The notes beneath the pieces were generated by a model that was not told where the DNA came from, did no database searches, and worked only from the letters and a program-made list of their open reading frames with translations. Source: an uncultured Paracoccus sp. (GTDB lineage: Bacteria; Pseudomonadota; Alphaproteobacteria; Rhodobacterales; Rhodobacteraceae). From it: a stretch of 39,405 nt of DNA. Shown in pieces: positions 1 through 39,405 of the stretch (positions are counted from its first letter, which is position 1; each line of letters opens with the position of its first letter). The translations under genes and the position numbers were made by a program. The stretch covers positions 1-39,405 of the forward strand of contig NZ_CALMYP010000073.1 in NCBI RefSeq assembly GCF_937873615.1, in the 5' to 3' direction.

Positions 1-8
1 AAGCCAGC

Positions 9-998
9 GTGTCCGCGCCGGTGGCGGCCCGCCCCCCCCTCACCGATGACCCCGGGCTGAAGCCCAGCCCACCAGCCTGGCTGACGGCGGCGGCCACGGT
101 CCTGGAAGCCGGCCCCGACCCCCTGCCCGCGCCCGAACCCCTGTCGAGGGGGTGGCGGGGGGCCGAGGCCCTGGTCCTGTTCCGTGAGCGGACGGCGATC
201 ACCGCCGATCTTCTGGCGCGCCTGCCCGATCTTCGCCTGATTTCGCAGCGCAGCGTCTATCCGCATGTCGATGTCGCGGCCTGTTCGGCCCATGGCATTC
301 TGCTGTCGTCGAACATGCACGGCGACACCCCGTCCTATGCGGCGGCCGAACTGACATTCGGGCTGATCCTCGCCGCGATGCGCCAGATCCCGCAGCAGAT
401 GGCCAGCCTGCGCGCGGGTCAATGGCAGATGGGTGTCGGAAAATCGCTGCGCGGGCGTGTGCTGGGGCTTTACGGTTACGGGCGCATTGCCCGCGCGGTG
501 GCGGGTTATGCGCGCGCCTTCGGGATGGAGGTGATCTGGTGGGCCTCCGAGGAGGGCCGCGCGCGGGCAAGGTCTGACGGCGAGGCGGTCGCGCAGAACC
601 GCAGGGCCTTTTTTGCCGGTTGCGACATCGTCAGCCTTCATGTTCGTCTCAAACCCGCGACGCACGGCATTATCGGCCCTGATGACTTGGCGGCGATGCG
701 GCCCGGATCGCTTTTCGTGAATACCTCGCGCGCCGGGCTGGTCCAGCCGGGCGCGCTGCTGGAAGCGCTGAATGCGGGGAGGCCCGGCATGGCGGCGGTC
801 GATGTCTTCGAGACCGAACCCCTGCGCGATCCCGCGGACCCTCTGGTCTCGCATCCCCATGTCATCGCCACGCCCCATATCGGCTATGTGACCGAGGACG
901 AGCTCGATCTGCAATTCGCCGATATCTACGATCAGATCAACGCATATGCGGCGGGCGCGCCGATCCATGTGATCAACCCCGAAGTCTGGCAAGGATAG
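9..998 (+). CDS. D-2-hydroxyacid dehydrogenase family protein (start possibly outside the window)
   Basis: An NAD(P)-dependent oxidoreductase that interconverts a 2-hydroxyacid and a 2-oxoacid in the cytoplasm. The Rossmann motif GYGRIA lies near residue 154. The catalytic triad of the family is visible: Arg in NTSRAG (about 241), Glu in DVFETEPL (about 268) and His in TPHIGY (about 289). The length of 329 residues is normal. The visible start is GTG at position 9, but the frame stays open to the window edge, so the true start may lie upstream. It precedes the tcuAB promoter on the same strand, with about 170 bases between its stop and the -35 box. The substrate cannot be read from sequence. 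Family confidence is high. Confidence 0.88.
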
Positions 999-1170
999 CT
1001 GGACAGTCCCGGCATCTGGCGCGGCAGATCAGGCAGTCGGACAGGGCCCCGAGGCGAGAGGGCCGCCCCCGGCAAAGCAAACAACACCAAATCCAGCGCC
1101 GCCACAGCGACCTTCTGGGCGTGAGCGACCTGCCTGCCGGCAGGATTGCGCAATCTTCCCTTTGTGCGGC

Positions 1171-1199
1171 TTGACTCGTTATGTATCCAACAGTATACA
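1171..1199 (+). promoter_or_regulatory. Predicted sigma-70 promoter of the tcuAB operon
   Basis: The -35 box TTGACT (1171-1176) and the -10 box TATACA (1194-1199) are separated by exactly 17 bases, giving a near-consensus promoter pointing at tcuA. Transcription would begin near 1206 and leave a leader of about 165 bases. The gap between genes, 999-1372, otherwise holds a perfect 12-bp palindrome at 1133-1144 of unknown role and the possible leader ORF annotated separately. I see no other gene in it. Confidence 0.65.
1182..1199. promoter_or_regulatory. Imperfect inverted repeat over the -10 box, candidate GntR-type operator
   Basis: TGTATC (1182-1187) and TATACA (1194-1199) form an inverted repeat with five of six positions matching, separated by six bases. 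It covers the spacer and -10 box, so a bound protein would block RNA polymerase. TGTATA-type half sites are common for FCD-class GntR regulators. No regulator gene lies next to tcuAB in this window, so the partner is unknown. Confidence 0.45.
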
Positions 1200-1229
1200 C
1201 GCGCATACAAGACGGGAGAGATCAATCGC

Positions 1230-1361
1230 ATGTCCAAGTCAGCCGGAATTGCCGACCCCGAAAACGGGCCACAGAGCAACGGCGCGCATATCAAGGCCGC
1301 CCACCGCGTCCGGCTCGGGGCGCTCCGAGTGCGCGCGCGCCCTGAGTATCTGATCCAGTAA
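1230..1361 (+). CDS. Possible 43-residue leader ORF upstream of tcuA
   Basis: A short reading frame lies inside the tcuAB leader. It has an ATG at 1230 and a purine-rich GGGAG 11 bases upstream (1214-1218). Its TAA stop (1359-1361) directly abuts the AGAGGGA ribosome-binding site of tcuA, which starts 11 bases further on. That geometry would suit translational coupling. The peptide is basic at its C-terminal half, has no membrane segment, and resembles no family I know. It may be chance, because GC-rich leaders often stay open. Confidence is low. Confidence 0.3.
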   Translation: MSKSAGIADPENGPQSNGAHIKAAHRVRLGALRVRARPEYLIQ

Positions 1362-1372
1362 GAGGGAATTTC

Positions 1373-2770
1373 ATGACCGATATGGCATTAGAGGGGCCTT
1401 GGGATATTGTCGTTGTCGGCGGGGGCAATGCCGCGCTGTGTTCGGCCATCACGGCGGCCGAAGCCGGCGCGCGCGTCCTTATCCTGGAATCCGCGCCCAG
1501 GCCCTATCGCGGCGGCAACAGCCGTCACACCCGGAATTTCCGCTGCATGCATCGCGGCCCGCTATCGGTTCTGACCGACAGCTATGGCGAGGACGAGTAT
1601 TTCGACGACCTGATGCTCGTGACCAAGGGCAAGACCGACGAACCGCTGGCCCGCCTTGCGATCCGATCATCCGAGGAATGCCTGCCCTGGATGGAGGCGC
1701 ATGGCGTCCGCTTCCAGCCGTCCCTGTCGGGCACGCTGTCCTTGTCGCGCACCAACGCCTTCTTCCTTGGCGGCGGCAAGGCGCTGGTGAACGCCTATTA
1801 CAATACGGCCGAGGATCTGGGCGTCACGGTCGTCTATGAGGCCGAGGTTACCCATGTGCATCTCGAGGGCGACCGTTTCACGCATCTGGAGGCGCGGATC
1901 GGCGGCGAAACCCGGCGGATCGAGGCTCGCGCGGCCGTTCTGGCCTCGGGCGGCTTTCAGGCCGATACCGAATGGCTGACCCGTGCCTGGGGACCGGCGG
2001 CGGCGAATTTCCTGATCCGGGGCACGCCCTATAACCGGGGCGTGGTGCTGCGCGACATGCTGGATCAGGGCTGCGAAACCGTCGGCGACCCGACCCAATG
2101 CCATGCCGTCGCGATCGACGGGCGCGCGCCCAAATTCGACGGGGGCATCGTCACCCGGCTGGATTGCGTGCCCTTTTCCATCGTCGTCAACCGCGACGGA
2201 CAGCGCTTTTACGACGAGGGCGAGGATGTCTGGCCCAAACGCTATGCCATCTGGGGCCGCCTGGTCGCAGCGCAACCCGATCAGGTCGGCTATGCGATCA
2301 TCGACGCGAAATCCATCGACCTCTTCATGCCATCGGTTTTCCCACCCAACCGCGCCGACACGATCGAGGAACTGGCCGTTCAGATGGGCCTTGATGGCGC
2401 CAGCCTGGCGCGCACCGTTGCGAATTTCAACGCCGCCTGCCGCGACGGCCCGTTTCACCCGACCGAGCTTGACGGGCTGTCGACCGACGGGGTGACGCCG
2501 GCTAAGACCAACTGGGCGCGGCCGATCGATACGCCCCCCTATTACGGCTATCAGCTGAAGACGGGTGTCACATTCACCTATCTGGGCCTCAAGGTCTCGG
2601 ACCGGGCGCAGGTCCACACGGCGCAGGGACCAGTGCGCAACCTTTTTGCCGCAGGTGAAATCATGGCCGGGTCCATTCTGGGTCAGGGCTATCTGGCTGG
2701 CTTCGGCATGACCATCGGAACCGTTTTCGGACGCATCGCAGGTCGGGAGGCCGCAGCCCATGTCAACTGA
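1373..2770 (+). CDS. tcuA: FAD-dependent tricarballylate dehydrogenase TcuA
   Basis: A flavoprotein of the fumarate reductase/succinate dehydrogenase type, 465 residues. In the characterised Salmonella system TcuA oxidises tricarballylate to cis-aconitate. The dinucleotide-binding motif VVVGGGNAA is at residues 13-21, and the C-terminal FAD-closing segment GQGYLAGFGMTIG is near 440-452. The start is supported by AGAGGGA six bases upstream. The gene overlaps tcuB by 11 bases, which is the pairing expected for this dehydrogenase and its reoxidising partner. No tcuC permease or tcuR regulator is present here, unlike the enteric operon. Tricarballylate as substrate is inferred from the pair; a related polycarboxylate is possible. 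Confidence 0.87.
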   Translation: MTDMALEGPWDIVVVGGGNAALCSAITAAEAGARVLILESAPRPYRGGNSRHTRNFRCMHRGPLSVLTDSYGEDEYFDDLMLVTKGKTDEPLARLAIRSSEECLPWMEAHGVRFQPSLSGTLSLSRTNAFFLGGGKALVNAYYNTAEDLGVTVVYEAEVTHVHLEGDRFTHLEARIGGETRRIEARAAVLASGGFQADTEWLTRAWGPAAANFLIRGTPYNRGVVLRDMLDQGCETVGDPTQCHAVAIDGRAPKFDGGIVTRLDCVPFSIVVNRDGQRFYDEGEDVWPKRYAIWGRLVAAQPDQVGYAIIDAKSIDLFMPSVFPPNRADTIEELAVQMGLDGASLARTVANFNAACRDGPFHPTELDGLSTDGVTPAKTNWARPIDTPPYYGYQLKTGVTFTYLGLKVSDRAQVHTAQGPVRNLFAAGEIMAGSILGQGYLAGFGMTIGTVFGRIAGREAAAHVN

Positions 2771-3824
2771 TCTCATCGCAGAAGCACGCCGCCAGACCGA
2801 GATCTGCAACGCCTGCCGCTATTGCGAAGGCTTCTGCTCGGTCTTCCCGGCTCTGACCCGCAACAAGGCCTTTGCCGATGGCGACATCACGCATCTTGCG
2901 AATCTTTGTCACAACTGCCGGGGCTGCTACTATTCCTGTCAGTACACGGCCCCGCACGAATTCGCGCTGAATTTTCCGGCCATATTGGCAGAGGTGCGGC
3001 AGGAAAGCTGGGAACGTCACGCCTGGCCGCGCCCGCTGGCCCGGTTCTTCCATGAATGCGGGGTCGCTGTGGCGGCGGCATTGGTGGCGGGTTTCGCCCT
3101 TCTTTTCGGGATGCTGCAAGCCTTGCGCCCCGAAACCGGCCACGGCTTCTATGCCTATCTGACACATGGCGCCATGGTCGCGCTGTTCCTGCCGGCATTT
3201 CTGCTGCCACTTGCAGCGCTCGCGATCAGCCTGCGGGCCTATTGGCGCGAGATCGGCGGAAAACGCCTGCAGTGGCGCGAGGTTGTGAATGCGGGCAAGT
3301 CGGCGGCGCGGCTCAAGAACCTCGACGGGGGACAGGGTCAGGGCTGCAACTTCGAGCGCGAGGACCGCTATTCCGACCGGCGCCGCTGGTTTCATCAGGC
3401 GGTCATGTATGGCTTCCTGCTGTGCTTTGCCGCGACCTCGGCCGGAACGATCCTGCACTACGTCTTCGCCTTGCACGCACCCTATGGGCCGTTCAGCCTG
3501 CCAAAGCTGCTTGGCGTGCCTGGCGGTATCCTGCTGACGGCCGGCTGTGCAGGACTTGCATGGCTCAAGACCAAGGCGGATCCCGCGCTTGGCGCGGCCC
3601 GCGTCTGGGGTGGCGAGATGGCGTTCGTCCTCCTGCTCGGAGCCACTGGCGCCACCGGCCTCGCGCTTTATGCGGCGACCGGCACCGCGGCGGTTCCGGT
3701 CTTGCTGGCACTCCATCTCGGCACCGTCCTGACGTTCTTCGTGCTGCTGCCCTTCACCAAGATGGTCCACGGTTTCTATCGCTTTGCGACGCTTCTGGCC
3801 GAGGAACAGAAACAACACCGCTAG
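2760..3824 (+). CDS. tcuB: Tricarballylate utilisation Fe-S/membrane protein TcuB
   Basis: A membrane electron-transfer protein that in the studied system reoxidises the FADH2 of TcuA and passes electrons to the quinone pool. The N-terminal part has two cysteine clusters: C16, C19, C22 and C26 (CNACRYCEGFC), and CHNCRGCYYSC near residues 50-60, fitting 4Fe-4S binding. From about residue 100 onward there are roughly six hydrophobic segments, including one His-containing stretch (KMVHGFYRF) near the end. The ATG at 2760 lies inside the tcuA C-terminus behind GGGAGG (2745-2750), so the two genes are translationally linked. The length of 354 residues is normal. Confidence 0.87.
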   Translation: MSTDLIAEARRQTEICNACRYCEGFCSVFPALTRNKAFADGDITHLANLCHNCRGCYYSCQYTAPHEFALNFPAILAEVRQESWERHAWPRPLARFFHECGVAVAAALVAGFALLFGMLQALRPETGHGFYAYLTHGAMVALFLPAFLLPLAALAISLRAYWREIGGKRLQWREVVNAGKSAARLKNLDGGQGQGCNFEREDRYSDRRRWFHQAVMYGFLLCFAATSAGTILHYVFALHAPYGPFSLPKLLGVPGGILLTAGCAGLAWLKTKADPALGAARVWGGEMAFVLLLGATGATGLALYAATGTAAVPVLLALHLGTVLTFFVLLPFTKMVHGFYRFATLLAEEQKQHR

Positions 3825-3924
3825 CCGCCGCGCGCATTTTCCTGACCGCGCGTCCCGGGAAAGACAATTCAACAGCCGCGGCTGATGCAAGCCGCCGACC
3901 TGACAGCTGAAAGTGAGACCTTCG

Positions 3925-4995
3925 ATGAAAATTTCCTTCATGCCCGGTGACGGAATTGGTCCCGAGATTTGCGCCGCGACCCGGCTGGTTCTGGAGGCCG
4001 TCGACAGGAAATACGGCTTCGGCTTCACATATTCCGAGATCGATATCGGATTTACCGCCTTGAGGACCTATGGTTCGACCTTTCCGGAAGCATCCTTCTC
4101 GAAGGCGAAAGAAGCCGACGCCCTGATTCTCGGGCCGGTCTCGCATCTCGACTATCCGCCCCGCGAGCAGGGCGGGCTCAACCCTTCGGGCGAGTTGCGC
4201 AAGCGTCTTGACCTTTATGCCAATATCCGGCCGGCGAGGACGCGTGAAGGACTGAACTCTGCCACCGGCGCAGAATTTGACATGGTGATCTATCGAGAGA
4301 ACACCGAGGGCTTCTACGCGGATCGCTGCATGTACACCGGGACTGGCGAAGTGCAGGTCACGGAAGATGTGGCATTGGCCATGCGTCGAATCACCCGCCA
4401 TGCCTCCATGCGTATTGTCGATTCTGCCTTTGCCGGCGCGATGCAACGCCGCAAGAAGGTTACCGTCGTCCACAAGCAAAACGTGCTCAAGGTCACGGAC
4501 GGGCTTTTTCTGTCCTGTTGCCGGGACGTCGCGACGCGTTACCCCGAGGTCGCATATGAGGAACTCATCATCGACGCGGCCTGCGCGCATTTTGTGCGCC
4601 GCCCCGAATCCTTTGATGTGGTCTGCACGACCAACATGTTTGGCGATATCCTGTCTGACCTTGCGTCCGAGTTGTCGGGCAGCCTCGGACTGGCTGCGTC
4701 GCTTAATGCGGGTGACGGCGTCGCAATGGCGCAGGCCCAGCATGGCTCGGCCACGGACATTGCCGGCAAGGGTATTGCGAACCCAGCGTCGCTGATCGGA
4801 TCAAGCGGCATGTTGTTGGGTTGGTTGGGGAATGAGCGTCAGAGTGCGGAGTTGGCGGCTGCTGGACAGGCGATCTTGGATGCTCTTGACGCAACGGTCG
4901 CCGATCCTGCAACGCGAACCAGAGATCTCGGCGGAGCTTTGGATACGCGCAACTTCGCCGAGGCCGTGGTAGCTAGCCTGCGAAACTTGCCATGA
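3925..4995 (+). CDS. Isocitrate/isopropylmalate/tartrate dehydrogenase family protein
   Basis: A cytoplasmic beta-decarboxylating dehydrogenase, about 356 residues. The N-terminal GDGIGPE motif is present. Substrate-binding and catalytic elements follow in order: LRKRLDLYANIRPAR, YRENTEGFYAD, the conserved Lys in VHKQNVLKVTDG, and the metal-binding Asp in NMFGDILSDLASE. HGSATDIAGKGIANP forms the adenosine-binding loop. I chose ATG 3925, with GAAAGTGAG upstream, over a GTG at 3913. It sits 100 bases after tcuB on the same strand. TcuA yields cis-aconitate, which aconitase could turn to isocitrate, so an isocitrate-like substrate is attractive, but isopropylmalate, tartrate or homoisocitrate are not excluded. 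Confidence 0.85.
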   Translation: MKISFMPGDGIGPEICAATRLVLEAVDRKYGFGFTYSEIDIGFTALRTYGSTFPEASFSKAKEADALILGPVSHLDYPPREQGGLNPSGELRKRLDLYANIRPARTREGLNSATGAEFDMVIYRENTEGFYADRCMYTGTGEVQVTEDVALAMRRITRHASMRIVDSAFAGAMQRRKKVTVVHKQNVLKVTDGLFLSCCRDVATRYPEVAYEELIIDAACAHFVRRPESFDVVCTTNMFGDILSDLASELSGSLGLAASLNAGDGVAMAQAQHGSATDIAGKGIANPASLIGSSGMLLGWLGNERQSAELAAAGQAILDALDATVADPATRTRDLGGALDTRNFAEAVVASLRNLP

Positions 4996-5028
4996 TCTGC
5001 CTGATGATGGCCCCATGGGATCACACTG

Positions 5029-5270
5029 AAATGCGACGCGCAGGGCAGTTTCTCGGTCGCGGCGGGTTATGATGGCGAACCGAACGGGCTGAAGATTCAC
5101 CGCGACGACCGCATCTTCATCGCCGATCTCACCCATGGGTTGATGGTGATGGACCCTGAAAGCGGCCGCGTCGAGCCGTTCCTGACCCACCCCGGGCTGG
5201 ACACTTTCACGGGCTGAACGACCTGCATGTCGCCGCCAATGGCGGTCTCGACTTTGCCGATCAGGGGCAG
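5029..5270 (+). pseudogene. SMP-30/gluconolactonase gene fragment, frameshifted
   Basis: From 5029 the frame reads a piece typical of the SMP-30/gluconolactonase beta-propeller: NGLKIHRDDRIFIADLTHG followed by GRVEPFL. It hits TGA at 5215-5217. Continuing in another frame from about 5206, the sequence reads GLNDLHVAANGGLDFADQG, the next expected segment, so a single-base loss joins the two. Both ends of the gene are missing: about 80 residues remain of the roughly 300 of an intact enzyme. Lactonases of this family commonly serve sugar-acid pathways. Confidence 0.75.
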
Positions 5271-5298
5271 AGGTGGTTCGGTTTCCGCCGCGTTGGCC

Positions 5299-5808
5299 AT
5301 GGTGATAGAGCTGCATCACAGCGGCACATTGTTCGGCCAGCAAAGCCAGGTTCAGGGGCTGCAGTTCGGTGCCGCGCAGATCATCTCGCCGACCGCGCTG
5401 CAACAGGGTGTGATCGACGCGGGCGAGGTGACGCCGAATTCTTGGCGCGGTTCGTCCAGCTATCAGTTCATCAAGGATATCATCCTGACCAATCCTCAAT
5501 ATTCCTTCTACCTGGTCGGTGCCAACAAGATGTGGTGGGACGACATGCCCGTCGATGTGAAAGCCGAAGTCGAGGCTGCTTTCGCCGCCGCGACCGAATG
5601 GAACATGGTCGAAAACGACCGTATCAATGCAGATGACATTTCCTACATGGCGGGCGAAGGTGTGAAGATTCACGAACTGACTCCCGAACAGAGGGCCAAC
5701 TGGGCCGAGGCAATGCAGCCGGTCTGGCAGGAACTGGGTAACGATCTCGTCGGCGACGAGGTCACGGCAAGGTTGAAAGAAATCGGCGGTGTGGCGACCG
5801 GAAACTGA
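5299..5808 (+). pseudogene. dctP: TRAP transporter substrate-binding protein DctP remnant with internal deletion
   Basis: The reading frame opens with a segment typical of the N-terminal lobe of DctP proteins (IELHHSGTLFGQQ, then QGLQFGAAQIISP). It jumps directly to a C-terminal segment (ALQQGVIDAGEV, TNPQYSFYLVGANKMWWDDM). Only about 170 residues remain of about 330, and the signal peptide and central region are gone. The tail to the TGA at 5806-5808 looks complete. An intact DctP delivers organic acids to the DctQM membrane pair; this one cannot fold as a normal two-lobe binding protein. It abuts the SMP-30 fragment upstream, so a deletion probably joined the two. Confidence 0.78.
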
Positions 5809-5820
5809 TCGATGAGAACC

Positions 5821-5849
5821 GGCACGCGGTGGGTTCTCCACCGCGTGCC
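5821..5849 (+). terminator. Perfect 12-bp hairpin after the dctP remnant
   Basis: GGCACGCGGTGG (5821-5832) and its exact complement (5838-5849) enclose a five-base loop, 12 bases after the dctP stop. There is no run of T behind it. Such stem-loops are common between dctP and dctQM, where they stabilise the upstream message or reduce expression of the membrane genes. It survives although the genes on both sides are broken. Confidence 0.75.
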
Positions 5850-5935
5850 AAGGTGTCGGCCGTGATGAAGTGACCGCGTAAGAGGCGGCCTCGGGTCTGC
5901 CCCTTATCATCGCTCGAGGGTGAGGGGTGTCCAGT

Positions 5936-6148
5936 ATGGAAGGGCAGCGTCTCATGGCTATGCTCTTCGATCTGGTCGCTGCCTTGGTCAGTTTCATCGT
6001 GTGAAGATCGGCCACGATGGTCGCCATCGTCTCGGCCGCCGTCCGGTGCCCCTCCTGGCCGTGGATCGCCGTCGGTATCTTGGCGATGGCGCAGCCGGGA
6101 TTGACCATTCTGACTATTTCTCCGACGATCCGAGCAATACAGGATTGA
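5936..6148 (+). pseudogene. dctQ: TRAP small membrane subunit DctQ remnant, frameshifted
   Basis: From ATG 5936 the frame gives a hydrophobic stretch, LFDLVAALVSFIV, and stops at TGA 6002-6004. Restoring one base gives KIGHD, and a second single-base correction continues from ATG 6017 into VAIVSAAV and WPWIAVGILAMAQPGLTIL, ending IRAIQD at TGA 6146-6148. A hydrophobic helix, a charged turn, a short amphipathic stretch, then a W-P motif entering a last helix is the C-terminal pattern of DctQ proteins. The position between dctP and a dctM stub agrees. The assignment rests on pattern and order, not on an alignment. Confidence 0.6.
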
Positions 6149-6150
6149 GA

Positions 6151-6213
6151 ATGAAATCGGACGCCCGCCTGCGATGGATGAACATTACCGTGGCTTTCTT
6201 GGGCGTTGCGTTT
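6151..6213 (+). pseudogene. dctM: TRAP large membrane subunit DctM, 5-prime stub
   Basis: Two bases after the dctQ stop, ATG 6151 (behind AGGATTGAG) opens a frame that, from ATG 6178, reads MNITVAFLGVAF, the usual start of DctM proteins. Homology stops there. At about 6210 the sequence changes, in a different frame, to the exonuclease domain of the helicase gene. Only about 12 recognisable codons of more than 400 remain. The match is short, so the call leans on gene order P-Q-M. Confidence 0.5.
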
Positions 6214-9200
6214 CCGTCGACCTGGAGGTCGATCCGAAGACCGCAAAGATCTTTGCCCTTGCGGCGGTTCGGTGCGGCGAAGCGCCCGCGATCATGTCGC
6301 GCAAGGGTCGGCTGCATGAAAGTCTCGACCGGCTGGAAAGCGAGCTTGCCAATACGGACCGTCTGATCGGCCACAACATCCTGCGCCACGACCTGCCGCA
6401 TCTGGTGGCGGCGCGGCCCCGGCTGGCGGCGCTGGCGCAGGGGGCGATCGATACGTTGTGGCTGAACCCGCTGGCCTTCCCGCGCAATCCCTATCACCGT
6501 CTCGTGAAGCATTATCACGACGGGCGCCTGCAAGCCGGTCATGTGAACGATCCCGAACTGGATGCGCGGCTGGTCTTCGAGGTTCTGCGCGATCAGCTTG
6601 CCGCCTTGCGACAGCTGAATGACGACAGGCCGGACGATCTGCGGGCCTATCACTTCCTGACCACGCGGGCCGAGAATATGGACGGCTTCGACGCCGTGTT
6701 TCGTCTTGTGCGTGGTGCGCCCGCGCCGCCTGCCGCCACCGCCCATGAGGCGATCCTGCGTCTGCTGGCCGGACAGGCCTGCAAAAGCCGCGTCGGGCAG
6801 ATGTTCGAGCGTTTCGCGGACCCAAAGCTTGGCTGGCCGATGGCCTATGCGCTGTCCTGGATCTCGGTCGCGGGCGGCGATTCCGTCATGCCGCCCTGGG
6901 TGCGGATGCAGTTCCCCGAAGCCGCACGGATCGTCCACGATCTGCGCGACAATGACTGCGACAGTCAGGATTGCGACTGGTGCCGCGAGCACAGCGACCC
7001 CGGTAGGGCGTTGAGCCGCTGGTTCGGCTTCGATGCCTTTCGCCCGCAACCCGCGGACCCCCAGACAGGTCGTCCGTTGCAGGAGCGGATCGTCACCGAG
7101 GCAATGCGCGGTCAGAGCCTTCTGGGCATCCTGCCGACCGGCACCGGAAAATCCGTCTGCTACCAGATCCCGGCGCTGACGAAATTCGACCGGACAGGGG
7201 CGCTGACCGTTGTGATCTCGCCCTTGGTCGCGCTGATGGCGGATCAGGTGCAGGGGATGGAGCGGGCGGGAATTTCGTCAGCGGTCACGATCAACGGCAT
7301 GTTGTCGATGCCAGAACGACAGGACGCGCTGGATCGGGTGCGGATGGGCGATGCGGCCATGCTGCTGATTTCACCCGAGCAGTTGCGAAGCATCTCGGTG
7401 CGCTCGGTCCTGCGGCAGCGCGAGATCGGGCTGTGGGTGCTGGACGAGGCGCATTGCGTGTCGAAATGGGGGCACGATTTCCGGCCCGACTACCGCTATA
7501 TCGGTCGGTTCATCAGGGAATCCTCGGGCGATGCCCCGCCTGCGCCGGTTCTCTGCCTGACCGCGACGGCCAAGCCAGAGGTGGTGGCGGATATCCGAGA
7601 GCATTTCCGTGCCCGGCTTGGCCTCGACCTGCTTCTGCTGGATGGCGGCGCGGTGCGCACCAACCTGAGTTTCGAGGTGCGCGAGACACAGCGCAACACC
7701 AAGCTGGCCGATATTCTGGATGTGATCGAGACCAGGCTGCCGGCCGAGGGCGCATCCGGCGCCGTGGTCTATTGCGCGACACGCAGCGCCACCGAACGGG
7801 TGGCGGAATTCCTGAAACAGCAAGGGCTGGCCGCCGAGCATTTTCATGCCGGGCTGACGGCCGAGGCCAAGCGCGACGTTCAGGAACGCTTCCGCGTCGG
7901 CGCGTTGCGGATCATCGCCGCGACCAACGCCTTCGGCATGGGGATCGACAAGCCCGATATCCGGCTGGTCGTGCATGGCGATATTCCCGGATCGCTGGAA
8001 AACTATCTGCAGGAGGCTGGTCGTGCCGGACGCGACCGCGAACATGCGAATTGCGTGCTGCTGTTTTCGGCAGAGGATGTCGAGCGGCAGTTCTCGCTCT
8101 CGGCGCGCTCGCGACTGGCGCGGCACGAGATCGGGGCGATCCTCAAGGCCTTGCGGCGGCTGAACGAGAAGACCGCGAAGAACGGCGAGGTCGTCGCGAC
8201 ACCAGGCGAGATTGTCCGGGCTGAACGCGATCAGGACTTCGTGCGCGACAGTGCCACCGACGACACCCGCGTCAAGACCGCTGTGTCCTGGCTGGAGGAG
8301 GCTACGCTGCTCAGCCGCGAGGAAAACCGGGTGCAGGTCTTTCCCTCCTCGCTGCGGATCCGCAAGCTGGAAGAGGTCGGGGCGATCCTTGAACGCGCCG
8401 CGATCACCGGCACCCGTCGCAGGCAGTTGACGGAGATCGTCCGTCACCTGATGAATGCGCCGCCCGATCAGGGCATCTCCACCGACGAACTGACCGGCGT
8501 CAGCGGGTTGAGCGGGGCCGGGCTGAACAAGGCCATGAGCGATCTGGAGGCGCTTGGCATCGCCAGCAACGATCTGGCGGTGACGATCTTCGTTCATGTC
8601 GGCGTCGAAGGTCATTCGCAAGCGCGTCTTGCAGGGGCCTCGCGGCTTGAAGGCGCGCTGATCTCGTTGATGCGCGAGGCCGCCCCGGATGCCGATGACA
8701 GCGAGGCCATGCCGTTGCATCTGGCCGAGACCTGTCAGGCGCTGCGAGATCGTGGCCATGCCGCCGCGCGGCCCGATATCGTCGAGAAACTGCTGCGCGG
8801 CATGGCCCGCGACGGGCGCGATCAGGATGGCGGGCGGGGCAATCTGCACCTGCGCAAGGCCTCGCGCAATACGCTGATGGTCAAACTGCAACGGTCATGG
8901 GCCGTGGTTGACGAGACGGCCAGGATCCGGCGTCTGGGCGCGGAACTGCTGCTGGCGCATCTGATCGGCAAGGTCAGGAAGGGCACGCGCGGCAAGGATC
9001 TGCAGGTTGAAACCAGGATGGGCGACCTGCTGGCCAGCCTGACCGGCGATGCCTTGCTGCGCGGCGCTGTGAAGGATGCGAACAAGCTGATGGAACGCGC
9101 GCTCTTGTGGCTGCACGAGCAGGAGGTGGTGACGCTTGGCAAGGGCCTGACGGTGTTCCGCCCGGCGATGACCCTGCATCTGCGCCCGGGGCGCGACCTT

Positions 9201-11276
9201 TTCACGGTCGAGCATTTCGCCCCGCTGGAGGACCATTACACCGAACAGACCGTCCAGACCCATGTGATGGCGGCCTATGCCGAACAGGGGCTAGCCGAGA
9301 TCGCACGTGCGCAGAACCTGTCCGAGGATTACTTTCTTCTCGACCGCGACACGTTCCAGAAGAAATGGCTGCCGGGTCGCGGCATGGAGTTGCAGCGCCA
9401 GACCACCGGCGCGTCGTGGAAATCCATCGTCGAGGATCTGGGCAATCCGGTCCAGCAGAAGATCGTCTCGGACAGCCGCGAACAGACCAATGTGCTTGTG
9501 CTGGCCGGTCCCGGCTCGGGCAAGACGCGGGTGCTGGTCCACCGCATCGCCTGGCTGGTCCGGGTCCGGCGCGAGGACCCGCGCGGTATCCTCGTGCTGG
9601 CCTATAATCGCCACGCCGCCGCCGAGATCCGCGCCCGTCTGCGTATGCTGATCGGCGATGATGCAGCCTTTATTACCGTCTCGACCTGCCACGCGATGGC
9701 GATGCGGCTGGTCGGGGCCAGCTTCGCCGGTGCCGCGGGCGATGACCACGATTTCGATGGCATCGTGATGGAAGCGGTGCGGCAACTGAACGGTGAAGGG
9801 CTTTCGAGGGCCGAGGCCGAGGCGCAACGCGACGCGCTGATTCAGGGCTATCGCTGGATTCTGGTCGATGAGTATCAGGATATCGGCCCCGAGGAATATG
9901 CTCTGATCGCTGCCATTGCCGGGCGCTCGCTGGACGATCCCGACCTGCGGCTCAGCCTGTTTGCGGTCGGCGACGATGACCAGAACATCTATGCCTTCGC
10001 CGGTGCCTCGGTCGATTTCATCCGCAAGTTCGAGGACGACTATCGGGCGAAGCCGGAATTCCTGATCGAGAATTATCGCTCGACCCGCCACATCATCGAG
10101 GCGGCGAACAGGGTCATCGCCCCTGCCGCAGCGCGCATGAAAACCGGCCATGATATCGTTGTGGATCGAAAGCGCGACAGGCAGCCGCCGGGCGGGGAAC
10201 TGGCGAAGCATGATCCGGTCGCGCAGGGTCGCGTTCAGGTGTTGCAATGTGCCTCCGGTGCGGCGCAGGCCGTGGCGGCGGTCGATGAGCTTTTGCGCCT
10301 GTCGCGCCTGCCGGACCTTGATGAGGATTGGAACTGGTCGCGCACGGCCATCATCTCGCGCGACTGGAGGGGGCTGGGGCCGGTCCGGGCCTATGCCGAG
10401 GCCATGGGCATCCCGGTCGAGATGGCCAATGAAAGCCTGCCCAATATCTGGCGCCTGCGCGAGATGCAGAATTTCGTTGCGGCGCTAAGGCAGGATCCTG
10501 CCGCACGGCTTGCGATCCGGGATCTGCTCGACCTGCTGAACCGGCAGCCGCGCAACCGCTGGATCGACCTGATCGCCGAGGGTATCGCCGGGCTTGCGCG
10601 CGAGATCGCGGACAAGGCGATCCCCGTGCCCGATCTGATCGAATGGTTCGCCGAATGGGCACGCGACACGCGGGGCGAACAGCGCGGGCTGCTGCTCTTG
10701 ACCGCGCATCGCGCCAAGGGGCTGGAATTCGACGATGTGGTCATTCTGGACGGCGGTTGGGACAGGCCGTCAAGGGGCGAGGATGCCGACGCCCCGCGCC
10801 GCCTTTTCTATGTCGCCATGACCCGTGCCCGGCGCAGTCTGGCGGTGATGACGCAGGGCGCGCACCCGTTCCTCGTGCCGCATGAGGGTCTGCTGCAAAG
10901 GCCGGTCGATCCGGATCGCAGTCGCCTGCAAGCCCGGTCCGAACAATATGTGATGCCCGACATGAAGCTTGTCGATCTGTCCTGGGCCGGGCGGCTTGGC
11001 GAGGGCAGCCCGTCGCTTGGCGCAATTGTCGCCAGCAAGGTGGGTGACCCGGTCACGTTGAGCCGCAGCCAGGGTCGCTGGTTCATCCGTGACAAGAACG
11101 GCGTGGCACTTGGCCGCATGTCGAATACCTTTTCCCCGCCAGAGAACCTGACCTTCCTGCGCGGCGAAATCGGCGCCCTCATACGTTGGCGCAAAAGCGA
11201 TAACGAGGAAGAATACCGCAGCAGCATCCGCCGCGCGGAATGGGAGGCGGTGCTGCCGGAACTGGTCTTCGGATAG
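6174..11276 (+). CDS. Exonuclease-RecQ-UvrD fusion helicase, 1700 residues
   Basis: A multidomain DNA-processing enzyme. Residues about 12-140 resemble a DEDD 3-prime-5-prime exonuclease (SVDLEVD with D16 and E18, [12 protein letters not shown] near 66-76, third acidic motif near D130). Residues about 290-900 form a RecQ helicase: Walker A [12 protein letters not shown] (about 317), [20 protein letters not shown] (about 420), [11 protein letters not shown] (about 612). Residues about 1080-1640 form a UvrD/PcrA superfamily 1 helicase: AGPGSGKTR (about 1111), VDEYQD (about 1231), [14 protein letters not shown] (about 1265), [13 protein letters not shown] (about 1510) and YVAMTRARR (about 1545). 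The first dozen codons overlap the dctM stub in another frame and ATG 6174 lacks a clear ribosome-binding site, so the native N-terminus may be lost. Domain assignment is firm; role (repair or anti-phage defence) is inference. Confidence 0.9.
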   Translation: [1700 protein letters not shown]

Positions 11277-11277
11277 C

Positions 11278-11313
11278 ACCTTTGGCAACGGCTGGTTCGG
11301 TTGCGCCAAAGGT
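11278..11313 (+). terminator. Hairpin after the helicase gene
   Basis: ACCTTTGGC (11278-11286) and GCCAAAGGT (11305-11313) are exact complements and begin just past the helicase stop. Further pairing of CAAC with GTTG extends the stem after a two-base bulge. There is no T-run. A transcription terminator is the likeliest reading. Confidence 0.55.
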
Positions 11314-11428
11314 TGCGCGCCCCCGGATTCGTCGCTGCCGCAAGCTCAATCTCGCAGTTCCACCGCGTCTCGGCATCGGCTGCATGGGCCCGCTTTCCCA
11401 TGCCCTGCATTGCAGTTGCCTCTATTGA

Positions 11429-11608
11429 TTATAAAGAAATGAAATTGCTCAAGAGTTTCTTGATGTGGTCGCGCATCAGAGCGATCGTGATGGTGTTCAG
11501 CAAATGCGACTGACCGCCCGAGACGATATGACCCGCCAGACCATCCGCACCAATGATGCCGCCCTCGCCGCCTGAGGTGTAGACCCGAACCGATGGTGCG
11601 GCCCCGCT
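11429..11608 (-). other. Coding-like fragment without start codon, unrecognised
   Basis: The stretch 11314-11669 holds no gene I can name. On the minus strand the frame from 11608 to TAA 11429-11431 is open for 59 codons and reads like the tail of a real protein: VYTSGGEGGIIGADGLAG, then a helical end with NTITIALMRDHIKKLL. It has no plausible start and is bounded upstream by TGA, so if genuine it is a 3-prime remnant. The family is not recognised. The plus strand of the same stretch offers only short open frames. Confidence 0.3.
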
Positions 11609-11669
11609 TCAAGTGGGGCTTGGCTCCGTAGAAGCCGACCGCGACCTGAGGCGGCGATGACCGGAGCCA

Positions 11670-12206
11670 ATGATGACCAAACTCACCGACACCCAGACCC
11701 TGATCCTGACCCGCGCCAGCGCCCGGCCGGGCAATCTCGGCCTGCCGCTGCCAGGCGGGCTGCACGGCGCGGCAGCGAAGTTGGCCATCGGGCGGATGGT
11801 AAAGTTGGGACTTATCGAGGAGGTCGACGCCAACATCCGGCGCGGCGAGCCGCTCTGGCGCGAGACCGGTGACGGGCATGGCACCACGCTGATCGCCACC
11901 GAAGCTGGGCAGGTCGCAATCGGCATTGATCCGGTGGTGGTCAAGGCGTTGGCGGGGTTGCGGGATGCCAAGCCCGAGGTGATCGCCGCCGCCCTGCGCC
12001 CCGGCACCAAACAGGCGCAGTTGATCGCCATGCTGCAGGCACCGGGTGGCACCACAGTCGCAGAGATCGCAGTGAAGGTGGAGTGGCGGTCGCACTCCAT
12101 TCGGGGCGCGATCTCCGGATCGCTGAAGAAGAAGCTTGGTCTGCGGGTGATCTCAGAGAGAAACCCGGCTCGGGGTCGGGTCTACAGGATTTGCCTCGCC
12201 GAGTGA
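11670..12206 (+). CDS. DUF3489 domain-containing protein
   Basis: A small protein (178 codons, start ATG 11670 or 11673 behind a GGAGCC element) of a family common in alphaproteobacteria and usually found near recombinases and other mobile-region genes. The N-terminal part begins MTKLTDTQTLILTRA and contains GEPLWRETGDGHGTTLIATE, a hallmark stretch. The C-terminal DUF3489 part (about 115-177, KQAQLIAMLQAPGGTTVAEI through GLRVISERN) looks like a winged helix. The function is unknown; DNA binding is inference from the fold. It stands alone here, without the recombinase or DUF2924 partner often seen, and is followed within 60 bases by the tctA stub on the other strand. Confidence 0.8.
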   Translation: MMTKLTDTQTLILTRASARPGNLGLPLPGGLHGAAAKLAIGRMVKLGLIEEVDANIRRGEPLWRETGDGHGTTLIATEAGQVAIGIDPVVVKALAGLRDAKPEVIAAALRPGTKQAQLIAMLQAPGGTTVAEIAVKVEWRSHSIRGAISGSLKKKLGLRVISERNPARGRVYRICLAE

Positions 12207-12234
12207 TCATTCCGGCCACGGCGCTGCTGAGGTG

Positions 12235-12303
12235 TCAGGGCACAGCATCATCAGTTTGTCGCTCGACGCTCATGCCCGAAAGAACGTCGAGAAAGATCTG
12301 CAT
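12235..12303 (-). pseudogene. tctA: TctA 5-prime stub
   Basis: The tctB stop and this ATG overlap as TGATG (12301-12305), the usual arrangement of tctB-tctA. The first codons read MQIFLDVLSGMSV, matching the start of TctA large permease subunits. After V13 (12265-12267) the sequence is unrelated and stops at TGA 12235-12237. About 490 residues of the permease are missing, so the tripartite transporter encoded here cannot work unless TctA is supplied from elsewhere. Confidence 0.68.
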
Positions 12304-12776
12304 CAGAAGAAGCCCTCGGTAAGTGTCGGCAGGCGCACGCCGAAGATGCCCGCGAAGAGGCCATAGAACAGCGCCGTAACCCCTACCGCATAGAGCGCGA
12401 ACATATGGGGTCGCTTCAGCTCGAACCGGAAGATCAGGAACAGCGCGGACGAGAAGATCAGCGTGGCGAGCCAGTAGCCCAGCGGACGGAACAGCGCGAT
12501 GTATCCGGCGGTGGCGACGATCACCACCAGCGGTCGGATCATCTCACGCGGGTTGCCGTCGGCGGTGGGTTTGCGGAATTCACCGACAAAGACCACGGCC
12601 AGCGCGACATACATGAGGATGGCGGTGAGGATCGGGACCGAGCGCGAGCTCATTTCGCCGCTACCCGCGAATTGCGAGTGGATGTCGAAGGCTGCGGCGA
12701 GATAGACGGTCGTGACGATCAGTAGAAAAAGGGGCAACGGGACTCCGGTCCTGCAAATCGGGGCACGGTCGGCCAT
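12303..12776 (-). CDS. tctB: Tripartite tricarboxylate transporter small subunit TctB
   Basis: A membrane protein of about 157 residues with four hydrophobic segments (PLFLLIVTTVYLAAA; VPILTAILMYVALAVVF; PLVVIVATAGYIALF; a long C-terminal pair including LYAVGVTALFYGLFAGIF). It is the small subunit that pairs with TctA in secondary uptake of di- and tricarboxylates fed by periplasmic TctC. I chose ATG 12776, which has GGAG six bases upstream, over a longer start at 12803. It lies downstream of tctC. The reading frame is intact, yet both partners are broken. Confidence 0.83.
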   Translation of the reverse strand: MADRAPICRTGVPLPLFLLIVTTVYLAAAFDIHSQFAGSGEMSSRSVPILTAILMYVALAVVFVGEFRKPTADGNPREMIRPLVVIVATAGYIALFRPLGYWLATLIFSSALFLIFRFELKRPHMFALYAVGVTALFYGLFAGIFGVRLPTLTEGFF

Positions 12777-12857
12777 CATGGTCTCCGGGTAAGTGGGCGG
12801 CACCGAGACGGACAGGTGCCGCCGCTTGGATCAGGACATAGGTCGTGGTCGGCAGAG

Positions 12858-13829
12858 TTATTTCGACAGAACGCCGGCTTCCACCAAGGCGTCCATCTCG
12901 GTGAACAGGCCCTGCGCGGTGTCGTTGGCCCAGGTGTCGAGCTCGTCACCCACGAGCCAGTTCGGGGTCACGCCGATGGTGGCGAGCCAGTCCTGGAATT
13001 CGGCGGATTCATAGGCCGCCTGATAGGCGGCTTCGATCTTGGCCACCACGTCCTCGGGGGTGCCTGCGGGTGCGGCAATCACGATGAACGACCCGTTGAG
13101 CAGGTCGACGCCGGCTTCTTCGGCGGTCGGCACGTCGTAGGTTGGGTTCTTGGCGTCCGAAAATTCAACGATGCCACGGGCGGTGCCGTCTTCGATCAGG
13201 TTGGCGAAGTCGCCGAGCGAGGTCATGACCACATCGACTTCGTCCGAGAGCAGGGCTTCTTTCTGCGGGGCGGCGCCACCGGGGTAGGAGACGATCTTGA
13301 ACTCGGTGTCGGTCAGCTTCTGAAGCTGGAGCAGGGTAAGATGCACGCGGCCGCCAAGGTTCTGGACCCCGATGCGGACCTTGCCGGGATCGGCCTTCGC
13401 CGCAGCGAGGAGGTCGTCGAGCGAGTTGTAGTCGGAATTCGCGTCCACGGTGATCGCGTCGGCTTCGCTGGTGATGCGGGCGATCAGGTCGAGCTTGTCC
13501 ATCTTGTAGCTGGGCAGCATCCCCTGCCATGGCACAGTCACGACCGAATCGTAGGTCAGCGCGCCGAGCGTGTAGCCGTCGCCCTAGGCGCTCATCACCT
13601 GACCGACGCCGGTGGCAGAGTTGCCGCCTTCGATGTTCTCGACATAGATCGTGCCGCCGAAGTTGTCTTCGGCCAGGGTGGTCACCTTGCGGACGATACC
13701 GTCGGTGCCGCCACCTGCGCCCCACGGCACGATCATGCGCACGTCACGCTCGGGATATTCGGCCATGGCGGCGAGCGGCACGAGGACCGTGGTGATCATG
13801 GCGGCGGCGCCGATGAGAGTGCGTTTCAT
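12858..13829 (-). pseudogene. tctC: Tripartite tricarboxylate transporter binding protein TctC with in-frame amber codon
   Basis: A periplasmic solute-binding protein of the Bug/TctC family. Start ATG at 13829 behind GGAGGAGA, signal peptide MKRTLIGAAAMITTVLVPLAAMA, then YPERDVRMIVPWGAGGGTD, a family hallmark. At codon 82 a TAG (13584-13586) interrupts the gene between VMSA and GDGYTLGAL. Upstream and downstream parts are in the same frame and together give the normal length of 323 codons. A single base change from a Lys, Gln or Glu codon explains it. Unless suppressed, the product is an 81-residue fragment. A sequencing error is possible but would be coincidental beside the tctA truncation. 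Confidence 0.85.
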
Positions 13830-13994
13830 ATACTGTCTCCTCCAAGACTTTGGCGGGTATTGCCCGCCGGGAACTGTTGTATCCGGACCTTGCGGTCCGC
13901 CCCACGGCACCAGATTGGCGCTGTGCCCCCCGTGGGCCGGGCGTGATTGCCCGAATTGTCGATGGGATGTTGCGTCCCGTTCAGCTAATACATT

Positions 13995-14022
13995 ACTATA
14001 TGACTTGATGGAAGGCTGGCAA
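13995..14022 (-). promoter_or_regulatory. Predicted promoter of tctCB
   Basis: On the minus strand, TTGCCA (14017-14022) and TATAGT (13995-14000) are spaced by 16 bases and point to tctC. The AT-rich stretch around 13986-14003 includes an ATACAT/ATATAG pair that could be a GntR-type operator, consistent with the GntR gene nearby. The region 13830-14084 is the divergent control region between tctC and the NIPSNAP gene; I see no gene in it. Confidence 0.5.
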
Positions 14023-14084
14023 GCCTCTTTCGGGGGGTCGCTAGCGGAACCTGACAAGGCATTGGATACTAAGGGAGAAATGCG

Positions 14085-14411
14085 ATGCTATATGACATGC
14101 GGACCTATACATGCAGGCCCGGGACGATTCAGAAGCACTTCAAACTCTATGGCGAGCACGGCTATGACACTCAGCGAAAACACCTTGGCCAGCCGATCGT
14201 TTACGGCGCCGTGGAGAGTGGCGACGTGAATTCATATGTCCATATCTGGGTATATGAGGATGCCGCCGACCGGGCCACGCGGCGCAAGGCGCTGAACTCG
14301 GATCCGGACTGGAAGGCCTATCTGGCGAAAAGTGCGGAGGCCGGGTATCTGGTCAGTCAGGTCAACCAGCTTATGGTTCCGGCGCCGTTCTTCGATCCGG
14401 TAAAACCCTGA
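14085..14411 (+). CDS. NIPSNAP family protein
   Basis: A 108-residue protein with the ferredoxin-like alpha-beta fold of NIPSNAP proteins. MLYDMRTYTCRPGTIQKHF is the typical opening and YVHIWVYEDAADRATRR the typical second half. Bacterial members often accompany sugar-acid or carboxylate catabolic genes and act as small accessory or monooxygenase-like proteins; no specific reaction is known. AGGGAG (14072-14077) supports the ATG. It is divergent from tctC and ends at a strong hairpin shared with the convergent DapA-family gene. Confidence 0.83.
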   Translation: MLYDMRTYTCRPGTIQKHFKLYGEHGYDTQRKHLGQPIVYGAVESGDVNSYVHIWVYEDAADRATRRKALNSDPDWKAYLAKSAEAGYLVSQVNQLMVPAPFFDPVKP

Positions 14412-14422
14412 TCACAGAGGGT

Positions 14423-14450
14423 GGGGGCGGCAAAGGTGATTGCGGCCCCC
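14423..14450. terminator. Bidirectional terminator hairpin between convergent genes
   Basis: GGGGGCGGCAA (14423-14433) pairs with TTGCGGCCCCC (14440-14450) over 11 positions with one mismatch and a six-base loop. It lies between the NIPSNAP stop and the end of the convergent DapA-family gene, so it can serve both directions. Confidence 0.72.
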
Positions 14451-14482
14451 GGAAGGCAGACCCCTGCGCCAATAAGGTCGCA

Positions 14483-15388
14483 TCAGTCGGCCGGCAGGTC
14501 CATCCGGCTGGTCAGAAAATCGAGCTCGGCCAGATCGGCTTCGGTCAGTTTCGGCCCCGGTCCGCGCAGTGCGTTGGAGGTGAGCGCCCCGCGCCGCCGC
14601 ATCATTTCCTTGCGCAGCGCGATGCCCCATTGCCCCTGCGCCTCGTGTTTCAGCAGCGGCAGATAGCGGTTGAACAGATCATGTGCCTCGGCGCGTTTGC
14701 CGGCGCGCATCAGGTCATAGACGCCTGACAGCATCTCTGGATAGCTGAAGCCCGCCATCGGGCCATCGGCGCCACGCTCCATTTCCTGCACGAGATACTG
14801 GCCGTTGTTGCCGGTGAGGATACGGATCGGACGGGACAACTCGGCGCGCATCCGGGTGATCTTGGTCGGCGAGGGGAAGTCCTCGGACTTGATGACCCCG
14901 ATCTGGGGGAAGGCGGTGATCAACCGGTCGATGGCGGGCACCGACATCACTACACCTGAGGTCGCCGGGAAGTCCTGCAACACGGTGGGCACGTCGCCGA
15001 TCCGCTCAAAGACCGCGTCGAAGTAGCGGATGAGGTCCTCGTCCGTCCTGATCCCTGCGGGGGGACAGATCATCACGGCATCGGCCCCCTCGGCCATGAC
15101 ATCGCGCGTCACCTCGACCAGCGTGGCGAGGTTAGGGTGCGACACGCCCGCGATGATCCGATGACCTGTCGCGGCGGCAACATAGCGCGCGGCCACCGCG
15201 ACGGTTTCGTCGACCGTCAGCTTCTGCGCCTCGCCGGACACGCCGAGCACGGTCAGCCCCTGCGCACCGTGGCGATAGTAGAAGGCCGAAAGCGTGTCGA
15301 TGCTGGCATAGTCGACGGCGCCATCGTCGAGAAATGGCGTCTGCGCGACGACATGGAGGCCCGTGGTTTCCGATAGGTCTTTGGACAT
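14483..15388 (-). CDS. Dihydrodipicolinate synthase (DapA) family aldolase/dehydratase
   Basis: A class I aldolase-fold TIM barrel of 301 residues. The Schiff-base lysine is K167 in GVIKSED. The GVSGEAQ loop near residues 49-55 replaces the usual GxxGE of the family. The tyrosine that normally sits in a YNxP motif before the lysine is absent: the segment reads VLQDFPATSG. The active-site chemistry may therefore differ from DapA and from KdgD nearby. GGGAGAG stands seven bases before ATG 15388. It is about 80 bases downstream of the GntR gene on the same strand. The likely role is a retro-aldol or dehydration step on a keto-deoxy acid; the substrate is unknown. Confidence 0.82.
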   Translation of the reverse strand: MSKDLSETTGLHVVAQTPFLDDGAVDYASIDTLSAFYYRHGAQGLTVLGVSGEAQKLTVDETVAVAARYVAAATGHRIIAGVSHPNLATLVEVTRDVMAEGADAVMICPPAGIRTDEDLIRYFDAVFERIGDVPTVLQDFPATSGVVMSVPAIDRLITAFPQIGVIKSEDFPSPTKITRMRAELSRPIRILTGNNGQYLVQEMERGADGPMAGFSYPEMLSGVYDLMRAGKRAEAHDLFNRYLPLLKHEAQGQWGIALRKEMMRRRGALTSNALRGPGPKLTEADLAELDFLTSRMDLPAD

Positions 15389-15466
15389 GATCTCTCCCTT
15401 CGCGGGCCGGTGACCCGCGTTCCTTGGCTGTGAGTGCGTGGTATGTGGCGACGGTTTCGTCAGGTG

Positions 15467-16246
15467 TTAGGTAAAGTAATCCTCGTGCCGCGCGCGGTAT
15501 TCGTCTGCCCAGTCTGGGTCCTTGTGGGTGTGGAAACGGATTTCCCCGACCGCGCGATCCACATCGCCGCTATCGATTGCGGCGACGATGCGCTCGTGTC
15601 CGTCGATGATCGTGGCAACGCGTTCGGCCGAGAAGGTCTGCAACCGGCGCACCCGGTCCATATCGGTGGTCTGCGAGCGCAGGAGTGCGTGCAGATTGGG
15701 GTGGCCGACGCCTTCGAACATGAGGAAGTGGAAATATTCGTCGAGTTCCTGAAACCGGCGAAGCTGGGTGTGATCGGGGGCGACCTCGCGTTGCATGGCG
15801 ATCACGCTTCTCAGCTGGGCGATGGTATCAGGCTTGGGCGCTCGGGTCAGCGTCATGACCACTTCGCTTTCCAGCGCCTGCCGCAGAAACAGCGCCTCGC
15901 GGATCTGGGCGAGGTTGATCTTTGTCACCAGCGTCCTGGACTGCGGGTAGATGCGGATGAGACCGTCCTGATCGAGCCGCTGCATGGCGTCGCGCAGGGG
16001 GGTCTGGCTCACGTCATATTCGCGGGCGAGATCGGCGCGGGTCAGTGCGGTCCCCGGCGGTAGTTCCAGCGACAGTATGCGCTGGCGCAGGTCGTCATAG
16101 ATCCGGGAGGATGCCATGGGGCGCCCCATCGCGCCCTCGAAGCGCATCATGTCCAGTGCCATGTTCATCTGTCTCATCGTGCCGAGCCGCCCATCGTCGT
16201 TAAAAAGTGCTTTCCAGATAACCGCATTTCGGGGCCGGTTGACCAT
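15467..16246 (-). CDS. GntR family regulator, FCD domain
   Basis: A transcription factor with an N-terminal winged helix (SSRIYDDLRQRILSLELPPG, then LAREYDVSQTPLRDAMQRL) and a C-terminal FCD ligand domain. Candidate metal/ligand residues are the Asp and His of LDEYFHFLMFEG, the His of DGHERIVAAID and the His pair in FHTHKD. The annotated start (16246) gives 259 residues with about 43 before the helix-turn-helix; ATG 16177 or 16117 may be the real start because no ribosome-binding site decides. It is divergent from the kdgD operon and very probably controls it through the inverted repeat at 16247-16268, possibly with tctC. The ligand would be a sugar acid or its keto-deoxy derivative. Confidence 0.87.
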   Translation of the reverse strand: MVNRPRNAVIWKALFNDDGRLGTMRQMNMALDMMRFEGAMGRPMASSRIYDDLRQRILSLELPPGTALTRADLAREYDVSQTPLRDAMQRLDQDGLIRIYPQSRTLVTKINLAQIREALFLRQALESEVVMTLTRAPKPDTIAQLRSVIAMQREVAPDHTQLRRFQELDEYFHFLMFEGVGHPNLHALLRSQTTDMDRVRRLQTFSAERVATIIDGHERIVAAIDSGDVDRAVGEIRFHTHKDPDWADEYRARHEDYFT

Positions 16247-16268
16247 ACTGATAAACTAAAATATTAGT
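16239..16268 (+). promoter_or_regulatory. Promoter and overlapping operator of the kdgD operon
   Basis: TTGACC (16239-16244) and TATTAG (16262-16267) are spaced by 17 bases and point to kdgD. The inverted repeat ACTGATA-N8-TATTAGT (16247-16268, six of seven pairs) fills the spacer and -10 box, so the divergent GntR protein could block the promoter. The layout is the same as at tcuAB. The 16247-16528 leader contains the possible small ORF annotated separately. Confidence 0.6.
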
Positions 16269-16415
16269 GCATGACAAGCCCCCCGGCGGGATGGCGTTGG
16301 CCCTTTGCGGCTTGGGCGGACCGCTGAGATCCGTGATTCGCGGGCTGGAAGGACAGGGAGTACCGGCGCCGGGGCACTGCTTCGGCTGGCGCCACGGCAT
16401 GAGGAGGCCACTGAT

Positions 16416-16532
16416 ATGGACGGCGCAAAAGCAGTAACCGCGCCCGCGACCAACGACATTCCAGCAGGCACGCATCACCAGCCCAAACCCCACAACCCGC
16501 AGTACCAAGACAAACAAGGAGACATACCATGA
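16416..16532 (+). CDS. Possible 38-residue leader ORF coupled to kdgD
   Basis: ATG 16416 has a strong GAGGAGG (16401-16407) eight bases upstream. The frame ends with a TGA that overlaps the kdgD start as ATGA (16529-16532), the classic sign of translational coupling. The peptide is hydrophilic, rich in Pro, Gln, His and Asn near its end (HHQPKPHNPQYQDKQGD), with no membrane segment and no family I recognise. The kdgD gene also has its own AAGGAGA. Good signals but no homology. Confidence 0.42.
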   Translation: MDGAKAVTAPATNDIPAGTHHQPKPHNPQYQDKQGDIP

Positions 16533-17434
16533 TCGCACCCGCCAACCTGCGCGAGATCATTCGCCACGGACTTCTGTCCTTTCCAGTCACCCCCTTCGAC
16601 GCCGAAGACAACTTTGCGCCGAAGCCGTTTCAGGCCCATCTGGAATGGCTCAGCCCGCACAAGGTCGCGGGCCTGATCGTCGCGGGCGGCACGGGCGAGA
16701 TGTTCTCGCTCACCCCGGAGGAAATCGTGAATGTGGTGCGCGCCGCACGAGAAGTGGCAGGCGATGCGCCGGTGATCGCGGGCTGCGGTTATGGTGTGCG
16801 CGTGGCCTGTGACCTCGCGCGAGAGATCGAGGCGGCGGGCGGCGACGGCATCCTGCTGCTGCCGCATTACCTGACCGAAGGACCGCAGGAAGGCATCGCG
16901 AACCGTATTCGCGCGGTCTGCAAGGCGACCAATATGGCGGTCATCGTCTATAACCGCGGGCAAGCGCAGATTACGGCAGAGACGCTGGAGCAACTGGCCG
17001 ACGAATGCCCGAACCTGATCGGGTTCAAGGACGGCTCCGGCGACATCGACACCGTGCGCCGGATCACCGTGCAGTTGGGCGACCGGCTGTCCTATATCGG
17101 CGGGATGCCGACTCACGAATTGTTCGCGCAGGCCTATCGCGGGGCGGGGATGCCGACCTATTCCTCGGCCGTGTTCAACTTTGTCCCGGAAACCGCGCTG
17201 GAATTCCATGGCGCCTTCCTTGCGGGCGACAATGCCAAATGCGAGCAGATGCTGCGCGACTTTTACTATCCCTTCGCCAAAATCCGCGACCGCAAGCCGG
17301 GCTATGCGGTGTCGGCGGTCAAGGCGGGCGTGGCGCTGCGCGGGTTCGAAACCGGGCCGGTGCGTGCGCCGCTCACCGACCTGACCGGCGAAGAGGTCGA
17401 GATGATGCGCGACCTGATCAAGGGCCGGAACTGA
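16529..17434 (+). CDS. kdgD: 5-dehydro-4-deoxyglucarate dehydratase (KdgD type)
   Basis: A DapA-superfamily enzyme that dehydrates and decarboxylates 5-keto-4-deoxyglucarate to 2-oxoglutarate semialdehyde (EC 4.2.1.41). It has 301 residues with VAGLIVAGGTGEMFSLTPEE near 46-65, the active-site Tyr Y141 in IVYNRG, Schiff-base Lys K167 in GFKDGSGD, and GMPTHELFAQAYRGAG and TYSSAVFNFVPE, stretches characteristic of KdgD rather than DapA. AAGGAGA supports the ATG. It is the first long gene of the sugar-acid operon and overlaps the next gene by one base (TGATG). Some close relatives act on keto-deoxy pentonates, which would fit the dehydratase encoded downstream. Confidence 0.88.
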   Translation: MIAPANLREIIRHGLLSFPVTPFDAEDNFAPKPFQAHLEWLSPHKVAGLIVAGGTGEMFSLTPEEIVNVVRAAREVAGDAPVIAGCGYGVRVACDLAREIEAAGGDGILLLPHYLTEGPQEGIANRIRAVCKATNMAVIVYNRGQAQITAETLEQLADECPNLIGFKDGSGDIDTVRRITVQLGDRLSYIGGMPTHELFAQAYRGAGMPTYSSAVFNFVPETALEFHGAFLAGDNAKCEQMLRDFYYPFAKIRDRKPGYAVSAVKAGVALRGFETGPVRAPLTDLTGEEVEMMRDLIKGRN

Positions 17435-18390
17435 TGTCCATCGGCCCGGTCGCCGTTCTGGAGCCTGCCAGCGCCGAGATGCGGGCGCGGATCGAATACC
17501 TTTGCGAAGGGTTCGATCTGCGCTTCATCGATGACGTGACCGACGAGGACATGTCGGCCGCGCTGGACGGGGCCACCTATGCCGTGACCCGTGGGCTGCG
17601 GTTTCCCGAAGCCGTTCTGGCGCGGGCCGAGTCGCTGAAGCTGGTTCATCAATGGGGCACGGGCGTGGACGGTATCCCGCTCGATGCCTGCCGGGGGCGG
17701 GGGATTTCGGTCGCCCGGTCGCCGGGGATGAACGCGCCCACGGTGGCCGAGGCGACGCTGACCCTGATGCTCGCCACGCTGCGCCGTCTGCCGCAGGTGC
17801 AGGCCGCGTTCCGGGGCGGTCAGTGGAACCAGCCGGACCTGTGGCGCGAGGCACGGGATCTCGGGGCCTGTCGTGTCGGCCTTGTCGGTATGGGCGCCAT
17901 CGGTCAGGAGGTTCTGACCCGGCTGCGCGGCTTTGGCTGCGAGGTCGCCTATACTAGGCGGTCGGGGCCGGACGCGTCCATCGACGCAGCGTTCATGGCC
18001 TTCGAGGACATGCTGGGCTGGGCCGATGTGCTGTCGCTTCACCTGCCGCTGACGGATGCGTCCCGGCATCTGATCAACGCCGAAACGCTCGCTGCGATGA
18101 AGCCGGGGGCGGTGCTGATCAATACCTCGCGCGGGGCGCTGGTCGACGAGGCGGCGCTGGTCGCGGCGCTGACCGAAGGGCCATTATCCGCAGCCGGGCT
18201 CGACGTGTTCGAGGTGGAGCCGGTCAGCGGGCCGAACCCGTTGCTAGGGCTTCCCAACACCGTGACCCTGCCGCATGTGGCCGGGCGCACGTTGGACAAT
18301 TTCGACCGCATGGTGCGACATTGGTCCAGCAATATCCGCGCTCATGCCGAGGGGCGCGATATCGATCCTGCCTGTGTCGTGATCCCCTGA
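17434..18390 (+). CDS. D-2-hydroxyacid dehydrogenase family protein
   Basis: An NAD(P)-dependent 2-hydroxyacid/2-oxoacid oxidoreductase, 318 residues. The Rossmann motif GMGAIG is near residue 152. Catalytic Arg is in NTSRGALV (about 231), Glu in DVFEVEP (about 258) and His in LPHVAG (about 280). The ATG overlaps the kdgD stop (TGATG at 17432-17436), so it is co-translated with kdgD. It is a different gene from the family member at the window start: the N-terminal domains differ greatly. It could reduce or oxidise a keto acid of the sugar-acid pathway; the substrate is not deducible. Confidence 0.87.
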   Translation: MSIGPVAVLEPASAEMRARIEYLCEGFDLRFIDDVTDEDMSAALDGATYAVTRGLRFPEAVLARAESLKLVHQWGTGVDGIPLDACRGRGISVARSPGMNAPTVAEATLTLMLATLRRLPQVQAAFRGGQWNQPDLWREARDLGACRVGLVGMGAIGQEVLTRLRGFGCEVAYTRRSGPDASIDAAFMAFEDMLGWADVLSLHLPLTDASRHLINAETLAAMKPGAVLINTSRGALVDEAALVAALTEGPLSAAGLDVFEVEPVSGPNPLLGLPNTVTLPHVAGRTLDNFDRMVRHWSSNIRAHAEGRDIDPACVVIP

Positions 18391-18438
18391 GATCGATGGC
18401 ACGGGACGTAAGGCAAACCTGGTGACTGAGGGGAGGAC

Positions 18439-20100
18439 ATGATGACCGAGTATAGGGACCGCACGGGCGGCCGGGTTCTGGTGGATCAACTTCTGATCCA
18501 CGGGGCCGACTGCGCCTATTGCGTGCCGGGGGAAAGCTACCTCGAAGTGCTGGACGCGCTGCATGACGTGAAGGATCGCTTCACGCTCTACAATGCCCGG
18601 CACGAAGCCGGCGCGGCGGAAATGGCCGAGGCATATGGCAAGCTGACCGGCAAGCCCGGCATCTGCATGGTCACGCGCGGTCCGGGGGCCTGTCAGGCTG
18701 CGGTGGGCGTTCATATCGCCTATCAGGATTCGACCCCGATGATCCTGCTGGTCGGTCAGGTCGGGCGCCCCACCCTGGACCGGGAAAGCTTTCAGGAGAT
18801 CGACTTTCGCCAGATGTTCGCGCCCGTCGCCAAATGGGCCGCGCAGATCGACAGTGCAGAGCGGATCCCGGAATACATGGCGCGGGCCTTCCGCGTGGCG
18901 ACTTCCGGTCGGCCCGGTCCCGTGGTTCTGGCCCTGCCGGAGGATATGCTGACCGATGTCGTGCGCGTTGCGGATGCGAAGCCCTATGTCCCGAGCGTTC
19001 CGGCGCTGCGTGCGCAGGATGCGGCAGCGGTCATGGCCACGCTCTCGGTGGCGAAGCGCCCGCTGGTTCTGGCCGGTGGATCCGGCTGGAGCGACGAAGG
19101 CGCGGCGGCGCTGCTTGCCTTTGCGCAGGCCAACGAACTGCCGGTCGCGACGAGCTTCCGGCGGCAGGACCTGATCGACAACCGGTCGGAGTACTATGTG
19201 GGCGACTTCGGCACCGGGGTCGCGCCGAGCCTTGTCAAACGGCTGGCCGAGGCGGACCTGTTGCTGGTCATCGGCGCGCGGCTGGGCGAGATCACCACCA
19301 GGACCTACAGCACGTTGTCGGTGCCAACGCCGGCGCAGACATTGGTTCACATCCATGTGGATGCGGACGAGATCGGGCGCGTCTATTCCCCCGATCTGTC
19401 GGCGGTTTCCGGCCCCGATGCGGCGCTCGCCGCGCTCATCGAGCAACCCGCCACTCCTTGCGACGGCGTCTGGCGCAGGACGCTGCGCGACGAATATGTT
19501 GCGGATGCCGAGCCGCCGCCGCACGACTTTCCGCTCGATATGGGTGCGGCGATGGCCGAGGTCCGCGACCTGATCCCCGCTGACGCTGTGATCACGCTCG
19601 ACGCGGGAAACCACACCGGCTGGGCGCAGCGGTTCCTGCGCTATGGCCGCCCCGGCCGTCAGATCGGCTCCACCTGCGGCTCCATGGGCTATGCGGTGCC
19701 TTCGGCGGTCGCCGCCTCGCTCGCCAAGCCGGAACGGCAGTCCATCGCCTTTGTCGGGGACGGCGGCTTCATGATGGCGGGGATGGAGATCGCCACCGCC
19801 GCGCAGCATGGCGGGCGGCCCATCGTGCTGGTCTTCAACAATGGCACCTATGGCACGATCCGGATGCACCAGGAGCGCGAGCATCCCGCCCGCATTTCCG
19901 GCACCGATATCGTCACCTCGAACATCGGCCAGATCGCGAGCGGACTCGGCGCGGCCCATACGCGGGTTACCGAGACCGCGCAGTTCAAGCCCGCGCTGCT
20001 GGCCGCCTTCGACCATGACGGGCCGACGGTGATCGAGCTGATGACCGATCCCGAACAAATCTCGACCCGCACGACCGTATCCCGGTTGCGGGGGCAATAA
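18439..20100 (+). CDS. Thiamine-diphosphate enzyme of the acetolactate synthase large-subunit family
   Basis: A 553-residue ThDP-dependent enzyme with the three usual domains. The cofactor-activating Glu is E56 in NARHEAGAAEMAE. The Mg-ThDP motif runs from GDGG (about 440) to NNGTYG (about 467), and GSMGYAVPSAVAASLA lies just upstream. No small regulatory subunit gene follows, and the position among sugar-acid genes argues against a role in branched-chain amino acid synthesis. A decarboxylase, carboligase or sulfoacetaldehyde-type activity on a 2-keto acid is more likely. GGGAGGA precedes ATG 18439. It lies 48 bases after the hydroxyacid dehydrogenase and 14 bases before the ilvD-family gene. 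Confidence 0.86.
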   Translation: MMTEYRDRTGGRVLVDQLLIHGADCAYCVPGESYLEVLDALHDVKDRFTLYNARHEAGAAEMAEAYGKLTGKPGICMVTRGPGACQAAVGVHIAYQDSTPMILLVGQVGRPTLDRESFQEIDFRQMFAPVAKWAAQIDSAERIPEYMARAFRVATSGRPGPVVLALPEDMLTDVVRVADAKPYVPSVPALRAQDAAAVMATLSVAKRPLVLAGGSGWSDEGAAALLAFAQANELPVATSFRRQDLIDNRSEYYVGDFGTGVAPSLVKRLAEADLLLVIGARLGEITTRTYSTLSVPTPAQTLVHIHVDADEIGRVYSPDLSAVSGPDAALAALIEQPATPCDGVWRRTLRDEYVADAEPPPHDFPLDMGAAMAEVRDLIPADAVITLDAGNHTGWAQRFLRYGRPGRQIGSTCGSMGYAVPSAVAASLAKPERQSIAFVGDGGFMMAGMEIATAAQHGGRPIVLVFNNGTYGTIRMHQEREHPARISGTDIVTSNIGQIASGLGAAHTRVTETAQFKPALLAAFDHDGPTVIELMTDPEQISTRTTVSRLRGQ

Positions 20101-20114
20101 GACGGAAAACCACC

Positions 20115-21846
20115 ATGACCATCAAGCAGGTGAAAACCCCCGACACCCCGCGCTCGTCCCGCTGGTTCGCGCCCGACGATCTGCGCAGTTTCGGCCATCG
20201 CAGCCGGATGATGCAGCTTGGCTATGCCGAGGAAGATTTTCGCGGCAAGCCGATCATCGGCATTCTGAACACCTGGTCCGAGCTCAACACTTGTCACGGC
20301 CATTTCCCGGAGCGAGTGCAGGACGTGAAGCGCGGCGTGCTCGCGGCGGGCGGCTTTCCGGTGGAGATGCCAGCCCTTTCGGTGGACGAGAGCTTTACCA
20401 AGCCGACATCCATGCTCTACCGCAACATGCTTGCCATGGAAACGGAGGAGATGATCCGCTCGCACCCGCTGGACGGTGTGGTGCTCATGGGCGGGTGTGA
20501 CAAGACCACGCCGGGGCTGGTCATGGGGGCGATCACGGCGGGGGTGCCGATGATCTATCTTCCCGCCGGGCCGATGCTGCGCGGGCATTACAAGGGACGT
20601 ATCCTCGGTTCCGGCTCGGATGGTTGGAAATATTGGGACGAGCGCCGCGCCGGCAATGTGACGGATGAGGATTGGCTGGGCATTCAGGGCGGGATCGCGC
20701 GGTCGGTCGGCACCTGCATGACGATGGGCACGGCCTCGACCATGACGGCGATCACGGACGCCATGGGCCTCACCCTGCCAGGTGCCTCGTCGATCCCGGC
20801 GGCGGACAGCGGCCACAAGCGGATGGGGTCGTCGGATCGTGGAAATGGTGTGGGAGGACCTTACGCCAGAAAAGGTCATCACTCCGGCCGCTGTGCGGAA
20901 TGCGGCCATTGTCGCCATGGCCACGGGCTGTTCCACGAACGCGGTCGTGCACCTTATCGCCATGGCGCGGCGGGCGGGCGTGGACCTCACGCTCGACGAT
21001 CTCGACGCGCTCGGGCGGGTCACGCCGCTTGTCGCCAATGTCCGGCCTTCGGGCAAGGATTACCTGATGGAGGACTTCTTCTACGCGGGCGGGCTGCGCG
21101 CGCTGATGAAGCAACTCGAAGACCGGCTGGATACCTCGGTTATCACGGTGACGGGGGAGACGCTGGCCAAGAACCTCGAAGGCGCTGAAGTCTACAACGA
21201 TGACGTGATCCGGCCCGTGAGCAATCCGGTCTATCATGAAGGCTCGCTGGCGCTTCTGCGCGGCAACCTCTGCCCGGATGGGGCGGTGATCAAGCCCGCT
21301 GCCTGCGATCCGAAATTCCACGTCCACGAGGGCCCCGCGCTGGTGTTCGATAGCTATCCCGAGATGAAGGCCGCGGTAGATGACGAGAACCTCAACGTGA
21401 CGCCGGACACGGTGATGGTGCTGCGCAACGCAGGCCCGCAGGGCGGGCCGGGAATGCCCGAATTGGCGATGCTGCCAATTCCCAAGGCGCTGATTAAGCA
21501 GGGATATCGCGACATGCTGCGGATCTCGGATGCGCGGATGTCGGGCACCTCCTATGGCGCCTGCGTGCTGCATGTGGCACCGGAAAGTTTCGTTGGCGGG
21601 CCGCTGGCGTTGCTCAAGACCGGGGACATCGTGCGGATGGACCTGCCAAACCGGCGCCTCGACATGCTGGTGGACGAGGAGGAGATCGCCCGGCGCAAGG
21701 CGGCCTGGACGCCGCCGCAACCCCGGTTCGAAAGGGGCTGGGGTTACATGTTCTCGCGCCACGTCACGCAGGCCGACAAGGGCTGTGACTTCGACTATCT
21801 CGAACGCGGATTCGGGCAGACAGCGGGCGAGCCAGATATCTTCTGA
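20115..21846 (+). pseudogene. IlvD/Edd family sugar-acid dehydratase, frameshifted
   Basis: The 5-prime part (20115 to about 20832) and the 3-prime part (about 20832 to 21846) are two halves of one Fe-S dehydratase in frames offset by one. The first half ends ASSIPAADSGHKRM and the second begins GRRIVEMVWEDLTPE. Relatives have about four residues between these, so a short deletion of about 11 bases fits. The three cluster cysteines C60, C128 (MGGCDKT) and C201 (GTCMTMGTAS) keep the spacing I recall for [2Fe-2S] pentonate dehydratases, suggesting an arabinonate, xylonate or related acid as former substrate. Without frameshifting, the product is 357 residues with a nonsense tail. All conserved C-terminal segments remain, so the lesion looks recent. 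Confidence 0.85.
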
Positions 21847-22032
21847 GGGGAGTGGGCGTTGTCGCAGAACAAGGTGTTATGGGGGAGTCATTGGGAGGCT
21901 GGGCTGACCTTCGCCTTCATCCCGAAAGGCACCGGGGTGCTGCTTGTGCCGGCCCCGAAGCGAGAGGCGCTGCGCGGGCTGGCGAAGGGCGCGAATGCCG
22001 AGGGGTGTCGCGACCGCAGGGACCGCCACTGA
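21847..22032 (+). pseudogene. VapB/AbrB-type antitoxin 3-prime remnant
   Basis: The frame directly after the dehydratase stop reads GVLLVPAPKREALRGLAKG followed by an Arg/Asp-rich end, the C-terminal pattern of MazE/AbrB-type antitoxins that partner VapC. The DNA-binding N-terminal half and start codon are absent. Its TGA (22030-22032) is followed immediately by the vapC start, the normal antitoxin-toxin arrangement. Confidence 0.58.
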
Positions 22033-22157
22033 ATGGTCCTTGTCGATAACTCTGCCTGAATCGAATGGCTGACCGCGTCACCGACCGGCGACAAGCTGGC
22101 AGATCATCTGCCGGAACAGGTCGACGGTGCCGATCTCTGCCCCAGCAGGCCGCGCTC
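22033..22157 (+). pseudogene. vapC: VapC PIN-domain toxin 5-prime remnant with nonsense codon
   Basis: ATG 22033 opens MVLVDNSA, the first strand of a PIN-domain ribonuclease with its acidic residue D5. The next codon, normally Trp, is TGA (22057-22059). Reading on in frame gives IEWLTASPTGDKLADHL, the expected next segment, and the homology ends near 22150 at the convergent metallo-hydrolase gene. About 40 of some 130 codons remain. Neither half of this toxin-antitoxin pair can be functional. Confidence 0.65.
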
Positions 22158-23135
22158 TCAATCAATCACGTCGCGCTCGATCCCGTCGTCCGAAATCACG
22201 AAGCTCATCAGGTCCTCGCCGATGATGACCTCTCCGTCATAGCCTGCGCGGGTGCGGGTCAGGATCTCGTCTGTGGAAGGTCCGACATGGCCCCCGGGAA
22301 GCTGCACGACGTGAGAGAATATTGCCAGCTTTGGCTGTGCGGCGGTGAAGATCCTTGCGGCCTCTTCTGGACTGGTGTGCCCGGACATGACCACCTTGAA
22401 GAAGGGCTTGTCGGCAGCGACCTGAGACACGGCAGCGACCTCGTGGACGATGATATCGGCGTCCTTGCCATAGCTTGCAACGCTCTCCGAATGGCTGGCG
22501 TCGCCCGAGATCACCACGGAGTGATTACCATAGCTCACACGATAGCCGAAAGTCTCGGTCGAGAACTTGTGGTGAAAAACGCGAAACGCCTCAACCTTGA
22601 CGCCATTTTTTTCGAAGACGACGCCCTCGTCGACGACATGGGCTGCGATCTTCGTCGCGGCTTCGGGGATTTTGGCGCCGCCGCGTTCGACAACGTCTGA
22701 GGCATAGGCAAGCATCAGCCCCTCGGCCAGTTGCTGCACACCTTCGGGGCCGTAAAGCTGGAATTCGTCCTGGCGCCCACCAAGCGGAAGCGGGACATAG
22801 CCGGAAAGGTAGACATCTGGCAGCCCGTTGGTGTGGTCGGAATGGAAATGCGTCAGGAAGGTCGCGTCGATCGCGCCGATGGGCAGGCCCATCTGTCCGA
22901 GCCGCATCGTAGCGCCGCGCCCGGCATCGAACAGCAGGTTCAGGCCGCCTGCCTGAACCAGATTGGCAAAGCCGAAGCGTTCGATGCGCAGGGCGGGTGA
23001 GCCGGTGCCAAGCAGGGTGAGACGCATCGTATCATCGGTTGGCGCCGCGATCCGGGCGGTCTCCTGAGCGTGAAGCGGGGTGGTGACCGCCAGGGCAACA
23101 AGCGCGGCGGTCAGGTTGCGGAAGAGATTGTTCAT
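22158..23135 (-). CDS. Exported metallo-beta-lactamase-fold hydrolase (first of two)
   Basis: A 325-residue periplasmic hydrolase. The signal peptide covers about 23 residues (MNNLFRNLTAALVALAVTTP, then LHA). The metal motif is THFHSDH with H96, H98, D100 and H101. Further ligands are the His in RVFHHKF, the Asp in ISGDASHS and the His in IFSHVV. The layout resembles the RNase Z/arylsulfatase-like branch. Members of this exported branch have been linked to lactone or ester hydrolysis, but no substrate can be assigned. A ribosome-binding site AAAGGAA precedes the ATG. It is the last gene of the bicupin cluster and has a hairpin just upstream, so its expression may be partly uncoupled. Confidence 0.84.
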   Translation of the reverse strand: MNNLFRNLTAALVALAVTTPLHAQETARIAAPTDDTMRLTLLGTGSPALRIERFGFANLVQAGGLNLLFDAGRGATMRLGQMGLPIGAIDATFLTHFHSDHTNGLPDVYLSGYVPLPLGGRQDEFQLYGPEGVQQLAEGLMLAYASDVVERGGAKIPEAATKIAAHVVDEGVVFEKNGVKVEAFRVFHHKFSTETFGYRVSYGNHSVVISGDASHSESVASYGKDADIIVHEVAAVSQVAADKPFFKVVMSGHTSPEEAARIFTAAQPKLAIFSHVVQLPGGHVGPSTDEILTRTRAGYDGEVIIGEDLMSFVISDDGIERDVID

Positions 23136-23165
23136 TTTGAGATTCCTTTTGATTGGCGTTGGCCC

Positions 23166-23194
23166 GACCGGCGGAAAGCACCCACCGGCCGGTC
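23166..23194 (-). terminator. Hairpin between the two metallo-hydrolase genes
   Basis: GACCGGCGG (from 23166) pairs with CCGGCCGGTC (ending 23194) with one bulged base, just after the stop of the upstream metallo-hydrolase gene on the minus strand. There is no T-run. It probably attenuates transcription into the last gene. Confidence 0.45.
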
Positions 23195-23199
23195 ATGGC

Positions 23200-24159
23200 T
23201 CAGAACTCTTGAAGGTCCTCGGCGATGGTGATCTTTCCGTCATAGACGGCGCCGATTTCGTCGGCCCAGCCTTGCGTTTGCTCTGGCGACATCCCGCGCC
23301 CGGCCACAAGGTGGGTGGCGACAACAGCGCCGACGCCCGCCGTGCTCGCCATTTCGCCGATCTGGGTCGGCGTGACATGATGGTTGGACAGGTGGCGCTC
23401 GACTTCTGCTGCCTTTTCATCGGTCATGCCCGGACGGGCGCGCACCTGTGCCATGACGGCGGGCAGGTCAATCAGTTCGCTGACCAGAAGATCGGCACCT
23501 TGCGCAAGTTTGGTCACGGCCTCGCTTGGACCCGTATCACCGGTATAGACGATGGAGCGGTCGGGCGAATCGAAGCGGAACGAAACGCTCTCGTAGTTTT
23601 TGTCCATCTCGCTGCCGGGTTCGAAGGAATAGTGGGTATTCTTGACGGTGGTCACGGTCGTGCCGTTCAAGTCGAAGCTGTCGCCATCGCGGATCTCGTG
23701 GACCTGCACAAGCTCCTCAGGGGACATGACCTGGGCATCTTCCATGCCGTAGGCCGCTTCCATGGCCGGGGCCATGCCCTCCAGCATGCCCATGACGAGC
23801 TGTTCCGTGCCAGGCGGGCCGTAGACCTGGACGGGGTTGCCCGGATTGGTCTGAAAGCGCAGGCCGAGAAGCGCCAGCAGCCCGCCCATATGGTCGAAAT
23901 GCAGGTGGCTGATCAGGGCGTTGTCGACATCCCAGATCTGCACGCCCGCAGCGTTCAGCCGGCCGGCAAAGCCATCGCCAAGGTCGACAAGCGTGACAGT
24001 GTCGTCGACGATCAGCACATTGGCAGGCTGGGACCGGTCAGAACGCGCATTCGGGCCGCCGGACGTCCCCAGCGTGATGAACTTGGTTTCTGCCACCGCC
24101 GGAAGTGCGATACCGGCGAGGGTCAGGGCGATGGCTGTTGTGTGGATCAGGCTTTTCAT
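23200..24159 (-). CDS. Exported metallo-beta-lactamase-fold hydrolase (second of two)
   Basis: A 319-residue periplasmic protein with a signal peptide of about 23 residues (MKSLIHTTAIALTLAGIALP, then AVA). The zinc motif SHLHFDH gives H85, H87, D89 and H90. Additional ligands are the His in KNTHYSF, the Asp in YTGDTGPS and the His in ATHLVAG. It is only distantly similar to its neighbour (different spacing and insert), so this is not a recent tandem duplication. AAAAGGAGGAG precedes the ATG. The position after the MFS gene suggests that it processes a compound outside the cytoplasm before or after transport. Confidence 0.84.
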   Translation of the reverse strand: MKSLIHTTAIALTLAGIALPAVAETKFITLGTSGGPNARSDRSQPANVLIVDDTVTLVDLGDGFAGRLNAAGVQIWDVDNALISHLHFDHMGGLLALLGLRFQTNPGNPVQVYGPPGTEQLVMGMLEGMAPAMEAAYGMEDAQVMSPEELVQVHEIRDGDSFDLNGTTVTTVKNTHYSFEPGSEMDKNYESVSFRFDSPDRSIVYTGDTGPSEAVTKLAQGADLLVSELIDLPAVMAQVRARPGMTDEKAAEVERHLSNHHVTPTQIGEMASTAGVGAVVATHLVAGRGMSPEQTQGWADEIGAVYDGKITIAEDLQEF

Positions 24160-24237
24160 TGGCTCCTCCTTTTGAGTTCAAGTTTGCTTGCTGGTCATCC
24201 CCCACGCCGCTCCTCCACCGCGCGAAGTATGCTGGCG

Positions 24238-25389
24238 TCAGGTTGTCATCGGCCTGGCGTTGTCTGACCGGGTGGCCAGTTGGCCAGCGCGGGTGAACGA
24301 CCAATAGCTGCCGAAAGCGACAATCGCGGCGAAGATGCCAATCGCGCCGAAGCCGAAGATCTCGACCAGTGCACCCCCAAGCAGCGGCGCGATGGCGGAT
24401 CCTGTCATCAGCATGGCTGGCGTCGCTGACACCGCGCTGCCCGTCGGGTCGTATCTGGCGATAAAGCCGAAGACGAAGGTGTGGGTGAAAATCAGCACTG
24501 CGGCAAAGAAGATTGCCGGGATGGCATATCCGATGAAGCTGCCCGAGAGCATGATCAGCAGGGCGAAGGTGCCTTGGACGACCGGTCCGACGCGGCTGAC
24601 ACGGATCGCCGAAAGACGGCGTTCAAGAAGTGCTGCAAGCGCTGGCGGGAACAGGTTCACGATGCCCAGAAGGATCAGCACGAGTTCGACCCTGCCTTCG
24701 CCGAAGCCTCGGGCATTTCCGACCTGCACGAGAAAGCTGAAAACAAGCCCCTGGATCAGTGCCATGCCCATGATGCCGCCGATGGCGAAACGGATCGCTT
24801 TCGGAAATCGGGCGCTCAGATCGACCTTTTCGGGGACCGCGTCCTGGGGCATCAACAGTGTCGTCACGATCGCCGCTGCCAGCATGGTGCCGCCCGCCGC
24901 ATAGAAGAAGCCTTGCGGACCGATCACGCCGATAAGTTGCGGCACCCCACCCAGAAAGAAGAGCGAGAACAGGCCAAAGCCAATGCCGGCAAAGGCAAAT
25001 ATGCGATGCGGATTATCGCTGCGCCCCATGGTCCCGTGAACGACCGAAAGGGCGGCGCCTGTGGCCATGCCTCCGACCAGATGCAGCAGCAGGTGGATCG
25101 CGAAACCGTGGACGACTGTCACCGCAAGTAGGCACGCCCCTGCAACCCAATAGCCCGCCGGGGCAAGTGTCCGGGCCTGGACCTTGTCGAAGCGCCGCGA
25201 CAGAAACAGCGAGGCGATAACGGCGCCCAACAGAAAACTGGTCGGAAGCGCGCCACCCAGAGCGGGGCGATAGCCATATCCGTCGATCAGCGTATCGACC
25301 CAGATCGGCAGCGCGGCCAAGTCTATCATCCCGGCGACATGGCCGGTGATCAGGGCAATGTTCGCGCTGCGCGCGTTCAGCGTGGTCAT
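24238..25389 (-). CDS. Major facilitator superfamily transporter
   Basis: An inner-membrane secondary transporter of about 383 residues with roughly 12 hydrophobic segments in two halves joined by a cytoplasmic loop near residue 200. The loop between segments 2 and 3 has a basic cluster (FLSRRFDKVQAR) typical of the family signature region. I chose ATG 25389, which has GGAGGAG just upstream, over the longer ATG at 25407. It is encoded downstream of the alpha/beta hydrolase across a large nested hairpin. It probably imports the substrate of the cluster or exports a product; direction and substrate are not visible. Confidence 0.85.
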   Translation of the reverse strand: MTTLNARSANIALITGHVAGMIDLAALPIWVDTLIDGYGYRPALGGALPTSFLLGAVIASLFLSRRFDKVQARTLAPAGYWVAGACLLAVTVVHGFAIHLLLHLVGGMATGAALSVVHGTMGRSDNPHRIFAFAGIGFGLFSLFFLGGVPQLIGVIGPQGFFYAAGGTMLAAAIVTTLLMPQDAVPEKVDLSARFPKAIRFAIGGIMGMALIQGLVFSFLVQVGNARGFGEGRVELVLILLGIVNLFPPALAALLERRLSAIRVSRVGPVVQGTFALLIMLSGSFIGYAIPAIFFAAVLIFTHTFVFGFIARYDPTGSAVSATPAMLMTGSAIAPLLGGALVEIFGFGAIGIFAAIVAFGSYWSFTRAGQLATRSDNARPMTT

Positions 25390-25429
25390 GTTCTCCTCCC
25401 TCGGCATGGCGCCGACATCTGTCTTTGGC

Positions 25430-25477
25430 CAGCCGCATCCCTCTCGGCCGAAGCGGCCGGGTTCCCTGATGCGGCTG
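25430..25477 (-). terminator. Nested inverted repeat between hydrolase and transporter genes
   Basis: CAGCCGCATC (25430-25439) pairs perfectly with GATGCGGCTG (25468-25477). Inside it, CGGCCG (25445-25450) pairs with CGGCCG (25454-25459) around an AAG loop. The whole forms a long two-part stem 24 bases after the hydrolase stop. There is no T-run, so it may act as an attenuator or an RNA-stability element inside the operon rather than as a strict terminator. Confidence 0.6.
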
Positions 25478-25500
25478 TCTTGCCTGCCGAAAATGTGGTG

Positions 25501-26433
25501 TTAAACCGTCAACTCTTGCCTGAAGAATTGCAGGATCGTGTCGAAGATCCGGATCTCGGACTGCTCTGGCGTGTCGGGTGCGCTCGAGGTGAAAGTCGTG
25601 ACCGGATGCGGTCCCGCATCGTCCAGATCGTTGCGGTTCAGGAAGCCGTGGCCGAGACCCTCGACCTCGACCAGGCGGGCCCGCGATCCGGCGGCGCTGA
25701 GCGCGTCGAACAGCAGGCGGCTTTGCCCAACCGGCACATGCGCGTCATAGGTGCCGTGCATGATCAGGAATGGGCAGGCCTTGCCGGTGACTTGGCTGAC
25801 CGGATTCGCTTGTTCGACGCGCTCTGGCAACTCGCCAATCGCGCCCCCGACGAACAGCGATTCCAGCGATTCCGGCGATGCAGAGGGCCCGGGCGGTGGC
25901 AGCCTTGCAGATTCCGGATCCTCGCCGGGCAAGGTTTCCCCGCTTTTCTGCTGGTCGATCTGCAGGAAATCCGTGGGGCCATAGCCGTCCATCACGGCTG
26001 CGACCGCCGATGATGTGTCCGACCATTCGTCCGAGGTGAATTCCTGCGCATTCGACAGGGCCGCCATGGCCGCCAGATGGCCGCCAGCAGAGGACCCCCA
26101 AAGCCCGATCCGTTCTGGGTCGATATTGTAGTCAGCGGCATGGCGGCGCAGCCAACGGATCGCGGTCTTGGTATCGATCACAGCGGCGGGAAAAATCGCC
26201 TCGCCGCTCAGCCGATAGTCGATGGAGACCATGACGAACCCGCTTTCCGCGAAGAATCGGCGCAGGTCGGGGGCGAGGCGACGGTCGCCGAAACGCCAGC
26301 CGCCGCCATGCAGGAAGATGATCGCCGGGAAGGGGCCATCGCCATCTGGGACATAGACATCGGCCAGCCGGTCCTGCCCGCCGGCGCAAGAGTAGACCTG
26401 ATCGGCGATCAAACTCACGTCAGCAGCGCTCAT
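25501..26433 (-). CDS. Alpha/beta hydrolase (hormone-sensitive lipase-like esterase)
   Basis: A cytoplasmic esterase of 310 residues. The oxyanion motif HGGGW is at 42-46, the nucleophile elbow GSSAGG has S115, the acid is the Asp in GTYDAHVP (about 243), and the catalytic His is in GLGHGF (about 272). No signal peptide. The start overlaps the bicupin stop as ATGA (26430-26433), so the two enzymes are translationally coupled and probably act in sequence. Dioxygenases of the quercetinase family produce an ester (depside), and an esterase is the natural next step. That is inference. Confidence 0.85.
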   Translation of the reverse strand: MSAADVSLIADQVYSCAGGQDRLADVYVPDGDGPFPAIIFLHGGGWRFGDRRLAPDLRRFFAESGFVMVSIDYRLSGEAIFPAAVIDTKTAIRWLRRHAADYNIDPERIGLWGSSAGGHLAAMAALSNAQEFTSDEWSDTSSAVAAVMDGYGPTDFLQIDQQKSGETLPGEDPESARLPPPGPSASPESLESLFVGGAIGELPERVEQANPVSQVTGKACPFLIMHGTYDAHVPVGQSRLLFDALSAAGSRARLVEVEGLGHGFLNRNDLDDAGPHPVTTFTSSAPDTPEQSEIRIFDTILQFFRQELTV

Positions 26434-27458
26434 GTTGCGGCCCCGTCACCCTTGGGCGGTGCGCCGAGCGGGACGATGTCCAGTTGATCCAGCTTCGCCA
26501 GAACGCGGTCGAAGCGGAAGGGACCGGGGTCCTGCGGATAGACATGGCCGTCATAGCGATCACCCAGGGTGAAGAAGAAATCCTCGAAGATGCCGGGGAT
26601 CAGCCAGCCGAGCGTGCGGCAATAGGGGGTCAGGAACTGGAAGGCATGTGGCGTGCCGCGCGGCACGAACAGCCAGTCACCCGGCGACAGCTCCAGGATC
26701 TCATCTCCCGCCTTCATTCGGATCCGACCGTCGAGGCACAGGAACATCTCGTCATGCTTCAGGTGCTTGTGCGGCGGGATCATGTCGCCCTGCGGGCCTT
26801 CGTTGAAGAGCGTCAGAAACCGGCCATCGGTCTGCGGATTGCGTCCCGCGAAGTTGAAGATCTGATCCGCCACGACCAGCCGCTCGCCCTCGCCGCTTTC
26901 GATGACATAGGGCTGGGCGCTGTCGGGCAGGGTCTTGCCGGGACGTTGCAGCGCCGGCGCCTTTGGCAGCGGCCCGAGGATATCGGTATCGCTGCCCTCG
27001 GGTGCCGACAGACCCAGCAGATCGCCGGCTTGACCGGCATCCGTCGCGGGCTGGATAAACCCCTGATAGGGGGCACCCATGGCCGAAAACAGACTGCCCG
27101 CAGCGCCACCTGTCTGAAAGATCATCGCGACCGTGCGGTGCCGGTCCATGCGAAAGCCGTAATCTGTGCCAGGCGGGATCGAAGCAGTGTCGCCTGCAAT
27201 CACGGCATAGCTGTCACTGCCGATCGTCAGTTCGATTGCGCCCTCCATGACATAGAGGCTGGTAAAAGCCTCCGCGTGGCGGATCATCGGCAGGCCGGCA
27301 CCCTTGCCGCCACTCAGCATGTGCAGGCAGAAGGCCCCGCCCGTTTCTGCGCCCGTCGCATAGGTCGAGGCAACCATGCCGCCAATCAGATGGCGCGGCC
27401 CCTGACCGTTGCGGATCCCATAAGGCGCAGCCGCGCCCGGCAAAACGTTGAACTCCAT
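26430..27458 (-). CDS. Bicupin dioxygenase, quercetin 2,3-dioxygenase family
   Basis: A 342-residue protein with two cupin domains. The C-terminal cupin keeps a full metal site: PPHKHLKHDEMF (two His and a Glu near 227-235) and VPRGTPHAF (His near 271). The N-terminal cupin has lost most ligands: it reads PMIRHAEAF where HxH is expected and IPPGTDYGF without the final His. Only the C-terminal domain is likely catalytic. Known family members cleave flavonols with loss of CO, but related bicupins act on other enediols, so the substrate is open. AGGAGG-like GGGAGG precedes the ATG. First gene of the operon, facing away from the LysR operator. Confidence 0.8.
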   Translation of the reverse strand: MEFNVLPGAAAPYGIRNGQGPRHLIGGMVASTYATGAETGGAFCLHMLSGGKGAGLPMIRHAEAFTSLYVMEGAIELTIGSDSYAVIAGDTASIPPGTDYGFRMDRHRTVAMIFQTGGAAGSLFSAMGAPYQGFIQPATDAGQAGDLLGLSAPEGSDTDILGPLPKAPALQRPGKTLPDSAQPYVIESGEGERLVVADQIFNFAGRNPQTDGRFLTLFNEGPQGDMIPPHKHLKHDEMFLCLDGRIRMKAGDEILELSPGDWLFVPRGTPHAFQFLTPYCRTLGWLIPGIFEDFFFTLGDRYDGHVYPQDPGPFRFDRVLAKLDQLDIVPLGAPPKGDGAAT

Positions 27459-27529
27459 GAAAGAACCTCCCGCTCTTCTATTGTCCGGACCGGGATTTGA
27501 CGGCCGGACGGGCTCGCGTCTCCTCAGGG

Positions 27530-27600
27530 ACTATAAATGCGGGGATTGGATACCGGAAATTGATTGTTCAAGGTGCGACACATTCACCAAATCTATGAAT
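27530..27600 (-). promoter_or_regulatory. Promoter and LysR-type operator of the bicupin operon
   Basis: On the minus strand, TATAGT (27530-27535) is a good -10 box with a weak TTTCCG (27554-27559) at 18 bases. The palindrome ATTCA-N9-TGAAT (27582-27600) is centred near -68 of the predicted start, where LysR proteins bind their recognition site. TTGATTGTTCAA (27560-27571) is centred near -42, where the activation site usually lies. Together they form a typical two-site LysR promoter. Confidence 0.55.
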
Positions 27601-27601
27601 T

Positions 27602-28516
27602 TCAGGTTGCCGCCCGGTCCGCGCAGAGTTCAACCATCAGGCCACGAAGCCATGCGAGGCCCCCATCGTGATCGCGCTGCGCATTCCACTGCATGACGAT
27701 GCGGTTCTGCGGCACGTCGAAGGGAAGGGGATGCGAGCGGAGCGGCAGCAGCGTGCCAAACCGTTCAGCAACGGTTTCGGGCACTGTGCCCAACCTGTCC
27801 GTGCCGACCAGGTGCCACGGCACCGTGACCTGACTTGCTACCGACACGGCCGCATTCAGGCGGCCATGCCCCTGTTCGATGATCGCGCGATCGACGGGTA
27901 TCTTCTGCTCCGGTCCAATCTCCACGATGACATGGCTCGCCCCGAGATAGTCCTCGGCCGTGACGCTGCGGCTGCCCCATTTACCTTCGCGACAGGCCAG
28001 CACGCGAAAGCCTTCCGCATAGAGGATCTGCATCGGGTGATTGGCCGAAGCGAACTGGCGCGGGATGACCAGCAGATCGACCCCGCCGCGTTCCAGCACC
28101 TGGTCCGGATTGCTGGCAAGTGGGCGGATGAACAACTGGAGTCCCGGTGCCTCGGAGGCAAGTCGAGATGTCAGCCGTGCCAGAAGATCCGTCGTGATCG
28201 CATCCGCTGCGGCCACGGTCACGCGCCGCTTCAATTGTTGAGGCGGGACGTCGGGCGCGCTCATGACGGTGGTTTCTATCCGGCGCAGGACTTCTTCCAG
28301 TTCCGCTTGTAGCGCCCGCGCCCGATCCGTCAGCACCATGCGGCGGCCGACGCGGACGAGCAGATCGTCGTCGAAATACTCGCGCAAGCGCGACAGGGCA
28401 TTGCTGGTCGCCGCCTGCGAGAGATTCAGCTGTTCCGAGGCGCGCGTGACATGTCGTTCGCGCAACATCACGTCAAGCGCTACCAGAAGGTTGAGATCAA
28501 GCCCGCGAAACCGCAT
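27602..28516 (-). CDS. LysR family regulator, NodD-like
   Basis: A 304-residue transcription factor. The N-terminal helix-turn-helix reads LDLNLLVALDVMLRERHVTR, then ASEQLNLSQAATSNALSRLR. The opening MRFRGLDLNLLVALD is close to NodD proteins, which respond to flavonoids. The C-terminal ligand domain has the usual two-lobe pattern. The gene lies upstream of the bicupin gene on the same strand, with the two-site promoter between them. A NodD-like sensor beside a quercetinase-family enzyme makes a flavonoid or aromatic inducer plausible. NodD-like LysR proteins also control other aromatic pathways, so this is only suggestive. Confidence 0.87.
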   Translation of the reverse strand: MRFRGLDLNLLVALDVMLRERHVTRASEQLNLSQAATSNALSRLREYFDDDLLVRVGRRMVLTDRARALQAELEEVLRRIETTVMSAPDVPPQQLKRRVTVAAADAITTDLLARLTSRLASEAPGLQLFIRPLASNPDQVLERGGVDLLVIPRQFASANHPMQILYAEGFRVLACREGKWGSRSVTAEDYLGASHVIVEIGPEQKIPVDRAIIEQGHGRLNAAVSVASQVTVPWHLVGTDRLGTVPETVAERFGTLLPLRSHPLPFDVPQNRIVMQWNAQRDHDGGLAWLRGLMVELCADRAAT

Positions 28517-28650
28517 GGGCGCAGCTTAGCACAAGAGGTTTCATTCGCGCGACAGCCGTGATGTCAATTCGAACCGATGGCACCGGGATTGCGGCGGATC
28601 TCGGCCTGCGTCTGGCGCAACCTGTTCCAGTCGGGTCGCGGTGGGCATGT

Positions 28651-28676
28651 GGGGCGCACCGATCTGGTCGCGCCCC
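28651..28676 (-). terminator. Terminator hairpin of the TonB receptor gene
   Basis: GGGGCGCACC (28651-28660) and GGTCGCGCCCC (28666-28676) form a 10-bp stem with one bulged base and a five-base loop, 14 bases past the receptor stop on the minus strand. No T-run is visible. Confidence 0.6.
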
Positions 28677-28690
28677 GCCGTCTTTTGGCG

Positions 28691-30691
28691 TCAGAAGTCC
28701 AGGTTCAGCCCGAGTGTGACCGTGCGGCCCGGCGCATAAAGCGGATCAACGTCGCGCGGGTTGTACTGCACATAGCTGGACCGTTCGTAATAGGTCTTGT
28801 CGAACAGGTTATCGACACCCAGACGCATCACCACGTTCTGATAGGTTTCCGGTCGCCATTCGGCATAGGCATTCACAACGCCATAACCCGCGTGATCCGA
28901 GAAGCCAGCTTCGGTCAGGTAATCACCGTCGAGACGGCCCGCCAACTCCAGCGTGCCGCCAAGGCGCAGATTGTATTCCGGAATGTCCTGATCGATGAAC
29001 AGCGACGCGACAGTGCCAATCGGCATCGCATCGCCGCCATTGGGCAAGGCGTCCTCGCTGTCATATTCGACATGCGCCTTGGTCACGCTGGCACCGACAC
29101 GGCCGCTGCCCCAGCTATAGTTGCCCTGAAGGGTAAAGCCGCGGCTGCGATATTCTTCGGCATTGTCCAGTGTATAGCTGCCGTCGCTTTCGCGGTAATA
29201 GCTGTTCGCGAGGTTCATCAGCCGGGTATCGAAGAAGGTAAGGTTGCCCGTCCAGTTTTCTTGCGTTGCGTTCAGGCCGAGCTTGTAATTGCGCGCGGTC
29301 GCAGGCTCGTATCCCGAGGCCACGACCATGCTGCTGTCGCGCGCATGAAGGTAGCCGTATTCGCCCAGATCATAACCCATCCAGGTGTGCGATGCCCCGG
29401 CAAAGACCTCGTATCCCGGCGCGAATTCATAGGAGACGGTCGCGTTCACGCTGGCGCCCGTATCGGTGTGACGCTCGCTGTTCCAATCGGTGAAGCGTTG
29501 GTGATCGACACGCGCACCGGTCGAAATGTCGATGCCGTTGGCGAATTCGAAACGGCCCTGAACGAAAGCGCCGACCTGCATGGTTTCCAGATTGTGGATG
29601 GCCGCATCGGTGTCGCCGTAATTGTCGATGTGATAGTCGTCATAGGCCCAGTCGATACCGGCCGTGACGCTGCCCGGCCCCACTTCGAACCGGTTCTGGG
29701 CGAGCCCGCCCACCGTTTCGGCCCTCATCCTGAAATCGCCGCGCGCGGCATCTTCGATATAGTCCGGCCGGTCGTAATCGTTGCGGCTGGCATAGATCAT
29801 CACCTCGGGATCCCACAACGCGGTGGGCGAGACCTCGGTATATTTCAGGCTGAGGGTGTTTCGCGTGACCTTCAGCGGGAAGACATCCTTGCTCTGCCCG
29901 ACATCCATGTTCATGCGGGTCACGCGGTCGGCGCTGTCCTTGTTATGCTCATAGGACAGTTCGATCCGGTGCCCCTCGACCTCGTAACCTGCCTTCAGCA
30001 GGGCGCCGGTCGTGGCGGGCTTGCTGCCGACCACCTCATAGCCATCGCCGTTTTCGTAATTGTCACCATCCGCGCGATGCAGCATCACGAACCAGTCGAC
30101 ATTCTGGTAGACGCCGTAGCCCGCCAGATTTGCCGTCAGCCCCCGACCGTTCGAACCATAGGAAAGCCCGACACGGCCACCCTGACTGCGGCCGTCGGTC
30201 AGAAGATCGCGCGCACCGAGCGTTTCATAGCGCACCGCACCCGCACCCGCCGCAAAGCCTGCATCCGCCGCAGCGGCACCTGCCTCGACCTCGACCCGCT
30301 TCAGGAATGCCGGGTCGATCACGTTAGAGCCGCTGTGATGCCAGTTATCCTTGAACTGCGGCACGCCGTCGACCGAAACGGCCAGGCTGGACTGTTCCAG
30401 TCCAAAGACATGGATGCGCTTGGACGGACCGGCCCCGCCCGACACGCTGATCGCCGAATCGCGTGCGAACAGCTCGGAGACATCGGCGGGCTGCAGATCC
30501 GCGATATCCTGTTCACCGACAGCAACGCCGCCGGTCGCCTCGACATTTTCCTGTCCGTCCGCGACCAGAGTGATCGGTTCCAGCATGATCGTTCCGGGGT
30601 TTTGCGAGATGGTGACCTCCTGCGCGTTCAATGCGGTTGCAAGCGTCAGCGCAGAGGTGCCCGCCAGCAGCGGGATAAGTGAGTGTCGCAT
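28691..30691 (-). CDS. TonB-dependent outer-membrane receptor
   Basis: A 666-residue outer-membrane transporter. Signal peptide of about 23 residues ending LNAQE. The plug domain (about 45-160) contains DVSELFARDSAISV, the strand-turn IHVFGLEQSSLAVSVDGVPQ and DPAFLKRVEVEAGA. The rest is a 22-strand barrel with alternating aromatic residues, ending in a terminal Phe (VTLGLNLDF), the outer-membrane insertion signal. The C-terminal VDNLFDKTYYERSSYVQYNP is a family hallmark. The neighbouring genes on the far side encode an iron-chelate ABC transporter, so the ligand is probably a siderophore or haem. Only a weak AAGG precedes the ATG. Confidence 0.9.
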   Translation of the reverse strand: MRHSLIPLLAGTSALTLATALNAQEVTISQNPGTIMLEPITLVADGQENVEATGGVAVGEQDIADLQPADVSELFARDSAISVSGGAGPSKRIHVFGLEQSSLAVSVDGVPQFKDNWHHSGSNVIDPAFLKRVEVEAGAAAADAGFAAGAGAVRYETLGARDLLTDGRSQGGRVGLSYGSNGRGLTANLAGYGVYQNVDWFVMLHRADGDNYENGDGYEVVGSKPATTGALLKAGYEVEGHRIELSYEHNKDSADRVTRMNMDVGQSKDVFPLKVTRNTLSLKYTEVSPTALWDPEVMIYASRNDYDRPDYIEDAARGDFRMRAETVGGLAQNRFEVGPGSVTAGIDWAYDDYHIDNYGDTDAAIHNLETMQVGAFVQGRFEFANGIDISTGARVDHQRFTDWNSERHTDTGASVNATVSYEFAPGYEVFAGASHTWMGYDLGEYGYLHARDSSMVVASGYEPATARNYKLGLNATQENWTGNLTFFDTRLMNLANSYYRESDGSYTLDNAEEYRSRGFTLQGNYSWGSGRVGASVTKAHVEYDSEDALPNGGDAMPIGTVASLFIDQDIPEYNLRLGGTLELAGRLDGDYLTEAGFSDHAGYGVVNAYAEWRPETYQNVVMRLGVDNLFDKTYYERSSYVQYNPRDVDPLYAPGRTVTLGLNLDF

Positions 30692-31054
30692 CAGTCGAAG
30701 CCTTGTTGAGTTGGGTTTACGTACCCGACTGGCTTACTGCTGCGGATAAATCCTGAGTATTTTACTTATGTGACTTTCGTATCGCAAGCGGGATGACGCG
30801 AAATTTGCGGAAAAACCGGTCCAGACGACATAAACAAGCAGCCATGAAGAAGATTATTCGTTCATATCCAATGATTTAATAATATCTCCGCAGGATGTTC
30901 CGTCTCCTCGCGGATTGCTGCGCCGACACAGTCTCGCTGCGCGCTGCTATAATCCTGACTTTTTCAGTTGACTATAACGCTCGCGGCGGGATATGCAGCG
31001 TTTTCTTACGGATGTTCTGTCCACACCGGCGGACAAGCCATTGGCATCCGCTTT
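30692..31054. promoter_or_regulatory. Gene-free control region upstream of the TonB receptor
   Basis: This AT-richer stretch holds no convincing gene. A TGA-N9-TTA element at 30754-30768 is one base off the TGA-N9-TCA iron box described in Rhodobacteraceae and lies about 65 bases before the receptor start. I see no strong promoter pair. Short open frames on the plus strand lack ribosome-binding sites and family features. Confidence 0.35.
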
Positions 31055-31357
31055 CTAAACGGCTGGCGTCGTCCAGGTCATGCCGTCAAACGCTTCGCGG
31101 AATGCAAAGCGCTTGAGATGATCATCAATGACCGCTTGCAGGCGCAGCGCCGCGCCATCGCTGGCGGCCTTCAGGATAACCGTCAGCGCGTCGTCATCTG
31201 AGCGCAGCAGCGCCTCGCCGATGTCGAAACTGACCCGACCTTCATCGCCGTCAACCACCGCCGGCACCTTGTGGCCAAAGTGTTTGCATAGCTGAATCAG
31301 GTACTTGCCAGCATTCGGCGTCTCGTATCGACCAATGGTTTCAAAAAGCTCTTGCAT
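31055..31357 (-). CDS. DUF2218 domain-containing protein
   Basis: A 100-residue cytoplasmic protein matching the DUF2218 pattern: YLIQLCKHFGHKVPA, then VSFDIGEALLRSDDDALTV and VIDDHLKRFAFRE. The family is often encoded beside iron-siderophore uptake genes, and its function is unknown. I chose ATG 31357 over an upstream ATG at 31423 because the family begins there and the longer form runs through the operator. It lies between the TonB receptor gene and the divergent ABC operon and probably shares their iron control. Confidence 0.78.
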   Translation of the reverse strand: MQELFETIGRYETPNAGKYLIQLCKHFGHKVPAVVDGDEGRVSFDIGEALLRSDDDALTVILKAASDGAALRLQAVIDDHLKRFAFREAFDGMTWTTPAV

Positions 31358-31373
31358 CTTCTTTATTTCCGAG

Positions 31374-31387
31374 TGTTTTACTAAACA
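31374..31387. promoter_or_regulatory. Palindrome between divergent iron-uptake genes
   Basis: TGTTT (31374-31378) and AAACA (31383-31387) form a perfect inverted repeat with a TACT centre, 17 bases before the DUF2218 start and 76 before the binding-protein start. It is a candidate operator for an iron regulator (Fur, Irr or RirA type) controlling both directions. The match to any one consensus is not clear. Confidence 0.4.
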
Positions 31388-31462
31388 TGAGTTTCGATGA
31401 CATCTGGCACGCCCGTTTGTCAATGTCCGTGTGCCGAAATCGTGCGAACCTAGGAGAAGATT

Positions 31463-32362
31463 TTGAAACGAGTTCTATGCGCCCTTGCGCTTGTCGTGCC
31501 GGTTGCGCTGCAGGCCCAGACGGTACAGATCGACACCGCTGCCGGCCCGGTCGATGCACCGGAAAATCCTGCGACGGTGGTGGCGCTGGATTTTGCGGCC
31601 ATCGACACGCTGAACGCCCTGCAGGTGCCTCTGGTGGGCCGACCCGATTTCACGCCGCCCGCATTTCTGACCGAGGCGCTCGCCGACGTGCCCACATTTG
31701 GCACTCTGTTCGAGCCGGATTTCGAGGCGCTTGCCGCGATGGCTCCGGACCTGATCGTCGCCGGCGGCCGCTCGCAAACGCAGCTTCCGATGCTGTCCAA
31801 GGTCGCGCCAACGCTCGACATGACGATCGATGGCAGCGATCTGATCCGGCAGACCGAAGACCGGATCGACGCCTATGGCCTGTTGTTTGCGAAGACCGAT
31901 CAGGCCGATACGCTGAAGCGTCGGATCGACGCGGCACTTGCCAGCACCACTGCGGCTGTCGCCGACAAGGGCGATGCGATGATCCTGCTGACCAATGGCG
32001 GCAAGATCTCGGCCTATGGCGCAAATTCGCGCTTCGGCTGGATTCACAACGCGCTGAACCTGCCCGAGGCTTATCCGGGGCTGGTGGCCGAAACCCATGG
32101 CGAGGCGGTATCTTTCGAATTCGTTGCAAAGGCCGACCCGGACTGGATCCTGGTCATCGACCGCGGGGCTGCCGTCGGTCAGGGCGGCGAGGCGGCTGCG
32201 GCGACCCTGGACAATCCCCTGATCGCCGGAACGACCGCTGGCAAGAACGGGCATATCGTCTATCTGGATCCCGCTGCCATGTATCTGTCCAGCGGCGGCT
32301 ATCAATCGCTGATGCTGGTGCTGGGGCAGTTGACCGAGGCCTTCGCAGGTCAGAACAGCTAG
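31463..32362 (+). CDS. Iron-siderophore ABC transporter substrate-binding protein
   Basis: A periplasmic binding protein of the FecB/FatB cluster, 299 residues. The signal peptide is MKRVLCALALVVPVALQA. No lipobox Cys follows, so it is soluble rather than a lipoprotein. Typical features are VVALDFAAIDTLNALQVPLVG, FEPDFEALAAMAPDLIVAGG and the C-terminal VYLDPAAMYLSSGGYQSL, which resembles catecholate-siderophore binders. AGGAGA precedes the ATG. The next gene starts one base after its stop, so the four ABC genes form an operon. Confidence 0.88.
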   Translation: MKRVLCALALVVPVALQAQTVQIDTAAGPVDAPENPATVVALDFAAIDTLNALQVPLVGRPDFTPPAFLTEALADVPTFGTLFEPDFEALAAMAPDLIVAGGRSQTQLPMLSKVAPTLDMTIDGSDLIRQTEDRIDAYGLLFAKTDQADTLKRRIDAALASTTAAVADKGDAMILLTNGGKISAYGANSRFGWIHNALNLPEAYPGLVAETHGEAVSFEFVAKADPDWILVIDRGAAVGQGGEAAAATLDNPLIAGTTAGKNGHIVYLDPAAMYLSSGGYQSLMLVLGQLTEAFAGQNS

Positions 32363-32363
32363 G

Positions 32364-33308
32364 ATGCGACGCGTTGTCGTCGCAATCGGCCTGATCGGGT
32401 TGGTCTTCGCCAGCCTGAGCATTGGCGCCGCCGATCTGAGTTCTGATCAGGGCGGCGCCTTTCTGTTGACGGTCAGCCGTGTTCCGCGCACCGCCGCCGC
32501 CCTGCTGGCCGGTGCCGGGCTGGCACTGGCCGGGGCGGTGGTGCAGCTTGCCGTGCAGAACCGGCTGGTCGAGCCCGGCCTGACCGGCACGCCAGAGGCC
32601 GCGATGGCGGGCCTGCTGGCCATCACATTGATCGCGCCGGGTGCGCCCTTGATGGTCAAGATGGTTGCGGCTTCGACAACTGCCCTGGCGGGAACCGCCG
32701 GTTTTCTGCTGCTGGCGCGCCATGTCCCCCGGCAGGACCCGATGCTGCTGCCGCTCGTCGGTCTGATCTATGCCGGCATTCTGGGGGCGGGCGTGACCGG
32801 CGTCGCCTGGAGCGTCGATCTGATGCAATATCTCGGCACCTGGCAGGCCGGAGAGTTCTCGGGTGTGCTGCGGGGACGCTATGAATTGCTGTGGATCATC
32901 GCCATCGCCGGCGGGTTGCTATACCTGGCCGCCGACCGGATCACGCTTCTGGGGCTGGGCGAGGATCGCGCCCGCAGCCTGGGCCTGAACGCGCGTCAGA
33001 CCTTGCTGGCCGGGCTGGTCATCGTGGCGGTGATGGTCACGGCGACGGTGGTGACGGTCGGGGTGCTGCCCTTTGTCGGGTTGATCATTCCCAATCTCGT
33101 CTCGCGCTGGCGGGGCGACAATCTGCGCGCGAATCTGCCGCTGATCGCATTGGCCGGGGGGACTGCGGTTCTGGCTTCGGACCTGATCGGCCGGCTGATC
33201 CGCTGGCCCTACGAAATTCCTGCCGGAACGATATTTGCTGTGGCTGGCGCTGCGATCTTCCTGTGGCTGCTCTATGCCGCCCCGTCTCAGAGGGATGCGC
33301 GTGGCTGA
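32364..33308 (+). CDS. Iron-chelate ABC transporter permease, FecCD family (first)
   Basis: An inner-membrane permease of 314 residues with about nine hydrophobic helices. It shows the family pattern VSRVPRTAAALLAGAGLALAG near the N-terminus, the coupling-helix region LGLGEDRARSLGLNARQT (about 195-212) and VTVGVLPFVGLIIPNLV afterwards. It forms the channel with the next permease and is energised by the ATPase two genes on. It starts one base after the binding-protein stop and overlaps the second permease by eight bases. Confidence 0.9.
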   Translation: MRRVVVAIGLIGLVFASLSIGAADLSSDQGGAFLLTVSRVPRTAAALLAGAGLALAGAVVQLAVQNRLVEPGLTGTPEAAMAGLLAITLIAPGAPLMVKMVAASTTALAGTAGFLLLARHVPRQDPMLLPLVGLIYAGILGAGVTGVAWSVDLMQYLGTWQAGEFSGVLRGRYELLWIIAIAGGLLYLAADRITLLGLGEDRARSLGLNARQTLLAGLVIVAVMVTATVVTVGVLPFVGLIIPNLVSRWRGDNLRANLPLIALAGGTAVLASDLIGRLIRWPYEIPAGTIFAVAGAAIFLWLLYAAPSQRDARG

Positions 33309-34245
33309 ACGGCGATTGATCTGGCTCGCACTCGCGTTGCTGCTGGCCTCGGCCCTGTATCTGGGCTGGGGGTTGCGCAGCCCTTACGGCTTTATCCTGT
33401 CACTGCGCGGGGTAAAGCTGGGGGCACTGCTGCTGGTGGGCGCGGCGGTCGGCGCGTCCACGGTCGTCTTTCAAACCATGGTCGGCAACCGGTTGCTGAC
33501 ACCGGGCATCGTGGGCTTTGACGCGATGTTCGTGATGATCCAGACCTTGCTGGTCCTTGTGCTGGGCGGCGGCGGCTTTGCCACATTGCCGCCCCTGCCG
33601 CTGTTTGCGATCGAGGCAGGTTGCCTGGTGGTCGCCGGGATGCTGCTCTTTGGTATGGTGCTGCGCCTCGGTGCCGAAGACATGACGCGGCTGGTCCTGA
33701 CCGGAGTGATCCTTGGCATTCTGTTGCGGGGGCTGACCGGCTTTATCCAGCGCATCCTCGATCCGTCTGAATTCGCCATCGTGCAAGGCGCCAGCTTTGC
33801 CAGCTTTGGTTCGGTCGATCCGATGCAGCTTGGCGTTGCGGCAGCAGCGTTCCTGCTGGCCATGCTGGGCTGTCTGAGGCTGGCGCCGCTGCTGGATGTC
33901 GCGGCCCTCGGGCGCAGCTATGCCCGCAGTCTAGGGGTGAACCATGACGGGCTGGCCCTTGCCGCGCTGGCCATCGTTGCGGCGCTGGTGGCGACCTCGA
34001 CGGCACTGGCGGGGCCTGTGACCTTTCTGGGCCTGCTGGCCGCAGGCCTTGCCGCCGCTTTGCTGCCAAGCTGGCGACACCGCATCACGATCCCCGCGGC
34101 AGCCCTGCTGGGGGCGTTGATCCTGGTCCTCGGGCAGTTCCTGTTCGAGCGGCTTTTGGGCCTGCAATCGACGCTGGCGGTGATCGTCGAATTTCTCGGC
34201 GGCCTCGTCTTCCTGTTCCTCGTCCTGAAAAGGCGACCGACATGA
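33301..34245 (+). CDS. Iron-chelate ABC transporter permease, FecCD family (second)
   Basis: The second membrane subunit, 314 residues with about nine helices. Its family stretch is VGASTVVFQTMVGNRLLTPG near residues 47-66, with the coupling region ALGRSYARSLGVNHDG near 203-218 and ALAGPVTFLGLLAAGLAA afterwards. I chose GTG 33301 because GAGGG lies six bases upstream; ATG 33295 is in frame but abuts that site. Its stop overlaps the ATPase start as ATGA (34242-34245). Confidence 0.89.
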   Translation: MAERRLIWLALALLLASALYLGWGLRSPYGFILSLRGVKLGALLLVGAAVGASTVVFQTMVGNRLLTPGIVGFDAMFVMIQTLLVLVLGGGGFATLPPLPLFAIEAGCLVVAGMLLFGMVLRLGAEDMTRLVLTGVILGILLRGLTGFIQRILDPSEFAIVQGASFASFGSVDPMQLGVAAAAFLLAMLGCLRLAPLLDVAALGRSYARSLGVNHDGLALAALAIVAALVATSTALAGPVTFLGLLAAGLAAALLPSWRHRITIPAAALLGALILVLGQFLFERLLGLQSTLAVIVEFLGGLVFLFLVLKRRPT

Positions 34246-35003
34246 TCCGGATTTCCCAGCTCGATCTGACCCGCGACGGGCGGCGCATCCTGAAAGGCAT
34301 CGACGCGCAGGTTCCGGCGGCAGGGCTGACAGCGGTGATCGGACCGAACGGGGCAGGCAAGTCCAGCCTGCTGCATTGCATGGCCGGCCTTTTGCCCCCA
34401 AGCGCCGGAACGATAACCGTAGACGGAACCGATATCGTGGCGGCACGGCCTGCCAATCGCGCGAGACTGATCGCCATGTTGCCCCAGGGCACGCCAGTTG
34501 TGCCGCGCCTGAGCGTCGCCGATCTGGTCGCCTTTGGCCGCTGGCCGCATCATCGCGGGCATCCGAGCGCGACCGATCATGCCATCATCCGAGAATCGAT
34601 GATCGCGTTCGATCTGCTGCCCCTTGCCGACCGCCGTCTGGACAGCCTGTCGGGCGGTCAGCGCCAACGCGCCTTTGTCGCCATGGCCCATGCGCAATCG
34701 ACTCCGTGGCTGCTTCTGGATGAACCGCTTGCCGCGCTCGATCCGAAATATGCCAGCGACATCATGCGCCGCCTGCATGCGATGTCGCGGCCCGGTCCCG
34801 ACGCGCGCGGCGTTGTGGTCGTCCTTCACGATCTGGCGATGGCGGCGCGCTATGCCGATTGGGTTGTCAGCCTGAAGGACGGCCGTCTTTTTGCGTCAGC
34901 CCCGCGCCGAGAGGCGATGAATGGCGCCAGCCTGACTGCTTTGTTCGATACGGAGATTCTTGTCGACAGGCTGAATGAAAGCGATGTGATCATGGTGCGA
35001 TAG
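34242..35003 (+). CDS. Iron-chelate ABC transporter ATP-binding protein
   Basis: The cytoplasmic ATPase of the importer, 253 residues. Walker A GPNGAGKSS is at 34-42, a Q-loop at LPQGTP, the signature LSGGQRQ near 137, Walker B LLLDEPLAALD near 157 and the H-loop His in VVLHDLAMA near 195. It closes the four-gene operon. A gap of about 200 bases to the convergent matR gene follows, with no clear terminator. Confidence 0.93.
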   Translation: MIRISQLDLTRDGRRILKGIDAQVPAAGLTAVIGPNGAGKSSLLHCMAGLLPPSAGTITVDGTDIVAARPANRARLIAMLPQGTPVVPRLSVADLVAFGRWPHHRGHPSATDHAIIRESMIAFDLLPLADRRLDSLSGGQRQRAFVAMAHAQSTPWLLLDEPLAALDPKYASDIMRRLHAMSRPGPDARGVVVVLHDLAMAARYADWVVSLKDGRLFASAPRREAMNGASLTALFDTEILVDRLNESDVIMVR

Positions 35004-35199
35004 GGGCAGTCGATCAGGGCCTGCCGCGAATTGCTGTTCCGAAGGCTGAACATGCTGCCATGCCTCGGCATGACAAGGCCCGCTTGCGTAGCTTCATCAT
35101 ATCGTAACACACCCTCCCGACATTGCTGCTCGCTCTGGCGCCGGGTGGATCGGCAGAGATGTCGCAGATTGCACGGCAGGACTGTTCCGAACGGAACTT

Positions 35200-35871
35200 T
35201 CATGGACGAAGTGATGCGATCAACTGGTGAAAGCGGTCGCCCTGAATGATGACATGGGCATTCATCGCCGAGCTTGCGCCGGTTGTGTCACCAACTTCTA
35301 TGGCTGCCATGATCTGCCGATGCTCGTCGAGAGATCGGTTCATTCTGCCGCGAACCTGTAACTGTCGGCGGCGATAGGGTTGCAACATCGTTTGTAGCCG
35401 AAGTGCCTCTCCCTCAAGGAATATGTTACCCGAAGCAGCATAGACTGCCTGATGGAACACGGTATTCTGGTGATAGTAAGCGTCGCTGTCTCCGGTCGAT
35501 GCCGCGCTTTCACAGGCAGTCTGCGCTGTTCGGATCCGGGCGATCTGCTCATCCGTTGCCCGGCTGGCAGCCAGCCGCGCGCACATCGCCTCCAGCTCTG
35601 CCATCACCTCGAAACGTTCGGTCAGCTCCACGACACTAAGCTCGGTCACGAAGGTACCTCGCTTGGGTTCGACACGAACAAGGCCCGACGATTCAAGCGC
35701 CTGCAGCGCGTCGCGAATGGGAGTGCGCGAACAGGAAAACTCGACGGCAAGTGCCTCTGGGTCAAGCTTCTCGCCGGGTGCGAATCGGCCGTCCACAATA
35801 TCGTTTTCCAAGGCTTGTCGGATCTGTTGTGCGTTCGGTCGTGCGGGGCGCCCCAAGGGTTTGTCCTTCAA
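35200..35871 (-). CDS. matR: GntR family regulator of malonate utilisation (MatR-like)
   Basis: A 223-residue transcription factor with a winged helix at about 14-75 (LENDIVDGRFAPGEKLDPEA, then FSCSRTPIRDALQAL) and an FCD domain whose ligand residues include the His of NTVFHQAVYAASGN, the His of DEHRQIM and the His of MNAHV. The start is TTG at 35871; no in-frame ATG or GTG exists before the helix-turn-helix, and a TAA lies just upstream. It is divergent from matA, the standard arrangement of the rhizobial mat operon, where MatR represses and malonate relieves. The symbol rests on this context. Confidence 0.82.
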   Translation of the reverse strand: MKDKPLGRPARPNAQQIRQALENDIVDGRFAPGEKLDPEALAVEFSCSRTPIRDALQALESSGLVRVEPKRGTFVTELSVVELTERFEVMAELEAMCARLAASRATDEQIARIRTAQTACESAASTGDSDAYYHQNTVFHQAVYAASGNIFLEGEALRLQTMLQPYRRRQLQVRGRMNRSLDEHRQIMAAIEVGDTTGASSAMNAHVIIQGDRFHQLIASLRP

Positions 35872-35884
35872 CTTGCTGCAAAGC

Positions 35885-35966
35885 CTTTAGAATTTAACAC
35901 AAGAAGAAAATTATCCAACAAGTTTTATGATATATACAACAAAACAAAATATGAGTATAACAATGC
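35885..35966. promoter_or_regulatory. AT-rich divergent control region between matR and matA
   Basis: This stretch is strikingly AT-rich for the window. TATGAT (35926-35931) could be a -10 box for matA. TATATACAA (35931-35939) equals one half of the TTGTATATACAA-type site I recall for rhizobial MatR; the other half is degenerate. In-frame ATGs at 35951 and 35963 precede the real matA start but lack ribosome-binding sites. Confidence 0.45.
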
Positions 35967-35980
35967 AAGGAGGACAAATC

Positions 35981-37315
35981 ATGGCCAGACCGAAACTCAC
36001 CTTTCTGACCGATCTCGTTCAGGCCATCTCAGGCGCTGACAAGAAGGACCGTGCGACGGTTGCAGTGGATGAGAAGATGACGCGGCTGGCCTTGTCGCGA
36101 CCTGCTCCCGAACGCCTTATCGCTGCTTGCGACGTGCTGATGGGGCGGATCGGCGATGCAGCCCGTGTGGCAGTCGCAGAGCAGGCACTTGAAGCCTATG
36201 CCGAATTGAACGCGGACGAGAAAGCCGTGTTCTTCGTACACCTGCGCGACGGCTTCAATGCTGAACCCGACGCCATTCGGACGGCATTTGCCGCCTATGA
36301 CAGCGATCCCACCGCCGCAACGTTGGTACCGCTGTTCAATGCAGTGGAACCGCCGCGCCAGTCCTTGTTGCGCCGCCTGAACACGGCCCCGAACGCCACG
36401 CTGAAGCTGGTCCATATGCGCGCCGATCTGCTTGCAGCGATGCGCAAGGATCCATCGCTTGCCCCGCTGGATGCCGATTTCGAGCATCTTTTTGCCTCGT
36501 GGTTCAATCGCGGATTCCTGCGGATCGAGCGGGTAGACTGGTCCACGCCGGCGTCAGTGCTGGAAAAGATCATGGGCTATGAAACCGTACACCCGATGAA
36601 GGGATGGGAGGATCTTCGCCGTCGGCTGGACCCAAATGATCGTCGCTTTTATGCGTTCTTTCATCCTGCAACCGGTAACGAACCGCTGATCTTTGTCGAG
36701 GTGGCGCTGATGCGCGATATTCCCGACGAAATCGCACCGATCCTGACCGCTCCGCGCAAGGATCTGGCCGAGAATGCGACGACGGCGGTGTTCTATTCGA
36801 TCAACAACACGCTGCAGGGGCTGAAAGGGGTTTCGTTCGGCAATTTCCTGATCAAACAGGTCGTGGCAGAGCTGGCAGCCGAACTTCCCGCGCTGAAGAC
36901 CTTCGTGACCTTGTCACCGGCCCCCGGCTTTGCCGCCTGGCTGTCAGGCGGCGATGATCCGAAAGCTGCGGAACTTGCGGCGGAACTGGACCTGGGTGCC
37001 TGGCTGACCGACAAGGACGAGGCAGCGCGTCTGAAGCCGCAGGTCGAGGCCATGGCCGCGCGGTATTTCACCGAAGCCCGGACAAGATCCGGCGCACCGC
37101 GCGATCCTGTTGCCCGTTTTCACCTTGGCAACGGCGCCGCAGCTTGGCGCGTCAACTGGCCCGGCGATCGCTCTGACGCTGCCGTGTCGCGTGCCCATGG
37201 GCTGATGATCAACTATCTCTACGAACCCGCCAGGATCGAAGCCCAGCATGAGGCCTTTGTCCGCGACGGAACAATCGCGACCGGCGCGCCTCTGGACGCC
37301 GCTCTGTCTCGCTGA
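35981..37315 (+). CDS. matA: Malonyl-CoA decarboxylase
   Basis: Cytoplasmic enzyme converting malonyl-CoA to acetyl-CoA and CO2 (EC 4.1.1.9), 444 residues. The N-terminal helical domain (about 1-140) is followed by a GNAT-like catalytic domain. Family motifs are LFASWFNRGFLRIERVDWST, HPMKGWEDLRRRL, FYSINNTLQGLKGVSFGNFL (with the conserved Ser near 273) and ARFHLGNGA (catalytic His near 381). AAGGAGG (35967-35973) seven bases upstream fixes the ATG at 35981. MatB makes its substrate from malonate, so the pair feeds acetyl-CoA to central metabolism. Confidence 0.93.
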   Translation: MARPKLTFLTDLVQAISGADKKDRATVAVDEKMTRLALSRPAPERLIAACDVLMGRIGDAARVAVAEQALEAYAELNADEKAVFFVHLRDGFNAEPDAIRTAFAAYDSDPTAATLVPLFNAVEPPRQSLLRRLNTAPNATLKLVHMRADLLAAMRKDPSLAPLDADFEHLFASWFNRGFLRIERVDWSTPASVLEKIMGYETVHPMKGWEDLRRRLDPNDRRFYAFFHPATGNEPLIFVEVALMRDIPDEIAPILTAPRKDLAENATTAVFYSINNTLQGLKGVSFGNFLIKQVVAELAAELPALKTFVTLSPAPGFAAWLSGGDDPKAAELAAELDLGAWLTDKDEAARLKPQVEAMAARYFTEARTRSGAPRDPVARFHLGNGAAAWRVNWPGDRSDAAVSRAHGLMINYLYEPARIEAQHEAFVRDGTIATGAPLDAALSR

Positions 37316-37337
37316 AACTGCATAAGGGAGGAGACCA

Positions 37338-38846
37338 ATGCAGACGATCTATGAAAGCTTCATCGTTTCATGCGATGCACAACCCGACAAGGCGCTGTTC
37401 GAACGTCCCGATGCGCCTGACATCACCTATGCCGAAGCGCGCGATCTGGTGCAGCGGTTTGCCACTGTCCTGACCGATATCGGCGTAAGGCCCGGCGACC
37501 GGGTCGCGGTGCAAACCGAAAAGAGCCCCGAGGCCATCTGCCTCTATCTGGCGGCGCTGCAGGTCGGCGGTGTCTACCTGCCTTTGAACACCGCGTATAC
37601 CGGGGCAGAGATCGACTATTTCATCGGCGATGCGGCGCCGCGCCTGTTTGTCTGCGCGCCGGGTACGATGGCCGACCACAAGGCGCGCGAAAGCGAAAGC
37701 CTGCAGGTTGAAAGCCTTGGCGCCAATGGCGAGGGCACGCTGATGGATCTGGCCGCTGCCGCCGCGCCCCGCACCGATCACGTTTCGCGCGGCATGAATG
37801 ACCATGCTGCGATCCTGTATACTTCGGGCACCACGGGCCGGTCCAAGGGCGCGGTGCTGACGCATGGCAACCTCGCGTCGAACACAGAAGCGCTTCTGGA
37901 AAGCTGGCGCTACACGGCCGAGGATCGGCTGATCCACGCCCTGCCGATCTTTCATACGCACGGCCTGTTTGTCGCCGCGAACATGAGCATCGTCGCCGGG
38001 GCCACGATGATCTGGCTCAGCAAATTCGACGGAGAACAGGCCATCGATCTCATGGCGGATGCCACGGTGCTGATGGGGGTGCCGACCTTCTACACCCGGC
38101 TCTTGAAATCCGATCGGCTGAGTCGCGGGACCACCGCCAATATGCGCCTCTTCGTGTCGGGCTCAGCCCCGCTTCTGGCCGAGGAACACCGGGCGTTTGA
38201 GGAAAGAACCGGTCATCCCATCCTTGAGCGTTATGGCATGACCGAAACCTGCATGATTACCACCAACCCTTACGATGGCAGCCGAAAGCCCGGCGCCGTC
38301 GGGATGCCCCTTCCGGGGGTCGAGATCCGCATCGCCGACCGCGAGACTGGTGCTCCGCTGGCTGACGGAGAAATCGGTGCCATCGAAGTGCGCGGGCCGA
38401 TTGTCTTCGAGGGCTACTGGAAGATGCCCGAGAAGACCGCCGCAGAGTTCCGCGATGACGGCTTTTTCATCACCGGCGATCTGGGCCAGATCGGGGACGA
38501 TGGCTATCTGAGGATCGTCGGGCGCGACAAGGACCTGGTCATTTCCGGCGGCTACAATGTCTATCCCAAGGAAGTCGAAGGGCTGATCGACGATATTCCC
38601 GGCGTCGTCGAAAGCGCGGTCGTTGGCCTGCCTCACCCCGATCTGGGTGAAGGTGTGACGGCCATCGTTGTCGCAAAAGGCGATGCCGGGCTTGATGAAA
38701 GCAGGATCATCGCCGCGATCCGCGATCAACTGGCCCGATACAAGCAACCCAAGCGCGTCCTGTTCGTGCCGGAACTGCCCCGAAACGTCATGGGCAAGGT
38801 CCAGAAGGCGGAACTGCGCAAGACCTACGCCGAGCTTTACAAATAA
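37338..38846 (+). CDS. matB: Malonyl-CoA synthetase
   Basis: An acyl-CoA ligase of the AMP-binding family, 502 residues, which activates malonate with ATP and CoA. Motifs in order: ILYTSGTTGRSKGAVLTHGN (about 156-175), ERYGMTETCMI (about 300), GYWKMPEKTAAEF and FITGDLGQIGDDGYLRIVGR (about 360-400), and the adenylation lysine in NVMGKVQKAEL (about 487). GGGAGGAGA precedes the ATG. It starts 22 bases after matA. The length and motif set fit MatB rather than a fatty acyl-CoA synthetase. Confidence 0.92.
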   Translation: MQTIYESFIVSCDAQPDKALFERPDAPDITYAEARDLVQRFATVLTDIGVRPGDRVAVQTEKSPEAICLYLAALQVGGVYLPLNTAYTGAEIDYFIGDAAPRLFVCAPGTMADHKARESESLQVESLGANGEGTLMDLAAAAAPRTDHVSRGMNDHAAILYTSGTTGRSKGAVLTHGNLASNTEALLESWRYTAEDRLIHALPIFHTHGLFVAANMSIVAGATMIWLSKFDGEQAIDLMADATVLMGVPTFYTRLLKSDRLSRGTTANMRLFVSGSAPLLAEEHRAFEERTGHPILERYGMTETCMITTNPYDGSRKPGAVGMPLPGVEIRIADRETGAPLADGEIGAIEVRGPIVFEGYWKMPEKTAAEFRDDGFFITGDLGQIGDDGYLRIVGRDKDLVISGGYNVYPKEVEGLIDDIPGVVESAVVGLPHPDLGEGVTAIVVAKGDAGLDESRIIAAIRDQLARYKQPKRVLFVPELPRNVMGKVQKAELRKTYAELYK

Positions 38847-38911
38847 CCACATGGCGGTTGCCGCGGGCAGGAGGAGCCCCGGTCGCCGCCGATCCAAGGA
38901 GGAGTGGATCA

Positions 38912-39307
38912 ATGATTATCTACGGAGTCGCCGTTCTGGCGGGTTGTCTTCTGGCGGGCATGATCGTGGGCGATCTGCTTGGCGCATTGCTGGGGGTCGA
39001 GGCGAATGTCGGCGGGGTCGGCTTTGCGATGCTGCTGCTGATCGTGCTGACCGACCGGATGCGCAAGGCGGGAAAGTTCCCCTATCACAGTGCCGAAGGG
39101 GTTCTGTTCTGGAGCGCCATGTATATTCCGATCGTTGTCGCCATGGCTTCGACACAAAACGTCGTTTCGGCCGTCAGTGGCGGACCGATCGCACTTCTGG
39201 CCGGCATCGTTGCGACCGTGGTCTGCTGGGCCCTGGTGCCGGTTTTGTCTCGGATCGGCGGCGCAGAGGCGCCGCTGCCGCCAATCAGCGAAGAAGCGGA
39301 GGTGTGA
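38912..39307 (+). CDS. madL: Malonate transporter subunit MadL
   Basis: A small inner-membrane protein, 131 residues, with four hydrophobic segments (YGVAVLAGCLLAGMIVGDLL; VGGVGFAMLLLIVLTDRM; VLFWSAMYIPIVVAMAST; IALLAGIVATVVCWALVP). With MadM it forms the malonate/sodium symporter first described in Malonomonas rubra. AAGGAGGAG (38896-38904) lies seven bases before the ATG. It follows matB by 65 bases and precedes madM by one base. The rhizobial mat operon uses an unrelated MatC carrier, so this is a hybrid operon. Confidence 0.88.
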   Translation: MIIYGVAVLAGCLLAGMIVGDLLGALLGVEANVGGVGFAMLLLIVLTDRMRKAGKFPYHSAEGVLFWSAMYIPIVVAMASTQNVVSAVSGGPIALLAGIVATVVCWALVPVLSRIGGAEAPLPPISEEAEV

Positions 39308-39308
39308 C

Positions 39309-39405
39309 ATGGAGCTGATTTCCGAAGTTCTGATCAAGAGAGGGCTGCTCTTCGCATTCCTCATCGTCGGCTTTGTCATGTGGGCAAGCTATTTCGCCTC
39401 GCACA
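39309..39405 (+). CDS. madM: Malonate transporter subunit MadM, 5-prime part
   Basis: The reading frame opens one base after the madL stop and runs off the window. It begins MELISEVLIKRGLLFAFLIV, an amphipathic start followed by a first membrane helix, as expected for MadM, the larger partner of MadL. Only 32 codons are visible, so the assignment rests mainly on gene order. Confidence 0.72.
   Translation, partial: MELISEVLIKRGLLFAFLIVGFVMWASYFASH

Follow-up and report, generated by a model that had tools for sequence, protein, structure and literature searches.

The locus considered here raises the question of what a single bacterial protein that carries an exonuclease-like domain and two different helicase motors is for. 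It lies in a stretch of 39,405 nucleotides from an uncultured Paracoccus sp., the whole of which is referred to as the window. As judged from sequence, the fusion probably serves as a previously undescribed weapon against foreign DNA. No account of an exonuclease-RecQ-UvrD protein was found in the literature searched. In public plasmid records the product goes under generic names ('RecQ family ATP-dependent DNA helicase', 'ATP-dependent DNA helicase RecQ', 'UvrD-helicase domain-containing protein'), which hide the fusion from view.

Domain architecture of the fusion protein

The three-part architecture proposed in the initial annotation is borne out, with one ORF, Pfam matches on both motors and an exonuclease recovered by a family profile (Table 1). 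The same exonuclease-RecQ-UvrD architecture was found again across six phyla. No other full-length copy of the fusion occurs in its genome, where a separate RecQ of 676 aa (41% against fusion residues 280-636) and a separate UvrD-like helicase in an 804-aa frame are also encoded. Motif counts were made on the 46 of 54 homologues that have an ORF of at least 1400 aa; the eight shorter ones, mostly cut at contig ends, were dropped. The Walker lysines and DE pairs of both motors, the RecQ arginine finger, the UvrD motif III Gln and the motif IV Arg are each present in 46/46, as expected from the earlier claim that the helicase motifs are intact. A pseudogene is ruled out for the window copy by its open frame and intact motifs; broken copies of the fusion are present in some congeners.

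Table 1 Features of the fusion gene and its immediate surroundings in the window.
Feature	Position	Strand	Basis or remark
193-aa ORF, left border of the insert	5227..5808	+	ORF listing
Exo-RecQ-UvrD fusion protein, 1700 aa	6174..11276	+	Single unbroken ATG ORF
DEDD exonuclease-like domain, residues 8-150	6195..6623	+	DinG exonuclease profile match and conservation
Four-cysteine motif C203, C262, C267, C270 (C-x58-C-x4-C-x2-C)	6780..6983	+	Between exonuclease and RecQ core
RecQ-type SF2 helicase core, residues 286-640	7029..8093	+	Pfam, TIGR00614, motif residues
Middle region, residues 641-1088	8094..9437	+	Weak PDB profile matches; Pfam domain absences
UvrD/Rep-type SF1A helicase core, residues 1089-1565	9438..10868	+	Pfam, motif residues
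C-terminal tail, residues 1566-1700	10869..11273	+	No recognized domain; lowest conservation of all parts
DUF3489 gene, just downstream of the fusion	11670..12206	+	Pfam DUF3489 4.6e-24
Remnant tricarboxylate-transporter operon, right border of the insert	12303..13829	-	TctB 12303-12803; TctC with in-frame stop

Pfam returned no match at E ≤ 10 for the N-terminal 300 residues of the window protein, and when 43 family members were scanned singly, three touched a DNA-polymerase B exonuclease model, with 0.029 as the lowest E. A profile built from 43 sequences and run against the PDB gave nine matches in all, led by the DinG exonuclease (E 1.1e-5) and including exodeoxyribonuclease III entries (E 0.0072-0.075) and T7-type DNA polymerase entries (E 0.047-0.37); an HIV gp120 entry (E 0.3) is noise. 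Lack of any significant exonuclease profile at the N-terminus had been named as counting against the annotation, and a significant match appeared once the alignment was used. The four metal-binding acids of the DEDDh signature (D-x-E, D, D) are present as D16, E18, D73 and D130. D16 and E18 are found in 43/43 homologues having the residue (3 of 46 are gapped), D73 and D130 in 44/44 (2 of 46 are gapped), and all four acids recur in three further relatives. The catalytic His expected five residues ahead of the last Asp, at a position that aligns with the His of DinG, is replaced by Asn in 42/44 (N125 in the window protein) and by Ser in 2/44. P127 and K112 are kept in the family, and H108 is invariant in 44/44, with Gln in a Deinococcus relative. 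Because Asn or Ser stands in place of the His throughout the aligned family, exonuclease activity is not a given; the exonuclease label is upheld by the alignment profile and the conserved acids and weakened by the missing His.

The cysteine motif that follows is a possible Zn or Fe-S site. All four cysteines occur in 39/46 homologues. The remaining seven comprise five distant ones, each with Cys in no more than one of the columns, and two in which the start of the called ORF lies beyond part or all of the motif. In the RecQ core, Pfam places DEAD at residues 300-472 (4.2e-32) and Helicase_C at 528-621 (4.2e-20), the recQ_fam model TIGR00614 was passed with 299.6 bits against a cut-off of 219.8, and the aromatic-rich loop and motifs I-VI are in place, with ten motif residues in 45 or 46 of the 46 sequences. 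The zinc-binding, RQC and HRDC domains of RecQ were absent among Pfam matches at E ≤ 1, and the RecQ equivalogs TIGR01389 and PRK11057 scored far under cut-off; the protein therefore has a RecQ-family core and is not RecQ itself. No conserved cysteine cluster was found beyond residue 640. The middle region gave 17 weak PDB profile matches, by name mostly winged-helix proteins (best E 0.019), and a winged helix is likely around residues 764-845.

The second motor has the motifs and both the N and C domains of an SF1A helicase (Pfam UvrD-helicase at 1091-1182, 7.8e-38; UvrD_C at 1507-1559, 2.5e-13), and none of the equivalog cut-offs of UvrD, PcrA and Rep was reached. The C-terminal tail has a mean identity of 43.8% among close homologues, and its PDB profile search gave seven matches (best E 0.25) with no consistent fold; by eye only, it looks HIRAN-like. 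As read from the alignment, the active sites of the two motors are kept across phyla, as are the four metal-binding acids.

Distribution and mobility

With its own genome included, the gene was present in 12/125 genomes of the genus, 59/394 of the family and 15/398 of the phylum, so that 85-96% of the sampled genomes had no match at the thresholds used. The genus figure includes one genome with two near-full-length copies and another with a fragment only, lying away from the contig end. The gene tree, in which branch support values were not considered, mixes taxa, with Hyphomicrobiales in three places, Ruegeria and Cereibacter in two each, and Rhodovulum in at least two. In 16 plasmid records a single place spans 80% or more of the query, and two full-length copies are located in prophage-like contigs. 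None of the 76 phage records with a match reaches 80% coverage at any single place, which rules out a phage-replication gene; a core repair gene is ruled out by the patchy presence. Restriction to core chromosomes, the other outcome that had been held to contradict the annotation, did not occur, as the homologues belong to the accessory gene pool and frequently lie on plasmids. Judged by these records, the gene is accessory, patchy and probably horizontally mobile.

Surroundings of the window copy

The ORF at the left border is probably, by eye, the end of a TRAP-transporter solute-binding gene. In the congener G010 the order on the other side is TctC, TctB and then a 506-aa gene that by eye appears to be TctA; in the window, the DUF3489 gene and the fusion adjoin TctB, and the 506-aa gene finds no match. 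This comparison, together with the in-frame stop in TctC, confirms that the fusion sits in a rearranged spot by truncated transporter genes and a DUF3489 gene. No clean empty site was found in congeners because the flanking genes lie in differing orders among them. A Pfam scan of ten window neighbors showed metabolic and transport genes, plus DUF3489.

Neighboring genes and the defense context

Genes in the stretches around homologues were called with a simple codon-usage caller of our own, and 637 neighbors from 63 loci were clustered. No neighbor, replication gene or other, is widely shared within 10 kb of the fusion. By eye, the widest shared groups look generic (an ABC transporter at 11 loci, SDR at 7 loci, small regulators), so an obligate multi-gene system, for which the clustering shows no fixed partner, is rejected.

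For the defense comparison, neighbors 100 aa or longer were taken (605 in 60 stretches), and 137 of them, from 50 stretches, were sampled. The genome-average control comprised 256 proteins from 19 of 20 stretches in five single-contig congeners (one all-N stretch was dropped, another is partly N), of which 127 were sampled. The same-replicon control comprised 204 proteins, of which 132 were sampled; its 17 stretches came from nine genome contigs, from seven plasmids out of eight that were fetched, and from the remote part of the window. At E ≤ 1e-30 the fusion neighbors matched 66 PADLOC families, the genome-average control one and the same-replicon control 21. On conservative protein counts of at least 8 versus at most 6, which are a reading of lists without member names and on the fusion side come from the best 25 of the 66 families, the difference from the same-replicon control has a Fisher p of about 0.79. 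The excess of defense genes near the fusion thus stands against the genome average and falls against the same replicons; defense genes do recur nearby, and it is this context that supports the proposed defense role. No family dominates the Pfam tallies of the fusion-neighbor and genome-average samples.

Seven large near neighbors were picked by size and nearness. Six match PADLOC (three PDC-S37/Hhe, two type IV restriction, one DpdE/ZorD-like helicase) and one matches nothing. PDC-S37-like genes occur in 4/66 fusion stretches versus 0/71 control stretches and type IV restriction genes in 4/66 (one a partial match) versus 1/71, a comparison biased because the queries came from fusion loci. DUF3489 occurs in 6/66 versus 0/71, and also in two prophage-like relatives. 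In all these counts the 66 stretches are partly dependent (two are halves of a single locus, and three resemble one another at 97-98% over 8.7-14 kb) and the 71 controls include a masked stretch. The Allochromatium copy adjoins type I RM, and CRISPR-Cas lies near the Thiothrix copy. Toxin-antitoxin genes lie near plasmid copies and also in the control stretches of two of these plasmids.

Proposed function and alternatives

That the fusion is a stand-alone mobile helicase-nuclease processing foreign or parasitic DNA is given an even chance. The winged-helix middle and the RecQ motor would engage branched or partly single-stranded DNA, such as intermediates in the replication or recombination of phages or plasmids; the duplex would be opened by the two motors, RecQ and UvrD/Rep, each of which is expected to move 3'-5'; and the N-terminal DEDD domain would trim the freed 3' ends, so that the invader is destroyed or blocked. 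We infer the motor direction, the substrate, nuclease activity despite the Asn/Ser and the defensive purpose. The narrower proposal, held tentatively and at somewhat less than even probability, is of a new single-gene enzyme of immunity or inter-element conflict, present in at least six phyla, in which RecQ and UvrD are coupled to a DEDD exonuclease whose active site has a new flavor (Asn/Ser for His, with K112 and mostly H108 kept nearby in sequence).

Counted for defense were the conserved active sites, the patchy presence, the taxon-mixing tree and the plasmid and prophage-like copies; the PADLOC-matching large neighbors, the PDC-S37-like and type IV restriction genes, type I RM and CRISPR-Cas; and the RecQ and UvrD-like genes already in the source genome. 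Counted against it were the defense genes in the same-replicon control, the toxin-antitoxin genes in control stretches, the metabolic and transport neighbors in the window, the best 25 of 92 PADLOC models, each matching within one motor, and an exonuclease without the usual His.

It is somewhat unlikely that the fusion instead assists mobile elements in replication, recombination or repair, acting on the intermediates of plasmids and prophages themselves and meeting defense genes through the shared element. Such a role would suit the plasmid copies, the ParA/ParB and replication genes adjoining the Aliarcobacter copy, the single-strand-binding and Par genes some kilobases from the Bacteroides copy, the methylase-like and DUF3489 genes accompanying the prophage-like contig copies, and the loss of the defense signal against the same-replicon control. 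It is opposed by the lack of a widely shared neighbor, by the phage records, and by a search of other fusion stretches for eight proteins, DUF3489 and seven of phage type taken from L156/L157, few of which recur.

The replacement of the His in 44/44 would also fit an N-terminal domain that is a non-catalytic DNA-binding relic. The protein would then work solely as a double helicase or translocase, a reading that could be combined with any of the other roles. This is unlikely, as the four acids are unvarying across the aligned phyla, P127 and K112 are retained as well, which would not be expected of a relic, and among close homologues the exonuclease domain (65.8% identity) is conserved much like the middle region (66.0%). 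The fusion might also be an accessory chromosomal DNA-repair enzyme like WRN or DinG, one that helps cells with damaged DNA and has spread through chance transfers. In favor are the exonuclease-RecQ order, as in WRN, and the closest N-terminal PDB match, which is to DinG, described in PMC12525004 as a replication-stress factor. This reading is improbable given the lack of a match in most sampled genomes, the genome's own RecQ and UvrD-like helicase, to which the fusion is additional, and the defense or mobile neighbors at several copies.

If the foreign-DNA reading is true, a compact helicase-nuclease is added to the bacterial weapons against foreign DNA, and a DEDD exonuclease either works without its usual His or became a DNA-binding module under strong selection. 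With one gene and no evident partner, the proposal is testable by a single plasmid experiment.

Comparison with known systems

Like the fusion, DinG of the Bacillus subtilis and Staphylococcus aureus type joins an N-terminal DEDD 3'-5' exonuclease to an SF2 helicase, and in the PDB profile search no entry matched the N-terminal domain better. DinG carries one XPD-like helicase and has His where the fusion has Asn or Ser; the SF2 motor of the fusion is RecQ, and a UvrD motor is added. WRN, which has a DEDDy exonuclease, RQC and HRDC, likewise places the exonuclease ahead of the RecQ core, and the RecQ core of the fusion matches WRN structures (E ~2e-48). The order of WRN is therefore shared and its whole architecture is not: WRN is without a UvrD motor and in the fusion RQC and HRDC were not detected. 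The fusion joins a WRN-like front half to a UvrD motor.

Among defense proteins, DpdF (5.2e-113) and PsyrT (6.8e-91) are the best PADLOC matches of the RecQ core, restricted to about residues 274-671, and GajB models match the UvrD core (best 9e-50). In PADLOC-DB 2.0.0, no model among the best 25 of 92 matched families spans more than one motor. Gabija is a two-gene system in which GajB acts with GajA, whereas the UvrD motor of the fusion is part of one large protein. RecBCD and AddAB, with a PD-(D/E)XK nuclease and two SF1 motors, may work in a similar way, combining motors and nuclease in one DNA-degrading machine; the fusion differs from them in being a single chain, with a DEDD nuclease and RecQ and UvrD motors.

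Domain architecture of the fusion protein

The fusion gene is a single uninterrupted frame of 1700 codons, present as one full-length copy in an assembly of 3.86 Mb and 74 contigs, of which the window is contig 73. The same genome encodes a separate RecQ of 676 aa (41% identity to fusion residues 280-636) and, apart from the fusion, an 804-aa frame that holds a UvrD-like helicase. The fusion exceeds the cut-off of the RecQ sub-family model and falls below those of the RecQ, UvrD, PcrA and Rep equivalog models; searches at E ≤ 1 detected no RecQ zinc, RQC or HRDC domain. Residue counts are confined to homologues whose ORF reaches 1400 aa or more, 46 out of 54, and in all 46 the Walker lysine and the DE pair are kept in both motors.

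The four cysteines that precede the RecQ core occur together in 39 of the 46 homologues. In five distant homologues at most one of these columns holds Cys, and in two others the called ORF begins past some or all of the positions. The motif could bind Zn or an Fe-S cluster. The middle region gave weak matches (best E 0.019), by name mostly winged-helix proteins. Conservation is lowest in the C-terminal tail (mean identity of 43.8% among close homologues), which matched nothing known.

Coordinates of features of the fusion, the window and related loci.
Feature	Location	Strand	Remarks
Fusion gene	window 6174-11276	+
Four-cysteine motif	C203, C262, C267, C270		between exonuclease and RecQ core
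RecQ core	residues ~286-640		Pfam and NCBIfam
UvrD/Rep core	residues ~1089-1565		Pfam and NCBIfam
TctC with in-frame stop	window 12858-13829	-	tricarboxylate transporter
DHDPS-family gene	window 14483-15388	-
DHDPS-family gene	window 16529-17434	+
Prophage-like contig L156	1-17367		fusion near integrase end; VRR-NUC-like and ParB-methylase-like genes (by eye)
Prophage-like contig L157	1-13088		fusion; on one side DUF3489 and, by eye, genes resembling terminase and ParB-methylase
PDC-S37/Hhe-like giant gene	L010 4728-9719
PDC-S37/Hhe-like giant gene	L024 3990-9878
PDC-S37/Hhe-like giant gene	L035 3980-9493
PDC-S37/Hhe-like giant gene	L044 1882-6621		tblastn only
Fusion neighbor	L009 15152-18598	-	1149 aa, 52 bases from fusion ORF

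The N-terminal exonuclease-like domain

Searched alone, the N-terminal 300 residues of the window protein matched no Pfam family at E ≤ 10, and single-sequence scans of 43 members gave a marginal polymerase-exonuclease match in three (best 0.029). A profile of 43 homologues searched against the PDB returned the DinG 3'-5' exonuclease first (1.1e-5), followed by entries for exodeoxyribonuclease III and for T7-type DNA polymerase. Among ungapped homologues (the remainder of the 46 being gapped), D16 and E18 are conserved in 43/43 and D73 and D130 in 44/44; H67, D93, T94, L95, H108, L110, K112 and P127 are likewise invariant in the 43-row alignment. The position of the DEDDh catalytic His, occupied by His in DinG in the profile alignment, carries Asn (42/44) or Ser (2/44) in the fusion family. 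Plasmid-borne relatives from Deinococcus, Pseudanabaena and Nostoc keep the D-x-E, G-H-N, D-T-L and N/S-x-P-x-x-D pattern, with Gln at the H108 position in the Deinococcus protein. Given the conserved acids and the Asn/Ser at the His position, the domain is read as a DEDD domain that is conserved but non-standard at its fifth residue, rather than as a decayed relic; it may cut DNA. That the domain is non-catalytic is unlikely, a judgment independent of the role assigned to the protein.

Surroundings of the window copy

Upstream of the fusion lie an FAD enzyme, an isocitrate/isopropylmalate-dehydrogenase-family gene and a fragment that by eye resembles the final part of a TRAP-transporter binding protein; downstream follow a DUF3489 gene, TctB and TctC. 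The initial annotation had placed the gene between truncated transporter genes, and damage to the transporter operon at the insert site is borne out: TctC is interrupted by an in-frame stop, and in the congener G010 TctB is followed by a 506-aa gene (by eye TctA) that has no match in the window. The tricarboxylate transporter operon adjoining the insert is thus decaying. The two DHDPS-family genes of the window are ~1.1 kb apart in opposite orientations, and pieces of their cluster recur, differently ordered, in congeners.

DUF3489 occurs in 6 of 66 stretches around fusion homologues versus none of 71 control stretches (Fisher p ~0.011), in several of them no more than a few hundred bases from the fusion, and shares a stretch with it in both L156 and L157. 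Since DUF3489 genes are common elsewhere in the genus too, this association is only a hint.

Distribution and mobility

Long relatives occur in Pseudomonadota, Campylobacterota, Bacteroidota, Cyanobacteriota, Deinococcota and Verrucomicrobiota (the last in a metagenome-assembled genome); Planctomycetota yielded pieces interrupted by contig ends. With the window's own genome counted throughout, matches were found in 12/125 genomes of the genus (E ≤ 1e-80; one with two near full-length copies), 59/394 of the family (E ≤ 1e-200) and 15/398 of the phylum (E ≤ 1e-150), and presence differs within one genus (G358 versus G815). In the gene tree, read without support values, Hyphomicrobiales appear in three places and Ruegeria, Cereibacter and Rhodovulum are split. 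In sixteen plasmid records a single place spans at least 80% of the query. The fusion is an accessory, horizontally moving gene. Within the genus, in-frame stops in G015 and in the second copy of G030, together with fragments in G042 (away from a contig end) and G035 (abutting one), suggest its loss. The copy in one record titled as an Exiguobacterium profundum MAG (L045, CP059262.1) falls within a group of Rhodobacteraceae sequences; the MAG is probably mislabelled.

The IMG/VR contigs L156 and L157 each contain a full-length copy, flanked in L157 by ABC-transporter genes on the side opposite DUF3489, and prophages may be a vehicle of the gene. That the protein serves mobile elements as a helper is possible, if somewhat doubtful; an accessory role in repair is improbable.

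Defense context

Against PADLOC-DB 2.0.0 defense models (E ≤ 1e-30), the sampled fusion neighbors (137/605 proteins) matched 66 families, the matches listed including DrmA, PDC-S36/S37, Hhe, MkoA, ZorC, DpdE, an oligonucleotide cyclase, a phospholipase effector, type I/II methyltransferases and a type III restriction enzyme. The genome-average control (127/256 proteins) matched one family; the stricter same-replicon control, drawn from elsewhere on the contigs and plasmids that carry the fusion (132/204 proteins), matched 21 under six names. As families are not proteins, the lists are read as at least 8 proteins near the fusion against at most 6 in the same-replicon control, a non-significant excess (p ~0.79); the excess over the genome average is significant (p ~0.04).

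Seven large near neighbors, picked by size and nearness and scanned singly, comprised three PDC-S37/Hhe-like, two type IV restriction, one DpdE/ZorD-like and one unmatched protein. The four PDC-S37/Hhe-like giant genes, located close to four fusion genes, vary in orientation, and a loose functional pairing with the fusion is possible. The L009 neighbor matched no PADLOC model at 1e-20. By annotation, a type I RM operon adjoins the Allochromatium plasmid copy, a CRISPR-Cas locus lies near that of Thiothrix, and toxin-antitoxin genes lie near the Rhizobium, Cereibacter, Sulfitobacter and Aliarcobacter plasmid copies, the last two plasmids having such genes in control stretches as well; the features listed for the Bacteroides copy include no RM, CRISPR-Cas or toxin-antitoxin genes. 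The fusion resides in islands and mobile elements rich in defense genes, a context insufficient on its own to establish a defensive role, to which, in competition with the helper and repair roles, we assign an even chance.

Proposed mechanism and relation to known systems

The RecQ and UvrD families translocate 3'-5', and by family membership both motors of the fusion would do so. With two such motors and a putative 3'-5' exonuclease in one chain, the simplest scheme is that DNA is opened and its 3' ends are trimmed: the motors would open branched or gapped DNA, the exonuclease in front would trim the 3' ends so exposed, and phage or plasmid intermediates would be destroyed as the outcome.

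The individual parts of the fusion are already known. The literature searched yielded no description of the exonuclease-RecQ-UvrD combination, the Asn/Ser active site or the cysteine motif, which may nevertheless be in print, and none of the best 25 of 92 PADLOC models covers the whole fusion. For the proposed 3'-end trimming, the precedent is B. subtilis DinG, which, according to the published study, degrades single-stranded DNA 3'-5', an activity absent in the D10A E12A mutant (PMC12525004).
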